Below are positions 1-64,000 of a DNA stretch of 64,000 bases, piece after piece; position 1 is the stretch's first letter; each line of letters begins with the position of its first letter. A program made the translations under genes and the position numbers. The DNA is from Candidatus Minthosoma caballi. Its GTDB lineage: Bacteria; Bacteroidota; Bacteroidia; Bacteroidales; Bacteroidaceae. The notes under the pieces are model-generated. The model did not search any database. It was not told the origin of the DNA and saw only the letters and a list, made by a program, of their open reading frames with translations. The stretch spans positions 1 through 64,000 of the forward strand of contig JAGHVC010000109.1 of assembly GCA_018064505.1 (NCBI GenBank). Direction: 5' to 3'.

Positions 1-71
1 TCAGCCGCTTCCTTCATCTGAACATCAGACAAAACGGGAGTTAAAATGAAAACGGTTTCGTATTGATTCAT
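1..71 (-). CDS. rpsF: 30S ribosomal protein S6, N-terminal part (runs off left edge)
   Basis: Reverse-strand translation from ATG at 71: [24 protein letters not shown]..., typical Bacteroidetes S6 N-terminus; open to window edge. Confidence 0.85.
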   Translation of the reverse strand, partial: [23 protein letters not shown]

Positions 72-397
72 AATTGATCAATAAAATAAGTTTGTGAATA
101 ATTTGTTTTAGTTTTTGCATTTCTGAGCCACTGGGTTTGTGCAGTTTTGAAACTGCTGAGCCCCGTTTTTTCAAAAAGCGGTGCAAAGGTAAGAATTTTC
201 TGCCGAAAACTAAAAGGAAATGGCATTTTTTTTCCTTTTGCAATATAAATATCGATTAATTTTGAAATTTCTTTGAAAAAAGTTTCGTGATTTGAAGAAA
301 AAGTGCTTATTTTGTAGCGAAAAACAAAAAGTGCCTAGACGATTTCAGGCGCTTGAAGTGTTTTGTCATTCTGATAATAATAAAAAATAACTATACA

Positions 398-571
398 ATG
401 AAAAATCTCGGAATTATCTTAATCATCGTTGGCGCATTGGCACAAGTTCTTTGCGCTCTTGTTCCAGCCATGGGCGATTTGGCTGACCAGAATTGGTACA
501 CTTGGGGTGCACTCGCACTCATCATCGTGGGTCTTATCACTCATATCGTCACGAATAAGAAGGTAGATTAA
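398..571 (+). CDS. small two-helix membrane protein
   Basis: MKNLGIILIIVGALAQVLCALVPAMGDLADQNWYTWGALALIIVGLITHIVTNKKVD; followed by a terminator. Confidence 0.7.
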   Translation: MKNLGIILIIVGALAQVLCALVPAMGDLADQNWYTWGALALIIVGLITHIVTNKKVD

Positions 572-594
572 TTTTCTGCTGATAAAAAATAAGA

Positions 595-625
595 AAGCCT
601 GAGCTCGAGCTCAGGCTTTTTTTGT
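595..625. terminator. intrinsic terminator (perfect palindrome gcctgagctcgagctcaggc + T-tract)
   Basis: AAGCCTGAGCTCGAGCTCAGGCTTTTTTTG. Confidence 0.85.
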
Positions 626-672
626 TTCATTATTTGTTGTATTTCTTTTTGGCGGTGAAGTAGGAATGCTTG

Positions 673-1404
673 TTATTCTTCTTCAGCAGCCTCTCCGTCT
701 GTAGTGATGACGAGCTTGTATCCCTTGCCATGCACATTGAGAATTTCCACTTTAGGGTCAGCCTTGAGGTGCTTGCGCAGCTTTGTGATGTACACATCCA
801 TTGAGCGTGCGTTGAAGTAGTTGTCGTCAATCCAAATTGTTTTGAGAGCGTAGTCGCGCTGCAAGAGCTCGTTCTGGCGGTTGCTGAGCAGCGTGAGGAG
901 CTCAGCCTCCTTAGTTGTGAGCTTTTCCTGATGATCGCCAAGGGTGAGAATCTGCTTCTGAGTGTCAAATGTGAATTCACCAATCTGACGCACAGTTGTG
1001 TCCTTGGCTTTCTTGCCACGCACGCGGCGAAGGATTGCTTCGATGCGGAACACGAGCTCTTCCATAGTGAATGGCTTAGTAATATAGTCGTCGGCGCCAA
1101 GCTCAAATCCTTCGCGCACATCGTCTTTCAGGTTCTTAGCAGTGAGGAACATGAATGGGATGTCGTAGTTGAGCTCACGAATCTTGCCTGCAAGCGTGAA
1201 TCCGTCCATCTTTGGCATCATCACATCGAGGATGCAGAGATCGAATGTGTTCTGAAGGAAAGCGCGGTAGCCTTCCTCGCCGTCTTGACAGAGGTGTGGG
1301 CGATAGCCTTTTGCTTCAAGATACTCGCGCAAGAGCATGCCAAGGCTCTCGTCGTCTTCACATAGAAGGATGTTTACTTCTTCAAGTTTCTCGTCTGGAA
1401 TCAT
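673..1404 (-). CDS. rprY: OmpR/PhoB-family response regulator (RprY-like)
   Basis: Receiver domain (LCEDDESLG, DVMMPKMDG, TAK) plus winged-helix C-terminus; adjacent histidine kinase. Confidence 0.85.
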   Translation of the reverse strand: MIPDEKLEEVNILLCEDDESLGMLLREYLEAKGYRPHLCQDGEEGYRAFLQNTFDLCILDVMMPKMDGFTLAGKIRELNYDIPFMFLTAKNLKDDVREGFELGADDYITKPFTMEELVFRIEAILRRVRGKKAKDTTVRQIGEFTFDTQKQILTLGDHQEKLTTKEAELLTLLSNRQNELLQRDYALKTIWIDDNYFNARSMDVYITKLRKHLKADPKVEILNVHGKGYKLVITTDGEAAEEE

Positions 1405-1524
1405 AGTTGTAATTGTATTTAGTTGTTAATGTTTTCTTTAGTTTTTTTCTTTCTCGAAATCCCAAGTTATTGGTTATCCGATTTTTCGAAATGTAGGAAT
1501 GTCGTTGCTAATTCTTCTTGAATT

Positions 1525-3051
1525 TTAGTCGTTTCTTAATTTAATGATGAACTTTGTTCCGATGCCAAGCTCGCTTTCCGCGTGTATAGTGCCGTGATGG
1601 TCTTTCACGATCTTATGAACATAAGCGAGTCCAAGGCCGAATCCCTTCACATCGTGTATGTTGCCTGTGTGCACTCTGTAGAATTTCTCGAAAATGCGTT
1701 TCAGGTCTTCTTTCTTGATGCCGATGCCGTTATCCTCGATGGAGATGCAAAGATGTCCTGGCTCGTTCCAAGTCTCTACATTAAGCTCGAGGCTTGCATC
1801 GCTGCGCTTATACTTGACAGCATTGTCCATCAGGTTGAATATCACATTTGTGAAGTGCATGTCGTCAACGCAGATTGTTGGATCGTCGGCGTGGAGGTTA
1901 GACACTATCTTGCCTCCGTTTTTCTCCACCTTCAGGGCGAAAGTATGCACCACTCCGGCAATGAGCTCGTTGATGTTCACCTCTTTCATGTGGAGGTTGG
2001 CTTTCTGATTCTCGTACATCGACATTTGCAGAACCTTCTCAACCTGGAAACGGAGTCGCTTTGTCTCGTCGATAATGGTGCTGGTCAGTCGCTGAGTGAG
2101 GTTAGGTGTTTTTGGCACTGAGGCATCGCCAAGCATCTGTGCGGCAAGCGAGATAGACGATATAGGAGTTTTGAACTCGTGCGTCATATTGTTGATGAAG
2201 TCGTTCTTCAGCTCTGTCAGCTTCTTCTGCCTGAACACAAGGATGAGTGTTACAATGAATGTGATGAGCAGGATGATTGTGAAGATGAGCGACGGCATCA
2301 TGAACCAGATGGAGCGCGAGATGTATTGTCCGTAGTCAGGGAAATGCACTTTCAGAATACCAGTTCGCAGCACAGGGTCGCTTTTGAAAAGAGTCTCGGA
2401 GAACGCCATTTCCTCGCCTTCTTCTTCATAGTCAGCGCATTTGTACACAGATGTGCCATTGCTTGTTGTCACACAAAAGTGGTATGGAATGTCGATGCCG
2501 TTGTTGTTGAGCTGCGCTTTGAGAATGTTGTCCAAGACATCGAAGTCAATTCGCTTGTCAATCGGACGATCGCTCGCCGTATAAAGGATGCTGTAGATAA
2601 CTTCCTCCACGAGACTCTTCTCATGAGCGTATCTCATATCCATGATTTCTTTCAAAGAGCGAGTGCGGTCGTTTGTTGTTGCTTCCTTCTTCGTGAAGAA
2701 CTTGTCCGAGAGGTTAGTGCTGGCGGTTGTCTCTCGCGAAGTGTACACGCTGCCATCCTTCGCTGTGACCTGGTGAGTGCGCTGAATCACCGACGAATCG
2801 GTTGACACATACACGGAGTCGATGGCTGTGGCAATGCCGTTCATTGCGTTTGGTCCCTGTTCAAGGTAGCGCTTTGCCTCTTCCAGCTCGAGCTGATGCG
2901 ATGTTTCATAAAGGCTTCGGCTCACTGACTCCTCGAAGTGCGCTCTTCGCATGGAAAGTATCTCTTCTATGTAGCGCATCTGCATGGCGAGAAGGCTGAC
3001 GAAGGAGATTCCCATCACGATGGCAAGTATTGTTATGGTCGATTTCTTCAT
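1525..3051 (-). CDS. rprX: membrane sensor histidine kinase (RprX-like)
   Basis: TM segments, H-box MTHEFKTPISSISLA, N/G boxes NLMDNAVKY, IEDNGIGI, GFGLGLAYV. Confidence 0.85.
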   Translation of the reverse strand: MKKSTITILAIVMGISFVSLLAMQMRYIEEILSMRRAHFEESVSRSLYETSHQLELEEAKRYLEQGPNAMNGIATAIDSVYVSTDSSVIQRTHQVTAKDGSVYTSRETTASTNLSDKFFTKKEATTNDRTRSLKEIMDMRYAHEKSLVEEVIYSILYTASDRPIDKRIDFDVLDNILKAQLNNNGIDIPYHFCVTTSNGTSVYKCADYEEEGEEMAFSETLFKSDPVLRTGILKVHFPDYGQYISRSIWFMMPSLIFTIILLITFIVTLILVFRQKKLTELKNDFINNMTHEFKTPISSISLAAQMLGDASVPKTPNLTQRLTSTIIDETKRLRFQVEKVLQMSMYENQKANLHMKEVNINELIAGVVHTFALKVEKNGGKIVSNLHADDPTICVDDMHFTNVIFNLMDNAVKYKRSDASLELNVETWNEPGHLCISIEDNGIGIKKEDLKRIFEKFYRVHTGNIHDVKGFGLGLAYVHKIVKDHHGTIHAESELGIGTKFIIKLRND

Positions 3052-3098
3052 TTTGTCTTTTTAAGCTCTTGCACTGCTGTGCTTATTGTTTTCGATTG

Positions 3099-3106
3099 CA
3101 AATGTA
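3099..3106 (-). promoter_or_regulatory. putative Bacteroidetes -7 element (TACATTTG on minus strand)
   Basis: caaatgta upstream of the histidine kinase gene. Confidence 0.4.
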
Positions 3107-3250
3107 GCTCAAATCTTAAATACGCGAACTATTTTAACTTAAAATCTAAATTATTTATCTAAAAATTTGCTAATGTTAACACAAATACAATGTTTTAGTT
3201 GCGAATTTGTTAATTATAGCGTATAAAATATTAGCTGGCAAGACAAAAAT

Positions 3251-3276
3251 GGAGGGTTTGCAACTGCAAACCCTCC
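3251..3276 (-). terminator. terminator downstream of EF-G paralogue
   Basis: Perfect palindrome ggagggtttgcaactgcaaaccctcc followed on minus strand by ATTTTTG. Confidence 0.75.
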
Positions 3277-3345
3277 TCAAATACGACAAATGAAGCGGCG
3301 GGGACCCACCATGATTGCTCATTTGTCTGAAAAAAAGTATTATAT

Positions 3346-5505
3346 TTATTCTTCTTCTTTGTTCTGAGCCTCAAACTCTGCCATGAGCTTCTGCTGGATG
3401 TCGCTAGGAACGAGCTCGTAGCTTGCGAACTTCATGATGAAGCTTGCGCGACCGCCAGTGATGCTTGACAAAGTAGTAGAGTAGCTGCTGAGGCTCTTCA
3501 ATGGCACCTTAGCGATGAGCTTTTCGTAGCCATTCTCACTTTCGCTGCCAATGATCATGCCGCGGCGTCCCTGAAGGTCAGACATTACATCGCCCATCTT
3601 GTCGCCAGGAACAAACACTTCTACATCATAGATTGGCTCGAGGAGCTTAGGGCCAGCATTCTTGAATGCCTCAGAGAATGCGTGACGACCTGCGAGCATG
3701 AATGAGAGCTCGTTTGAGTCAACTGGGTGCATCTTGCCGTCATATACGATTACTCTTACATCGCGAGCATAGCTGCCTGTGAGAGGGCCTTGCTCCATGC
3801 GGCTCATGATGCCTTTGAGGATGGCTGGCATGAAGCGAGAGTCGATAGCGCCACCAACAACAGAGTTGATGAACACAACCTTGCCGCCCCAATCCAGTGT
3901 GACTTCTTCCTTGCCTTTTGGAGTGATCTTGAACTCCTGATTGTTGAACTTGTATGTTGTAGGCTCAGGCATTCCCTCATAGTATGGCTCAACGATGAGG
4001 TGCACTTCACCAAACTGGCCAGCGCCGCCTGACTGCTTCTTGTGGCGATAGTCAGCACGAGCCGACTTAGTGATTGTCTCGCGATAAGGAATCTTTGGCT
4101 CTTCGAAGCGAACATAAATCTTCTCATTGTTCTCAAGACGCCACTTCAGAGTGCGGAGGTGGAACTCTCCCTGTCCCTTGATGAGTGTCTGCTTCAGTTC
4201 CTTGCTCTGTTCGAGGATCCATGTAGGATCTTCCTGGCTCATCTTCTGGATGGCAGCAACCATCTTTTCTGTGTCAGCCTCGTTCTCAGCCTTGATAGCA
4301 CGGATATACTTAGGGTTAGGGTACTTGACAAAGTTGAACTTATTCTCGCAGCCAGGGCCAACAAGCGTATTGCCTGTGCGAACATCCTTCAGCTTCACTG
4401 TGCAGCCAATGTCGCCAGCAACGAGTTCTTCCACCTTGATGCGGTTTGCGCCGGCACAAGCGAAGAGCTGAGCAACACGCTCCTTAGAGCCGCGATCTGC
4501 ATTGATCATGTCGTCGCCTTCATGCACCTTGCCGCTCATCACCTTGAAATACTGCACGCCGCCGATGTGTGGCTCGTTGGCAGTCTTGAAGAAGTAGAGA
4601 GATGTAGGAGCGTTAGGATCAGGGTTCACTTCCTCGCCGCGAGTGTTGTGCACCTGTGGCATTTCGTCAACAAATGGCACTACATTGCCGAGGAATTCCA
4701 TCAAGCGGCGAACACCCATGTCCTTGTATGCACAAACGCAGAATACAGGGAACATGCTTCTTGCAGCCAAGCCCTTGCGGATGCCTTCGCGCATTTCATC
4801 TTCAGTAAGGCTTTCTGTCTCGAAGAACTTCTCCATGAGAGTCTCGTCGTTCTCAGCAGCAGCCTCGACAAGAGCGCGATGCATTTCCTTAGCCTTCTCC
4901 ATTTCCTCTGCAGGGATATCCTCAATGATAGGAGCTCCGCCTTCAGGCTTCCATGAATACTTCTTCATGAGGAGCACATCGATGAGGGAGTTGAAGTCAG
5001 GACCTTCGTTGAGAGGGTACTGCACAGGAACAACCTTAGTGCCATAGATGTCGATGAGATTATCGAGCACTTGGTTGAAGTCGCACTTCTCAGAGTCGAG
5101 CTGGTTGACAAGGAAAATTACAGGCTTGCCAAGCTTCTCTGTGTAGCGGAAGTGGTTCTGAGTGCCAACTTCTGGACCATACTGACCGTTGAGAAGGAGA
5201 ATTGCTGTGTCAGTAACATTGAGAGCTGTCATTGCAGCACCTACGAAGTCGTCAGATCCTGGGCAGTCAATGATATTAAGTTTCTTACCATTCCATTCAA
5301 CATGATATACTGTAGAGAATACGCTGTATCCGTATTCCTGCTCAACAGGGAAATAGTCGCTCACTGTGTTCTTTGCAGTGATGCGGCCGCGGCGTCCAAT
5401 GATGCCTGCTTCATACAAGAGTGCTTCGGTAAGTGTTGTCTTGCCTGCACCATCATTGCCAAGGAGGGCAATGTTCTTAATTTCGTTGGTCTGGTAAACT
5501 TTCAT
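3346..5505 (-). CDS. fusA2: elongation factor G paralogue (EF-G2 type, degenerate GTPase motifs)
   Basis: Full-length EF-G architecture; P-loop GNDGAGKTT; G3 DCPGSDDF instead of DTPGHVDF; G4 NQLD instead of NKMD. Confidence 0.9.
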   Translation of the reverse strand: MKVYQTNEIKNIALLGNDGAGKTTLTEALLYEAGIIGRRGRITAKNTVSDYFPVEQEYGYSVFSTVYHVEWNGKKLNIIDCPGSDDFVGAAMTALNVTDTAILLLNGQYGPEVGTQNHFRYTEKLGKPVIFLVNQLDSEKCDFNQVLDNLIDIYGTKVVPVQYPLNEGPDFNSLIDVLLMKKYSWKPEGGAPIIEDIPAEEMEKAKEMHRALVEAAAENDETLMEKFFETESLTEDEMREGIRKGLAARSMFPVFCVCAYKDMGVRRLMEFLGNVVPFVDEMPQVHNTRGEEVNPDPNAPTSLYFFKTANEPHIGGVQYFKVMSGKVHEGDDMINADRGSKERVAQLFACAGANRIKVEELVAGDIGCTVKLKDVRTGNTLVGPGCENKFNFVKYPNPKYIRAIKAENEADTEKMVAAIQKMSQEDPTWILEQSKELKQTLIKGQGEFHLRTLKWRLENNEKIYVRFEEPKIPYRETITKSARADYRHKKQSGGAGQFGEVHLIVEPYYEGMPEPTTYKFNNQEFKITPKGKEEVTLDWGGKVVFINSVVGGAIDSRFMPAILKGIMSRMEQGPLTGSYARDVRVIVYDGKMHPVDSNELSFMLAGRHAFSEAFKNAGPKLLEPIYDVEVFVPGDKMGDVMSDLQGRRGMIIGSESENGYEKLIAKVPLKSLSSYSTTLSSITGGRASFIMKFASYELVPSDIQQKLMAEFEAQNKEEE

Positions 5506-5631
5506 TATTCTATTAGTTTTATTAAGGTATTAGTTTCAAAAATCGCGCTAAAATTACTGCTTTTTTGACTAATGGATAGTGGATTTTATATGTTGTAAAA
5601 CATTTTAGCATTTATTGTCAATAATTATGAT

Positions 5632-5639
5632 TAATTTTG
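5632..5639 (+). promoter_or_regulatory. putative -7 element TAATTTTG
   Basis: TAnnTTTG immediately upstream of hemW. Confidence 0.45.
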
Positions 5640-5647
5640 TGGCGTAA

Positions 5648-6763
5648 ATGGCAGGAATATACATACACATACCGTTTTGCAAGACAAGATGCATATATTG
5701 TGGCTTTTTCTCTACAACCTCGTTAGGGAAGAGGACTGCGTATGTAGATAAGCTCTGCAGCGAGCTCTCAGAGAGAAGAAGCTATTTGCCATCAGGGCAG
5801 ATAGACACGGTGTATTTTGGCGGAGGAACCCCATCGCAGTTGCCGGTAGAGGATGTGGGCAGGATTCTGCAATGCATTTATAATATATATAATGTACGCG
5901 AGGGTGCAGAAATCACATTAGAAGGAAATCCTGACGATCTGAGCAAGGAATGTCTGACAGATTTGAGAAGGATAGGGGTTAACCGCTTGAGCATGGGCGT
6001 GCAGACATTTGACAATAGACGCCTGTCGTTCTTACGCAGAAGACACAGTGCTGAGCAAGCAGAACAGGCAGTAAAGATGGCTCAAGAAGCAGGTTTCAGC
6101 AATATAAGCATTGACTTGATGTTTGGCTTTCCTTCGCAGAGCATTGAAGAGTGGGAGCAGGACTTGCAAAAGGCAGTCAGTCTTGGAGTGCAGCACATTT
6201 CGGCTTATTCGCTTATGTATGAAGAAGGCACGCAACTGACAAAGATGCTTGAAAAAGGAGAGGTTGAGGAGATAAGTGACGATCTGTCGCTGAAAATGTA
6301 TGAAGTGCTTATGACCACTCTCGCAGACAATGGATATGAGCACTACGAAATCTCGAACTTCGCAAAGCCAGGTTTTCGTTCAAGGCACAATTCAAGCTAT
6401 TGGCAAGGGATTCCGTACCTTGGGGTGGGGGCAGGAGCGCATTCTTACGATGGCGAGAGGAGGCATTTCAACCCAGATTCGTTGACGGGATATTTGTCGG
6501 GCGCAGCTTTGGACGAGGAAGTATTGACAAGCGACATGCTTTATGATGAGTTTGTTTTCACTGCATTAAGGACATCTGAGGGTATAAATCTTGATGAATT
6601 ATCGGCAAGATTTGGCGAACAACGCAAGGCATTTTGCATGGCAAATGCCGACAAGCACCTGAAGGCAGGATTGCTGGTGTGCGAAAATGGCGTTTTGCGA
6701 CTCACTCGCAAGGGGTTGTTTGTGTCAAATGATGTAATGTCTGACCTAATGTTCGTTGATTGA
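5648..6763 (+). CDS. hemW: radical SAM HemW-type protein (formerly coproporphyrinogen III oxidase-like)
   Basis: MAGIYIHIPFCKTRCIYCGFFS radical-SAM motif, YFGGGTPSQL. Confidence 0.9.
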   Translation: MAGIYIHIPFCKTRCIYCGFFSTTSLGKRTAYVDKLCSELSERRSYLPSGQIDTVYFGGGTPSQLPVEDVGRILQCIYNIYNVREGAEITLEGNPDDLSKECLTDLRRIGVNRLSMGVQTFDNRRLSFLRRRHSAEQAEQAVKMAQEAGFSNISIDLMFGFPSQSIEEWEQDLQKAVSLGVQHISAYSLMYEEGTQLTKMLEKGEVEEISDDLSLKMYEVLMTTLADNGYEHYEISNFAKPGFRSRHNSSYWQGIPYLGVGAGAHSYDGERRHFNPDSLTGYLSGAALDEEVLTSDMLYDEFVFTALRTSEGINLDELSARFGEQRKAFCMANADKHLKAGLLVCENGVLRLTRKGLFVSNDVMSDLMFVD

Positions 6764-6871
6764 ATTTCTTCTTTTTTGTTATTTTTGTCGCCAAAAGCCG
6801 TACAAATGATGAAATTGAAGGCTTGAAAACAAAAAAAGGGATAAAAACACTTGTATGTAAAAAAAAAGCCG

Positions 6872-6879
6872 TACCTTTG
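6872..6879 (+). promoter_or_regulatory. putative -7 element TACCTTTG with TTG about 18 nt upstream
   Basis: Upstream of small repeat lipoprotein gene. Confidence 0.5.
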
Positions 6880-6931
6880 CAGCGGTTTTGAAAGCAAATT
6901 GATTGTTTAACAAATTAAAAGCAAAAGAAAA

Positions 6932-7147
6932 ATGAAGAAGTTGGTATTTATGGTAGTTGCTGCTGTTGCAGTTACTGCATCTGTATCTTTCGCATCATGC
7001 AACGAGAAGGACATTAAGGCTCTCGATTCACTCGCAAACGCTCTCGATTCAGCTGCTGCTGTTCTCGATTCAGCTGCTGCTGAGCTCGATTCAGCTTCTA
7101 TCGCTCTCGATTCAGCTGCTGCTGCTATCGACTCAATCGCTGAGTAA
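6932..7147 (+). CDS. small Ala/Leu/Asp/Ser heptad-repeat lipoprotein (Lpp-like)
   Basis: Signal peptide with Cys (MKKLVFMVVAAVAVTASVSFASC) then ALDSAAA-type 7-residue repeats. Confidence 0.8.
   Translation: MKKLVFMVVAAVAVTASVSFASCNEKDIKALDSLANALDSAAAVLDSAAAELDSASIALDSAAAAIDSIAE
7018..7145 (+). repeat. 21-bp coding tandem repeat (ALDSAAA)
   Basis: gctctcgattcagctgctgct / gttctcgattcagctgctgct / gagctcgattcagcttctatc / gctctcgattcagctgctgct. Confidence 0.85.
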
Positions 7148-7209
7148 TTTTAGCGAAATCGCGAAAGAATCAACTAACTTAGGATTCTCAGAATCCATGA
7201 GGGAATTGG

Positions 7210-7241
7210 ACCTGCTTGACAATAGTCTTGCAGGTTTTTTT
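7210..7241 (+). terminator. intrinsic terminator
   Basis: ACCTGC-ttgacaatagtctt-GCAGGT + T7. Confidence 0.7.
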
Positions 7242-7273
7242 GTTTTAAATACAAGTTTTGCAAGCTCCACTTG

Positions 7274-7844
7274 CATGAGTAGTTATCGCTTTCGCTCAGG
7301 TAGTAAACTGGGAGTTATCGCTGATGGACATAAGTTCTCTGATTGGGTTGCTGATCACACTAAGGCTCAGGATTGGTACATGTATCCAACCACTGGTACT
7401 GTAAGCCAAAAAGTAGTTGGCGAAGTTGCCAAAATCACAACAACTGTGGGACACGAGTATGAGAAGTCAGATTACGGTACCACCATCTCTTTTCCTAACA
7501 AAAATACTGCTTATCAGTATGTGTTTGATGCAAATAGCACATTCGCTGATGCTACCAGCGTTACGATTACCCTTGCGCTGAAGGGAACTGCAGGCAATGC
7601 ACTTAAGGCTCATGACGGTATAAACACCACGGGGGATGCTCTCGGCACATGGCAACGCATTAACAATGGTGGCACTTTCACTACTGTAGGTGATGGTCAC
7701 AACTCTGGTACTACGAATGTCAACATAGAGGGCATGTATCAAATTACTCTTTCATCCGCAGACCTCGATGCTATCCGCACTGCTGGTCATTGGGCAATCA
7801 CTGCCAGCGAAACATCTGAAATCATCTACATCGCATTCAAGTAA
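7274..7844 (+). CDS. hypothetical protein, possibly a 5'-truncated remnant
   Basis: Protein-like translation (VGHEYEKSDYGTTISFPNKNTAYQYVFDANSTFADATSVTITLALKG...), no signal peptide and no clear start; frame also runs upstream through the lipoprotein gene. Confidence 0.4.
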
Positions 7845-7870
7845 GTTTGGAAATTAAGAATAAAGATAGG

Positions 7871-7911
7871 ACAGAGGGGGCGCGATTATTTCGTGCCCCC
7901 TCTGTTTTTTT
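7871..7911 (+). terminator. strong intrinsic terminator
   Basis: 11-bp stem ACAGAGGGGGC / GCCCCCTCTGT + T-tract. Confidence 0.85.
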
Positions 7912-8100
7912 CAGCCTTTCCTCGTTAATTTTCGCAAACACAAAGGGTGAGAGTAGCGGTTGTTTACGGGGGTAGGAAGCGCAACATATCGGGTGTGAGA
8001 CGAGAATCTGAACGAGGGTGAGATTGAGGTTTTTGTGACGACAAGTCTGATTTGATGTGCTTTTTGTGGCGATTCTCGTGATTCGGGAAGACTCAAATAC

Positions 8101-8182
8101 TTGCGCCCGTCACGCTTTATCGTTTACGCCTTGCAAGCCATATCGCTTCACGGGCATAAGCGATGATGCGTGACGGGCGCAA
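8101..8182. repeat. intergenic inverted repeat (perfect 15-bp arms)
   Basis: TTGCGCCCGTCACGC (8101-8115) and GCGTGACGGGCGCAA (8168-8182). Confidence 0.8.
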
Positions 8183-8356
8183 ACTTTTCGCTCTGTTTTT
8201 GAAAGATGTGTGTGATTATTTTATGTTAGTGAATAAATTTTATTTACTAAGTGACGATAAAATAATAACATGTTGCAATATTAAAAAATAAAGAACTATC
8301 TTTGTACTCTGAATCGAATGTATTTGATATAGAGAGTAAAGAAAGGAGATAAGATT

Positions 8357-10168
8357 GTGAATAGTATAGGATTGAGGCGAAAGGCAATAGTCTTCAACCA
8401 AGCTGTTACAGAATGGATAAAAGGTGATCATACGGAGAGGCAAATCGTGTTGATGATTAGCCTTATGGTTGGCGTGTGCACTGGTTTGTCTGCGTTTGTT
8501 CTGAAGTTTATTATTGAGGAAATCAAGGCGCTGCTGACTGAAGGCTTCGTGGTGAGTGAGATTAACTGGCTGTATCTGGTGTACCCTGCTGTCGGCATCT
8601 TGCTTAGCATGCTGTTTGTCAAGTATATTGTGAGAGGGGATATTAGTCACGGAGTGACGAAGATTCTCTATGCAATGTCGAGAGGACGAAGCCGAATCAA
8701 GTCGCACAACAGATGGTCGTCGGTGATTGCCAGTGCCATAACAATCGGTTTTGGCGGCTCGGTGGGAGCGGAGGCGCCAATCGTGCTTACGGGAGCTGCT
8801 TGGGGGTCTGATTTCGGAAAACGATTCCACTTGCCTCCAAAGACGCTGATGCTTCTTGTTGGATGCGGTGCTGCAGGCGCTGTTTCTGGTGTGTTTAAGG
8901 CGCCAATAGCCGGCTTGTTCTTTGTGCTTGAGGTGCTGATGCTCGATTTGAGTTTTTCTTCTTTGCTTCCTTTGCTTGTCACAAGCATCACATCTGTGTG
9001 TGTGAGCTACTCTCTTTATGGCACTGCTCCTCAGTTTGATTTCAGCATGAGCAAGGCGTTTAGCATTGACATTATTCCTGGGTGCTTGCTCTTGGGTGTT
9101 GCTTGCGGATTGGTGTCGCTGTATTTCACTCGTGCCATGAACTGGTTTGAGAAGGTGTTTGCCCGTATTAGGAAGAAAAGGTTCAAATTCCTTCTTGGTG
9201 CTGTGGTGCTTGGTGTGCTGATATTCTTTTTCCCTGCGATGTATGGTGAGGGCTATGATGTTATTAATCAGCTGATAAACAATGCGTCGCCTCAGGAGAT
9301 TATGCATAACACTTTGTTCTATGGTGATGAGGGCAGCCTTTTGGTTTACCTTGGACTTGTGCTGATTTTCAAGGTGTTTGCAACTACTGCAACAAATGGT
9401 GGCGGAGGTTGTGGCGGTACATTTGCCCCAAGCTTGTTCTTGGGATGCATAGCGGGCTTCCTTTTCGCAAGTCTATGGGATATGCTTCTTGGGCTGAATA
9501 TGGGGGAAACTTTCTTCTTGTCTTCTAAGAACTGCGGATTGTATGGAATGGCAGGATTGATGTCGGGCGTGATGCATGCGCCTCTCACTGGCATCTTCTT
9601 GATTGCCGAGTTGACAGGTGGGTATGATTTGTTTGTTCCTTTGATGATTGTGAGCGTGGTTTCTTATCTTACAATAAATATTTTTGAGCCTCACAGCATT
9701 TATGCTATGCGATTGGCAAGACGCGGACAGCTGCTCACTCACGATAAGGATAGCGCAATCCTTACGGTGCTGAATATGGAGTCTGTCTTGGAGAAGGACT
9801 TCCGCACTGTGCAGTCGGACTGGAATCTTTCAAAGCTGGCAGTGGAGATCTCTAAGTCTCATCGCAACATCTTTCCTGTGGTTGATCAAAGCGGTAGGTT
9901 TATTGCTGTGGTTTCTCTTGACTCGGTGCGCAAGTATATTTTCCGTTCGGAATTGTATCATAAGTACACGGTGGGCTCGTTTATGAAGGAGCCGCCTGCG
10001 CTTCTCAATATTCGCGATTCGCTGAAAGTGGCAACTAAGAAGTTTGAGGAGACTGGCGCATGGAACTTGCCGGTGATTGATGATGATCGTAAGTATGTAG
10101 GCTTTGTTTCTCGCTCAGGATTGTTCACCTCGTATAGAGAGACATTGATTAATTTCTCACAAGAATAA
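8357..10168 (+). CDS. ClC-family chloride channel/transporter with C-terminal CBS domains
   Basis: GFGGSVGAEAPIV, GGGGCGGTFAPSLFLG selectivity motifs; GTG start; two CBS-like repeats. Confidence 0.9.
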   Translation: MNSIGLRRKAIVFNQAVTEWIKGDHTERQIVLMISLMVGVCTGLSAFVLKFIIEEIKALLTEGFVVSEINWLYLVYPAVGILLSMLFVKYIVRGDISHGVTKILYAMSRGRSRIKSHNRWSSVIASAITIGFGGSVGAEAPIVLTGAAWGSDFGKRFHLPPKTLMLLVGCGAAGAVSGVFKAPIAGLFFVLEVLMLDLSFSSLLPLLVTSITSVCVSYSLYGTAPQFDFSMSKAFSIDIIPGCLLLGVACGLVSLYFTRAMNWFEKVFARIRKKRFKFLLGAVVLGVLIFFFPAMYGEGYDVINQLINNASPQEIMHNTLFYGDEGSLLVYLGLVLIFKVFATTATNGGGGCGGTFAPSLFLGCIAGFLFASLWDMLLGLNMGETFFLSSKNCGLYGMAGLMSGVMHAPLTGIFLIAELTGGYDLFVPLMIVSVVSYLTINIFEPHSIYAMRLARRGQLLTHDKDSAILTVLNMESVLEKDFRTVQSDWNLSKLAVEISKSHRNIFPVVDQSGRFIAVVSLDSVRKYIFRSELYHKYTVGSFMKEPPALLNIRDSLKVATKKFEETGAWNLPVIDDDRKYVGFVSRSGLFTSYRETLINFSQE

Positions 10169-10188
10169 TAAAGAATAAATAAAATAAT

Positions 10189-11136
10189 ATGACAAAGGAA
10201 GAGTTGAGAATTGTGTATATGGGCACTCCAGACTTTGCTGTGGAGAGCTTGAAGGCGTTGGTGGAGGGTGGCTATAATGTGGTTGCTGTTATCACAATGC
10301 CAGATAAGCCGATGGGCAGGCATGGCAGTGTGCTTCAGCCAAGTCCGGTGAAGCAGTATGCTGTTGAGCATGGATTGAAAGTGATGCAGCCAGTGAAGCT
10401 GAAAGATCCTGAGTTTGTGGAAGAGTTGCGTGCGTTGAATGCTGATCTGCAGATTGTAGTTGCGTTCAGAATGCTGCCGGAGGTTGTGTGGAATATGCCA
10501 CGATTGGGCACTTTCAATGCTCATGCGTCTTTGTTGCCTAAGTATAGAGGTGCTGCCCCAATCAATTGGGCTGTCATCAATGGTGATGAGGAGACTGGCA
10601 TCACGACTTTCTTCTTGAAGCATGAGATAGATACAGGCGACATTATTCAGCAGGTAAAGATTCCTATTGCTGATACTGATAATGTTGAGGTGGTGCATGA
10701 TAAGCTGATGCTGCTTAGCGGAAAATTGGTGACTGAGACTGTTGACAATATCATTGCCGGCACTGTGACTTCTGTTCCTCAAGACGAGATAAAGGATGTG
10801 GAACTTACTCCTGCGCCTAAGATTTTCCGTGAGACTTGCCGCATCGATTGGAATCTGCCAGTGAAGAAAGTGTATGATTTCATACGCGGCTTAAGTCCTT
10901 ATCCTGCTGCATGGACGGAACTGAATGGTAAGTCGGTAAAGATTTATGAAGCTACGAAGGAAGAGGGTAGCATGAAGCCAGGAGAAATAGCTTCGGATGG
11001 AAAATCCTGGGTGAAGGTGGGAACTGCAGATGGTGTGCTGAATGTGAAGGTTTTGCAGATGGAGGGCAAGAAGAGAATGCCTGTTGCTGATCTCCTGAGA
11101 GGATTTAAGTTTACGGAAGGAGCCTGCTTTAAGTAG
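10189..11136 (+). CDS. fmt: methionyl-tRNA formyltransferase
   Basis: VYMGTPDFAVESLKAL, NAHASLLPKYRGAAPINWAVINGDEETGIT. Confidence 0.95.
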   Translation: MTKEELRIVYMGTPDFAVESLKALVEGGYNVVAVITMPDKPMGRHGSVLQPSPVKQYAVEHGLKVMQPVKLKDPEFVEELRALNADLQIVVAFRMLPEVVWNMPRLGTFNAHASLLPKYRGAAPINWAVINGDEETGITTFFLKHEIDTGDIIQQVKIPIADTDNVEVVHDKLMLLSGKLVTETVDNIIAGTVTSVPQDEIKDVELTPAPKIFRETCRIDWNLPVKKVYDFIRGLSPYPAAWTELNGKSVKIYEATKEEGSMKPGEIASDGKSWVKVGTADGVLNVKVLQMEGKKRMPVADLLRGFKFTEGACFK

Positions 11137-11366
11137 TTTCCGCTCTTTCAAAATGGAAGAAGATGAAGTGATGAACTCACTAAAATGTTAAAAAATAGAG
11201 AAAAAGCCACGAAAAGTTTGCTTTTTCTCTATTTTTGTTGTTACTTTGCCAACGATTTCAAATGGGAATTATTGTTATTCCCATCTTATGTTTTTTCTTT
11301 TTTATAAATTATTAATCTAAATTGCCTATCGAAGAAACTCTACGCTAAACTAATAAATCGTAGAAA

Positions 11367-12005
11367 ATGAAAGTTATCGACGGTATCTCTGCTACGAGAG
11401 CAGAGGATCGCTTTCGTAAGAAAGAATTGAATGACATGACAGACGAGGAACTCGTAGTCATGTACATAGATGGCAATAATTGCGCTTTCGATATACTATT
11501 GAAGCGTTACGAAAATAAGGTTTTTTCTTATTTGCTTTATGCAGTAAAGAATCAGGAATTGGCTGAGGATCTCTTTCAGGATGTCTTCATCAAGATTGTC
11601 ATGCGCATAAAGGAGGGTCACTATGCTGAGCATGGCAAGTTCTCTTCATGGCTGATGCGAATTGTGCATAACCATGTCATTGACTATTTCCGCACGGCTC
11701 CTTCAAGCATAGTTATCAGCAATGACGAAACCGAATATGACTTGCTGAATGATAAGTCTATTGCTGTGAATGATAATCGTGAGCAGGAAATGATAGATCA
11801 GCAGACTATGCGTGAAGTGAAAGCATTGATTGAGATGCTTCCTGAGAATCAGCGCGAGGTGCTGATGATGCGATACTTTGATGAGCTCAGTTTCAAGGAG
11901 ATTGCTGTTAAAACGAACTGCAGCATTAATACCGCTCTTGGACGAATGCGATATGCATTGATAAACTTGAGACATTTGGCATACGAAACAGGCATGGCTT
12001 CGTAA
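11367..12005 (+). CDS. RNA polymerase sigma-70 factor, ECF subfamily
   Basis: Region 2 (AEDLFQDVFIKI...) and region 4 (LPENQREVLMMRYFDELSFKEIA). Confidence 0.85.
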   Translation: MKVIDGISATRAEDRFRKKELNDMTDEELVVMYIDGNNCAFDILLKRYENKVFSYLLYAVKNQELAEDLFQDVFIKIVMRIKEGHYAEHGKFSSWLMRIVHNHVIDYFRTAPSSIVISNDETEYDLLNDKSIAVNDNREQEMIDQQTMREVKALIEMLPENQREVLMMRYFDELSFKEIAVKTNCSINTALGRMRYALINLRHLAYETGMAS

Positions 12006-12106
12006 TGAAGTCATGCCTGTCTTTTATAGCTTATTATATAGCAGTTTATCCTTTTCTGTTGTAAGGAGTTCCTTTTTGTTTTTATCAAAAGGATAAGAGA
12101 ATGCCA

Positions 12107-12673
12107 TTATTCTCTGATGATGGTGAACTCTCCGTTTGACTTTATTTTTATGATGCTTGATGGCTTGTGTTTCTCGCGGCATTGGCGATTGTACTTGACA
12201 ACATAGTCAACTGCGTTCTTTATCTCGTCGCTAATGTCATCGAAAGTCATTGCTGTAGGCTCTCCGCTGATGTTTGCTGAAGTGCTGACAATTGCTTTCT
12301 GGAAACGGAAACAAAGCTCTTTGCTGAATTCCTCTTTTGTGATGCGAATGCCTACGCTGCCATCTTCTGCGAGAAGATTTGGAGCGAGCCCTGTTGCATT
12401 GTCAAAAATGACTGTGAGTGGTTTCTCTGACAGTTCAATCATGTCCCAAGTCACATCTGCAACCTGGCGAACATAGCGAGTGAGGCGCGCTTCGCTGTCA
12501 ACAAGGCAAATGAGCGCTTTGCTATCTTCGCGTTTTTTTATCTCATACACTCGCTTCACTGCTTCGGGATTTGTGGCGTCACAGCCAATGCCCCAAACGG
12601 TGTCTGTTGGGTAGAGTATGACACCGCCCTTGCGCATCACCTCTACTGCTTTCTTTATTTCGTCTTGTAACAT
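12107..12673 (-). CDS. L-threonylcarbamoyladenylate synthase family (Sua5/YciO/YrdC)
   Basis: GGVILYPTDTVWGIGCDATN, KREDSKAL, SANISGEP. Confidence 0.9.
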   Translation of the reverse strand: MLQDEIKKAVEVMRKGGVILYPTDTVWGIGCDATNPEAVKRVYEIKKREDSKALICLVDSEARLTRYVRQVADVTWDMIELSEKPLTVIFDNATGLAPNLLAEDGSVGIRITKEEFSKELCFRFQKAIVSTSANISGEPTAMTFDDISDEIKNAVDYVVKYNRQCREKHKPSSIIKIKSNGEFTIIRE

Positions 12674-12687
12674 ATAGCCCCTCCCTT

Positions 12688-14349
12688 TTAGAATTCTGAT
12701 GTGAAATGGAACCTGATGTTCTTGAAATCTTGCTGAGCCATTTGAAGCACATATCCAGAGTCTGCGAGGAAGACATCTCGTCCGTCTTTGTCCTTTGCCA
12801 TGTATTGGTATTTGCGCTTCTTGAATGCTTCAAGCTCTGCGTCGTCGTCGCTTTCTATCCAGCATGCTTTGTAAAGGCTTACAGGTTCCCAACGGCACTT
12901 TGCATTGTATTCGTTCTCAAGACGATACTGAATGACTTCAAACTGAAGCTGACCTACTGTGCCAATGATTTTGCGACCATTGAACTGGTTGACAAACAGC
13001 TGAGCAACTCCTTCGTCCATCAACTGGTTGATGCCTTTCTCAAGCTGCTTTGTTTTCATCGGATCTGCATTCTCGATGTATTTGAGCATCTCTGGAGAGA
13101 ATGAAGGGAGTCCCTTGAAGTGAATCTTCTCGCCCTCTGTGAGAGTGTCGCCAATCTTGAAAATGCCATTGTCTGGCAAACCAACAATGTCGCCAGGGTA
13201 GGCTTCGTCAATTGTGCTCTTCTTCTGAGCCATGAACTGAGTAGGAGAGGAGAATCGCACAGTCTTGCCATTGCGAACATGCAGATATGGGGCGTTGCGA
13301 ACAAACTTGCCTGAGCATACTTTACAGAATGCAGTACATGAACGGTGGTTAGGGTCGATGTTTGCAGTAATCTTGAAAATGAAACCTGTGAACTTAGGCT
13401 CTTCTGGCTGCACCATGCGCTCTTCTGCTGTAGTTGGGCGAGGATTAGGAGCTATCTCTACAAAGCAGGCGAGAAGTTCCTGAACACCGAAATTGTTGAG
13501 TGCAGAACCGAAGAATACTGGGGCAACATCAGCATTAAGATAGGTGTCAACGCTGAAATCGTCATACACGCCACTAATCATCTCAAGGTCCTCGCGAAGT
13601 TTCTCTGCATCCTCTGAACCTACTTGATCGTCAAGTTCTGAAGAGTTTATGTCAACATTCACCTTCTCCGTAACTATCTGCTTGTTAGGCGTGAAGAGGT
13701 TAAGGTTGTTCTCATAGATGTTGTACACGCCCTTGAAACGAGCTCCTTGATTGATAGGCCAAGAGAGAGGACGCACCTTGATTTGAAGTTCGCTTTCCAC
13801 CTCGTCGAGAAGATCGAACGGATCTTTGCCCTCACGGTCCATCTTGTTGATAAACACGATAACAGGAGTCTTTCTCATGCGGCACACAGTCATCAGCTTT
13901 CTTGTCTGAGCCTCCACACCTTTCGCACCGTCAATCACGATGATGGCACTATCCACAGCAGTGAGAGTGCGGAATGTGTCCTCGGCAAAGTCCTGGTGAC
14001 CAGGTGTATCAAGGATGTTCACCTTGTATGGCAAGCCCCCTGTCCCCCGATGGGGGCGTCCGTTCGGGGTGTTAGTTGCTTCGCCCTTTTCCGCATGGCT
14101 TCCCCCTTCGGGGGTTAGGGGGCTTGGCAGATAGTCAAACTCCATCACAGATGTGCTCACCGAGATACCACGCTGCTTCTCAATCTCCATCCAGTCGGAT
14201 GTTGCAGTTTTCTTTATCTTGTTGCTCTTTACCGCACCAGCCACTTGAATCTGACCGCCAAACAGCAGCAGTTTCTCTGTGAGGGTTGTCTTACCAGCGT
14301 CAGGGTGCGAGATTATCGCAAATGTTCGTCTTCTTTCTATTTCGTTCAT
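12688..14349 (-). CDS. prfC: peptide chain release factor 3 carrying a 32-aa insertion
   Basis: RF3 GTPase motifs ([41 protein letters not shown]); insertion SPLTPEGG...GTGGLP before [10 protein letters not shown]. Confidence 0.93.
14034..14124 (-). repeat. GC-rich palindromic insertion element within prfC
   Basis: Termini AGCCCCCT...AGGGGGCT; arms 14034-14056 and 14102-14124 complementary with 3 mismatches; flanked by TGGCA/TGGCA (14029-14033, 14125-14129). Confidence 0.85.
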
Positions 14350-14363
14350 ATATATAGTGTAAA

Positions 14364-15854
14364 TTATTCAGCGATGATATTGCGGATGTCACTCCAGCCA
14401 GCAGCTCTTTTGTATGCAGCAACGCTCTCGCTTGGAACAGCGAGAATCACCTTCTTTTCGTAGTTAGAAGGTTTCTTTGTCAAAGGAGGCACTGTGCTGT
14501 GCATGATGATTCGGTCTGCGTTTTTGCAGTAGTAGAATGCTTTCTCTCCAATGTTTTTCACGCTTGCGGGAATCTCTATTTGCTTGAATGCAAAGCATGC
14601 TCTGAATGCTTCTTTGCCAATGTTTGTCACTGTGCCAGGAATAGAAATGTCTTCAAGGGCCTTACAACCGCGGAAAGCTTCGTCATCAATTGATTGAAGT
14701 GACTGTGGCAGTTCTACTTCCACCAAAGAACTGCATTCTTCAAATGTTTTCTTTTCTATTTTTGTGATGCTGTTTGGCAACGACATTCTTGTAATGGTGC
14801 TTGAATAGAATGCTTCTTCGCATATCCTATCGCAGCCCTCAGGCAGTAATACTTCCTGCACTTTGCTGTAGGCAAAAGCGCGTGGGCCGATGCATTGCGT
14901 TTGATTTGGCACTGAGTATGTACCTGTGCGTTTCAGTGGTAGGTAGAGAAGAATTGATGCATCTTTGTTGAACAACACGCCATCAATGTCGGAATACTTT
15001 CCATTTGCTTCATTTACATAGATGTTCATCAAGTAGTTAGATGCTAAAGAAGTGTAATCCATTTCAACAACAGTAGAAGGAATCTCAATCTCCTCTATAT
15101 GAGTTGATGCAAATGCATTGCTGCCAATAGTTTCAAGTCCTTCAGGCAAACGCACATCCTTGATGCTTGTGTACGAGAATGCTGAGTTGCCAATTTGCCT
15201 TATGGCAGAAGGCATATAGAATCTCGCGAGTTCATTGCATCTGGAGAATGCATAGCTGCCGATGTATTCAACTCCGTCAGGAATATCTACATTGTACAGA
15301 TTCGTTGCTCCTTCAAAAGCGTTGTTCTCAATAGCTGTCACATTATCAGGTATATATACATACTCAAGGTTTTTGCATCCATAGAAAGCATACTTGCCCA
15401 CAGCTACAAGATTGCTTGGCAAGATAACCGATCTCAAGCCTGTGCAGTTCCTGAAAATGTCGGGCATGACGGTGATTTCCTTGACGCTGAACAGCGATGC
15501 TGATTCGTCAACTATGTAAGCATTAAGCAAGTCGAAGTCTATTCGCGCAGGCACCATCTTTCCTTGACGATTCATTGTTTGCTTGCGTTTTGCCAGTTCT
15601 GTGAGCAGAATAAGATCGTTTTTGTTCATGCCGCCTGTCACGCGCAAATAGCCAAGGCGCTCGCAGTCGTCTGGAGTAAGTTTCTTTGCCAATTCTCCAG
15701 GGCGGCGCAATACCACACTAATCTCGCGTCCATTGTCTTTTGCACTTGAGTTGAGGTCTTGCAACAATTTTTCCCAGTTTGTGCGCTGGGCATTCATGCT
15801 GATACTGCATCCAAAGAAAGCCAGCATGCATAAAAAGAACAATCTTATCTTCAT
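14364..15854 (-). CDS. secreted BspA-like leucine-rich repeat (LRR_5) protein
   Basis: Signal peptide; repeats such as [28 protein letters not shown]. Confidence 0.9.
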
Positions 15855-16002
15855 ATTATTGTGATATACTTAAGTTTTACGATGGCGATAACGAAAAACG
15901 ATGACAATGCGCTTTGTTACGATGACGAAGACAATGACTTATAACCCTATAAACTCTCCTAAAATAGGTTTGTGTATCTCCCTTTTTCAGGGAAGTCGGG
16001 GC

Positions 16003-16893
16003 TTAAAGCTTTGCAATGCACTCAGCGAGACTATCCTCCCAATAAGGAATCTCTATGCCGAATGTTTGCTTAATCTTTGTTTTGTCAAGCACAGAGTAGT
16101 GAGGACGAGCAGCAGGGGTAGGGTACTCGCTTGTGTGAAGCGGACGCACCTTGCAGTCCTTTATGCCAGCAATGCGATGGATTGCTTTGGTGAAGTCATA
16201 CCATGAAATGACACCTTCATTGCTGAAGTGATAAACGCCTGGCACTATGCCTTTGTTTATTGCGGCGAAGATTGCCACGGCAAGGTCGCGGGCATAAGTA
16301 GGTGTGCCGACCTGATCGAAAATCACTCCCAATTCTGGCTTCTCCTTGCCAAGACGAATCATTGTCTTTACGAAGTTGTTGCCGAATGTGCTGTATAGCC
16401 AAGCGGTGCGTATGATTATAGAATTCTGGCAATTAGCCATCACGCTTTCTTCTCCTGCCAGCTTAGTGCGTCCATAAACGCTATTTGGGCAAGTTGGGAG
16501 GTCTTCAGTGACAGGCTTGTGGCTTGTTCCGTCAAACACATAATCGGTGCTGATCTGCACCATGCAGCCGCCTCTGTTTGCAACAGCCTTTGCAAGATAT
16601 CCTGGTGCGATGTTATTCAGCAAGTTGCAGAGTTCCTCGCTGCTTTCTGCCTTGTCCACTGCAGTGAATGCCGCGCAGTTCACAATGCAGTCGATAGCAT
16701 TCTTTTGCACAAACTCATTCACTTCGTTTTCGTTGGTGATGTCAAGTTTCTGAAACTTTCCGCCAATCTCCGTTCCTTCTGGGAACATAACATCTGTGAA
16801 GAAATACTCATACTGAGCATTCTTGCCAGCAAGCAATTGCATCTCGTTGCCGAGCTGACCATTGCATCCTGTCACCAAAATATTCCTAATCAT
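16003..16893 (-). CDS. rfbD: dTDP-4-dehydrorhamnose reductase
   Basis: ILVTGCNGQLGNEMQ, STDYVFDGTS, YGRTKLAGE. Confidence 0.93.
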   Translation of the reverse strand: MIRNILVTGCNGQLGNEMQLLAGKNAQYEYFFTDVMFPEGTEIGGKFQKLDITNENEVNEFVQKNAIDCIVNCAAFTAVDKAESSEELCNLLNNIAPGYLAKAVANRGGCMVQISTDYVFDGTSHKPVTEDLPTCPNSVYGRTKLAGEESVMANCQNSIIIRTAWLYSTFGNNFVKTMIRLGKEKPELGVIFDQVGTPTYARDLAVAIFAAINKGIVPGVYHFSNEGVISWYDFTKAIHRIAGIKDCKVRPLHTSEYPTPAARPHYSVLDKTKIKQTFGIEIPYWEDSLAECIAKL

Positions 16894-16927
16894 ACTTTTA
16901 CTATTCCTTTGTTTTTGATTTTGACTG

Positions 16928-16935
16928 CAAAGTTA
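16928..16935 (-). promoter_or_regulatory. putative -7 element TAACTTTG
   Basis: Upstream of rfbD on minus strand. Confidence 0.45.
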
Positions 16936-17100
16936 GTGAATATATTTATAAGTAGGTAATCAAAATTATTTTAATTATGTTCTGGTAGGTTCATTTCGTA
17001 ATATATGCACTCTCTTTGTCGTATCTTTTGCTAGTTCAAACGCCTCTATTATTGCAGCAAGCACGCTCTACTTGGTGTTCTGCTCAGCATAGTGAGTAAA

Positions 17101-17128
17101 AAAAAGAGGGAGCATCGCCCCCTCTTTT
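17101..17128 (-). terminator. intrinsic terminator
   Basis: AAGAGGGAGCATCGCCCCCTCTT with T-rich tract on minus strand. Confidence 0.7.
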
Positions 17129-17131
17129 CTT

Positions 17132-17713
17132 TTATTTGCAAACTTTCAATAGTTCAGCCTTCATAACATCTTCTCCAGGAAAACCTATTTGTGAAAAAGT
17201 CTGTTCACCTTTTGAATTGAAAATGCCATATGTAGGAATGCCTTCGGAATGGAAATGCCAACTTAAGATAGCATCGAATTGCTCCTTGGAAAGCAAGTAA
17301 TGGTCGCCGGGAATTTCTTCTGCCATTGCCTCCCATTCGTCGGTATTAGACGAAGGATCAGTAATATACACATAGGCAATGTCTTTATCAGCAAGCTCTT
17401 TCTTTACTGTTGCCATCATCTTGTGACTTTGTCTGCAAGGACCGCACCATGTAGCCCAAAGATCGAGAAATACTGGCTGCCCCTTGTAAGCGCTGAGAAT
17501 GTTGTTGAGAATATCTTCTGGAGCGATGTCGTCCAACTCTCTATACATGATTCTTGACAATCCCAATTCCTCATCTTCTGATTCTTCAATCTCAATGCTT
17601 GATTCGTTCTCTTCTGTGGCTTTCGAAGGAGCATTGTTGCAGCTCGCAAAAGCAAGTAACACGCAAGCAACGAACATTGTTGCGAGGGATACATTAAACA
17701 AATTCTTTTTCAT
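17132..17713 (-). CDS. thioredoxin-like (TlpA/ResA-type) lipoprotein
   Basis: Lipobox FASC; DLWATWCGPCRQSHKMM. Confidence 0.88.
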   Translation of the reverse strand: MKKNLFNVSLATMFVACVLLAFASCNNAPSKATEENESSIEIEESEDEELGLSRIMYRELDDIAPEDILNNILSAYKGQPVFLDLWATWCGPCRQSHKMMATVKKELADKDIAYVYITDPSSNTDEWEAMAEEIPGDHYLLSKEQFDAILSWHFHSEGIPTYGIFNSKGEQTFSQIGFPGEDVMKAELLKVCK

Positions 17714-17746
17714 AATGCGGTATTAAGTTGTTTAAAGATGGCATCC

Positions 17747-18292
17747 TTAGAATTCTACCTCTCCTGCCTTGTCTTTCTTGTAGTAGTCGGAAAGCATGCC
17801 GATGAACTTGGCAATGTGGCTGATGGCTGTTGCTGTTTCGGCACTGACTGGCTTTCCTTGCATGCGCAGAAGCATCAATCCGTAAAGTGCATCAAAGCAA
17901 TTCTCTATTTCTCCTTTCTCTTGTGCCTGCTGGCTTTTTCCGCGCAGCTCAACAATGAAAGGCAGAGCTTTGTAGTAAGCAGCAGAGTAGAATGGATGCT
18001 TTGGAGACTTTAGCAACTGCAGATGAAGGTCAGTGAGAAGAATGAGAATATTGTTGTTGATTTGCAGATGCCCTTGATGCTGTACATTCTCCTCACGCAT
18101 CATCTGTATTAGACTGTCGTACCACCCTCGCAGTTCCTCGCTTTTTCCGCTGTCAAGCTTGAAATGAGGGATGTACTTTTCTGCAATTGTGTCCACATCA
18201 AGATTGAAAGCGCGTATAGTGTCTTCCACTTGCCACATATAAAGCAAGTATTCGGAAATAGAATTCTCTTTGAGTTTGTTGGAAATGTACAT
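17747..18292 (-). CDS. DUF4924-like protein
   Basis: MYISNKLKENSISEYLLYMWQVEDTIRAFNLD. Confidence 0.65.
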   Translation of the reverse strand: MYISNKLKENSISEYLLYMWQVEDTIRAFNLDVDTIAEKYIPHFKLDSGKSEELRGWYDSLIQMMREENVQHQGHLQINNNILILLTDLHLQLLKSPKHPFYSAAYYKALPFIVELRGKSQQAQEKGEIENCFDALYGLMLLRMQGKPVSAETATAISHIAKFIGMLSDYYKKDKAGEVEF

Positions 18293-18311
18293 GATTACGG
18301 GTTCTTAGGTT

Positions 18312-19022
18312 TTAATGCATTCCCATCGGAATGGAATGTCCTGTAGCAGTATAAACAATCATTAAAGCGGAGACAATCATCACAGCAATGCCAATGATGC
18401 GATTGATCCACCATACCACTTTGTTGCTGAATTTGTTACGCACTTTGTCGATGAGCCATGTGAGCCCAAACCACCAAGCAAGAGCTCCGATGACAATGCC
18501 AATATAGCCTATGAGCTGAGTGATGAAGTTGCCTGCAAGGATGAAGGTGAACTGGCCAAACAAAGCCACAAAAAGGAAGATAATGAGTGGGTTTGCTACG
18601 GTGAAGACAAAACCAGAAATAATGAATCCAGTGAATTTGTGCTTCGTCTCCACAGGAGAATCTTCGTCGGCCACATTCTGCTTTGGTTTACTACGGAAGG
18701 TGTAAACACCGAATGCAAAGAAGAGGATGCTGCTTATTATTTTTATCCAGAGTGCAATGGCAGGGTTTTCGATGATATCAACTACGAGGAACATAAAATA
18801 GCCTGTGATGACTGCATAGATAATGTCGCTGATTGCTGCGCCGATGCCAGTTGCAAAACCTTCCCAACGCCCTTTGTTGAGAGTGCGTTGAATAGTGAGA
18901 ATGCCTACAGGTCCCATTGGAGCAGAAGCGAGAATGCCAATTATGCAGCCTTTGAAAAACTCTTCAAAGAATCCTACCCTTTGCATCCAATCCTGGAAAT
19001 CTATTGGTTGTATATTGTTCAT
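18312..19022 (-). CDS. LysE-family translocator
   Basis: GCIIGILASAPMGPVGILTIQRTLNKGRWEGFATGIGAAISD; multiple TM segments. Confidence 0.85.
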   Translation of the reverse strand: MNNIQPIDFQDWMQRVGFFEEFFKGCIIGILASAPMGPVGILTIQRTLNKGRWEGFATGIGAAISDIIYAVITGYFMFLVVDIIENPAIALWIKIISSILFFAFGVYTFRSKPKQNVADEDSPVETKHKFTGFIISGFVFTVANPLIIFLFVALFGQFTFILAGNFITQLIGYIGIVIGALAWWFGLTWLIDKVRNKFSNKVVWWINRIIGIAVMIVSALMIVYTATGHSIPMGMH

Positions 19023-19134
19023 ATTAGAAGCCCCACTCTAATTCCGCCTAAGGGGATGTTATGCGGGGTGTTTTTTGCTTTTTTGTTTTTTGAGTTTTTG
19101 TGCTCTTGAGTTGTTTTTTTCAATCCCATGCATA

Positions 19135-20214
19135 TTAAGCTTCCTCTTTTGAAGGGAGGGCAGGGGAAAGGCTCAGTTCTCCTGCAAGGCTGATGGTCAT
19201 GAGCTGGCGTACTTCGCTGGCGCGGAATCCACGCCCGAAGAGAATCATCAGTTTTGTTATGGCTGCCTCAATGGTCATGTCATGACCGCTCACTACACCA
19301 GCATCGAGCAACTGGCGACTGGTTTCGTAGAGTCCCATCGTCACTCCTCCGCTTTGGCATTGAGTGATGTTCACCACCACTTTGCCTTGGTCTGTTGCTT
19401 TTTGGATGGCATCTGCTAACCATTGGCAAGTAGGAGCATTTCCGCTGCCGAAGGTGCGAAGAATGATGCCTCGAATGCCATCCATCTGCATTACATGCTC
19501 AATCAGCTGTTGCTGAATGCCAGGGAACAATGTCAATGCTACTACACTCGTATCTGCCTCGTAGTGAGGTGTGAATGGCTTTGTGACATTAATCTTGTGG
19601 ATGTTGGCAGGCTGGAAATTGATGTTGATTCCGGTCTTGGCAAGTGGAGGGTAGTTGTAGGAACTGAAAGCATTGAAATGCTCACTGTTGCTCTTTGTGC
19701 ATCGGTTGCCTCTATAGAGATGCTGGCCGAAGAACACACATACTTCTGGCACCATTGGATGTCCGTCATTGTCTTGAGCTGCTGCAAGTTCTATGGCCGT
19801 GAGCAGATTCTCTTTTCCATCTGTTCGCAGCACTCCGATAGGCAACTGGCTGCCAGTGAGTATCACTGGTTTGCCAAGATTCTCAAGCATGAAACTGAGG
19901 GCTGAAGCTGTATAAGCCATTGTGTCAGTGCCATGCAAGATGACAAAGCCGTCGAAGGAATCGTAATTGTAGTCAATGATTTTCACCAACTTAGCCCACA
20001 GCTCAGGTCGCATGTCGCTTGAGTCAATAGGTGGGTCAAATTGGTAGTTGTGGATGGCAAAGCCAAATTCGTTAATCTCTGGCACATGCTTGCAAAGATG
20101 GTCGAAATTGAATGTCTCCAATGCCCCAGTCTCTGGGTTGCGAATCATTCCTATCGTTCCACCTGTGTAGATTATCATCAGGCGTTTGCGAGGTTTGTAG
20201 AAAATGCTATCCAT
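19135..20214 (-). CDS. ansA: type I L-asparaginase
   Basis: IIYTGGTIGMI, VILHGTDTMAYTASALSFML, TGSQLPIGVLRTDGKEN. Confidence 0.92.
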   Translation of the reverse strand: MDSIFYKPRKRLMIIYTGGTIGMIRNPETGALETFNFDHLCKHVPEINEFGFAIHNYQFDPPIDSSDMRPELWAKLVKIIDYNYDSFDGFVILHGTDTMAYTASALSFMLENLGKPVILTGSQLPIGVLRTDGKENLLTAIELAAAQDNDGHPMVPEVCVFFGQHLYRGNRCTKSNSEHFNAFSSYNYPPLAKTGININFQPANIHKINVTKPFTPHYEADTSVVALTLFPGIQQQLIEHVMQMDGIRGIILRTFGSGNAPTCQWLADAIQKATDQGKVVVNITQCQSGGVTMGLYETSRQLLDAGVVSGHDMTIEAAITKLMILFGRGFRASEVRQLMTISLAGELSLSPALPSKEEA

Positions 20215-20239
20215 TAGATGTGTTTTTGTTTTTCGGTTG

Positions 20240-20247
20240 CAAAGTTA
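20240..20247 (-). promoter_or_regulatory. putative -7 element TAACTTTG
   Basis: Upstream of ansA on minus strand. Confidence 0.45.
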
Positions 20248-21099
20248 CTAAAAACTTTTCAACCAAGCAGAAAGGTCGCTCAACATTTCGTTGTGGTATT
20301 TGAAATTTTCGCGAATGCCCCATCCGTGACCACCTGAAGGATAGATGTACATCGAAGCTTTCACATTATTCTTTCGAAGAGCGAGGTAGTAGTTCACGCT
20401 GTTTGGTGATGGAACAACTGTGTCGTCGTCGCTGAGCAGCATGATAGCAGGTGGCGTCTGTGGGGTTACCTGTTTTTCATTGCTGTAGAGGTCAACCATT
20501 TCCTGACTTGCATTCTCGCCAATCAAGCCGTGGCGACTACCTTTGTGAGTATATGTGTAGTCGAATGTGACAACAGGGTAGAAGAGAATCTGAAAGTTCG
20601 GAGCTGTTTCTGCATCGCTATGAGTGGATACGGTTGATGCCAAATGTCCACCTGCACTACTTCCCATAATGCCTACTTGCTTTGGGTCGATATTCCATTT
20701 CTGAGCATTCTCGCGTACGAGGCGCAGAGCTTCTTTAGCGTCGCTGATAGGCACTTCTGTGTTAGCATGAGGCATACGATATTTCAGAACGATGAGTGCA
20801 ATGCCTCGCTCGTTGAAAAAGGATGCCCACTGATATCCCTCGTGATCCATGGCGAGGTGAGAGTAGCCTCCGCCAGGGCAGCATACTACGGCTCTGCCAG
20901 TAGCTTTGTTTGCATCGGGCAAGAATACGCGGATGCTTGGCTTGAAATTCTGCTTCGAATCATCGTACGGTTGAGTTTTATCTATTCCGTTGCTGTTTGG
21001 CAATCCGTTTTGCCAAAGGTCGATGTCGAAAGGTTTTTGCTGTGCATTTGCAGAGAATGCACAGAAGATGCTTAGTATCAGAGTTGCAATTTTCTTCAT
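20248..21099 (-). CDS. secreted alpha/beta hydrolase (esterase/acetyl-xylan esterase-like)
   Basis: Signal peptide MKKIATLILSIFCAFSANA; CPGGGYSHLAMDHEG, GSSAGGHLAS, catalytic Asp/His region. Confidence 0.85.
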   Translation of the reverse strand: MKKIATLILSIFCAFSANAQQKPFDIDLWQNGLPNSNGIDKTQPYDDSKQNFKPSIRVFLPDANKATGRAVVCCPGGGYSHLAMDHEGYQWASFFNERGIALIVLKYRMPHANTEVPISDAKEALRLVRENAQKWNIDPKQVGIMGSSAGGHLASTVSTHSDAETAPNFQILFYPVVTFDYTYTHKGSRHGLIGENASQEMVDLYSNEKQVTPQTPPAIMLLSDDDTVVPSPNSVNYYLALRKNNVKASMYIYPSGGHGWGIRENFKYHNEMLSDLSAWLKSF

Positions 21100-21178
21100 A
21101 ATTAATAGGTTTTGGGGTTTATTTTTGCAAAAATAGTGAAAATATATGAATTTAATATGTGCCATTCCAAACTTTTTG

Positions 21179-21186
21179 TAATTTTG
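21179..21186 (+). promoter_or_regulatory. putative -7 element TAATTTTG
   Basis: Upstream of ROK kinase. Confidence 0.4.
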
Positions 21187-21237
21187 TGGACGAAATACCG
21201 AAAACATAATTACTAATTATAAATCTTATCATAAAAA

Positions 21238-22209
21238 ATGGATACACAAAAACCTTATGTAATTGGCGTTGACCTTGGTGGCACAAATACTGTGTTTGGC
21301 ATTGTTGATGCGCGTGGCCAGATTGTGGCAGAGGATTCTATCAAGACTCAGAATTATAAGACAGCAGAAGCTTTCGTTGAGGCTGGTGTTGCTTGCCTTA
21401 AACCTCTCATCGCTCAGGTAGGCGGTGTAGAGAAGATTGCAGGCATGGGCATTGGTGCTCCTAATGGAAATTACTATACAGGTACTATTGAGATTGCTCC
21501 AAACCTTTGCTGGGCACACGATTGCATTGTTCCTCTTGCAGATATGTTCTCAAAGGAGATTGGCGTGCCTGTTCATCTTACAAATGATGCTAATGCTGCT
21601 GCCCTTGGTGAAATGGCATACGGTGCTGCACGCGGTATGAAAAACTTCATCGTCATCACTCTTGGCACAGGCGTAGGTTCGGGTATTGTAATCAACGGAC
21701 AGCTTGTTTACGGTCACGATGGTTTTGCAGGTGAGCTTGGTCATGTGACTATGGTACGCGGTGAAGAAGGCAGAAAGTGCGGATGTGGTCGCACAGGCTG
21801 TCTTGAGTGCTATTGCTCAGCAACTGGTGTTGCTCGCACTGCCCGCGAGATTCTTTCAAATACTGTTCGTCCAAGTCTTCTCCGTGAGAAGGATCCTGAG
21901 ACTATAGAATCGTTGGATGTAAGCATTGCTGCCGGAAAGGGTGATGCTGTTGCTCAAGAGATTTTCGACTTCACAGGCAAGATGCTCGGTGAGGCTTGCG
22001 CTGACTTTGCTGCATTCTCATCACCTGAAGCATTCATCTTCTTCGGCGGTTTGTGTAAGGCTGGCGACTTGATTATGAAGCCAATAGAAGCTGCTTACAA
22101 TAATCATGTACTCCCAATCTTCAAGGGCAAGGCCAAGTTCCTTGTGAGTGGATTGATGAATGCAAATGCAGCTGTTCTTGGAGCAAGTGCTCTTGGCTGG
22201 GAAGAGTAA
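21238..22209 (+). CDS. ROK-family sugar kinase (glucokinase)
   Basis: GVDLGGTNTVFGIVD; CGCGRTGCLECYCSATGV zinc/ROK signature. Confidence 0.92.
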   Translation: MDTQKPYVIGVDLGGTNTVFGIVDARGQIVAEDSIKTQNYKTAEAFVEAGVACLKPLIAQVGGVEKIAGMGIGAPNGNYYTGTIEIAPNLCWAHDCIVPLADMFSKEIGVPVHLTNDANAAALGEMAYGAARGMKNFIVITLGTGVGSGIVINGQLVYGHDGFAGELGHVTMVRGEEGRKCGCGRTGCLECYCSATGVARTAREILSNTVRPSLLREKDPETIESLDVSIAAGKGDAVAQEIFDFTGKMLGEACADFAAFSSPEAFIFFGGLCKAGDLIMKPIEAAYNNHVLPIFKGKAKFLVSGLMNANAAVLGASALGWEE

Positions 22210-22248
22210 AGACTACTGATTTTCACAATAATTTCTAAATCGCTTTAT

Positions 22249-22288
22249 AGAGGCACAATCGAATAGCTGTTCGGTTGTGCCTCTTTTT
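22249..22288 (+). terminator. intrinsic terminator
   Basis: AGAGGCACAATCGAA...TTCGGTTGTGCCTCTTTTT. Confidence 0.8.
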
Positions 22289-22357
22289 ATATATAAGTAA
22301 GTGCATGGTTCGTGTTGGGAAATTAACACAGAGAGAAGCAAGGGGCAGGGAAAAAGA

Positions 22358-22395
22358 AAAAGCTGCCTTACTTTGGAGCAAGACAGCTTTATGTA
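22358..22395 (-). terminator. intrinsic terminator
   Basis: AAAGCTGCCTT...AAGACAGCTTT stem; T-rich on minus strand. Confidence 0.6.
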
Positions 22396-22431
22396 TTTTT
22401 TGAATAAAATAAAAGGTGTTATTCTTTTTTG

Positions 22432-23145
22432 TTATTTCTTAGACATTACAGGACGGACTGCATAGCCATTCTTGCGGCTACCATTCATACAGCCAACATA
22501 GTCATCGGCCATTAATACTATATAAGCATAGGATGGGTATTCATCGCAAAGTGTGGAAGTTAAGTAGCCTCCCATGTCTCTCAATCCAAACTTTCTGTCG
22601 CCAATATGATAGCCATTGAAAGGAAAGAAGATGGTGTTTCCATTAGGGCCTTTCACTGTGAATCCCGCAACTCCGCTGCGAGTCTGATAAATCCACTCGC
22701 ATTTGTCTATAAGCTCTTGGAATTCTTTGTCAGTTGGCGTGCGCCATTTACCACCATAGATTTGTGTCTTATGGAGCTTAGGGAACATTTGAGCTGCATC
22801 GTCTTCGCTTTCCAGCTGAGTTTTGTTATCTACATTGCCGTAGCTGCTGTCCGTGCAGTATTTTGACAAGTTGTTGATGGCTGAACCATAGCGATATGTA
22901 CGCCAGTTCAGGATTCTTGGAGCTTGATCGTCATCAGGATAGCTTTTGATTGCGCCCCAGCAATAGTAGTTGCCATATTCCAATTCGTTTTCTGTCAATC
23001 CGAGATTTCTGTCCGACCAAAGCGTGCCGCTTGGAAGGCCTAAATCCACAGCTTTAGGAGCGTATTTGCTGGCAGTGTTGTTTTGGGCAAAAGCGCTGTT
23101 TGCCAAAAGCAAAGCAAGTACTAATATGAATATTGATTTTTTCAT
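22432..23145 (-). CDS. secreted protein with Fibrobacter-succinogenes-type paralogous domain
   Basis: Signal peptide; AVDLGLPSGTLWSDRNLG ... GKWRTPTDKEFQELIDKC ... YAVRPVM. Confidence 0.75.
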   Translation of the reverse strand: MKKSIFILVLALLLANSAFAQNNTASKYAPKAVDLGLPSGTLWSDRNLGLTENELEYGNYYCWGAIKSYPDDDQAPRILNWRTYRYGSAINNLSKYCTDSSYGNVDNKTQLESEDDAAQMFPKLHKTQIYGGKWRTPTDKEFQELIDKCEWIYQTRSGVAGFTVKGPNGNTIFFPFNGYHIGDRKFGLRDMGGYLTSTLCDEYPSYAYIVLMADDYVGCMNGSRKNGYAVRPVMSKK

Positions 23146-23170
23146 TGGCATCCTTAGTTGTTTTTGTTGT

Positions 23171-24469
23171 TTATTTCACGCTCTTGGTCTTAACTTGTTT
23201 AATACCGTTCTGAACTCGTGGCACACCATTGGAAGTTGTTTTTTTGTAAGCTTCGTCGATAGTTAGGTTGATGAGTGAGTCCCAAGATGGCTTTTCTTCT
23301 GTGAGAGAGCTGATTTGATAACGCAGGCTTTCAATGAAACTCAGTAAGAAGAATCCTCCTTTCACACCGCACCAAGATGCTTCACCTGGGCTTGCTGCTG
23401 TTGCCCACACATTTCCTTGAGATCCAAGGAAGAGCTCGCGGAGCTTGTTTGTGTCAAGGCTATGAGAAGCACGAGAGAAGAGGGTGTTCACGCTAATTGA
23501 AGAAGGAGTGGTTGCACCTATCTGGGTATTGCAGCAGTCGCTCAGCACGATGTTGAGTTTTGCTCCTTTTTTGATTATTTCATTATAAATATCTGTCATC
23601 GTAGAGTAGTTGTCAACAGCTTTGTCGTATGCTGTTGGCGAGAGGTCGATGCTTGGATAGAATTCTTTCTGATCCTTGAATCGGAAGCCATGTCCTGAAT
23701 ATATGAATACAGCAATATCGTTAGGGTTAGGAGAGAACTCTTTAACAGCTTTTGCTACATTGTTTTTGTTGAATGCAGATTCGCTTATGACGGTTTGTTC
23801 ATAAGGGATTTCAAGCACTCTGGCAATGTTGCGAAACTCGTTTGTTATGTTCTTTACATCCTGTTGGCAAGCAATTCCAATGTCATCAACCTCTGTGTTT
23901 GCAACCATGAGCAATCTAAGTGTTGGGTCGCTCTTTCCTTTGCTCACAATGTCTTTTTTGTTCTGTTGCTGTATTGTCTGAATGGCAGCCGCAATAGCTT
24001 TGTATTCAGGCTCACTTTTCTTGTAGAACTTAGCAAGATGATTGAGAGACAATGATGCCATCTGGACTTCTTCAAACTTTGAAGCATAGAAAGAGTTTTC
24101 TATATCAAACATGTCAATTAACACGCGAGGTGTCTTGTTCATGTCCTCTGCACGGAAATCTCTCCAATACCACAACAATATAGGCATTCCTCGCCCGTCT
24201 TTTGGGCGATAATACATTTGACCTTGCTCGTTGTCGCGAGTCTTTGGTTCAGTTTCCTTTATGTATTCTGATTCCCAAACCTTTCCGTTCACACCTTCGT
24301 CAGCTCTTACAATTCGCAACTTGCAGTTATTGTCGCTGAAATAAAATAGTAATCCCAAATACTTTTTATTGTTAATAGGATTTGTGTATTCCAACTCGTA
24401 GAGCGTCTGTGCATTGGAAGCAATTGCACAAAAGAAGAGTACAATTGCACAAAAGATTCTTGTCATCAC
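23171..24469 (-). CDS. secreted caspase-like (C14) peptidase
   Basis: Signal peptide; catalytic His VFIYSGHGFRF and Cys LNIVLSDCCNTQ. Confidence 0.8.
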   Translation of the reverse strand: MMTRIFCAIVLFFCAIASNAQTLYELEYTNPINNKKYLGLLFYFSDNNCKLRIVRADEGVNGKVWESEYIKETEPKTRDNEQGQMYYRPKDGRGMPILLWYWRDFRAEDMNKTPRVLIDMFDIENSFYASKFEEVQMASLSLNHLAKFYKKSEPEYKAIAAAIQTIQQQNKKDIVSKGKSDPTLRLLMVANTEVDDIGIACQQDVKNITNEFRNIARVLEIPYEQTVISESAFNKNNVAKAVKEFSPNPNDIAVFIYSGHGFRFKDQKEFYPSIDLSPTAYDKAVDNYSTMTDIYNEIIKKGAKLNIVLSDCCNTQIGATTPSSISVNTLFSRASHSLDTNKLRELFLGSQGNVWATAASPGEASWCGVKGGFFLLSFIESLRYQISSLTEEKPSWDSLINLTIDEAYKKTTSNGVPRVQNGIKQVKTKSVK

Positions 24470-24492
24470 TTTGTTTTTGAAGTTGTTAGCCT

Positions 24493-26184
24493 TTATTTGT
24501 AGAAGTCGTCTGGGTCAATCTCGCCAATGTTAGAGATATTCTTAGTGCTCTTCGTATCCTTCTTTCCATTGTCCTTGTTCTTTTTCCCGTTGTCTTTCTT
24601 TGCATTCTTGCCAGATGCGCTTGCAAAGCCGAAATCCATGTAGCGGTCGTAAGAATTAGGGTTAAGAGTGACATTATCACCCTTTACCACACAATCGATG
24701 CATGATACGCCACCAGTTAGGATTGGGCGCCATTTGCTATCTGAATTTGCTTTGCTAACCATAACGAGCTGATAAGTGCCATTAGACAAGTCGGAAGGTA
24801 TTGTTGGAGCAAACTGCACATTGCGATAGAATCGCTGTGGAGTTAGGGATATTTCGTTGAGGTCGAGAGTCTTAACCATCTCACCATCCTTGTATAGCGC
24901 TACTCCGTACTGACCAACAAAATCACCTACAGAGCAGTTGTACACCTTGCTTACCTTCACCCAAATCTGTGCCCCTTTCTTTGCACTTTTCAAAGACTCT
25001 AAGTCATTCATACTGAGCATGTGACCATTTGCGCCATCCTTCTTTGGTGGTTGAATGCCGCCAATGGAAGTCACATTTTCATTATAGTTCTCTGTAGCGC
25101 CAGGCTTGCTGCTTGGGCGAGGAGGTGAGAGGTTAGTGATTTCGAAATATCCGTTGCTGAGTCCACTCCAGCCCCAGTTGAAGTGGAATAGGCCGTTAGT
25201 GTCATAGCCATCACATACGAAGCAGTGACCGTAGTCTTCTTCATCAGTACCGCCCATGAGAACAGGACGACCCTCTGTGAGTTCCTTCTTGAGGTAATAA
25301 ACGAAATCCTGCGGAGTGAATGCATCGCGACGGTAGTTAATCATGCTGTTGCCATAGCCGAAGTATTCAACCATTGCGTTAGCCATGTCAACGCGGCTTG
25401 CACTTGAGGCAGAAGGAGAATACTCCATGTTGCATGAAACACCAGCATCGAACATTATCTTACTGATAGCATCATTTTGTTCTGTATTTCCTCCTTTCTT
25501 GTCGTATGTAGGAAGCATGTTCTCCCAGTCGTATATAGTTGTGAAAGAGCTACTTACTTTTTCTCCTTCGTTATCATAGCTGTGAGTCTTGCCAGAAGGC
25601 TGCTTAGGATACTCGTAGAAACGCATAATTTGTACAGCGCCTGTTGCCACGCAGCCCGTCAAACTCTTGTTAGGGCACATGGCGTTGTAAGGGAAAGTCT
25701 GAGCATAGCAGATGTCTCCGAGAAGAGGCTTTACTTCAGGAGCAAGATCAGAATCGTCGTTTGCAGCCTTTGAAAGGAAACCCTGCTTGAAGCTGGCAAG
25801 GACAGAGTCAGGAGTCATAGCCAAATCGCTCAAAGCTTCAGTATATCCTCCAAGCCAAGCCTTCATTTCAGGTGCCATCGCTTCGATGTCGAAGTGTCCT
25901 TCGTTTGAATATGCAAGAATCTTCTTGCTTCGGCTATCAGCACTGATTATGATGAAACCTTGTTCTTTTCCTCTATTAAAAATATAATAGTAAGGGTGGT
26001 CGTTTATGGAGTCTTTCTCTGTGTAAGCCAATTCTGGTTTGGTGTTCTCTCCGTCTCGGCTAAGAGGAAGGAATCCAACAGCAACATTCAGCGCATCGTC
26101 CACGCTGCGTACATTTTCTTTCTGTGCGAATGCTCCTACTGAATAAGTGAGCATAAGAATTGCAAAAAGTGTAAATCTTCTCAT
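24493..26184 (-). CDS. C10-family (streptopain-like) cysteine peptidase with Lys-rich C-terminus
   Basis: Signal peptide, Spi-like propeptide, SLTGCVATGAVQIMRFYEYP and GHCFVCDGYDTNGLFHFNWGWSG. Confidence 0.88.
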   Translation of the reverse strand: MRRFTLFAILMLTYSVGAFAQKENVRSVDDALNVAVGFLPLSRDGENTKPELAYTEKDSINDHPYYYIFNRGKEQGFIIISADSRSKKILAYSNEGHFDIEAMAPEMKAWLGGYTEALSDLAMTPDSVLASFKQGFLSKAANDDSDLAPEVKPLLGDICYAQTFPYNAMCPNKSLTGCVATGAVQIMRFYEYPKQPSGKTHSYDNEGEKVSSSFTTIYDWENMLPTYDKKGGNTEQNDAISKIMFDAGVSCNMEYSPSASSASRVDMANAMVEYFGYGNSMINYRRDAFTPQDFVYYLKKELTEGRPVLMGGTDEEDYGHCFVCDGYDTNGLFHFNWGWSGLSNGYFEITNLSPPRPSSKPGATENYNENVTSIGGIQPPKKDGANGHMLSMNDLESLKSAKKGAQIWVKVSKVYNCSVGDFVGQYGVALYKDGEMVKTLDLNEISLTPQRFYRNVQFAPTIPSDLSNGTYQLVMVSKANSDSKWRPILTGGVSCIDCVVKGDNVTLNPNSYDRYMDFGFASASGKNAKKDNGKKNKDNGKKDTKSTKNISNIGEIDPDDFYK

Positions 26185-26209
26185 TGGTTTTTAATTTAAT
26201 AATCGACTG

Positions 26210-26217
26210 CAAATGTA
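26210..26217 (-). promoter_or_regulatory. putative -7 element TACATTTG
   Basis: Upstream of C10 peptidase on minus strand. Confidence 0.4.
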
Positions 26218-26327
26218 AATAAGAAATAGTCTCATTAGTATAAATAAATGTCAAAAAAAGTAAAAAACATTTATTCTAAGTATTTTTTGCTGTTTTTTAT
26301 AGGCACAGAGGAGTTTTTATATAAAAA

Positions 26328-26366
26328 AATAAACTCCAAGAGTGCATACCACCTTTGGAGTTTATT
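26328..26366 (-). terminator. intrinsic terminator of glmM
   Basis: AATAAACTCCAA...TTGGAGTTTATT with T-tract on minus strand. Confidence 0.85.
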
Positions 26367-26414
26367 GCTGATTATTTCTCCTTGTTGTGAAAGAGAAAAC
26401 TAGGTATATTTGAC

Positions 26415-27839
26415 TTATTTCATAGAATACACAACATCCATGATCTTCTTTCCAATCTCATCGGCTGCTTCCATGGTATTGGCTTCTGAGTAAACGCGGA
26501 TGATTGGCTCTGTGTTTGACTTGCGAAGATGTACCCACTTGTCTGGGATGTCTATCTTTATACCGTCAATATCATTTACTTCTGTGCCATCAATGTATTC
26601 GCTTCCACCTGCGGAATACATTGACTTAACCTTTGCGAGGATTGCATCTACATCAGTGCTTGCATCTAAGTCAATGCGATTCTTTGCAATACAATACTCT
26701 GGGTAAGTTGCACGAAGCTGGCTTACAGTAAGAGATGGGTTTTGCTGACGCTCGTGAGCAAGATGAGAGAGGAACAATGCAATGCCAACAAGAGCATCGC
26801 GACCGTAGTGGGCTGCAGGATAGATGACACCACCATTGCCTTCACCGCCGATTACAGTGTTTGTTTCCTTCATCTTGGTGACAACATTTACTTCGCCAAC
26901 AGCTGCAGCATTGTATTCCATTCCATACTTGCGAGTAACATCACGAAGAGCACGAGTAGAAGAAAGGTTGCTCACTGTGTTGCCAGGTGTATGCTTGAGA
27001 ACATAGTCTGCAACAGTCACGAGTGTATATTCCTCTCCGTACATCTTTCCATCCTCGCAGATGAATGCCAGACGGTCAACATCAGGGTCAACAACGAAAC
27101 CTACATCATTGCCGCCCTTTGACATCAATCCCATTATATCAGAGAGATTCTTCTCTAATGGCTCAGGATTGTGCTGGAAGTCACCTGTAGGCTCTGCATA
27201 AAGAGGAGTTACATTCTCTACGCCTAAAGCTTCAAACAACTTAGGGAGAATGACACCACCAACAGAGTTGATGCTGTCAAATGCAACTTTGAAGTTTTGA
27301 GCCTTAATGGCAGGAACATCTACTAGGTCAAGGCCAAGCACCATGTCTATATGCTTCTTGTCATATGAGTCATCTTCAATATATTTGCCAAGTGCGTCAA
27401 CATCAGCAAAGTCGAAGTCTTCTGCTTCTGCAATACGAAGAACTTCGTTACCTTCTGCTGCATTTAGGAACTCGCCCTTTTCGTTGAGGAGCTTCAGTGC
27501 ATTCCAATGGCGTGGGTTGTGACTGGCTGTGATTATGATACCGCCACATGCCCCTTCCATTGCAACTGCTATTTCTGTTGTTGGAGTCGATGCGAGGCCA
27601 ATGTTTACGACATCGAATCCCATTCCCATAAGAGTGCCACATACTACATTTTTTACCATCTCGCCAGAAATACGAGCATCACGGCCTACAACAATCTTGT
27701 TGCTTTCAACCTTTGTGGTGCGGCGGATGAGTGTTGCATAAGCACTCGTAAACTTAACGATATCAAGAGGGTTAAGGCCTTCTCCAGCCTTACCTCCAAT
27801 TGTTCCTCTAATTCCGGAAATTGATTTGATTAATGACAT
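26415..27839 (-). CDS. glmM: phosphoglucosamine mutase family protein
   Basis: SISGIRGTIGG, active-site TASHNPRHWNALK, DPDVDRLAF. Confidence 0.88.
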   Translation of the reverse strand: MSLIKSISGIRGTIGGKAGEGLNPLDIVKFTSAYATLIRRTTKVESNKIVVGRDARISGEMVKNVVCGTLMGMGFDVVNIGLASTPTTEIAVAMEGACGGIIITASHNPRHWNALKLLNEKGEFLNAAEGNEVLRIAEAEDFDFADVDALGKYIEDDSYDKKHIDMVLGLDLVDVPAIKAQNFKVAFDSINSVGGVILPKLFEALGVENVTPLYAEPTGDFQHNPEPLEKNLSDIMGLMSKGGNDVGFVVDPDVDRLAFICEDGKMYGEEYTLVTVADYVLKHTPGNTVSNLSSTRALRDVTRKYGMEYNAAAVGEVNVVTKMKETNTVIGGEGNGGVIYPAAHYGRDALVGIALFLSHLAHERQQNPSLTVSQLRATYPEYCIAKNRIDLDASTDVDAILAKVKSMYSAGGSEYIDGTEVNDIDGIKIDIPDKWVHLRKSNTEPIIRVYSEANTMEAADEIGKKIMDVVYSMK

Positions 27840-27891
27840 TGTCTATTATCTTTTGTGTTCTGTTTCTTTTCTTAATGTTTGAATCAACTTG

Positions 27892-28575
27892 CTATTTACC
27901 AAGTTGATATGAGACTTCATAGTAGTAAGGAAGCACATACTGAGAAGCAGTCATTGTTCCAGAAGAGTGAGGAACAATAATGCGCACCTTAGCTACCTTT
28001 CCAGGATCGCGTGACAAACGAATGAAGTCAAGTGGCTTGAGCCAGCCTTCTGGTACAGGAGCACTACCACTGTTTGAAGCAAGCTGCCTATACATCATGC
28101 CTTCTGTGAAAGTGGCATTGTATTTGCGAGAGTAGTGAATGTACTTGCAAAGCATTTTGTCCACAATGCTCTGAGCATAGATATTTGAGTTGGTAGTGTC
28201 AGCATTCTCTATATCATACTCAATGAATCTACACAACAGCACCTTGCTAACAGTAGAATCTCTTGTTTCTTTTGCCATCTCAATCATAGTTTGTCCTTCT
28301 CCTTTGCTGACAATCTGCATGTAGATGCCATCTTCGTTAAAAAGAACAAACTCGTTCTTGGCAACATTTGTAGTTGAATCCTGAGCATAGAACTGTGACT
28401 CGCTGATAACCTTGATAGGTCCCCCAAAGCCATTTTCAGAGAGGAAACGGCTGATAGCTTTCTTCTCCTTATTCTTTTGGTCAGCATAAGTTTCACCATC
28501 ATTGCAGCTCACTGCCATAATCAGTGAAATGCCCACGACCGCAGTCGTGAGCATGTATAAAAATAGTTTCTTCAT
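27892..28575 (-). CDS. DUF4827-like lipoprotein
   Basis: Lipobox MAVSC; DUF4827/FKBP-like pattern. Confidence 0.65.
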   Translation of the reverse strand: MKKLFLYMLTTAVVGISLIMAVSCNDGETYADQKNKEKKAISRFLSENGFGGPIKVISESQFYAQDSTTNVAKNEFVLFNEDGIYMQIVSKGEGQTMIEMAKETRDSTVSKVLLCRFIEYDIENADTTNSNIYAQSIVDKMLCKYIHYSRKYNATFTEGMMYRQLASNSGSAPVPEGWLKPLDFIRLSRDPGKVAKVRIIVPHSSGTMTASQYVLPYYYEVSYQLGK

Positions 28576-29946
28576 TTATTCTTCGTTAACTTCTTCTGCT
28601 TCAACTTCAGCAGGAACATCTTTCTTCTTTGCGAGGTATTCTGGGAGATTAAGACCAGCCATGTCGAAGAGCTCGTTGAGAGGTGGAACACTCTTCATCA
28701 ATCCGCTCACGAAGTTAGCTGTGCTGCCTTTCCCGTCAGCCGAGCTTCCATTGTCCCAAACTGTTACATGATCGATGTTGATACCCTTAACAGCCTCAAC
28801 CTGAGTCTTGACAAGTTCTGGGAGTTTCTCGAGCAAGAGGAGCATGTAAGCCTTGTTTGCATCGCCGCCTGCTGCCTGAACCATCTTGTCATAACCTTGT
28901 GCTTGGCGAGAGAGAATCTCAAAGAGACCGCGAGCTTCTGCTTCCATCTTGGCGTATGCAGCATCAGCTTCACCCTTAGCCTTAACACGAGTCTTTTCTG
29001 CCTCTGCTTCAGCCTCTATAATCTTACGCTTCTTCTCGATTTCCTGACTTACGAGCACATTCGCAGCCTGAGTTGCGCGCTCTCTTTCTGCACGAGCTTC
29101 CTCGGCTGCTTTTTCTGCAGAGTATGCTTCCTCAAGAGCCTTTGCCTGAGCAACTTTCTCTGCTGCAGTAGCCTTGCGCTGTGCTTCTGCCTCACGCTCA
29201 CGGCGCACAGCCTCAGAATTGGCAATCTGCACTTTAGCTTCGTTCTCACCTTGTACAGCCTGAGCATTTGCTTCTGCTGTACGAATACGAGTTTCACGAA
29301 CTGCGTCAGCTTTACCAATCTCACCAATCTTCTCCTGCTCAGCCACGCGAACCTTAGCTTCATTGATAGCTTTAGCAGCAGCCTCCTGACCAAGAGCTTC
29401 GATGTAGCCAGACTCATCGTTGATGTCGGTTACATTGACATTGATGAGGCGAAGACCAATTTTCTTGAGCTCTACTTCCACATTGCTTGAAATAGCATCC
29501 AAGAACTTGTCACGGTCGCTGTTCAACTCCTCAATTGACATTGTTGCGATTACGAGACGAAGCTGACCGAAGAGGATATCACGAGCGAGTTCCTGAATCT
29601 GTCCTGGTGTCTGACCGAGCAAGCGTTCTGCTGCTGCTGTCATCGACTCAGGGTCTGTGCTGATGCCGACAGTGAATCGACAAGGAACATCCACGCGAAT
29701 GTTCTGGCGTGAAAGAGCGTTAGTGAGGTTTGCATCAATGCTGATAGGAGTAAGGCTAAGATAAGCGTAGTCTTGAATGATTGGCCACACAAAGGTACCG
29801 CCGCCATGTACGCACTTGGCAGAGCCTTTGTTTCCTGTTGTTCCATACACTACGAGAATCTTGTCTGAAGGACATCTTCTGTATCGATTGACGATTGATA
29901 CGATAAGCACGATGGCTACTACCACGGCTGCAACAATTAAATACAT
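28576..29946 (-). CDS. SPFH-domain flotillin-like protein
   Basis: N-terminal TM, SPFH domain, long Ala/Glu-rich coiled coil (EAEAQRKATAAEKVAQAKALEEAYSAEKAAEEARAE). Confidence 0.88.
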   Translation of the reverse strand: MYLIVAAVVVAIVLIVSIVNRYRRCPSDKILVVYGTTGNKGSAKCVHGGGTFVWPIIQDYAYLSLTPISIDANLTNALSRQNIRVDVPCRFTVGISTDPESMTAAAERLLGQTPGQIQELARDILFGQLRLVIATMSIEELNSDRDKFLDAISSNVEVELKKIGLRLINVNVTDINDESGYIEALGQEAAAKAINEAKVRVAEQEKIGEIGKADAVRETRIRTAEANAQAVQGENEAKVQIANSEAVRREREAEAQRKATAAEKVAQAKALEEAYSAEKAAEEARAERERATQAANVLVSQEIEKKRKIIEAEAEAEKTRVKAKGEADAAYAKMEAEARGLFEILSRQAQGYDKMVQAAGGDANKAYMLLLLEKLPELVKTQVEAVKGINIDHVTVWDNGSSADGKGSTANFVSGLMKSVPPLNELFDMAGLNLPEYLAKKKDVPAEVEAEEVNEE

Positions 29947-29964
29947 AGTATAATTCTTGTTATT

Positions 29965-30537
29965 TTATTTTACCAATAAAGTTGATTTCTCAATAATCTC
30001 AATAACTTGCACTTTCATGCCAGACTTGAGTTCGTCTCCGTCAGTGATTGCTTCAAATTCATGCACTGCGCCGTTTAGGCTTACTTGAATTTTTCCCTTT
30101 CCCGAGCGGTTAGCAGGGATGCGAAGGTAAACATCCACGCTCTTTCCGACACAATCGTTGATATTGAAAGCACCATTGTGCTCCAGTTTGTTTGTCTGCT
30201 TTTTGATTAAGAAGAACATAAACACGAATGCAACACCTACAGCAAGAGCGATGATTGTGAGCAGAATTTTGTTTTCAATCACATCGTAAAAGCTTACGCC
30301 AGCCCATCCGAAGCCAACAATGAGGTTGACAAAATTCTTGATGCTGAAGAGTGATAAGCCTCCCCCCAAATCCATGGTGTTTGCTCCGTCGAAATCCACA
30401 TCAATGTCGGATGAATCCATGCCGATTAATGTAAGCACCATTTGTACCACGAATATTAGCGATCCGATGATGGCGCATCCCCAGAACACCTGCTGATAAG
30501 TGTCTAAGGCATTATACATGTCTAAGTATTCTTGCAT
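29965..30537 (-). CDS. NfeD/YqiJ-like membrane protein with C-terminal OB-like domain
   Basis: TM segments then VYLRIPANRSGKGKIQVSLNGAVHEFEAITDGDELKSGMKVQVIEI; adjacent to SPFH gene. Confidence 0.75.
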   Translation of the reverse strand: MQEYLDMYNALDTYQQVFWGCAIIGSLIFVVQMVLTLIGMDSSDIDVDFDGANTMDLGGGLSLFSIKNFVNLIVGFGWAGVSFYDVIENKILLTIIALAVGVAFVFMFFLIKKQTNKLEHNGAFNINDCVGKSVDVYLRIPANRSGKGKIQVSLNGAVHEFEAITDGDELKSGMKVQVIEIIEKSTLLVK

Positions 30538-30558
30538 AAGCTTTTTATTTAGAGTTTT

Positions 30559-30601
30559 CCTCCCACTGCCCTGCCTGTAAGAAGATAGGGCAGTGGTGAG
30601 G
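30559..30601. other. intergenic stem-loop
   Basis: cctcccactgccct ... agggcagtggtgagg (about 14-bp stem, one bulge). Confidence 0.6.
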
Positions 30602-30612
30602 AGATTTTAATA

Positions 30613-32352
30613 TTAGAGTTTCAAGTCTGCCTTGATTGCGTCAACTTTCTCTTTAGCGGTAGCCACTGCAGAGTCGTAGCACTTAGGGCAACCCATTTCG
30701 CCCTTGACCTCAACATAGAACTTGATCTTTGGCTCTGTGCCTGAAGGACGAACAGAAATCTTTGTACCGTCCTCTGTGAACCACTGAAGCACATTGCTAG
30801 TAGCAGGCATGTCAAGGTCTGTGACAGTGCCGTCAGCAGCTGTTGCCTTGAGAGTCTTGTAGTCCTTGACAAGCACTACAGGGCTTCCACCGAGGCTCTT
30901 TGGAGGACAAGCACGGAAGTCTTCCATCATCTGCTTGATTTCGTCAGCACCGCTCTTTCCTGGCTTTGTCACAGAGATTGCGTTCTGATAAGCGAAGCCG
31001 TAGTCGAGGTAAATCTTCATGAGAAGGTCGTAGAGAGTCATGCCGTTGTCCTTAGCCCAAGCTGCGATTTCGCAAAGGAGACAGATTGATGCTGGACTAT
31101 CCTTGTCGCGCACTTTATCGAATGGGAGGTAACCGAACGATTCCTCACCGCCGCCAATGTACTTCTTAACGCCTTCAGAGAGCTTGATCTCACGAGCAAT
31201 CCACTTGAATCCAGTGAATACATCGCGAATTTCAACATTATTGCGCTTAGCGATTTCTGCAATTGTCTCAGTTGTCACGATTGTCTTAACCATGAACTCG
31301 TTACCTTTCAACTGACCGAGCTTCTTCTTGTTCTCGATGATATAGTATGAGAGCATGAGAGCTGTCTGGTTGCCGTTGAGGATGCACCACTCGCCTTTAG
31401 GGTCGCGGCAAACAACTGCGAGACGGTCAGCATCTGGGTCAGAAGCGAGCACGAGGTCAGCGTTGAGCTTTGTGCCGAGGTTCATACCCATTGTCATTGC
31501 CTCAGAGTTTTCTGGGTTTGGAGAAACAACAGTAGGGAAGTTGCCATCCACAACCATCTGTTCTGCAACGACATTGATGTTCTGGAAGCCCCATGTGCGG
31601 AGAGCTGCAGGGATTATTACGCGGCCTGTGCCGTGAAGTGGAGAGTAAACAATGCAGAGATCCTTCTGGCGATTGATAACCTCTTGATCAACGAGTGCCT
31701 CATGAACAGCGTCGAGATAATCCATATCCATCTCGCCACCGATAATCTGGATAAGGTCCTTGTTTGGAGTGAATTTCACCTGGTCAATAGTCACCTTATT
31801 CACTTCATCAATGATGCCAGTGTCATGTGGAGCAAGCACCTGCGCACCGTCGTCCCAGTAAGCCTTGTAGCCGTTGTACTCGCGTGGGTTGTGTGAAGCT
31901 GTGATGTTTACACCAGCCTGAGCGCCGAGCTGACGGATTGCGAATGAGATTTCTGGAGTAGGGCGGAGGCTCTCGAAAAGATAAGCCTTGATGCCGTTAG
32001 CAGAGAAAATGTCAGCAACAGTTTCTGCGAAGAGGCGAGAGTTGTTGCGGCAGTCGTGGCCAACAACTACAGAGATATTCTCCTTGCCTGCGAATGCCTT
32101 GTTGATGTAGTTAGCAAAGCCCTGAGTAGCCATGCCAACGATATACTTATTCATGCGGTTAGTACCAGCACCCATGATGCCGCGAAGACCGCCTGTGCCG
32201 AACTCAAGGCTCTGGTAGAAAGCGTCGATGAGTGGGTTCTTGTCCTCTGCGTCGAGGAGTGCCTTTACTTCTGCCTGTGTGTCGGCGTCGAATGCAGGAG
32301 AGAGCCACTTCTGTGCCTCTGCTGTACATTTGTTGATAAGTTCTTGATCCAT
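30613..32352 (-). CDS. phosphoglucomutase/phosphomannomutase (phospho-sugar mutase)
   Basis: FGTGGLRGIMGAGTNRMN, TASHNPREYNGYK, DPDADRL, SGTEPKIKFY. Confidence 0.93.
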   Translation of the reverse strand: MDQELINKCTAEAQKWLSPAFDADTQAEVKALLDAEDKNPLIDAFYQSLEFGTGGLRGIMGAGTNRMNKYIVGMATQGFANYINKAFAGKENISVVVGHDCRNNSRLFAETVADIFSANGIKAYLFESLRPTPEISFAIRQLGAQAGVNITASHNPREYNGYKAYWDDGAQVLAPHDTGIIDEVNKVTIDQVKFTPNKDLIQIIGGEMDMDYLDAVHEALVDQEVINRQKDLCIVYSPLHGTGRVIIPAALRTWGFQNINVVAEQMVVDGNFPTVVSPNPENSEAMTMGMNLGTKLNADLVLASDPDADRLAVVCRDPKGEWCILNGNQTALMLSYYIIENKKKLGQLKGNEFMVKTIVTTETIAEIAKRNNVEIRDVFTGFKWIAREIKLSEGVKKYIGGGEESFGYLPFDKVRDKDSPASICLLCEIAAWAKDNGMTLYDLLMKIYLDYGFAYQNAISVTKPGKSGADEIKQMMEDFRACPPKSLGGSPVVLVKDYKTLKATAADGTVTDLDMPATSNVLQWFTEDGTKISVRPSGTEPKIKFYVEVKGEMGCPKCYDSAVATAKEKVDAIKADLKL

Positions 32353-32427
32353 TGTATTTGATTTTTTAGTTGTTTATGAATAATCTATTTCCATGTTGCA
32401 TTTTGTCTCCATTGCGATTTAGTGATG

Positions 32428-32435
32428 CAAAGGTA
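32428..32435 (-). promoter_or_regulatory. putative -7 element TACCTTTG
   Basis: Upstream of phosphomutase on minus strand. Confidence 0.45.
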
Positions 32436-32528
32436 ATGTATTCAGTGCAATTGTGTTTCAATCTGCAATGTTGCAATTCTGTTTGCGTCCTTAGTCAATC
32501 TTGGAGTTGCAATGTTGCAAATATAACT

Positions 32529-32566
32529 AAAAATCCCGAAAGACTTGTATGCTTTCGGGATTTTTT
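32529..32566. terminator. intrinsic terminator (bidirectional)
   Basis: AAAAATCCCGAAAG...CTTTCGGGATTTTTT. Confidence 0.85.
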
Positions 32567-32571
32567 ACGAT

Positions 32572-35118
32572 TTATTTAGTTTTTATAGCGATTTTTGACG
32601 CTTTCAGAGTAGGAGATGAAACTTTCAGCGTCACATTGCCACTCTTTCGTGTCGAGCGAAGTATGCACTGCATGTAGCCAGATTGCATCTTTTTCGTCTT
32701 CACTTTGTGAAAAATATCATTCGTGTAGTGGTCGCCGTTGTCAATAGCAACAAGAGTGGCTTCACCTTCCACCTCCACGGTCACTTCATCTTCGGCATTC
32801 TCCACCACTTTGCCTTTAGCATCTACAGCGTAGATGTTCAGATATCTCAAGCTCATGCCGTCAGCTTGCCACTCTCCCAAAAGTTTCTCTTCTTGGACAA
32901 CAAGCTTCACTGCCTTTCCGCTTGATGCAATCTCATCTCTGCTCACTTCTTTACCTTCTTTTCTTGCAATGGCAGTCACGGTGCCTCCATTGCCATACTC
33001 AATGCCGCTCCAGAGAATCATGTTCTTCTTTGCAATGTCGTCTCTTTCATTTTTCTTCACGCCTATTGACTTGCCATTCACCAACAGCTCCACCTCGTCG
33101 GCATTAGTGTATGTGAACAGATTCTGCTTTGAACCCTCAGCAAAGTTCCAGCAAGTGCTTATTTTTTGTTGCCCCACCTTAATGTCGTTCCACTCCATGC
33201 TCTCGCCCTTGCCGCTTATCACACCAATCTTCACCACTGGCTCCTCAGCCTTTATCGCACTCTTTATAAGCCATGCCTGTGGGTAAGGTTGCATGGTGTG
33301 GTTAAAGAACGAGTAATTCCAGCCCTTCTTTGGCCATCCATTGCTTTCACCCCAATATTCTATTGCCCCCCACCAGCACAAGCCTACACCTCGTTCTTGA
33401 TTCATGCCGAAGAATGGCTGCAGCAGCTGGTTTGTCACTGCTTCGCTCTGGAAGAGAATCAAGTCCTTCTTGTGGTCATAATATCCATGGTATGCATCCC
33501 ACTGATAATTGAACGAAGCCACTTCCGTCTCGCATGCCAATTCTGGTGGAACGAGGTAAGTTTTGAAGTCGGGAGTGTTTCGTTGCGCGCCAGCACGAGC
33601 AGGGAACATTGCCACTGTTGTTGGTCGGGTCCTGTCATAGCGCTTCAGGAATGTGTCAAATATTTTGTATGTAGTGATGCCCCAGTCGTTTGTTTGATAT
33701 CCACTCCAATCCGAGCGTGTCTGCAGTTCGTTGCCAAGGCTCCACATCACAATACATGGGTGGTTTCTGTCTTTCTTCACCCACTCGCTCATCAGCTCTG
33801 GCCATATCTGCATGAAAGGTTTTCTTCCGCCCCAGTAGTCTTTGTCGCTCCACTTGTCGATGAGTTCATCAACAATCAGCAATCCAACTTTATCCGCCAT
33901 CTTGTAAAATCCTTCAGAGTAAGGGTTGTGCGAACATCTTATCGCATTGAATCCGAATGCCTTGAGCTGTCTCATCATTCTTTCAACACCATCGTCAAAT
34001 GCAGCTACGCCTAAAGCCCCCATGTCATGGTGATTAGCAATGCCAGTGAGGAAAACTTTCTTGCCATTCAGTTTGAATCCGAAGTCTGTGCCGTACTCAA
34101 TCTTGCGGAATCCGAAATTATCAGCTACGGAGTCGATAGTCACGCCATTTTCAACCAGCACAGCTTCTACCGAGTAGAGGGTAGGAGAGTCAATGTCCCA
34201 CAGTTTCGGGTTCGACACCTTTATCTCTGGCAACATCACCTCAGTGTTGTTCTGAATCGTATGGTCTGGCATTGCGCTTTCTGCCGAACCAATCACTTTG
34301 CCATCAGCATCCTTCACAATGGCCTTTATCTTTACATCATGCTTCTGCCAGCCCTCAACTTGCACCTGCACAAGTGCTGTCCAGACCCCATCTAAGCTTT
34401 GATTACCGAGGGAACCTTCAGAACTGTTTGCCGACATATATCCCTTGCCATTGAGTGAGCTGGATGGGGAGATAGTCTGTATGTATAGTCCGTGTCTTGC
34501 AATATGTGTAGGGTTCATAGCCTTCACATACACATCACGGAATATTCCTCCGCCAGTGTACCATCGGCTGCCATTCATCTTGCCAGTGTTGGCATACACT
34601 GCCACCACATTGTCCCCATCATAGTTCAGCACTTTGCTCATGTCCACTTCAAAGCCTGTGTATCCATACTCATTACTGCCCACTTTCTTGCCGTTCACAT
34701 ACACATCGCAATAGTACATCACTCCGCCAAAATCCATCACCACCTTCTTGCCCTTCCATGACTCATCTGCCTTGAAAGTCTTTCTATACCATCCGCCGCA
34801 CATCTTTTTGAATCCGCGTCCTTTGTCCTCTTTTTCATCCCATGGCTGTTCAAACTGGAAGTCGTGAGGCAAATCCAGCTTGCGCCAAGCCGAATCGTCA
34901 TACTCAGCTTTCTCAGCGCCGCTCACCTCGCCCTCGGCAAATTTCCAATCGAAATTGAACAGTACTCTTTGCTGAGCAGCAAACTGCCCAATAGCAACAT
35001 TCTCAGCCACATTGCCCTTCACTTCCTCAATGTATTGAGCTATAGCCCTATTTGGCATCATCACAGCCAGGACTCCCAGAGCCAAAGCTTTTAGCGTGTT
35101 AAGTTGATATTTTCTCAT
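32572..35118 (-). CDS. glycoside hydrolase family 2 (beta-galactosidase-like)
   Basis: Sugar-binding/Ig-like/TIM-barrel order; FNAIRCSHNPYSEGFYKMADKVGLLIVDE; MWSLGNE. Confidence 0.92.
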   Translation of the reverse strand: MRKYQLNTLKALALGVLAVMMPNRAIAQYIEEVKGNVAENVAIGQFAAQQRVLFNFDWKFAEGEVSGAEKAEYDDSAWRKLDLPHDFQFEQPWDEKEDKGRGFKKMCGGWYRKTFKADESWKGKKVVMDFGGVMYYCDVYVNGKKVGSNEYGYTGFEVDMSKVLNYDGDNVVAVYANTGKMNGSRWYTGGGIFRDVYVKAMNPTHIARHGLYIQTISPSSSLNGKGYMSANSSEGSLGNQSLDGVWTALVQVQVEGWQKHDVKIKAIVKDADGKVIGSAESAMPDHTIQNNTEVMLPEIKVSNPKLWDIDSPTLYSVEAVLVENGVTIDSVADNFGFRKIEYGTDFGFKLNGKKVFLTGIANHHDMGALGVAAFDDGVERMMRQLKAFGFNAIRCSHNPYSEGFYKMADKVGLLIVDELIDKWSDKDYWGGRKPFMQIWPELMSEWVKKDRNHPCIVMWSLGNELQTRSDWSGYQTNDWGITTYKIFDTFLKRYDRTRPTTVAMFPARAGAQRNTPDFKTYLVPPELACETEVASFNYQWDAYHGYYDHKKDLILFQSEAVTNQLLQPFFGMNQERGVGLCWWGAIEYWGESNGWPKKGWNYSFFNHTMQPYPQAWLIKSAIKAEEPVVKIGVISGKGESMEWNDIKVGQQKISTCWNFAEGSKQNLFTYTNADEVELLVNGKSIGVKKNERDDIAKKNMILWSGIEYGNGGTVTAIARKEGKEVSRDEIASSGKAVKLVVQEEKLLGEWQADGMSLRYLNIYAVDAKGKVVENAEDEVTVEVEGEATLVAIDNGDHYTNDIFHKVKTKKMQSGYMQCILRSTRKSGNVTLKVSSPTLKASKIAIKTK

Positions 35119-35247
35119 ATAGTCTTTTGTGTAAAGTTAGTATCAGTTTTTCCGCTTGCAAAGTAACAAATTCTTTTTCTAATATGCAAACATTTCTTTA
35201 TGTCGTTTCCCTTTTCGACTGATAACATAAGCAGAACTCCGAAAAAC

Positions 35248-35780
35248 AACCTTTTTGTTTTTTCTACTTACCTACTTACCCTTTTTGCTGCAACCAATAG
35301 ATAATGAGTGCGTTATGCAGGGTAAGTACCTGCCTTCATACTTACCCTTTACTTACCATAAACCTACCCTATAGAGGACTACAAAAGAAGCACTCATATT
35401 TTCTTTTACTTTCATTCGGTATTTGCACAGCCAGCCTTCTGCCGTAAAACTTTTCCTGAAACTTCCGTAAAACAATTACGGACGAACCGTAACCTTATTA
35501 CAGCAGTTGCAGGAACAACATTACGGAAGAACCGCAATGAAATTCCTGCAATTGCCGTCAAAGCATTATGCAGAAGAGTCTGCAAACATAGTTCTGACAA
35601 CAATCCAATTGCGACAAAACGGAAAAGCCAGAACAGATAGCCTTTGCTGCTTGCTCTATGTGGTAAGTAAAGGGTAAGTAAGGGGTAAGTGTCGCTATCG
35701 ATACTTACCCTATGTAACGCCCTCATTATCTATTGATTATAGCAAAAAGGGTAAGTGGGGAAGTAGCAAAGGAAAAAGTT
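35248..35780. repeat. non-coding element bounded by ~100-bp inverted arms
   Basis: Arms 35264-35358 and 35661-35766 near-complementary over their length; ten ACTTACC(C)/(G)GGTAAGT iterons; weaker extension to 35248/35780. Confidence 0.85.
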
Positions 35781-35801
35781 ATGAATAAGCGAAGGAACAG
35801 G

Positions 35802-37457
35802 CTATTTCATCAAGTACTTGTCGCCTGTGGCTTTGAGTATTTGCTGGCGATAGGCCTCAGGGTATCCTGGACGATTTGGAGCTTCGGCATAGCCGTAAGG
35901 GGTTTTGAGGAAGCGGTCTCTATCATCAGTTTTCTTCACAGCCATATCGTTGTGTTTGACAACTAAGAACTTGAAGAGTTCTGTCCATTTCTTCATCATC
36001 GAATCAGAAGCGACATTGCAGCAATACTCTGTTGCTTTCTTTATGGTTTCGTCTTTGCCGCTTGGTTGATAAATCTTTTCGATTAATATGTTAACATTGT
36101 CAGATTCGCTATCAACATAAATCTCCTCAATGTGTTTCCTGTAACGGAGCAGGTCAGGGAACATCTTGTCATAATAAGGATAAACCATGTTGCTGACTGT
36201 GTTCTGAAGCCAGAAAGCAGATTCCCAAGAGAATGTGACATCGTCTTGCACTCCTTCGATGCGCTGGAAGCACTTTGGCACTTCACTCACGCCACAATAG
36301 ATTGGTACGAATGGAGCCATGTTAGGGTCGTCGTTTGTGAACCACACGACACCACCAATGCAGTCAGGGTACTGTGAACGCATTTGGCCAATGAAGCAGA
36401 ATGATGTCTGCTGGGTGCTGATTGGACGCTCGTTGAAGCATTCTTTGCTGTCCACTTTGAAAGTGAGTGGAGTAGGTCGGTACGGCATATTGTATGGACC
36501 AGCACCCAACTCGTTCTGAATGTCGAATGGCGTGCCCTCGTAGTGATCGCGCATGCATCCCATCACATCTTCAAGAGTGACAGGCTTCTTTGGCTTCAAG
36601 TAGAGTGGCATCTCTCCATTGAGTTCGTTTCCCTTAGCATATTCAATGTATTTGTCCATGCCGTCGCAGAGACGGTTGAAGGCACTCCAAGCACGAGCTT
36701 CGCAGAAACGCACGGCACCGAAGTCGTTTGGCGCATAGGCATCGCGGAATGAAAAATCTGCATCATTCTTGCCAGTGAAGAATCCCTTGGCACGAGCAAA
36801 TTTAATAACATCTTTGGCATAGAGCACATTGTTCTTGTCCTTCAGGTTGAAGCGAGTGATGCGGCTTTGATTAGCATGGGCACATACACAGTCGTCGGGA
36901 ATGCGAATAGCCACCCAAACTGCGCCTTTCGATCCGGGGCCCTTGCCCATCATCTCCATGATCCATGCTTCGTTCTTGTCGCAGATGGAGAATGTCTCGC
37001 CCTCAGAGTAGTAGCCGTACTGAGCCACGAGTGAAGTCATGATTTCGATTGCATTGCGAGCAGAAATAGAGCGTTCGAGGGCAATGTAGATGAGTGAGCC
37101 GTAGTCGATGATGCCAGTTGAGTCGGCAAGCTCTTCGCGGCCCCCGAAGGTCGTCTCAGTAATGCTGACTTGATTCTCGTTCATCTGTCCCACAACATTG
37201 TAGGTGCGCTCTGCTTGCGGAATCTCCCCAAGGTATTTGTTTGTGTCCCAATCAAAGATCTTTCGCATCTCGCCTTTCTGGTGAGTGCTTCCAACATGAC
37301 GATAGAGGTTGCCGTACATGCCGTAGGAGTCGGCATTGTAGCTGACGAACACGCTGCCATCGGCGGACGCTTTCTTGCCTACGATAACATTGGTGCAAGC
37401 GAGGGATGATAAAAGGAAAAAGCTGAAAGCTGAAAGTGTAAGAAGTGTTCTTTTCAT
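35802..37457 (-). CDS. C69-family dipeptidase
   Basis: Signal peptide MKRTLLTLSAFSFFLLSSLACTNVIVGKKASADGSVFVSYNADSYG; Cys nucleophile start of mature chain. Confidence 0.88.
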   Translation of the reverse strand: MKRTLLTLSAFSFFLLSSLACTNVIVGKKASADGSVFVSYNADSYGMYGNLYRHVGSTHQKGEMRKIFDWDTNKYLGEIPQAERTYNVVGQMNENQVSITETTFGGREELADSTGIIDYGSLIYIALERSISARNAIEIMTSLVAQYGYYSEGETFSICDKNEAWIMEMMGKGPGSKGAVWVAIRIPDDCVCAHANQSRITRFNLKDKNNVLYAKDVIKFARAKGFFTGKNDADFSFRDAYAPNDFGAVRFCEARAWSAFNRLCDGMDKYIEYAKGNELNGEMPLYLKPKKPVTLEDVMGCMRDHYEGTPFDIQNELGAGPYNMPYRPTPLTFKVDSKECFNERPISTQQTSFCFIGQMRSQYPDCIGGVVWFTNDDPNMAPFVPIYCGVSEVPKCFQRIEGVQDDVTFSWESAFWLQNTVSNMVYPYYDKMFPDLLRYRKHIEEIYVDSESDNVNILIEKIYQPSGKDETIKKATEYCCNVASDSMMKKWTELFKFLVVKHNDMAVKKTDDRDRFLKTPYGYAEAPNRPGYPEAYRQQILKATGDKYLMK

Positions 37458-37460
37458 AAT

Positions 37461-37487
37461 AAAAAGCCCGACGGAACCGTCGGGCAA
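37461..37487 (-). terminator. intrinsic terminator/attenuator after nadC
   Basis: Minus strand TTGCCCGACGGTTCCGTCGGGCTTTTTATT directly followed by ATG. Confidence 0.8.
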
Positions 37488-37499
37488 ATAAGGTTTAAT

Positions 37500-38375
37500 T
37501 TATTTTATGACGAGTTTGTCGCTGCCTGCTGCTTTGAAGCTCATATCCAATCCTTTGACCGAGTGGGTGAGTGCTCCGAATGAGATGAAATCAACGCCAG
37601 CTTGGGCGTAAGGAATCATTGTGTCGAATGTGATGCCACCACTTGATTCCGTCTCTGCACGACCTGCCACGATTTCCACAGCCTTCTTTGTGTCGGCAGG
37701 AGTGAAGTTGTCAAACATGATGCGGTCGCAGCCCTCAGCGAGAGCTTCGTCGAGTTCTTTCCAATTGCGTACCTCGCACTCAATCTTGAGGTCTTTGCCA
37801 TTATCCTTGCAGTATTGCTTAGCACGGCTGATGGCATTGTGCACGCCTCCACAGAAGTCGATGTGGTTGTCTTTGAGAAGAATCATGTCGAAAAGTCCTA
37901 TGCGGTGATTCATGCCTCCGCCAATCTTTACAGCTTCTTTCTCAAGCATACGCATGCCAGGAGTAGTCTTGCGTGTGTCGAGCACACGAGTTTTGGTGCC
38001 AGCGTCGATGAGTGCTTGCTGATACTTGTTTGTCATGGTTGCAATGCCTGACATTCGCTGAAGGATGTTAAGCATGAGGCGCTCTGTCTGGAGAAGGCTC
38101 TGCTCTTTGCCCTTGACAGACATTACGATGTCGCCAGGCTTGACATGTGCCCCATCTTCAATGTACACTTCCACCTCCATGGTAGGATCAAAACGGTGGA
38201 ATACTTGCTTTGCAATCTCAACTCCTGCAAAGATGCCTTCCTCTTTAATGAGGAGTTTGCTCTCGCCATACTGGTCGGCAGGGATGCAACAAAGGGTTGT
38301 GTGATCGCCATCGCCGATGTCTTCTGCAAAAGCGAGGTCGATGAGCTTGTCGTTGAGTTCTTCTACTGATAACAT
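37500..38375 (-). CDS. nadC: nicotinate-nucleotide diphosphorylase (carboxylating)
   Basis: LAFAEDIGDGDHTTLCCIP, RMSGIATMTNKY, RKTTPGMRMLEKEAVKIGGGMNHR. Confidence 0.95.
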   Translation of the reverse strand: MLSVEELNDKLIDLAFAEDIGDGDHTTLCCIPADQYGESKLLIKEEGIFAGVEIAKQVFHRFDPTMEVEVYIEDGAHVKPGDIVMSVKGKEQSLLQTERLMLNILQRMSGIATMTNKYQQALIDAGTKTRVLDTRKTTPGMRMLEKEAVKIGGGMNHRIGLFDMILLKDNHIDFCGGVHNAISRAKQYCKDNGKDLKIECEVRNWKELDEALAEGCDRIMFDNFTPADTKKAVEIVAGRAETESSGGITFDTMIPYAQAGVDFISFGALTHSVKGLDMSFKAAGSDKLVIK

Positions 38376-38428
38376 ATTTTATTGTTTTATAGAGGATTCG
38401 TTAGTTCTGTAAATCGATGTTTTTTCTT

Positions 38429-38911
38429 TTAGAAATACCATGCAAGGCCAATCTTGATGCCTGTCTTGCTCTTGTCGCTGAAGTTTGAAAGGCTCATGTC
38501 GTAATAAACGCTTGGCTCTACTGTGAGGTGCTCATTGAGGAAGAAGCAATATCCAACCTCTGGAGTGAGCTGAAGGTCGTTGAAGTTTGGCGCTTCGTGC
38601 ACATATTTTGCTCCACCCTGAAGGAATAGGCCGTTCTGCTGAATGAGATAGCGGCACTTCAAGCCAGCATAAAGCTGACGCATATCTTTGTGAGTGTAGT
38701 CGAAACCAACCTCAGCAATTGCCATCCATGCATCTTCAAACATGTAGCCTGCATTTACGCCTGCTCCGAGCGAAAACTTGCTGTTTTTGCTGTATGACAA
38801 GCCACCACTGTTAGTTGTTGCCCCAAGGTACATTTTCCCCTTCTCAAACTGTGCTGATGCGCTGCCGATGCCGAGGACAGCCAAAAGCAATGTGAAAATA
38901 ATCTTCTTCAT
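38429..38911 (-). CDS. outer-membrane beta-barrel protein
   Basis: MKKIIFTLLLAVLGIGSASA signal; alternating amphipathic strands, C-terminal aromatic WYF. Confidence 0.75.
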   Translation of the reverse strand: MKKIIFTLLLAVLGIGSASAQFEKGKMYLGATTNSGGLSYSKNSKFSLGAGVNAGYMFEDAWMAIAEVGFDYTHKDMRQLYAGLKCRYLIQQNGLFLQGGAKYVHEAPNFNDLQLTPEVGYCFFLNEHLTVEPSVYYDMSLSNFSDKSKTGIKIGLAWYF

Positions 38912-38924
38912 AATCATATTATTT

Positions 38925-39119
38925 TTATAAATTGTTTTCTCGTTCTTCTTTAAGTTGCGCTTTTTTGTATAGCGCCCATCCTAATGCTGCGCAAATAAGT
39001 GCGTAAATGCCGAGGTTGGGCAAGTTGTGAATCCATGCATTCCACTCAATTCCGTAGTAGATGTAGAAAGCTATGCCTGCACAGAAGAATGCTATGGGCA
39101 TCCAAATGTATTTGTTCAT
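38925..39119 (-). CDS. small membrane protein downstream of cstA
   Basis: Two hydrophobic helices; compact spacing with flanking genes. Confidence 0.65.
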   Translation of the reverse strand: MNKYIWMPIAFFCAGIAFYIYYGIEWNAWIHNLPNLGIYALICAALGWALYKKAQLKEERENNL

Positions 39120-39142
39120 TTGCGTGAATTAGTTTTTTGTTT

Positions 39143-40651
39143 TCAAATCTTGCGTGTCTGTTGTTTTTGCCACATGATAAACCACACGAGTCCTGCAAGT
39201 GTCACTGCACCGCCTACTGAATATGCTACAGCATGGGTGAATTGGAAGCCCTCGGGAGCGATGAGTATGTAGGTTGAGCACACAAGAGTCATCCACAATG
39301 CTGGAATGAGCGAAATTAGGTATGCGTATTTGAGTTTCTTACCCTGCAATGAGCGTTTAGTGAGCCACACGGTGATAGTCCAAAGAGTGAAGACAGAGAG
39401 CGTCTGGTTAAACCAAGCAAAGTAGCGCCATAGCACATCGAACTTGACGAACATGAGTACGCCGCTGATGATGAAGATAGGCACAGAGAGCACAAGGCGC
39501 TTGTAGATTTTATTCTGCTTGTAGTGCATGAAGTCGGCTGCAATGAGTCGTGCACAACGGAAAGCTGTGTCGCCTGAAGTGATAGGTGCTGCTACCACTC
39601 CAAGCACAGCAAGGATGGCTCCTACTGTGCCAAGCCAACTCTGGCAGATACTGTTTACGAGCACTGCAGGATTTGGATTGCTTGCTCCGCCGTTGGTCAT
39701 AATTGCCCACAGCTTTGCGTATGGTGCTGTGTTTTCATTGTCCATGCCGAAGATGCTAACATCGAATGAGTCGGCAAACTTTATTGTTGCTGCAGCCCAG
39801 ATGAGGGCCACTATACCTTCTGTTATCATTGCTCCGTAAAACACAGGACGGCCATACTTCTCGTTCTTCATGCAACGAGCCATCATAGGGCTCTGAGTGG
39901 CATGGAAACCGCTCACTGCTCCGCACGCAATTGTGATGCAGATGCCAGGGAAGAGAGGTATTGTGCTTGCAGGATGATGGTTGGTGAACGCTTCGGTAAT
40001 CTCTGGCATTGTGCCTTCGTTGGTGAAGATGCCGATGCCTACGCCTAATGCCATGATGAGTAGCGCAACTCCAAAGATTGGATAGACCTTGCCTATCAGT
40101 TTGTCGATAGGAAGCAGAGTGGCTAGGATGTAGTATGCAAAGATAATGATTATCCATACGAGGTTCTGTGAGAAGAATCCTTCACCGCCTACAAGGTTTG
40201 CAAGCAATCCTGCAGGGGTAGTGGCAAAGACCGCTCCGACAAGAATCATCAGTACGAGAGAGAGGATGCGCATTGCCAATCGAGCGCCACCGCCAAGCTC
40301 ATCACCAACAATTTCAGGAAGGCTGGCTCCATTCTTGCGAATGCTTATCATGCCCGACATGTAGTCGTGGACAGCTCCGCCAAGTATGCATCCGAGAACA
40401 ATCCAGAAGTATGCTGCTGGGCCGAAAAGTATGCCCTGAATGGCTCCGAAGATAGGTCCGGTGCCTGCAATGTTCAGAAATTGTATGAGAAAAACCTTCC
40501 AAGTTGGCATTGGCATATAGTCAACTCCATCTTGGCTGGAATAGCAGGGAGTTTCCCTCTTTGGGTCAGCTCCGAAAACCTTATCTACCATTGCTCCGTA
40601 TAGTACATAACCTAATATTAGGAGCAAGAGAGACACGATAAATGTAACCAT
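39143..40651 (-). CDS. cstA: carbon starvation protein CstA family transporter
   Basis: CYSSQDGVDYMPMPTWKVFLIQFLNIAGTGPIFGAIQG; CGAVSGFHATQSPMMARC. Confidence 0.92.
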   Translation of the reverse strand: MVTFIVSLLLLILGYVLYGAMVDKVFGADPKRETPCYSSQDGVDYMPMPTWKVFLIQFLNIAGTGPIFGAIQGILFGPAAYFWIVLGCILGGAVHDYMSGMISIRKNGASLPEIVGDELGGGARLAMRILSLVLMILVGAVFATTPAGLLANLVGGEGFFSQNLVWIIIIFAYYILATLLPIDKLIGKVYPIFGVALLIMALGVGIGIFTNEGTMPEITEAFTNHHPASTIPLFPGICITIACGAVSGFHATQSPMMARCMKNEKYGRPVFYGAMITEGIVALIWAAATIKFADSFDVSIFGMDNENTAPYAKLWAIMTNGGASNPNPAVLVNSICQSWLGTVGAILAVLGVVAAPITSGDTAFRCARLIAADFMHYKQNKIYKRLVLSVPIFIISGVLMFVKFDVLWRYFAWFNQTLSVFTLWTITVWLTKRSLQGKKLKYAYLISLIPALWMTLVCSTYILIAPEGFQFTHAVAYSVGGAVTLAGLVWFIMWQKQQTRKI

Positions 40652-40698
40652 TTTTGCTTTAATTTTCGAAAATCGTCACAAAAGTAGTAATAATTCAT

Positions 40699-40706
40699 TA
40701 CCTTTG
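40699..40706 (+). promoter_or_regulatory. putative -7 element TACCTTTG
   Basis: Upstream of GHL10 gene. Confidence 0.5.
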
Positions 40707-40719
40707 CAAAAAATTAAGT

Positions 40720-42306
40720 TTGATAATGAGATATATTTGTATATTATGTGCTTTATTAGCATTTTTTAGCACGAACTCAATTGCTACGAAAGCGCAAAAC
40801 ATGATTTATGAACAAGAACATCCATTGAGAGAGGTGCGTGCTGTGTGGCTCACAACGCTGATGGGACTTGACTGGCCAAGGACAATGGCAAAAAATCAGG
40901 CATCGACAGAGAGGCAGAAAGAAGAGCTTTGCAGATTGCTTGACAAGTATAAGAAAGCTAATATAAACACCGTAATATTTCAAACTCGAGTGAGAGGCTC
41001 TGTGGTTTATCCATCCAAGATTGAACCATGGTATGAGGGACTCACGGGGCAAGCAGGCAAGAATCCGGGATATGATCCTTTGGCTTTTTGCATTGAGGAG
41101 TGCCACAAGAGAGGTATGGAGCTTCATGCGTGGGTAGTGGCTTTCCCGCTTGGCAAGAATCAGAAAGCGTATGGAGCAGCTTCTATTACCAAGAAGCATC
41201 CAGAACTTTGCCGTACTGCTGGCGGCGAAACATTCATGATAATGGGAAAGCCTGCTACTGCTGAATACATTGCTGATATTTGTAAGGAAATAGTTGTAAA
41301 TTACGATGTTGACGGCATTTCGTTCGACTACATTCGCTACCCAGAGTCGCTGTATAAATATTCTGATGACGATTGCTATCCTAAAGGATGTGGATTGAGT
41401 AAGGCTGACTGGAGAAGGGAGAACATCACGAGGGTGGTGAAGCGTGTGCACGACACCGTTAAACCAATAAAGCCTTGGGTAAAACTGAGCAGCTCTCCAA
41501 TTGGCAAGTATCGTGATTTGGCTCGTTACAGTGCAAAGGGATGGAACTGCTTTGACGCTGTGTATCAAGATCCTCAGATGTGGCTTAAAGAGAATTTGCA
41601 GGATTTACTTTTTCCAATGATGTATTTCAAGGGTGACCATTTCTATCCATTTATGTTCAACTGGCGAGAGAATTCTTATGGTCATCCAGTAGTGCCAGGA
41701 TTGGGGATTTATTTTCTCGATCCAAGCGAGGGCAACTGGGTGCTTAACGATGTGAGAGCAGAGATGCACACTATACGCAATTCTAACATTGGTGGTATAG
41801 CCTTTTATCGTGGTGACTTTCTTACTCGCAATTGCAAAGGCATCTATGATGTGACATGCAACGAGTTTTTCCCTTATCCAGCATTAACTACGAGAATGAC
41901 TTGGATGGGAGACACCGTGGCTCCTTCTGCACCGAAGAGCATTTCGTATGATAATGGCAAAATCATGTGGCCAGCTGTAGTTTCAAACAAACAGGTTCTG
42001 TACAATATTTATGGTTCAAATGTGTATCCTGTTGATGCATCGAAAGCAGAGAATCTTCTTGCTGTGAATGTGAGGGATAACAGCTACGAACTTCATGGGA
42101 GATCTTTGAAGTGCAGGTATTTAGCAGTGACTTCGATAGATAGGTTTGGCAATGAGAGTGCAGCAACTCAGGAGGTGAAAGTAGCTGTTGAGCTTCCTAA
42201 GGAAATAAATGTTTCGCGTCTTATCAATCCAGACCTCAAAGGCTCAAAGAAAACATCATCTTCGAGTGGAAAGAGTAAGAAGTCATCAAAAAAGAAAAAG
42301 AAGTAA
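40720..42306 (+). CDS. family 10-like glycosyl hydrolase (GHL10/DUF187)
   Basis: Signal peptide; EVRAVWLTTLMGLDWP, DGISFDYIRYPE; Ser/Lys-rich C-terminus. Confidence 0.87.
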   Translation: MIMRYICILCALLAFFSTNSIATKAQNMIYEQEHPLREVRAVWLTTLMGLDWPRTMAKNQASTERQKEELCRLLDKYKKANINTVIFQTRVRGSVVYPSKIEPWYEGLTGQAGKNPGYDPLAFCIEECHKRGMELHAWVVAFPLGKNQKAYGAASITKKHPELCRTAGGETFMIMGKPATAEYIADICKEIVVNYDVDGISFDYIRYPESLYKYSDDDCYPKGCGLSKADWRRENITRVVKRVHDTVKPIKPWVKLSSSPIGKYRDLARYSAKGWNCFDAVYQDPQMWLKENLQDLLFPMMYFKGDHFYPFMFNWRENSYGHPVVPGLGIYFLDPSEGNWVLNDVRAEMHTIRNSNIGGIAFYRGDFLTRNCKGIYDVTCNEFFPYPALTTRMTWMGDTVAPSAPKSISYDNGKIMWPAVVSNKQVLYNIYGSNVYPVDASKAENLLAVNVRDNSYELHGRSLKCRYLAVTSIDRFGNESAATQEVKVAVELPKEINVSRLINPDLKGSKKTSSSSGKSKKSSKKKKK

Positions 42307-42308
42307 GA

Positions 42309-43334
42309 CTACTTGTTTTTTCCATACACATATAGCATCTTTTTGATTTGCAGAGCTAAATGATAGGCAAGCTCTACGGGTACAGCATTTCCTACCATTT
42401 TGTATCCGTACAGCAAGTCTCTATATGCAAACCTGAAAGAATCGGGGAATGTTTGCAATCTAGCACATTCCCTCACGGTGAGTCTTCTGTATAGGTGCTC
42501 ATAGCCTGGGGCGAAAATCCATTTGTTCAATCCTCCTCTCAATTGAGGTTTCATATCCACTGCTACCATTTTTGGAGCTTGTGGATGCAGTTGTGTTTGC
42601 CTTCCAGATGCTTGTATGCAGAAAGCCGGCTCATCCCAGTTGTGCACCCTGTTTCCTGCCATGTAAACAGGGGAGTAATCGCCAACGAAGTATTCGTGAT
42701 TTGGAATGATGCACTCTCGACCGTTTGTTCTGTTGCCTTTCAATGCTGGCATTGCCGAGTCTTGTAAATCAAATATTCCGTCTCGTAGAGTTGGCTTATA
42801 CTTCAGTGGGGCAGGGAAGTGAAAAGTGGCTTCCAAGTCTTTCCTCAATCCTACATAAAAGCATCTCATTCTTTTTTGAGGGACACCGTAATCATTGGCA
42901 TCAAGCAGTTGCAGGGATACATTATATCCCACATTTTCAAATTCTTGCAAAAACTCCTTGACAGCTTCACTATGTGGCTGAGAGAGCATGCCTTTCACAT
43001 TCTCTGCAATGAAGAATAGTGGCTTTTTGGCTTTTAGAATTCGAATGTATTCATAAAACAATTGCCCCCTAGCATCATCTATTCCTCGCCTTGCTCCAGC
43101 TTTGCTCCATGACTGACAAGGAGGTCCTCCAATGATTCCCACCACATCGTCGGGAAATTCACAGGCATCAATATCGCGAATATCTTTTTCTATCAGCTTC
43201 ACATCGGGGAAGTTTGCATGGTAAGTTGGTAGCGTATGAGTGTCAATCTCATTCGCCACGACAATCTTGAATCCCGCTTTCTGAAAACCGAGATCCATGC
43301 CACCAACACCCGAGAAAAGACTGATAATATTCAT
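42309..43334 (-). CDS. C5 DNA cytosine methyltransferase, HaeIII/NgoPII-like (predicted GGCC)
   Basis: [86 protein letters not shown]. Confidence 0.9.
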
Positions 43335-44686
43335 TTTATCAACCTCCTTGCAATCATCTCTACGACATCCACATTTACAGCATTGCCCAATGCTTTGAAT
43401 TTCTGCAATCTGCTCAAGCCTGTGTATTGCAACTCCTCCATGGATTGAATCCTTGCAGCTTCATTATGAGAAATATACCGTCCCCAGCGGAAATCCTCTG
43501 CGGTGTATGGCTTGCCTTTTTTATCGACAGCTCCTCCAGGATGGAACGGCACCCAAGGCAAGATAGGAGTGGCAGTTGTGCAAAGCGTGATTGTAGGAAT
43601 GAAATTCATTGAACGAATACGAATGCCTGAAGGTCGGAGCTGAATCACATGATTCTTGAAATTCCAATCTTGATTTGTACTCCATTCCAACATACATTGA
43701 GTGCGTGGGAAAGTCTTTATTTTCTTCAACCAAGGGTCAATCCAATCTTTATGACGCTGATAAAGATCGCGATTCTGCCTGATTAGCACTTTCTTGAATT
43801 CTGGATAAGTTTCCTCGTATTTCGTCTTCTGCATGTAGAAAGGCAAGTCGGCTATTAGTTCCTCCATTGTCTCTCCCTCAAGCAGTTTTCCGTATGCGCC
43901 GTGGTGGCCTCTCAATCTTTCTACTGTTTGAAATGCTGGTGGAGTATCTTCAAATTCATAGTCGGCACCAAACTCCATTGTGAATATGCAATGGCTTGGC
44001 ATGTATCCATCTCTTTTTGTTACATTATAAACAAATTCCTGCCAAGCATCAAATACGGGGTGCAAAGCTCGTCTCACAGGTTGCACGCCATCGTTGTCAG
44101 TTTCATCTACAATGGTTCTAACATCACTAATCGGAGGATCGTTTGGCTGTGGAAAGTGAAACTTTCTCAATCCGCTATTGCCATTTTCGTCTCTTCTCAT
44201 ACCCACAATGTAGAATCGTGGTCTGTGCTGTGGGATTTCAAATTCGTGAGGAGAAAACACCCTGCCATCAATATCATAGCCGAGAGCATCGAGCTTTTCT
44301 TGAATAATCTTCCATGTTCTGCCATCATCATGTCCCGGCAATGCGGATACATTCTCAAGGAACAAATATTTAGGATGATGAACAGTCAATATCCGGCAAA
44401 TCTCATTAAACATGTTACCCCGCCCTTGCTCATCTTCAAATCCCTGCTTCTTTCCTGAGAACGAGAAAGGCTGACAAGGGAAACCGCCGCACAGTATATC
44501 ATGCTCAGGTATCTCTTTAGCTTCAATTTGCGTAATATCCCCCTTTATTGGCACACCAGGGAAATTAGCTTTATATAGTTTTTGCAGTTTTGGCTTTATC
44601 TCACACGCAAACACACACTCATGCCCTAAGCGTGAGAGAGCAAGGTGGAAACCACCTAAACCAGCGAACAAATCTACAAATCTCAT
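43331..44686 (-). CDS. C5 DNA cytosine methyltransferase, specificity unknown
   Basis: [60 protein letters not shown]. Confidence 0.92.
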
Positions 44687-46098
44687 TTTCTTGTAATTAT
44701 TAATAATCCTACGAAAGTCAGCAGACCATTGAACATCAGCATTTCATACCCAAATTTGTATCCCCAAGTGTTCATCACAAGAAAGTCGATTATGTAACAA
44801 ATTACAGGGGAAGCAATAGCTACTACCGGCACCCATTTTTCTTTGACAGAGCGTTTTGTCAATATGCCAAAAGCAAATAAGCCAAGCAGAGGACCGTATG
44901 TGTAGCTGACAAGAGTATATATCAAATCCATTACGCTGCCAGAACCAATTGTATGAAAAGCAAGAGTTACTAGAACAAACGCTGCCAACACTCCCAAATG
45001 CACTTTCTTTCTTACTTTTTCATCTTTCTCTTTTCCTAGAATATCAATGGTGAATGATGTAGTGAGTGATGTCATTGCGCTGTCTGCAGAAGAGAATGCA
45101 GATGCAACCACTCCGATAGCAAAGATCACCATGCAGGCATTGCCAAGCGTTCCGTTCATCACAATGTCCGAAAGCAGATTATCTCCTTTTGATGGCAGGT
45201 CCATTCCCATCTTCTGATAGAGCATGAGAAGCAGTATTCCTAATGCGAGGAAGAGAAAATTCACAGGCGCAAACAGCACTCCGTAAGAACATAAGTCTTT
45301 CTGGGCATCTTTCAGATTCTTGCAAGTTAGATTCTTCTGCATCATATCTTGGTCAAGCCCTGTCATAACAATAACAACAAACACGCCACTCAAGAATTGC
45401 TTCCAGAAGTTCTGCTTTGATGAGAAATCCTCAAATTCAAACATTCTTGAATGAGAATCATTCCAAACGGCAGACATTGCATCCCCAAAAGACAATCCGA
45501 GCAATGATGCCACCTTTATTAAAATAAGTATTAAAGCCACAATCAGACATAGGGTCTGCACGCTGTCAGTCCACACCAGCGCCCTAATTCCGTTTTTTCT
45601 TGTGTAGAGCCATATCATTCCTAATGTTATTGCAACCGTAGCAGCGTATGGTATTCCAAATTCATTGCCAACACACATCTGCAGAATCTCGCACACAACA
45701 TAAAACTTTGCAGCGGCTCCAAGAAGTTTAGATAATACAAAGAAACTTGCTCCAGTTTTGTAGCTCTTCGTTCCGAATCTTTTCTCAAGATAACTGTAAA
45801 TGCTTGTGAGCTCAAGCTTATAATATATTGGCAATAAGACAAATGCTACGATGAGATACCCGACAATGAAACCAAGGCACATCTGCATGTAAGTCATGTC
45901 AATGCCCATCACCCACCCAGGAACACCAATGAATGTTACTCCCGATATGCTAGCTCCTACCATGCCGAAAGCCACCAGTGGCCATGGAGACTTTTTGTTT
46001 CCTCGGAAGAAAGCATCATTGCCACCTTTCTTCCCTGCAATGTGGGAGACGAGCAACAGTACAGCGAAATAAGCTAATATGGTAATCAGTACAAGCAT
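44683..46098 (-). CDS. sodium:solute symporter family protein
   Basis: SSS-family TM pattern; GVTFIGVPGWVMG, TGLDQDMMQKNLTC, ASAFSSADSAMTSLTTSF. Confidence 0.88.
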   Translation of the reverse strand: MLVLITILAYFAVLLLVSHIAGKKGGNDAFFRGNKKSPWPLVAFGMVGASISGVTFIGVPGWVMGIDMTYMQMCLGFIVGYLIVAFVLLPIYYKLELTSIYSYLEKRFGTKSYKTGASFFVLSKLLGAAAKFYVVCEILQMCVGNEFGIPYAATVAITLGMIWLYTRKNGIRALVWTDSVQTLCLIVALILILIKVASLLGLSFGDAMSAVWNDSHSRMFEFEDFSSKQNFWKQFLSGVFVVIVMTGLDQDMMQKNLTCKNLKDAQKDLCSYGVLFAPVNFLFLALGILLLMLYQKMGMDLPSKGDNLLSDIVMNGTLGNACMVIFAIGVVASAFSSADSAMTSLTTSFTIDILGKEKDEKVRKKVHLGVLAAFVLVTLAFHTIGSGSVMDLIYTLVSYTYGPLLGLFAFGILTKRSVKEKWVPVVAIASPVICYIIDFLVMNTWGYKFGYEMLMFNGLLTFVGLLIITRK

Positions 46099-46100
46099 CT

Positions 46101-47135
46101 TTAAATCAGCACTCTAAATAATTCTGTCATTAATGTAATAATAACCATCATCAGTTCTCCTCCAAAGCAAACTCCAATGCTTAATTTCATATCAGCAGTG
46201 TTCAGTTCCCTCTCATTCGTTCCAATATAAGGTTTGTAGAAATTTTCTCCGAAATAATTATGAGACCCTCCAAATCTGCAATTTAGTATGTATGCTAATG
46301 CAGCTTCTGGCCATCCCGAATTTGGCGACGCGTGTTCGTTGCCAAAATGCTTCACAAAGCCGAATGCATCCTTGAATGTGAAATGTCCGAGCGAAGGATT
46401 GCCATTTTTACTGAATAGCCAAGCAACACAAAGCATCATAAATGCAGTAAGCCTTGCAGGAATATAATTTGCAATATCATCAATCTTTGCAGCCCATCTG
46501 CCAAAGTCTTTGTATCGAGCATTCTGGTATCCAATCATTGAGTCAAGAGTGTTCACCATCTTGTAAGAAAGCATTCCAGGCACACCAAGCAAAGCGTACC
46601 AAAACAAAGGAGCTACCACACCGTCCGACAAATTCTCAGCAAGAGTCTCCAATGCAGCAGTTCTCACTTCTTGAGCACTTAGATTGTTCGTGTCTCTTCC
46701 AACAATCCTTCCCACTTGCTTTCTTCCGTCAATGAGACTCTTATCCACAGCCTCAAACACCATTCTCACTTCCTTTCTGAGCGTGTGTCCTGCTAAGCAG
46801 TAAAATACAAGAATACTGGAAACGATAATGTACAAACTCCATGGCAGCAAATAAATTGAATAATTGTTTCCTACGACTTGATTGCTCATAGAAAACCATA
46901 TCCCGAACATCAATCCTGCCACAATTAAATATACTCCAAGGATGCTCCCCACAGCAAACACAGCCCCCTTGCTCACTCTATCCTCACCATTATTCCATTT
47001 CTTTTCTCCCCAAGCTATCCACTTGCCCATCCACACAATTGGATGTGGCCATTTCTCTGGATCTCCCAAGAAATAGTCAAGCATCCACCCAATTATTAGT
47101 GGAGCAAAAACAGTGAACAAAAAGCCATGCAGCAT
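46101..47135 (-). CDS. cbiB: adenosylcobinamide-phosphate synthase (CobD/CbiB)
   Basis: GWMLDYFLGDPEKWPHPIVWMGKWI, NLSDGVVAPLFWYALLGVPGMLSYKMVNTLDSMIGY. Confidence 0.93.
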   Translation of the reverse strand: MLHGFLFTVFAPLIIGWMLDYFLGDPEKWPHPIVWMGKWIAWGEKKWNNGEDRVSKGAVFAVGSILGVYLIVAGLMFGIWFSMSNQVVGNNYSIYLLPWSLYIIVSSILVFYCLAGHTLRKEVRMVFEAVDKSLIDGRKQVGRIVGRDTNNLSAQEVRTAALETLAENLSDGVVAPLFWYALLGVPGMLSYKMVNTLDSMIGYQNARYKDFGRWAAKIDDIANYIPARLTAFMMLCVAWLFSKNGNPSLGHFTFKDAFGFVKHFGNEHASPNSGWPEAALAYILNCRFGGSHNYFGENFYKPYIGTNERELNTADMKLSIGVCFGGELMMVIITLMTELFRVLI

Positions 47136-47170
47136 AATCTTCTTATTTTGCTAAAGTTCAAAATGCTATG

Positions 47171-47178
47171 CAAAGTTA
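47171..47178 (-). promoter_or_regulatory. putative -7 element TAACTTTG
   Basis: Upstream of cbiB on minus strand. Confidence 0.45.
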
Positions 47179-47255
47179 GCAAAAAAACTTGAAAGAAGAA
47201 ATACAATAATCAAAATTGTATCAAAGCTGCTTTATGTTTCTGTTAGGTTTTTTGG

Positions 47256-49628
47256 TTAATATACCTTTGGATATGCTGCTACTTGATGCGCATAATAGTG
47301 GGTAAGGAAGTGAGTTTTTAAGTCATTTAATTGATCAGTCGTATATGTTGTCTTAATTATCGTTGGATATTTGTCAGTGGTCACACTATACTCGTGAATA
47401 TTGCCATTCAGGGTATTCGTATCACTTGAACCTTTTGTACCAATAAAGTTACCCGACTGCATCTGTAGTGTTGTCATACCGTGAACCTCAGCAAGTGTAT
47501 TCTCGTCAGTAACATTATTTGCCACATCTTTATCAAAGAAACAGTAAGTAAGCGTACCATAATCATTTTCTGTTTTACCTTCTGGCAATGTCTCGGGCTT
47601 GTAGTTATTATAGGCAACTATGCCTCGGTACATCAATCCATCACCTGCATAACTTGTTGTGCCCTTAGTTGCTGCGTACGACACTACTATTGAACCTGTA
47701 TTATAACCAACAAGACCACCTACGCGATGTGCATCAGTAGAGAAATTTCCGTTACTGTGGCAAGTCATGATGATACCCTCGTTGTTTCCGACGAGCATAC
47801 CAGCTACAGACAGACCATTAATATTAGAACTCGTAATGTTAAATGAACCAAATGAAACACTTGACACTGTACATGCACAAATTACGCCCTGATTATTTTC
47901 TACAAATGCAGCGCCGCCGGAAGTTATTTCGAGAACATCCTCAAGCCAAAGTCCTCCTACTCGTCCTTTTGGCCCTATGTTACAAAACAAAGGTTGTCCA
48001 CTAAGACGCTTGATAGAACGCTGTTCGCCTTGGAAATTGCCGTTAAAAGGATGGGTAGCGTCGCCAATACCAATCCAGCTTACATTAGTTCCTGTTGTGC
48101 TTGCTTGCATATATAGATTAGCATCGAGCTTGATATTATATCCGCTGAAATCAAAACCTCCAGAAATAGGACGGTTTGTATTGCTAAGGTCTTTTATAGT
48201 AGTACTCTTACGATTATTACCATTTACTTCGTACGCAAACGACAGCAACTGGTCGGCAGTGCTTATGTGAAATGGCTTTTCTTCAGAACCATCATTGCCA
48301 TATATGTCCACTATCTTTCCACTTGTACTGGTGTAAAGCCATGTAGCATCATCAACCGTAGCATTTTTATCTCCTATAATAGTAATTTTGTTTCGATCAG
48401 TATAACTGAGGTATGTCGAATTCTTACGCAAAGAACCTTCGTCAGGAGAATCCTCAAGTTGCCAAGACATATACTCAGCACCCACGGTCATCTTCTCATT
48501 TTTATGGTTGAGGTTGATATTGATATTAGTGCAGTATCCAGCGCGGAATTCCACATTCTTGCTGTCCAATTTAAGAGTTGCAGTGTATCGCTTAGTCATT
48601 GTTTGATTTGGATTCAGAGGATCAGGATATGTAACCTTGAAGCGCATTTCCACTTTGTCCTGCTCTCCTGGAGCAACAATGCCATAGAAGGTAAAAGTAC
48701 GGCTTGCCTCACTGCCACGATATTTGCGTGGCTGCCATAGTTTCATGTTTTTCTTTTGATCCCAATTAGGTTTTGCGCCGCTCCATGTAAATACATCAAG
48801 CACACTTTGGTCTTCATTTGTAAGTGGTTCTGCCTTGTATCCCAAATTATTCCACTTATACATAGTATGCATATCGCTCACTACCATGTCTGTAACCTTT
48901 GATTCTGCATCAGGGTCATTACCTGTAGAAGAGAATCCTGTTATGGTAACAACAACTCGCACGCTTGCCAGGCCGTGATGAAAGTGAATCCAAGCTACGG
49001 CATCCTCGTTTTGCATGTCGGTATCATAGGTAAGAAGAAGGTCTTCCTTGCGTAGTTGCTCTGTGCTGTATGGGGCTGTTTGATCTTCGCCTAATTCAGG
49101 AGCACCAGTATAGTCTATGATTTCTGAAGCATCTGTAGGATTGCCAATACTGCCATAATACATTTTATGCTCAGTACTGTAGTTCCAATCATAACCTGAG
49201 GCAGCAGCAGACTTGCTGTCCTCATGTGGAAGGATGTAGCCGATAAAGGTATGTGGCTGCGAGCCATCACTCCAGAAAATGTCGTTTGTTGGCTGCAGAC
49301 GCTTCCATGATACATTACCACCATTGATTTCACAAGAATAGCGAACATCATTGTAGCTGAAATCAGGGCGAATTGGACGAACCGTACGCTCAATCTTTGT
49401 GAAGATAATCTCATCGGTTGCCAGAAAATCAAACTTTCCAATAGAGTCAATCAATGGAGTCACAGCTCGTGTTTCACTACCATTATCAATAATAGCGTGT
49501 ATGCCTCGCAGCATTATCGGATTTGTATCTCCTTGCAAAGATTCCTCAATCTCGTTGTTGCAAGAGGAGAGGTATAGCAGTAATGCAAATAATATAAATA
49601 TGTTATTGTGCTTATAGTTCATGCTCAT
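47256..49628 (-). CDS. fimbrillin-like lipoprotein with C-terminal GLUG-type repeat region
   Basis: Lipobox YLSSC; Mfa/fimbrillin-type N-terminus; GGLVGYNTGSIVVSYAA repeats. Confidence 0.8.
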   Translation of the reverse strand: MSMNYKHNNIFILFALLLYLSSCNNEIEESLQGDTNPIMLRGIHAIIDNGSETRAVTPLIDSIGKFDFLATDEIIFTKIERTVRPIRPDFSYNDVRYSCEINGGNVSWKRLQPTNDIFWSDGSQPHTFIGYILPHEDSKSAAASGYDWNYSTEHKMYYGSIGNPTDASEIIDYTGAPELGEDQTAPYSTEQLRKEDLLLTYDTDMQNEDAVAWIHFHHGLASVRVVVTITGFSSTGNDPDAESKVTDMVVSDMHTMYKWNNLGYKAEPLTNEDQSVLDVFTWSGAKPNWDQKKNMKLWQPRKYRGSEASRTFTFYGIVAPGEQDKVEMRFKVTYPDPLNPNQTMTKRYTATLKLDSKNVEFRAGYCTNININLNHKNEKMTVGAEYMSWQLEDSPDEGSLRKNSTYLSYTDRNKITIIGDKNATVDDATWLYTSTSGKIVDIYGNDGSEEKPFHISTADQLLSFAYEVNGNNRKSTTIKDLSNTNRPISGGFDFSGYNIKLDANLYMQASTTGTNVSWIGIGDATHPFNGNFQGEQRSIKRLSGQPLFCNIGPKGRVGGLWLEDVLEITSGGAAFVENNQGVICACTVSSVSFGSFNITSSNINGLSVAGMLVGNNEGIIMTCHSNGNFSTDAHRVGGLVGYNTGSIVVSYAATKGTTSYAGDGLMYRGIVAYNNYKPETLPEGKTENDYGTLTYCFFDKDVANNVTDENTLAEVHGMTTLQMQSGNFIGTKGSSDTNTLNGNIHEYSVTTDKYPTIIKTTYTTDQLNDLKTHFLTHYYAHQVAAYPKVY

Positions 49629-50850
49629 TCTTCAGTGTTATTTTTACTGGGTACAACACACCCTCTTGGAATTTCTTATTGTCCAGTTTCATCCTATAGC
49701 GACGCTCACCATCGCGCACCCAGATATATGCATAGTCATTAAGCACGCAAGGTGGAACAATCATGCGATAACGAGTATTGTCAATCTTATAGGCAGTATA
49801 TGTTCCTGTATTCGGAACAATTTGAGAGCCTGTGAATGTTATATTATAAGCGGGATTAGGATTGCCGGTCATAGGATAAGCATAAGATCGGTTTACTGTT
49901 GTGCCGCTTTCATTTTTATCTACATTCACTCCAATGCCAATGACCTTGCCATTATACTCGAATAGGCATGAATGTTTGTTCTTATAGTTGAAATTGCCTG
50001 CCGAATTGATCTTGCTTCGTTCTGCATAGTAATCGCCAACGATAACTTCTTGCTGGTCAATATTGGGCATACCTTCGAGGGTAAGCACAGCATTGGCAGA
50101 TAGAGGTGCAGACACCATCACTGGACTATCAGTTACTGTCGTTCCTTCAGTCATATCATCCTGAGTGTATAGCAAATTACCGTTAACATCAACCTTCTGT
50201 GCCTTCAGTTCAGAGTCATTCAGATCGAAAGTGATGCACGCCATCTTATGCTCGAACGACAGATGTACATTCCATGATCCCGTCTGCATATACTGCTGTG
50301 CCCAAAGGAGATCAGAGTTCTTATAGTTCTTTAGTTCTCTTTGGTCGGCATGGAAGACATGGCAGTACTGTAGGACATGTGTACCATTAGCAGTCTTGAA
50401 GTTTTTTTCTTCGCTCCATGTCGATGCCATATAGACATATGGTGTCTGCTGAGCCTCGTAAAAGCTACCTACCTGTGGACTGTCACTTGGCGTGTAATTG
50501 CCATAAATATCGCAGTTATCTTTTTTTGTCAGATAAGTCCATCCGCCATTATCTCGTTTCATCAGGAAAAATGCGTCGTATGAATTTCCCCAGGTACTTT
50601 CTCCATACTCAGAACTTGGAGAGAATGGACAAATAATCTTCAGACGAATCCAGTCGCCATCATCAAAACCAGTTCCGTTGAAACGCTTATCATCATCCAA
50701 GCCACTGCGAGTTACGGCCTCTCCCTTGAATGGCAATAGTTCTGTCGTAAGAGTAAACTCATGACTTTCCTTCTCCTTCTGAATTACTTCATCAGAAGAG
50801 CAAGCTGCCATAAGCAACAACGCCATTAATAAATATATGTGTCTTCTCAT
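49612..50850 (-). CDS. fimbrillin family lipoprotein
   Basis: MRRHIYLLMALLLMAACSSDE; VTRSGLDDDKRFNGTGFDDGDWIRL; HKMACITFDL. Confidence 0.83.
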   Translation of the reverse strand: MRRHIYLLMALLLMAACSSDEVIQKEKESHEFTLTTELLPFKGEAVTRSGLDDDKRFNGTGFDDGDWIRLKIICPFSPSSEYGESTWGNSYDAFFLMKRDNGGWTYLTKKDNCDIYGNYTPSDSPQVGSFYEAQQTPYVYMASTWSEEKNFKTANGTHVLQYCHVFHADQRELKNYKNSDLLWAQQYMQTGSWNVHLSFEHKMACITFDLNDSELKAQKVDVNGNLLYTQDDMTEGTTVTDSPVMVSAPLSANAVLTLEGMPNIDQQEVIVGDYYAERSKINSAGNFNYKNKHSCLFEYNGKVIGIGVNVDKNESGTTVNRSYAYPMTGNPNPAYNITFTGSQIVPNTGTYTAYKIDNTRYRMIVPPCVLNDYAYIWVRDGERRYRMKLDNKKFQEGVLYPVKITLKNEHEL

Positions 50851-50892
50851 TATTTTTCTAATTGCCTAAACGATTATATGTCTTAAATACTT

Positions 50893-53625
50893 TTAATTAT
50901 TCAAATAGAGAATATTCTTCACTCCCTCATTTGTTGCAGTTCCTTCAACCAATTGTGGATAAATGTACCAATATCCTCTGCTATCAACCTCATATTTCAT
51001 CATACATTTATGATTCTCTGGAAAACTGTGGTACTCTGACGATGTTGCCACACTCATCTGATTATACTGATATATAGCGTAGTTCATAGCCTTCCATGGT
51101 GCTAAGCCATAGAATTCCTCTTTCTGACCTGCATCCAACTTATTGTAAGGAACATCATCGCCTATCATATTATCATTTTTTGCACGGAGTATTCCATGTC
51201 GTACTCCACGGATATACTCCTGAGGACGATAATTGTCAGCGTTATCTCCTACAGCTTTAGTTGCCTGAGTAGGTGACTTTTGGTAGTAATTACACATGAA
51301 GCGTCCCCATTTCAGAGTTCCAATTTGTGGATCGAAGAAATAGTTATCACCAGCATAACTACCAAGCAATGCAGCACCGGTTATGTTTGCTGAAGCATGC
51401 ATACATCCATACATCGTCATATTGTCAGCAGTACCAATCATAGCACCTGCAGCGTTGCCTTCGTGAATACAACCAACGACATAAGACATGCCAGTCAGAC
51501 TTTGAGCAATTGGTGACACCGTACAATCAGCCTTGAGTGATATACCGACTATGCGCATATTGCGAGCGCTGCTTGATGTACTGCCTTCATTCAATAGCGC
51601 AAGATTATGAGTCGATGTCAGTTTCAAGTCACGAATTTCACCGTCTTCCATATATCCGAAGAGATATTGCTTGCACATATTCACATTGCTCAATGTATGT
51701 GTACCGCCATCAAAGAAGCCCTTGAATGGAGTAGTAGAAGCCTTTCCTATGCTCTCTAACTGCCAGTCGTGAAGGTCTATATCATTCTCCAGTTGTACCA
51801 CGAGGTGCAGGTTGACTTGCTCATCGTAGAAACTGAATGGACCACGCACATAGTCTTCGATGTAGTAAGCATGCTTATCTGATATTTGCGGATAATAATG
51901 GCGATAGAAGATATATCCCTGTGCCTCTGCTTCAGCTCGCGACACCCAAACGGTATCGCCAAACTCTGTTGCAAGGCTTTCACGGGTCTTCTCTACATCA
52001 TACCACCAGTAGTTCTTGTAATCATAGTCATTGAACTCTGTTCCACTATAGTCCTCATTTTCCTGAGAGCGCTTTGCGAGTTCCAATCCTGATGTTTTGG
52101 TAGCAGCCGTGCCATTTACCAATGCGATAAATTCCTTGAACTGCTCTGCTGTTGAAATCTTGAAAATAGGATTATAGTCTTTGCTGTCCTTCGTATGGGT
52201 AATGGCTTCCTTTATGCCATCCTGCCACCACTGGTATTTGCTTGTATTCTGTTCTGCCACACTTTGATTGTTAGCATCTCCAGCTTCTTCGTCTGCAGTT
52301 GACCATGAAATACCTTCCTCTATGACTGTTACTTTTAATTGGTCGTAAAGATACCCCACTCTGAAGAGGTAGCTCTTACCAGGAGTCATAGGCAAACCAT
52401 CAGGATACTTAGTAGTTCCGTCACTATTCTTAATGTCGCTAAGTGAGAAGATATGTTCCTTTGCTTCGTATCCACTAGTGTTCGCTTTATCGCCATTATT
52501 TACATCGCGTATCTTAATCTTGAAGCGTGTCTTTGGTGGCAGAATGAGCACATCACCCTTGGTGTAAGGATCATTGCTCATGTCGTATGGGATGGTAATC
52601 ATATAAAGACGACCATCTACATTTGAAAATTTAGGATGCTTGACATTATTCTTTATATATTCAGGTGTATGAATTCCATATGTTATGATGCCATCAGTCG
52701 TAGTCTTTTGTTCAATAATATTAAATTGACTACTATTTGATAGGCTTGTATACAAATCATTCGTCATTGTTTTGAGCGTACCTGTCTCAATATCTATACC
52801 AGCAGGCATGCACAAACGGTTGAAAACTGCATTGACTTCTGCAACAACTTGTTCAGCCTCTTCCTCACTCAACTTATCATCCTCGTCATTATTATGGCTG
52901 TCTGCATTATCATTCCACATATAGTCCTCTTTGTCAAGACAGATCTCGCCACCTGCAAACTGATTACCTGCCAGATAGCTGAAACCTATACGGCTACACA
53001 CATGACGCAATTTGAGAGGAATGCCTAGGGTTGGTCCTGACACGGTCACCCAGTCTGCAATACAGAAGTCAGGGTAGTAACTACCAGCAGAACCGCTGTT
53101 CAAACATCCTGCTACATTGCTACGGCTCCAGGCACGGAAACGAACAGTACTGCCATTCTCCCATGTAAGAGAGTCTGCTTTAGTCTGAGTAACTAATGTA
53201 GGATTATTAGTACCCCAGTTATCACACTTCATTCTATCTACATTGCTTGTACCTGTTGAACCGTCTTTGTAGGCCACTTTCCAGTCGGTACTAAGGTTGA
53301 TGGTAGTACCTGTAGCGTATGTTACATGACGAACATAGGTTCTGTAAGCCTGTTGGTCTTCCCATTCGTTTGTTGTACTGTTCCAATACTGACGATATAT
53401 CTGCATGATATCGCCTTCGTTGAATCCTCCATTATGGTCGTAAGATGCGCGTGTCTCAGAGTAATCCTCTGCCATAGATGGATTAAAATTGACAGCAGTG
53501 CCCAACAACGCCTTCTGCTCTTTAGTCAGCGAGTCATTCTTGACAAAATCATCTTCGGAGCATCCGCAGCACAGCAGCGTGCCGAGAACAATATATATAA
53601 TATGTATTCTTTTCATTCTCATCAT
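50893..53625 (-). CDS. large fimbrillin-like lipoprotein with C-terminal beta-helix-like region
   Basis: Lipobox LLCCGC; GGFNEGDIMQIYR; LRHVCSRIGFSYLAG; GFFDGGTHTLSNVNMC. Confidence 0.78.
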   Translation of the reverse strand: MMRMKRIHIIYIVLGTLLCCGCSEDDFVKNDSLTKEQKALLGTAVNFNPSMAEDYSETRASYDHNGGFNEGDIMQIYRQYWNSTTNEWEDQQAYRTYVRHVTYATGTTINLSTDWKVAYKDGSTGTSNVDRMKCDNWGTNNPTLVTQTKADSLTWENGSTVRFRAWSRSNVAGCLNSGSAGSYYPDFCIADWVTVSGPTLGIPLKLRHVCSRIGFSYLAGNQFAGGEICLDKEDYMWNDNADSHNNDEDDKLSEEEAEQVVAEVNAVFNRLCMPAGIDIETGTLKTMTNDLYTSLSNSSQFNIIEQKTTTDGIITYGIHTPEYIKNNVKHPKFSNVDGRLYMITIPYDMSNDPYTKGDVLILPPKTRFKIKIRDVNNGDKANTSGYEAKEHIFSLSDIKNSDGTTKYPDGLPMTPGKSYLFRVGYLYDQLKVTVIEEGISWSTADEEAGDANNQSVAEQNTSKYQWWQDGIKEAITHTKDSKDYNPIFKISTAEQFKEFIALVNGTAATKTSGLELAKRSQENEDYSGTEFNDYDYKNYWWYDVEKTRESLATEFGDTVWVSRAEAEAQGYIFYRHYYPQISDKHAYYIEDYVRGPFSFYDEQVNLHLVVQLENDIDLHDWQLESIGKASTTPFKGFFDGGTHTLSNVNMCKQYLFGYMEDGEIRDLKLTSTHNLALLNEGSTSSSARNMRIVGISLKADCTVSPIAQSLTGMSYVVGCIHEGNAAGAMIGTADNMTMYGCMHASANITGAALLGSYAGDNYFFDPQIGTLKWGRFMCNYYQKSPTQATKAVGDNADNYRPQEYIRGVRHGILRAKNDNMIGDDVPYNKLDAGQKEEFYGLAPWKAMNYAIYQYNQMSVATSSEYHSFPENHKCMMKYEVDSRGYWYIYPQLVEGTATNEGVKNILYLNN

Positions 53626-56207
53626 TTATATTTTGGCAAAGTAGGGGTATGACTCTTCACTGTAGTCTTCATGTTGTCTCCCTCTATCTTCCAGCAATTG
53701 AAAATGTATCCAGAAATATTATCTACATCATAGGAGCCGTCGTCCTTTGTTGCGCTTGCAGGGAACATATCAGCACCTTTCACCTTTGTATTGATTACCT
53801 CAGCACGCCAGCCTGTCTTGCTCGTTGCATCAACATAAGGTACGAGAATTGTATGGTCATTCTGGGTTTCTTCGTGCACATTAGCTTCTCCCTTTGTTGC
53901 TGCGTATGCTCCGTTCAGACCTGCAAAGAGTGTTGTACCACTGGTATGAAGTATAGGATGGTTCACATACTCATAGAATGTGTAATCTGCTTTGTACGCT
54001 TCATACGATGTTTCATCATCCTTCTTCACATAATAAATAGGATAACCATTCTTTACTTCTGCAAGAGTAGGACTTGCCGGATTCCACGACTCTGAAATTA
54101 TGATATCTCCTTCTTTTACAGGAGTGTAGCCGTCTGGATAAACAGGATTATTATCTTCATCTACCTTTGGATCACCATTTTCATCCTTTTCCTGATGGCT
54201 TGCGTTTTCTGTAGCTGCTGTTTCTTTGGTATATGTAACTGCTGGAGTATATGTGTAAAGTTGTGGCAGATGGAATTCTACATATTCTGCATCTTTCATT
54301 ACATACAACTTACTTGCATCATAGTTTGTTGACTCATCGTATGTATAATGGGGTTCATCCCAACTTGTACCTCCATTGATCAAAGTAATAGTATGATCCT
54401 GGCCATCAAGATGACCTGTGAATACAAAATTGTCTGGCAGTTTTGTTGCATCAATAGTAATATCATTGTCCAGAATGAAATAATCGCCATGATGAAGACC
54501 TCCTTCGTGTGCCTCAGCAAATATTTCAATCCACTGTGCTTGTGAAACATACTGAGGATAATTTGGCATCACATCATCATCTGCATCTGTGTTATCATCC
54601 TTACCATAGTAATGTCCATCGGTGACAGGCACATCTTTACTGCTAAAACGGTAAGCTCTCTGCCAGCTACTACCTGCAAATGAAAGAGTGTTGCCATTCT
54701 GGTTGTTTACGCCATAGTAGCCGTCCGTATGAGCGTCTTCCTGCCAAATCTCTGCCCCGGAACTATTGTAGTCGATAGACTCACGGCTAATACGCAGATA
54801 CACGATGGTCTGGTAGTTGGCATCAAGGTCGAACTTGAATTCTTTATAGTACTGCAAACCGTTGTTGAGTGTAATCTCAAAATCGATGATATTGCTTATG
54901 GAAGCGAGTTCTTCTTTCTTCGTTGCATAATTCTCCTCATCATACATCACCATTTCCCCCGACTTGTATGTTGGACGAACTATGATGTCGTAGCAAGGAA
55001 CTTTACCATAGAGTGTGCGTTTGAAGTTCGAGTTTTCGTCCGCAGCATTAGCAGCACTACGCTTTGCTTCATCGGAGATTTCACTGCCTAAAGCTTTTGT
55101 ATATTCTTTCTCCCATTCAGTTTTTGCCTCATTCCATGCCGCATCGTTAGCTGGGAAGATATAAGTCTTCAGTTCCTTATTATAGAACATTATGAAGTTT
55201 TCGGCATCTATTACTTCTCCCTCAGAGTTCATACTGGTTCGTTCCTCTATAAAGTGTGGAATGACCTTTCGAGCCTGATCCCATATAGGGGTGAGTGTAG
55301 AGTGACCGCTAACATCACTTTCTGCTTCCTTTACACCTGCCAAGACCTTTACATCACAGAAACGGATGTCACTCGTAGTTGCATCTTCCACTGGATTATT
55401 GTCCGCATCCTTTTGTGGGTTACCCTCAGCATCCTTCTTATATCCGTTAATTGTAACATCATCTCCCATTGTTGGGTCGATGAGTACATATGCCACCACT
55501 CGTGCCAGACGATGACGGAAAGGCAGCTTTACGCGTCCAACGGTAGCATGAATATAGGCATCTGCAGGCATACCGAGGTAACGCTCCAGCAAGGTGTAGT
55601 TAGCATTGGCATCGGTTTTGACATCCTTGCTTTGATCGTACTTCAGGTTTTTAGCTTTGCCATTGGTTGGGTCATTGACATCTTCTACTGTTTCACTTCC
55701 TTTAAAACGCAAATTTTCAGGTACAAATACCCCCTGAAAATAGTGTTCTCCATTATCATACCACTTTGCATCAAATTCAGGTTGTTCTAGATATTTGAAA
55801 GAGTATTCTGCGATTTTTTCCCCATTAGGACCTATATAATCAGAGTACTTGATATTCTCCTTCGTGTTACCTCCGGTTTCATCCTTCTTAAGCAATTTCA
55901 AGATTGCCACATTCTGTGTTTCTTCTTCTTGTCCTTTGGCTCCGTATGTAATATCAAGTCCTCCGAAGAGTGGTCCCAAGAGCCAATCTATAGTCTCGGC
56001 ATCCACGGTTGGCTCCTCTCCTATAGCTCTTGTGGTAAAACCACTGAGAGAAGTCTCCATATCTGCATTATCAATGCCTCCGATATGTATAATGTCAGGA
56101 TTGTCGGACATCGGGGCACTCAACAACGAGTCACTCTCAGAACATCCTGAGAGAAACATCATCAGCAACAATGCCGTTAATATGTATATGTCTTTTCTGA
56201 ATTTCAT
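53622..56207 (-). CDS. large fimbrillin-like lipoprotein
   Basis: Lipobox MFLSGC; HRLARVVAYVLIDP; 4-bp overlap with next gene. Confidence 0.78.
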   Translation of the reverse strand: MKFRKDIYILTALLLMMFLSGCSESDSLLSAPMSDNPDIIHIGGIDNADMETSLSGFTTRAIGEEPTVDAETIDWLLGPLFGGLDITYGAKGQEEETQNVAILKLLKKDETGGNTKENIKYSDYIGPNGEKIAEYSFKYLEQPEFDAKWYDNGEHYFQGVFVPENLRFKGSETVEDVNDPTNGKAKNLKYDQSKDVKTDANANYTLLERYLGMPADAYIHATVGRVKLPFRHRLARVVAYVLIDPTMGDDVTINGYKKDAEGNPQKDADNNPVEDATTSDIRFCDVKVLAGVKEAESDVSGHSTLTPIWDQARKVIPHFIEERTSMNSEGEVIDAENFIMFYNKELKTYIFPANDAAWNEAKTEWEKEYTKALGSEISDEAKRSAANAADENSNFKRTLYGKVPCYDIIVRPTYKSGEMVMYDEENYATKKEELASISNIIDFEITLNNGLQYYKEFKFDLDANYQTIVYLRISRESIDYNSSGAEIWQEDAHTDGYYGVNNQNGNTLSFAGSSWQRAYRFSSKDVPVTDGHYYGKDDNTDADDDVMPNYPQYVSQAQWIEIFAEAHEGGLHHGDYFILDNDITIDATKLPDNFVFTGHLDGQDHTITLINGGTSWDEPHYTYDESTNYDASKLYVMKDAEYVEFHLPQLYTYTPAVTYTKETAATENASHQEKDENGDPKVDEDNNPVYPDGYTPVKEGDIIISESWNPASPTLAEVKNGYPIYYVKKDDETSYEAYKADYTFYEYVNHPILHTSGTTLFAGLNGAYAATKGEANVHEETQNDHTILVPYVDATSKTGWRAEVINTKVKGADMFPASATKDDGSYDVDNISGYIFNCWKIEGDNMKTTVKSHTPTLPKYK

Positions 56208-56256
56208 ATTAATATCTCTTTTATTCTCTCCCTCATCTCAAGAATGGGGTGGGGGC

Positions 56257-59200
56257 CTAATATTGTGTATCTCTAATAGGTTGTACCGAATTCTTCTTTC
56301 CTATAGTCTTCTCTTCCGTCATATTCGTTGCCAAACCTGTAGCGGATGCACCGACTGGTGCAGCCCACCAGTTACCCTGACACTCACCATCAGTTGCATT
56401 GACAGAAGTACCTGCGTTCACAGCATATTTTGACGACCCGATGATACCGCCCCATGCACTATGAGGCTTTTCTGCTGTTGATTCCCAGTTCAGCCAGCTT
56501 GTACAGTCAGCAATATGGATGCTTGGAACTATGCTATTGTCTTTTGTGTTTGGTCCTCCAACGATACCACCATAGAAAATGTTTTTCCCTGTAACAGTAT
56601 ACGCCTCTTCGGATGCATTCAGTGATTGACGCTGATAAGTGCATCTGAGGATTGTGACTTCAGCAGCGGTACATACCAGTCCGCCCACGAAGTAAGTGGC
56701 CTGTTCGCCTGTAGCTTCTGGCAGAGCAATACGCACATCTGCATCGCTCTGACAATCAGCAATTGTAGCTTTGTTATAAGCCCAGACAACCAAACCTGCA
56801 GGAGTTGAAGAATGAATGTATGCACCATCGCCCATCTTCACTTTCACATTACTAATGATTGCATCCGAGCCAGTAACAGAATATGCCAATGGAGCTCGTG
56901 CTGTTATCTGTTCTGCATCTGTAGCTCCGTCTTTGTTTGGCATTGCCTCAATAGGCTTGTCAACTACAAGTGTTAAATTATACAGTCGGTTCTGAATGTT
57001 ACTGAACAGCATCTGGGCTCTTGAAGTGCCGGTAAGGGTGATTGTCTTGTTATTACAATTCAGCTCGCAGAACAGGTTGCCGCTGTTAGAAGCCGTGAGT
57101 TCATCACTTTGTGTGCCTAATGTCCAGGCATTGGTACCATCACCATTTACAGCAAAACTGTCAGCAACCCTAAAGCGATTCCCTTTAAGGTTATATGTTG
57201 ATCCTGTCAGCATTGCTTTAAGTTCCTCTTGACTATCAATAACTTGAGTATATAGCTCTGTTGCTGGACGGAAATTGTTCAGTGTGGTTGTACCATCTGA
57301 AAGTGTATTTCCTACTTTTGTTGACCATTCGTTGTCACGCACATCCAAATCCTGCGTACCCTTAGCATAGAGAATATTTTTGAATTGATCTACAGGTTGT
57401 AGTAAGGTAATGCCATACTCAAAAGTATTATTTGTCAATTTTCCTTCTGCACTACCAGCGATACCGCCCCCCCTTACATTAGTGCCACCATCGATGCGAG
57501 CATTGACATTACACTGGTCAATGACAACTGGGGTAGATTCATCTGCAACTCCATGCTCATCTCTTGGGAATGCCATTACTGCAGCAATACCACCAATGAG
57601 AACTTCAGAATCTCCTCCTGAGTTATATACTGGCAATTCAGACCTGCAACGATATATAGTACCTGAGTTGGTTATTACCAATCCGGCACGAGTTGCTTTG
57701 CGTGTGGTATTGCCTTTAAGAACATCTATACGCTCTATTGTACCTTTGTTTTCTGTGGCAATAGCACAATCGATAGGACTCTCAGCATTGTCCTTGTCTG
57801 CAATAATCACTGTACCATTGACAATACTTCCCGATGCCGCAATCTTATCGAACATACGCTGGTGGGTGGTGATGGTAGCACCTGCCAGTTTCAGTGTAGC
57901 CTTGAGCTCATAATCCTTTGGATCCCATCCTGCAGCCGCCTTTACATCGCCAGCTTTCTTCTCAGTATATCCTTCTTTGTAAGTTTTCTGATATCCTTCT
58001 TCTCCAGGCTTTTTCCCATCGCTGTCTGCCACCAAATTAGCTTTGTTCTCTTCCGTTGCCATTTTTTCGGTGTAGATTACAGCATCAATAAGGTTGAAAT
58101 CGAGAGGCATAACAACAGCCACATTACCAGGCTTGTTTCTTTCTGGGTCGGTAAGGAAAGCAATCAAGTCAGCCTTATCGTTGATTGGCTCAGGATCGGC
58201 AGCCTGACCGAAATCATCACAGAGCGAACTGAATGGCCAATCTTCCCAATCTACTACATACGCAGTGATTAGAATCTTTCGGGTGTCGGTGCTGAGAGTG
58301 ACATCAAGAATAAGATGCTTGCCCGCCTCAAGATTGTAACGAGTCTTAACATCTTCATTTGTGTTCTCTGGATCAGAAGAGTATTTCTTGTCATTAGAAG
58401 CATAGAACGAGAACTTCGAACCAGACAGATTAATGAAAAGAATCTTCTGTTCTGTCATATTGTTTTCCCTGGCATAGTCATGAGGATTTACTATAGCGTC
58501 ATAGCAAGCTGTAAGCACAGTCTCCTCAGGTGCGGGATCTGGGCTCTTGTATTCGCAATTATAACTGCACAGCAAAGGCTTGACAATAGTTTGCTTGTTA
58601 TCATCGTCATAGCTGTAAATCTCTGCAGAAATATTCTGAGGAGTAAGTTCCTCATCGTATTTAATCTGGTCGCGTTCAATACCTTCGCCAGCTCTTAGTC
58701 TTATGGTGATTCGCGAACGCTTGTGTTGCATGTAGAGAGGTATCTTCTTCCAGTACTCAGTAAGCAGGGCATTATCTGTAATCGGATCTCCATTCTTGTC
58801 TGTAGGATTGCCCCACGCCTTGTTTGCTGCATACCATTCCTTTGCGGTCAGATAATTGAAATTATCAATAACGCGTGTTGTTTGTTTATCGGTTTCATCA
58901 TCCCAACCAGGCACATAGCCATATCCCTCAATCATGTCTTGATTAAAGAATTTCACCTCGTCAGTTTGGTCTGAAAAATTCTGTCCAGCTTTTGTCTCGG
59001 TAACAATGGTTTCTGTAGAATTGCTCGACACGGCATGGAATCCATACTTCTTTACATTGCTTGGCCAGTACATTATATTCGATTCTTCTGTCAATGTACC
59101 GTATTCATCGTATGTTGTTACATCGTCAACCGTGTTTTTTGTAGGATTATAGGTGGCAGAACCTATTTTTACGGCATCACCTTCGCCCTTTTCCCACATT

Positions 59201-59439
59201 TCAACATTGAAAACATAGTCGTCGCTTACTGCCATGAAATTGCTGATATACTTTATATAATCATTTTTAGGCGAGCGTGTAGTCACTCTTGGCACCTGAG
59301 CATTGAACAGTACCGCATCACCCGCCTTAATGGCATCGTCACCGTTGTTGAAGATGGTCGTTTCGTCTGTACATGCAGAAAGCACGCACACCATCAATAT
59401 GTATAATATGTATCTGAGTTTATTCATTGATTGTTCCAC
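56257..59439 (-). CDS. very large fimbrillin-like lipoprotein with GLUG-like region
   Basis: Lipobox VLSAC; FNAQVPRVTTRSP; VRGGGIAGSAEGKLTNNTFEYG. Confidence 0.78.
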   Translation of the reverse strand: MEQSMNKLRYILYILMVCVLSACTDETTIFNNGDDAIKAGDAVLFNAQVPRVTTRSPKNDYIKYISNFMAVSDDYVFNVEMWEKGEGDAVKIGSATYNPTKNTVDDVTTYDEYGTLTEESNIMYWPSNVKKYGFHAVSSNSTETIVTETKAGQNFSDQTDEVKFFNQDMIEGYGYVPGWDDETDKQTTRVIDNFNYLTAKEWYAANKAWGNPTDKNGDPITDNALLTEYWKKIPLYMQHKRSRITIRLRAGEGIERDQIKYDEELTPQNISAEIYSYDDDNKQTIVKPLLCSYNCEYKSPDPAPEETVLTACYDAIVNPHDYARENNMTEQKILFINLSGSKFSFYASNDKKYSSDPENTNEDVKTRYNLEAGKHLILDVTLSTDTRKILITAYVVDWEDWPFSSLCDDFGQAADPEPINDKADLIAFLTDPERNKPGNVAVVMPLDFNLIDAVIYTEKMATEENKANLVADSDGKKPGEEGYQKTYKEGYTEKKAGDVKAAAGWDPKDYELKATLKLAGATITTHQRMFDKIAASGSIVNGTVIIADKDNAESPIDCAIATENKGTIERIDVLKGNTTRKATRAGLVITNSGTIYRCRSELPVYNSGGDSEVLIGGIAAVMAFPRDEHGVADESTPVVIDQCNVNARIDGGTNVRGGGIAGSAEGKLTNNTFEYGITLLQPVDQFKNILYAKGTQDLDVRDNEWSTKVGNTLSDGTTTLNNFRPATELYTQVIDSQEELKAMLTGSTYNLKGNRFRVADSFAVNGDGTNAWTLGTQSDELTASNSGNLFCELNCNNKTITLTGTSRAQMLFSNIQNRLYNLTLVVDKPIEAMPNKDGATDAEQITARAPLAYSVTGSDAIISNVKVKMGDGAYIHSSTPAGLVVWAYNKATIADCQSDADVRIALPEATGEQATYFVGGLVCTAAEVTILRCTYQRQSLNASEEAYTVTGKNIFYGGIVGGPNTKDNSIVPSIHIADCTSWLNWESTAEKPHSAWGGIIGSSKYAVNAGTSVNATDGECQGNWWAAPVGASATGLATNMTEEKTIGKKNSVQPIRDTQY

Positions 59440-61318
59440 TTGTTCCGTAATTCAGTTCGTCATCTAACAGCCATCCGTCAATCGTTGCACGAATGAATGC
59501 AATAGTTCCACGCCTCAATTCAAAGTCATACAAGTAGCGATAACCGCTTCTCAAGTTCACCAGCGAGTTGTTACGGTCATCCACTGTGATCTTATATGTT
59601 GCTATGTGCTTTACAGGTGGTACTTCCTGACCTTCACTAACAGGAGTGTAATCGTCTTCGTATTTTGCCACATATCCTGCGTCACCAGGTTTTTTGCCAT
59701 CATTTTCAACAAGGTGCTTGGCATTTTCTTCTGCAGCAGTTTCTGCGGTATAGTTTTCGCCAGTTGCTTCCTCTTGCCATGTGATGCGGATAGCCTGAAG
59801 TTGCCCGAAAGCAATGGCATTGAAGGATTTCAGTGAGGTAAGTGGTTTACTTTCGCCCATGTCAAACATATTGAACGATGTACCATACTGATTTTCCTTC
59901 TGTTGTTCCTCTGTATATTTGCTGATTACCACAGGTTCGTAAGAAGGGTCTATCTGCTTGCCGTCCGGGGTAATGTTGGTAAAGACATATCCCTTCTCCG
60001 ATACGCCGAGCAGTTCAACGCCCAAGATGTTCTTAGCCTTGATGTCGGCTGTATTTTCTGCATTTGTAAGGTTTACCTGTATCTGGCTGAACTGATGCTT
60101 GAAGTACAGTCTCACACGGTTTGCCTCCTGTGTGGCTCCAGTAGGTTTCATTTTCGTATAGGCGATAAGCGGATCGGGCTGGTCAGTAATCTTGGTCATA
60201 GTTTCTCCACGACGCAAGTCGAAGGTGTTGGCTGGCAAGTCATTATAAATATCCTCTTTATGCTTTTCCTGATGCGTCAGAAGAATACAACTAGATGGCT
60301 TCGTTAGATCTATTTTCTTTGTTGGAGATGATTCTGATGATTCCACAGAGACAAGATCATCCTTGTCAAAGTGTACAAACCACCTTCCATCACAATGATT
60401 AGGATCTTCTGCCGTAGGAGTCGTATATATACTTCTATTAAAGTCTTCTTTAAGAGCAGCCTTTTGCTCCTCAGTCAAACTCATATTATTATCGATTGCG
60501 TCTTCCAAATCCTTCATCAGAGATTCCTTGAGATAAGAATAGTCAATCCAATCCTGGCTCTCCGAATCCCACTTTTCCCAGTGTGAACTATATAAGGCGA
60601 AACTTATTTTATCCAATCCAGCAGGCATTGTAGTCACATGGTCCTCTTTATCATATTCAAGATGAGTCGTCTCACCTCCATCCTCTTGAACTGTTTTGAA
60701 TTTCATTATTCTGTATCCTATAGGGAGCCATGATTCAATGGTCGTTTCCTTTATCCTTTTCACTCCATCATACTCTGGATACATAAACAGTTTGCCTTGC
60801 GTTGTACCGTAAGTGTTTATCTTGAGCTTGTTGTAGTCCGTGTATGCCAAGAATATATGATCAAGTCGGTTGCGCCAGTAGAAATACTGGGCGCGAGAGT
60901 CAAAGCCATAATCAAGAAAGTCCTGATGGCTTTTGTCCACCCCAGCCATGTCATAGTCATTCTTCCAATATACAGAATTGCCCTCGTTATCATCTACACG
61001 AAGCCACGAAGTAATAGGCGTATTCTCTGTGTCGTACTCGCTCTCATCTGTATCGTCTGCTTTAGCATGGTAATACATTTTGCACACGAAGCGTCCATCT
61101 TTCTCCATGTAAGGAATGACGCCGGCACGGGTGGTTATGTTACCATTGTTGCCAGAAGAAAACAGCACAAGCTGACCGATGCCCTTGTCATCATTTTGCG
61201 AGTTTTGATTGCTCGTTTGTTGAGTGGCAAGTTCATCTGAACAAGATACAACTGTCAAGAGACAGAGCATCAGTATAGACTTCTTTAATATATTATATAA
61301 TGTATGCGTAAGCACCAA
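59420..61318 (-). CDS. fimbrillin-like lipoprotein (non-ATG start)
   Basis: Lipobox TVVSC; FKHQFSQIQVNLTNA; only TTG/GTG start codons available in frame. Confidence 0.75.
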   Translation of the reverse strand: MVLTHTLYNILKKSILMLCLLTVVSCSDELATQQTSNQNSQNDDKGIGQLVLFSSGNNGNITTRAGVIPYMEKDGRFVCKMYYHAKADDTDESEYDTENTPITSWLRVDDNEGNSVYWKNDYDMAGVDKSHQDFLDYGFDSRAQYFYWRNRLDHIFLAYTDYNKLKINTYGTTQGKLFMYPEYDGVKRIKETTIESWLPIGYRIMKFKTVQEDGGETTHLEYDKEDHVTTMPAGLDKISFALYSSHWEKWDSESQDWIDYSYLKESLMKDLEDAIDNNMSLTEEQKAALKEDFNRSIYTTPTAEDPNHCDGRWFVHFDKDDLVSVESSESSPTKKIDLTKPSSCILLTHQEKHKEDIYNDLPANTFDLRRGETMTKITDQPDPLIAYTKMKPTGATQEANRVRLYFKHQFSQIQVNLTNAENTADIKAKNILGVELLGVSEKGYVFTNITPDGKQIDPSYEPVVISKYTEEQQKENQYGTSFNMFDMGESKPLTSLKSFNAIAFGQLQAIRITWQEEATGENYTAETAAEENAKHLVENDGKKPGDAGYVAKYEDDYTPVSEGQEVPPVKHIATYKITVDDRNNSLVNLRSGYRYLYDFELRRGTIAFIRATIDGWLLDDELNYGTSGTINE

Positions 61319-61357
61319 TTATGAATTATGAATTGTAAATTATGAATTGTAATTAAT
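61317..61357. repeat. AT-rich tandem repeat (aattatgaattatgaattgtaaattatgaattgtaattaat)
   Basis: Repeated AATTATG / AATTGTA units filling the intergenic gap. Confidence 0.75.
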
Positions 61358-63605
61358 CCCACTCCAATGTCGCCTTACCACCACCTTCAATTTTGTCCCA
61401 GTTTTCTATCAGGGCACGGAAGGAAATCTTCTCCCTCGAGATGATTATGGTATAAGTGTAGGACACGCCACGATTCCAGCGACTGATGACATCATTTACT
61501 GGATGTAGTGTAGCAGTACCTGTTGTGGTAGCCGTTACTGTGCAGGTATTAAGCTGCGTCTTGTATGTTGTTCCGTCGGCAAGTGTGACGATGAGCATTG
61601 CATTGTCGGCAATGTCTTGAGGTGTCACCACATATCCATTCAGCCAATCAGTGGTAATAGTATTCTCTGTACCATTTAGTTTATATGGATTATTGCCTGT
61701 GTCATCACCCAGCATCTTCTCGCTTACATCATCGGGTGTAATGTTACCAGTATGCAAATCTATGGTTCCACCCTTAGCCATATTGGTAATTTGTACCTTT
61801 GCCCCAGCAAGGTTGATGCGTGGATTCAGAGGATTGCTATAGTCAAGGTATTTGACATCGTTCACTTCCCAACCTTCAACGGTAGCGGACTTATTCTCAT
61901 CCTCAAGGTTGATGGTTATCTTTGCCATAGGATGATAGAATGTCAAAGGCACATCACCTGTACGAGGAGCGATGGCTGCGCCTTCATCGTAGGTTACCGT
62001 GAATGGCTCTATTGCTTGAGGTCCCTTGTGGGCAGATGTCGTACCCCAGAGCACATCCTTGCCGTTCTCCATAGATAGAGATTCGTTCTTGTCATCTGTG
62101 TTTTCATCATCAGGAGTTGCTCCTGACAAAGCGCGGAAAAAGAACTTGTCTGTAGCGTTAGGCCAGTAGATTTCATTATTGCGAGTCCACTTCGGGTCAG
62201 CATCTTTATCATATGTATAAGTGGTAGCTGTCATGCCATACACAGCAGGATCAGTATTAGCTGACTTGTACAGATCGAATCCATTATCTTGTAGTTCAGC
62301 TGCTATTTCACCAGTCTTGTCTGTAAAATCATTAGCAAACTGAATAACACCTACACCTGTTGCCGATACCTCGTCCCAATTCTTAATGATTGCTTGAACG
62401 GTTATCTCCTGTTTGTTGATAGTAACGGTGATGAGGTAGTTTACGCCTGGCTTTGTAATACCACCATCTGTAGCAGTATAACCGCTTGCTGCATAAGCAG
62501 TAACACTTGTGGCTGCAGCATCATCTACCTTAGCGGCAGCCAGCTGTGTGCTCCATGCCTTAGCTGGTGTTGTGGCTGTTGTAAGCACAGCATCTGTAAG
62601 AGGAATGGTATATTTGTTGCCATCAACACCTGTTATAGTAGCAAGGTCGTTGCCTGCCTTGAACAGCGTTGGGGCAATAATAGCTGAGAAAGAGCATTTC
62701 TTTGCTTCTGGAGTACCCTTTTGCATCTGTATGTCTGCAGGAGTAGTTCCTACGGTTGCAGTTGCTGTCGGAGCAGTCAAGCTCGTAACAGTGTTCATTT
62801 GGTTCAAAGTAACCGTTGCGCTACCAAAGTTCTTTGTAGCATTTGAATCAAATCCGTCCTCACAAACCACCTCAATAGTCACCTTGCTCATGGCGTGAGT
62901 GTAAGGGATGACAAGACCGTCGCGTCCCGCAGCATGTGAGTAAGCCACAGGTGTCTGCTCATATGACCAAAGAAGATCGCTAGTCTTGAAGCCTGTGCTC
63001 TGGTTGGTTGCGACTGTCCAACCCAAAACGCCAGTTGCTTCAGTTAGTGCAGTTGTAGGAGTTCCGCCATTATAGCAATATCCATAGTAACTCTCCAGAT
63101 AGTGATCAACGGTACGGAGGTCAGTCGCATCAGTTGCTGAGTTGCTGAAGTCATCCCAATAGAGGGTAGGGGATGCGATAAGGTCTTCTGTCTGCTGAGT
63201 GTTTGACGAAGTGAGACCGACACCATTCTCATTAAGTGTCGTCGGATTGATACCAATAGGATAGATCTCATCACCACTGTATGCAGTCATGGCTGTGCTT
63301 CCCTTTGTGAAAGTAACAAGCTGAGGAGCATGGTCGGCAGTAACACTTTCTCTTGTTCCATTTGTGGTACCGTCCCAAGTTATATGGCGCAGATAAGCAA
63401 TGAGTTTATCATCCTTTTCAAACTCCATATCCACAGCACGCGTCTGCTTTGCATTATTGCTTGCATCCATCAAGGCAGTTACAGCAATCGGAGTCTTTTC
63501 TTTCCCGTTCAGATAATCAGTCGTATCAACCACCTCGTCTGAACAAGATGCCAAAGCCACAATTCCTAATATATAATATTATAATCTCTTTTTCTTTCTC
63601 ATCAT
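61353..63605 (-). pseudogene. two-domain fimbrillin-like lipoprotein gene with in-frame TAA in the signal peptide
   Basis: ATG ATG AGA AAG AAA AAG AGA TTA TAA TAT TAT ATA TTA GGA ATT GTG GCT TTG GCA TCT TGT; long intact ORF follows from 63560. Confidence 0.7.
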
Positions 63606-63609
63606 GTAT

Positions 63610-64000
63610 TTAGAACCATACATTTTCTGTAGCATTTACTGTTACCCAATCCTTGAGGGTGGCAGTTACTTTTATGTCTGTTTTGGTAATATACAATTCG
63701 TATTTATAATGAATTCCACTTTCCCATTTCCCGTTAGGTGCAACTTTTGTTGTCTTATTCTTTTCAAGAATAGGATTGATGTCAGCGTAATATACATCAG
63801 TTGTTCCGTCAGTATTATTTACTGTTATTTTGAAACGGACATTGGTAGAAGATCCAGAAGTGGAGTAAGTGAGTGATTGAGGCACAATTGCGCTATGACG
63901 CTTTAGTTCATTACCATCTCCTGTCACTTGATTTAATATGTATGTTTCTTTTGTTTCAGTAGGAACAACTACACGGTCTCCAAGTTTTACATATCCTGTG
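63610..64000 (-). CDS. fimbrillin-like protein, C-terminal part (runs off right edge)
   Basis: Open frame from edge (...TGYVKLGDRVVVPTETKETYILNQVTGDGNELKRHSAIVPQSLTYS...KWESGIHYKYELYITKTDIKVTATLKDW). Confidence 0.75.
   Translation of the reverse strand, partial: TGYVKLGDRVVVPTETKETYILNQVTGDGNELKRHSAIVPQSLTYSTSGSSTNVRFKITVNNTDGTTDVYYADINPILEKNKTTKVAPNGKWESGIHYKYELYITKTDIKVTATLKDWVTVNATENVWF

What the first reader, a model, noticed from the sequence alone, without database searches (positions are those of the whole stretch)
35248..35780. About 0.5-kb non-coding element with long inverted arms and ten ACTTACC iterons
Between the GH2 and C69 dipeptidase genes, the left arm CTACTTACCTACTTACCCTTTTTGCTGCAACCAATAGATAATGAGTGCGTTATGCAGGGTAAGTA...TTTACTTACCA (35264-35358) is nearly the reverse complement of 35661-35766. 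The octamer ACTTACC(C)/(G)GGTAAGT occurs ten times (35266, 35274, 35320, 35340, 35351, 35662, 35672, 35683, 35703, 35749). Inside each arm GGGTAAGT...ACTTACCC forms a secondary hairpin. The ~300-bp core has further hairpins: TCCGTAA-aacaa-TTACGGA near 35463-35482, and TTGCAGGAA...TTCCTGCAA near 35507-35551. There is no convincing ORF. It could be a MITE-like element, an iteron-bearing replication or binding site, or a remnant of a larger Bacteroidales mobile module.
Basis: partly seen in the sequence, partly recalled or inferred. Interest (0 to 1): 0.75.

Follow-up and report, generated by a model that had tools for sequence, protein, structure and literature searches.

The report
Deleted copy of helicase-only mobile element
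This 0.5-kb non-coding stretch is a shrunken, gene-less copy of a small, apparently undescribed kind of jumping DNA in Prevotella-like gut bacteria, whose full-length form carries only one gene, a DNA-unwinding replication starter, between two mirrored sets of short repeats that this protein most likely recognises, and which has no recognisable transposase.

Summary
In detail: ten exact ACTTACC sites in two inverted ~115-bp arms around a hairpin-rich core, no conserved ORF. It is a dispersed, genome-specific element: more than 20 arms and 7 cores in the host genome, while six syntenic relatives have 7-96 bp where the window has 683 bp. A full-length relative in the same genome, and one in Candidatus Minthosoma equi, carry one gene between such arms: a 416-425 aa VapE/DUF3874 protein, fold of the SaPI initiator helicase PriRep1 with a C-terminal winged helix. 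In 40 of 69 VapE loci (mostly rumen Prevotella) the gene is flanked by the same inverted layout, against 0 of 49 other genes and 0 of 345 shuffles, but the iteron differs between elements and tracks the C-terminal domain (partial r 0.38, 0 of 999 permutations). A second genome shows the same pair: one VapE element plus four ~0.5-kb derivatives with its iteron and upstream core. Best reading: a MITE-like deletion derivative of a helicase-only, iteron-armed mobile element. Binding by VapE is strongly supported but inferred; replication-driven copying is likely; the integration step is unknown (no transposase, no target duplication found).

The parts
35250..35782 (.). whole non-autonomous element (arm - core - arm)
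   Evidence: in six relatives the GH2-C69 gap is 7-96 bp against 683 bp here
35253..35376 (+). left arm: outer tandem iterons, spacer, inverted iteron, inner iterons
   Evidence: arm copies elsewhere in the genome
35654..35777 (-). right arm, inverted copy of the left arm
35266..35272 (+). iteron 1, ACTTACC
35274..35280 (+). iteron 2
35321..35327 (-). iteron 3 (inverted)
35340..35346 (+). iteron 4
35351..35357 (+). iteron 5, 11 bp after iteron 4
   Evidence: 11-12 bp is the family's dominant spacing
35662..35668 (-). iteron 6
35673..35679 (-). iteron 7
35684..35690 (-). iteron 8
35703..35709 (+). iteron 9 (inverted within the right arm)
35750..35756 (-). iteron 10, followed by a degenerate outer copy GGGGAAGTAG
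35435..35560 (.). conserved core block with CCGTAA/TTACGG repeats and hairpins; corresponds to the region upstream of the VapE gene in the full-length element
   Evidence: 7 copies in the genome, all inside elements; matches C9:2343-2445 between an arm and VapE
35464..35482 (.). core hairpin TCCGTAA-aacaa-TTACGGA
35507..35551 (.). core hairpin TTGCAGGAA...TTCCTGCAA

Best explanation
The window feature is a non-autonomous, internally deleted copy (MITE-like) of a ~1.5-2.3 kb mobile element. The full-length form carries one gene, a VapE-type (PF05272) initiator helicase with a C-terminal winged-helix domain (PF12990/DUF3874), between two inverted arms of element-specific iterons. Shown: the multicopy arms and core; the full-length partner in the same genome; the same arrangement in dozens of species; change of iteron together with the C-terminal domain; the same autonomous/deleted pair in a second species; the initiator-helicase fold. 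Inferred: VapE oligomers bind the iterons of both arms through the winged helix, open the DNA and unwind through the core, so that the stretch between the arms is copied; deleted copies keep only the cis-acting arms and core and are moved in trans by VapE. How the copy is inserted is unknown: no transposase, recombinase or nuclease is encoded and no target-site duplication was found, so a host enzyme, or an unrecognised activity of VapE, is needed.
For: Copies of arm and core across the host genome; syntenic relatives without the element. VapE as sole gene between the same arms in C9 of the same genome and in G030. Inverted arms around VapE in other species with other iterons; strict test 40/69 VapE loci, 1/69 same-orientation, 0/345 shuffles, 0/49 other genes. 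Iteron similarity follows the C-terminal domain given AAA+ identity, partial r 0.376, 0/999 permutations; same-genome pair L142/L175 with 99% identical AAA+ parts, 64% C-termini and different iterons; strongest columns in the wing and just before the predicted recognition helix. PriRep1 (SaPI) is the best match by sequence (E 2e-19) and fold (E 3e-17). Second autonomous/deleted family with iteron CTCCTAC, derivative cores matching the region upstream of VapE (67, 71, 72). SaPI Rep and Cch2 are known to recognise iterons with their C-terminal domains (PMC7581432).
Against: No experiment shows binding, replication or movement. No target-site duplication and no base-exact empty site, because relatives are too diverged. 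A helicase alone cannot join DNA. Some VapE elements sit at the same locus in several species, so part of the family may be inherited vertically. 29 of 69 loci fail the strict arm test, although several of these visibly have arms with degenerate iterons.
Confidence: 0.68

Rival explanations
1. A conventional MITE moved by an unseen host or phage transposase/recombinase; VapE is a frequent passenger that uses the ends as its replication origin.
For: Helicases do not integrate DNA; a HigBA toxin-antitoxin pair is found between arms in place of VapE, so arms can carry other cargo; no target-site duplication to name a mechanism.
Against: VapE is the one gene recurring between the arms in dozens of species; the arm iterons change together with the VapE C-terminal domain, so VapE and not another protein probably reads the ends; derivative cores derive from the VapE element.
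Confidence: 0.15
2. The arms are immobile replication origins or operators belonging to VapE, inherited vertically; extra copies come from duplication and recombination.
For: Some VapE loci are at conserved positions; initiator iterons often also autoregulate (general knowledge).
Against: Copies at many unrelated sites within a genome, flanking genes mostly not conserved, element absent between conserved neighbours in six relatives, similarity of the two ends dropping to background about 15 nt outside the outermost iteron.
Confidence: 0.1
3. The gene-less copies are kept as decoys that titrate the initiators of incoming VapE-bearing phages, satellites or plasmids (superinfection immunity).
For: Gene-less copies retain the iterons; VapE-like helicases are common in phages and satellites; several elements with different iterons coexist in one genome.
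Against: Does not explain how the copies spread, nor why the core is retained.
Confidence: 0.05
4. A structured RNA or the 5' leader of the adjacent GH2 gene.
For: Strong predicted folding; lies upstream of GH2.
Against: Folding comes mainly from inverted DNA arms; copies lie in unrelated contexts on both strands; no Rfam family at its gathering score; absent upstream of GH2 in relatives.
Confidence: 0.02

Closest known systems
SaPI/PICI replication modules (Rep, PriRep1 and their iteron origin) and SCCmec Cch2
   Same: Self-sufficient initiator helicase of the same fold; C-terminal dsDNA-binding domain; short iterons next to the gene (PMC7581432).
   Different: There one origin downstream of rep inside a large island with an integrase or recombinase; here two inverted iteron arms enclose the single gene, no integrase, many dispersed copies and gene-less derivatives.
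MITEs with an autonomous transposon partner
   Same: Short, AT-rich, inverted ends, multicopy, internal deletion of a full-length element.
   Different: The partner encodes an initiator helicase instead of a transposase; ends are ~115-bp multi-iteron arms; no target-site duplication found.
PINSR, the 188-bp Prevotella intermedia/nigrescens repeat (PMC4755523)
   Same: Non-coding intergenic multicopy repeat in Prevotella.
   Different: PINSR has no terminal inverted repeats according to its authors; no iterons or VapE partner are described.
BT4734/BF3469-type VapE genes of Bacteroides (~700 aa), some beside HU-family genes
   Same: Homologous AAA+ and DUF3874 parts; several also have inverted arms (L134, L135, L341).
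   Different: Longer N-terminus; loci L342 and L343, with an HU gene beside VapE, lack inverted arms.

Membership tests
MITE (non-autonomous derivative) | multicopy, short, no coding capacity, inverted ends | tested here: met
MITE (non-autonomous derivative) | shares ends with an autonomous element in the same genome | tested here: met
   C9 VapE element in the host genome; repeated in G121
MITE (non-autonomous derivative) | autonomous partner encodes a transposase | tested here: not met
   only VapE/DUF3874 is recognised between the arms; no transposase family matched it
MITE (non-autonomous derivative) | target-site duplication | tested here: inconclusive
   no enrichment of flanking direct repeats; typical of many but not all MITEs
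SaPI-type initiator helicase with iteron origin | initiator helicase fold | tested here: met
   7pds PriRep1, E 2e-19 by sequence, 3e-17 by fold
SaPI-type initiator helicase with iteron origin | C-terminal dsDNA-binding domain specific for the iterons | tested here: inconclusive
   winged-helix topology predicted and co-variation with the iteron; binding itself not testable here
SaPI-type initiator helicase with iteron origin | part of a phage-inducible island with integrase and att sites | tested here: not met
   elements are 1.45-2.3 kb; no integrase between the arms or recurring beside them
Insertion sequences and other known transposons | DDE, HUH, serine or tyrosine recombinase gene | tested here: not met
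   no such family matched in the proteins between the arms
Iteron plasmid | circular replicon with Rep and iterons | not testable with these tools
   no reads to look for arm-to-arm circle junctions
PINSR repeat | 188-bp repeat without terminal inverted repeats | tested here: not met
   the window element has long inverted arms; PINSR described

The most novel reading that the evidence does not exclude
A class of transposable element in Bacteroidales whose only self-encoded factor is a self-loading initiator helicase that recognises inverted iteron arms and spreads the DNA between them by replication, with non-autonomous derivatives moved in trans and with element-specific iterons forming many mutually independent specificities.
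Probability: 0.5. Interest if true: 0.92.

Novelty: categorically new. Interest (0 to 1): 0.8.

Why it matters
It gives a function-level handle to the very common but unexplained stand-alone VapE/DUF3874 genes of Bacteroidales: they look like the autonomous members of a mobile element family without a recognisable transposase. If VapE alone suffices, bacterial DNA can be mobilised by an initiator helicase plus host enzymes. The natural series of winged-helix domains with different cognate iterons is also a ready data set for protein-DNA specificity, and the elements break metagenome assemblies at many contig ends.

Tried and rejected
Structured RNA: no Rfam match at gathering score (sub-threshold hits judged chance). 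Protein-coding core: 104-aa ORF not preserved between copies. Known repeat PINSR: different. Target-site duplications in 54 elements: none beyond background. Base-exact empty sites: window flanks in G030 and other relatives are syntenic but too diverged; a flank of the copy on contig C101 was sought in 45 genomes of the genus (intergenic parts too diverged to use) and a flank of a G121 copy in 300 genomes, the latter with no synteny on the other side. DUF6078 as an obligatory partner: next to VapE in only 29 of 80 loci. Defence-system models for the cargo genes: nothing convincing. The loose iteron test (at least 3 copies per side) had false positives around other real genes (4 of 32), so the strict layout test is used for the claim. 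Literature: eight searches of the open-access library found no description; subscription papers are not covered.

Full report
OBSERVATION. Ten sites in ~0.5 kb against 3.8 expected in 64 kb is not chance. Each arm reads, from outside inwards: a T-rich end, one or two outer iterons, a spacer, one inverted iteron, then two or three inner iterons one helical turn apart.

IT IS A DISPERSED ELEMENT. A search of the window's own genome (3.2 Mb draft, 245 contigs) found 47 matching stretches on a dozen or so contigs: one further full-length copy (C101:59551-60071, 79%), core-plus-arm copies (C70, C217, C191, C50) and many arms, a good number within ~250 bp of contig ends, as expected of a repeat that breaks assembly. 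The core block 35435-35560 has seven copies, all inside such elements. Between the same GH2 and C69 genes, six relatives have 7-96 bp where the window has 683 bp. A seventh (L123) has an unrelated insert.

THE FULL-LENGTH FORM HAS A GENE. In C9 of the same genome (L040 800-2790) and in G030, Candidatus Minthosoma equi (L047 4256-5930; L139 names the organism), the same arms enclose a single 425- or 416-aa gene with Pfam VapE-like (E 5e-37, 1e-38) and DUF3874. The window's core corresponds to C9:2343-2445, between an arm and the VapE start. So the window element is arm + upstream core + arm with the gene deleted. In G030 CCGTAA hairpins like those of the core lie just outside the arm instead, which is unexplained.

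THE ARRANGEMENT IS GENERAL, THE ITERON IS NOT. VapE homologues in related genomes have the same inverted layout with other iterons: CATCCTACC, ACCTCACA, ACATGTACC, ACCTAACA, ACCTCACTT, AGTGACCCA. A scan of 85,462 species genomes gave 80 close VapE loci, mostly rumen Prevotella. Strict test (at least two copies of a 7-mer at helical spacing on one side and at least two of its reverse complement on the other): 40 of 69 loci with full flanks, 1 of 69 in the same-orientation control, 0 of 345 shuffles, 0 of 49 other genes in the same loci. A looser test had real-sequence false positives and is not used for the claim. Most iterons look like variations on AACACCTCACC. Spacing of successive direct iterons is 11-12 bp in 138 of about 205 cases, the outermost iteron lies a median 51 bp from the inverted one, and +-+++ is the commonest layout. 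Similarity between the two ends falls to background about 15 nt outside the outermost exact iteron, and flanking direct repeats are not enriched. Flanking genes are mostly not conserved, except a DUF6078 gene beyond the right arm in 29 of 80 loci, also seen beside a Parabacteroides VapE.

WHO READS THE ITERONS. Over 1378 pairs of elements, iteron similarity correlates with DUF3874 identity after removing AAA+ identity (partial r 0.376, 0 of 999 permutations), and not with AAA+ after removing DUF3874. Relatedness between elements is only partly removed by this control. The clearest case is one genome with two VapE proteins 99% identical in the AAA+ part and 64% in the C-terminus, with iterons TTCAGTTT and CCTTCACA. 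The AlphaFold model (pLDDT 86) gives the C-terminus a winged-helix topology; the best-associated C-terminal columns, 394, 366, 391 and 397, fall in the wing and just before the predicted recognition helix. The nearest solved structure is SaPI PriRep1. For SaPI Rep and SCCmec Cch2 the C-terminal domain binds iterons (PMC7581432).

REPLICATION OF THE FINDING IN A SECOND SPECIES. Prevotella sp. UBA2456 (G121) has one VapE element with iteron CTCCTAC and four ~475-606 bp gene-less copies with arms 86-91% identical to its right arm. Their core matches the region between the left arm and the VapE start, and their inner right end matches the end of the VapE gene plus the right arm. These are internal-deletion derivatives, arising independently of the window's family.

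MECHANISM. Shown: anatomy, copy number, absence from syntenic relatives, autonomous and deleted pairs in two species, iteron/C-terminus co-variation. Inferred: binding of VapE to the arms, unwinding and copying of the DNA between them, mobilisation of deleted copies in trans. Unknown: insertion. Nothing encoded between the arms resembles a transposase, recombinase or nuclease involved in transposition.

COMPARISON. By protein it is a SaPI Rep/PriRep1-like initiator; by behaviour it is a MITE with its autonomous partner. It fails the transposase criterion of the second and the integrase/island criterion of the first. No description was found in the open-access library; subscription literature was not searchable. 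'Categorically new' refers to the element's anatomy; that VapE itself drives movement has perhaps an even chance.

Noticed in passing
L037 2805-4450 (contig C101 of the window's genome): Arms of the same family flank a HigB-HigA toxin-antitoxin pair instead of VapE, so the arms can carry other cargo.
   Followed up: partly
L034 317-6026 (contig C70): A chain of one left and three right arms with a 492+294 aa gene pair without Pfam match and a 91-aa ORF plus PIN-domain gene between them.
   Followed up: partly
L142 and L175 (Horse_feces38, JAKSJD01): Two VapE elements in one genome with nearly identical ATPase parts but different C-termini and iterons, a natural domain-swap experiment.
   Followed up: partly
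L338, L339, L340 (Prevotella sp. khp7): Very short copies of about 200-350 bp, two arms almost back to back without a core; L338 and L339 also share at least 65 bp of one outer flank.
   Followed up: no
L343, L138, L067: Other VapE loci of Bacteroidales, some beside an HU-family gene, lack inverted arms but show short repeats at 22-bp spacing near the gene, perhaps a single-origin relative.
   Followed up: no
L183, L186, L190: VapE elements with different iterons sit at the same place, immediately downstream of what looks like a conserved typA/bipA gene, in different species: hot spot or iteron switching.
   Followed up: no
many arms in the 80-locus set (e.g. L143, L163, L165): The spacer between outer and inverted iteron often holds a near-palindrome such as CCTTTGTACAAAGG (TGTAYA in 22 of 108 arms, about 4 expected), possibly a second recognition site.
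   Followed up: partly
L331, L334 and neighbours (UBA2456): Dispersed intergenic repeats CTCGTTGAGGACGAG...CCGTAA next to, but outside, the elements.
   Followed up: no
L146 from about 5300 to 6000: 72-bp tandem repeat downstream of the VapE gene.
   Followed up: no
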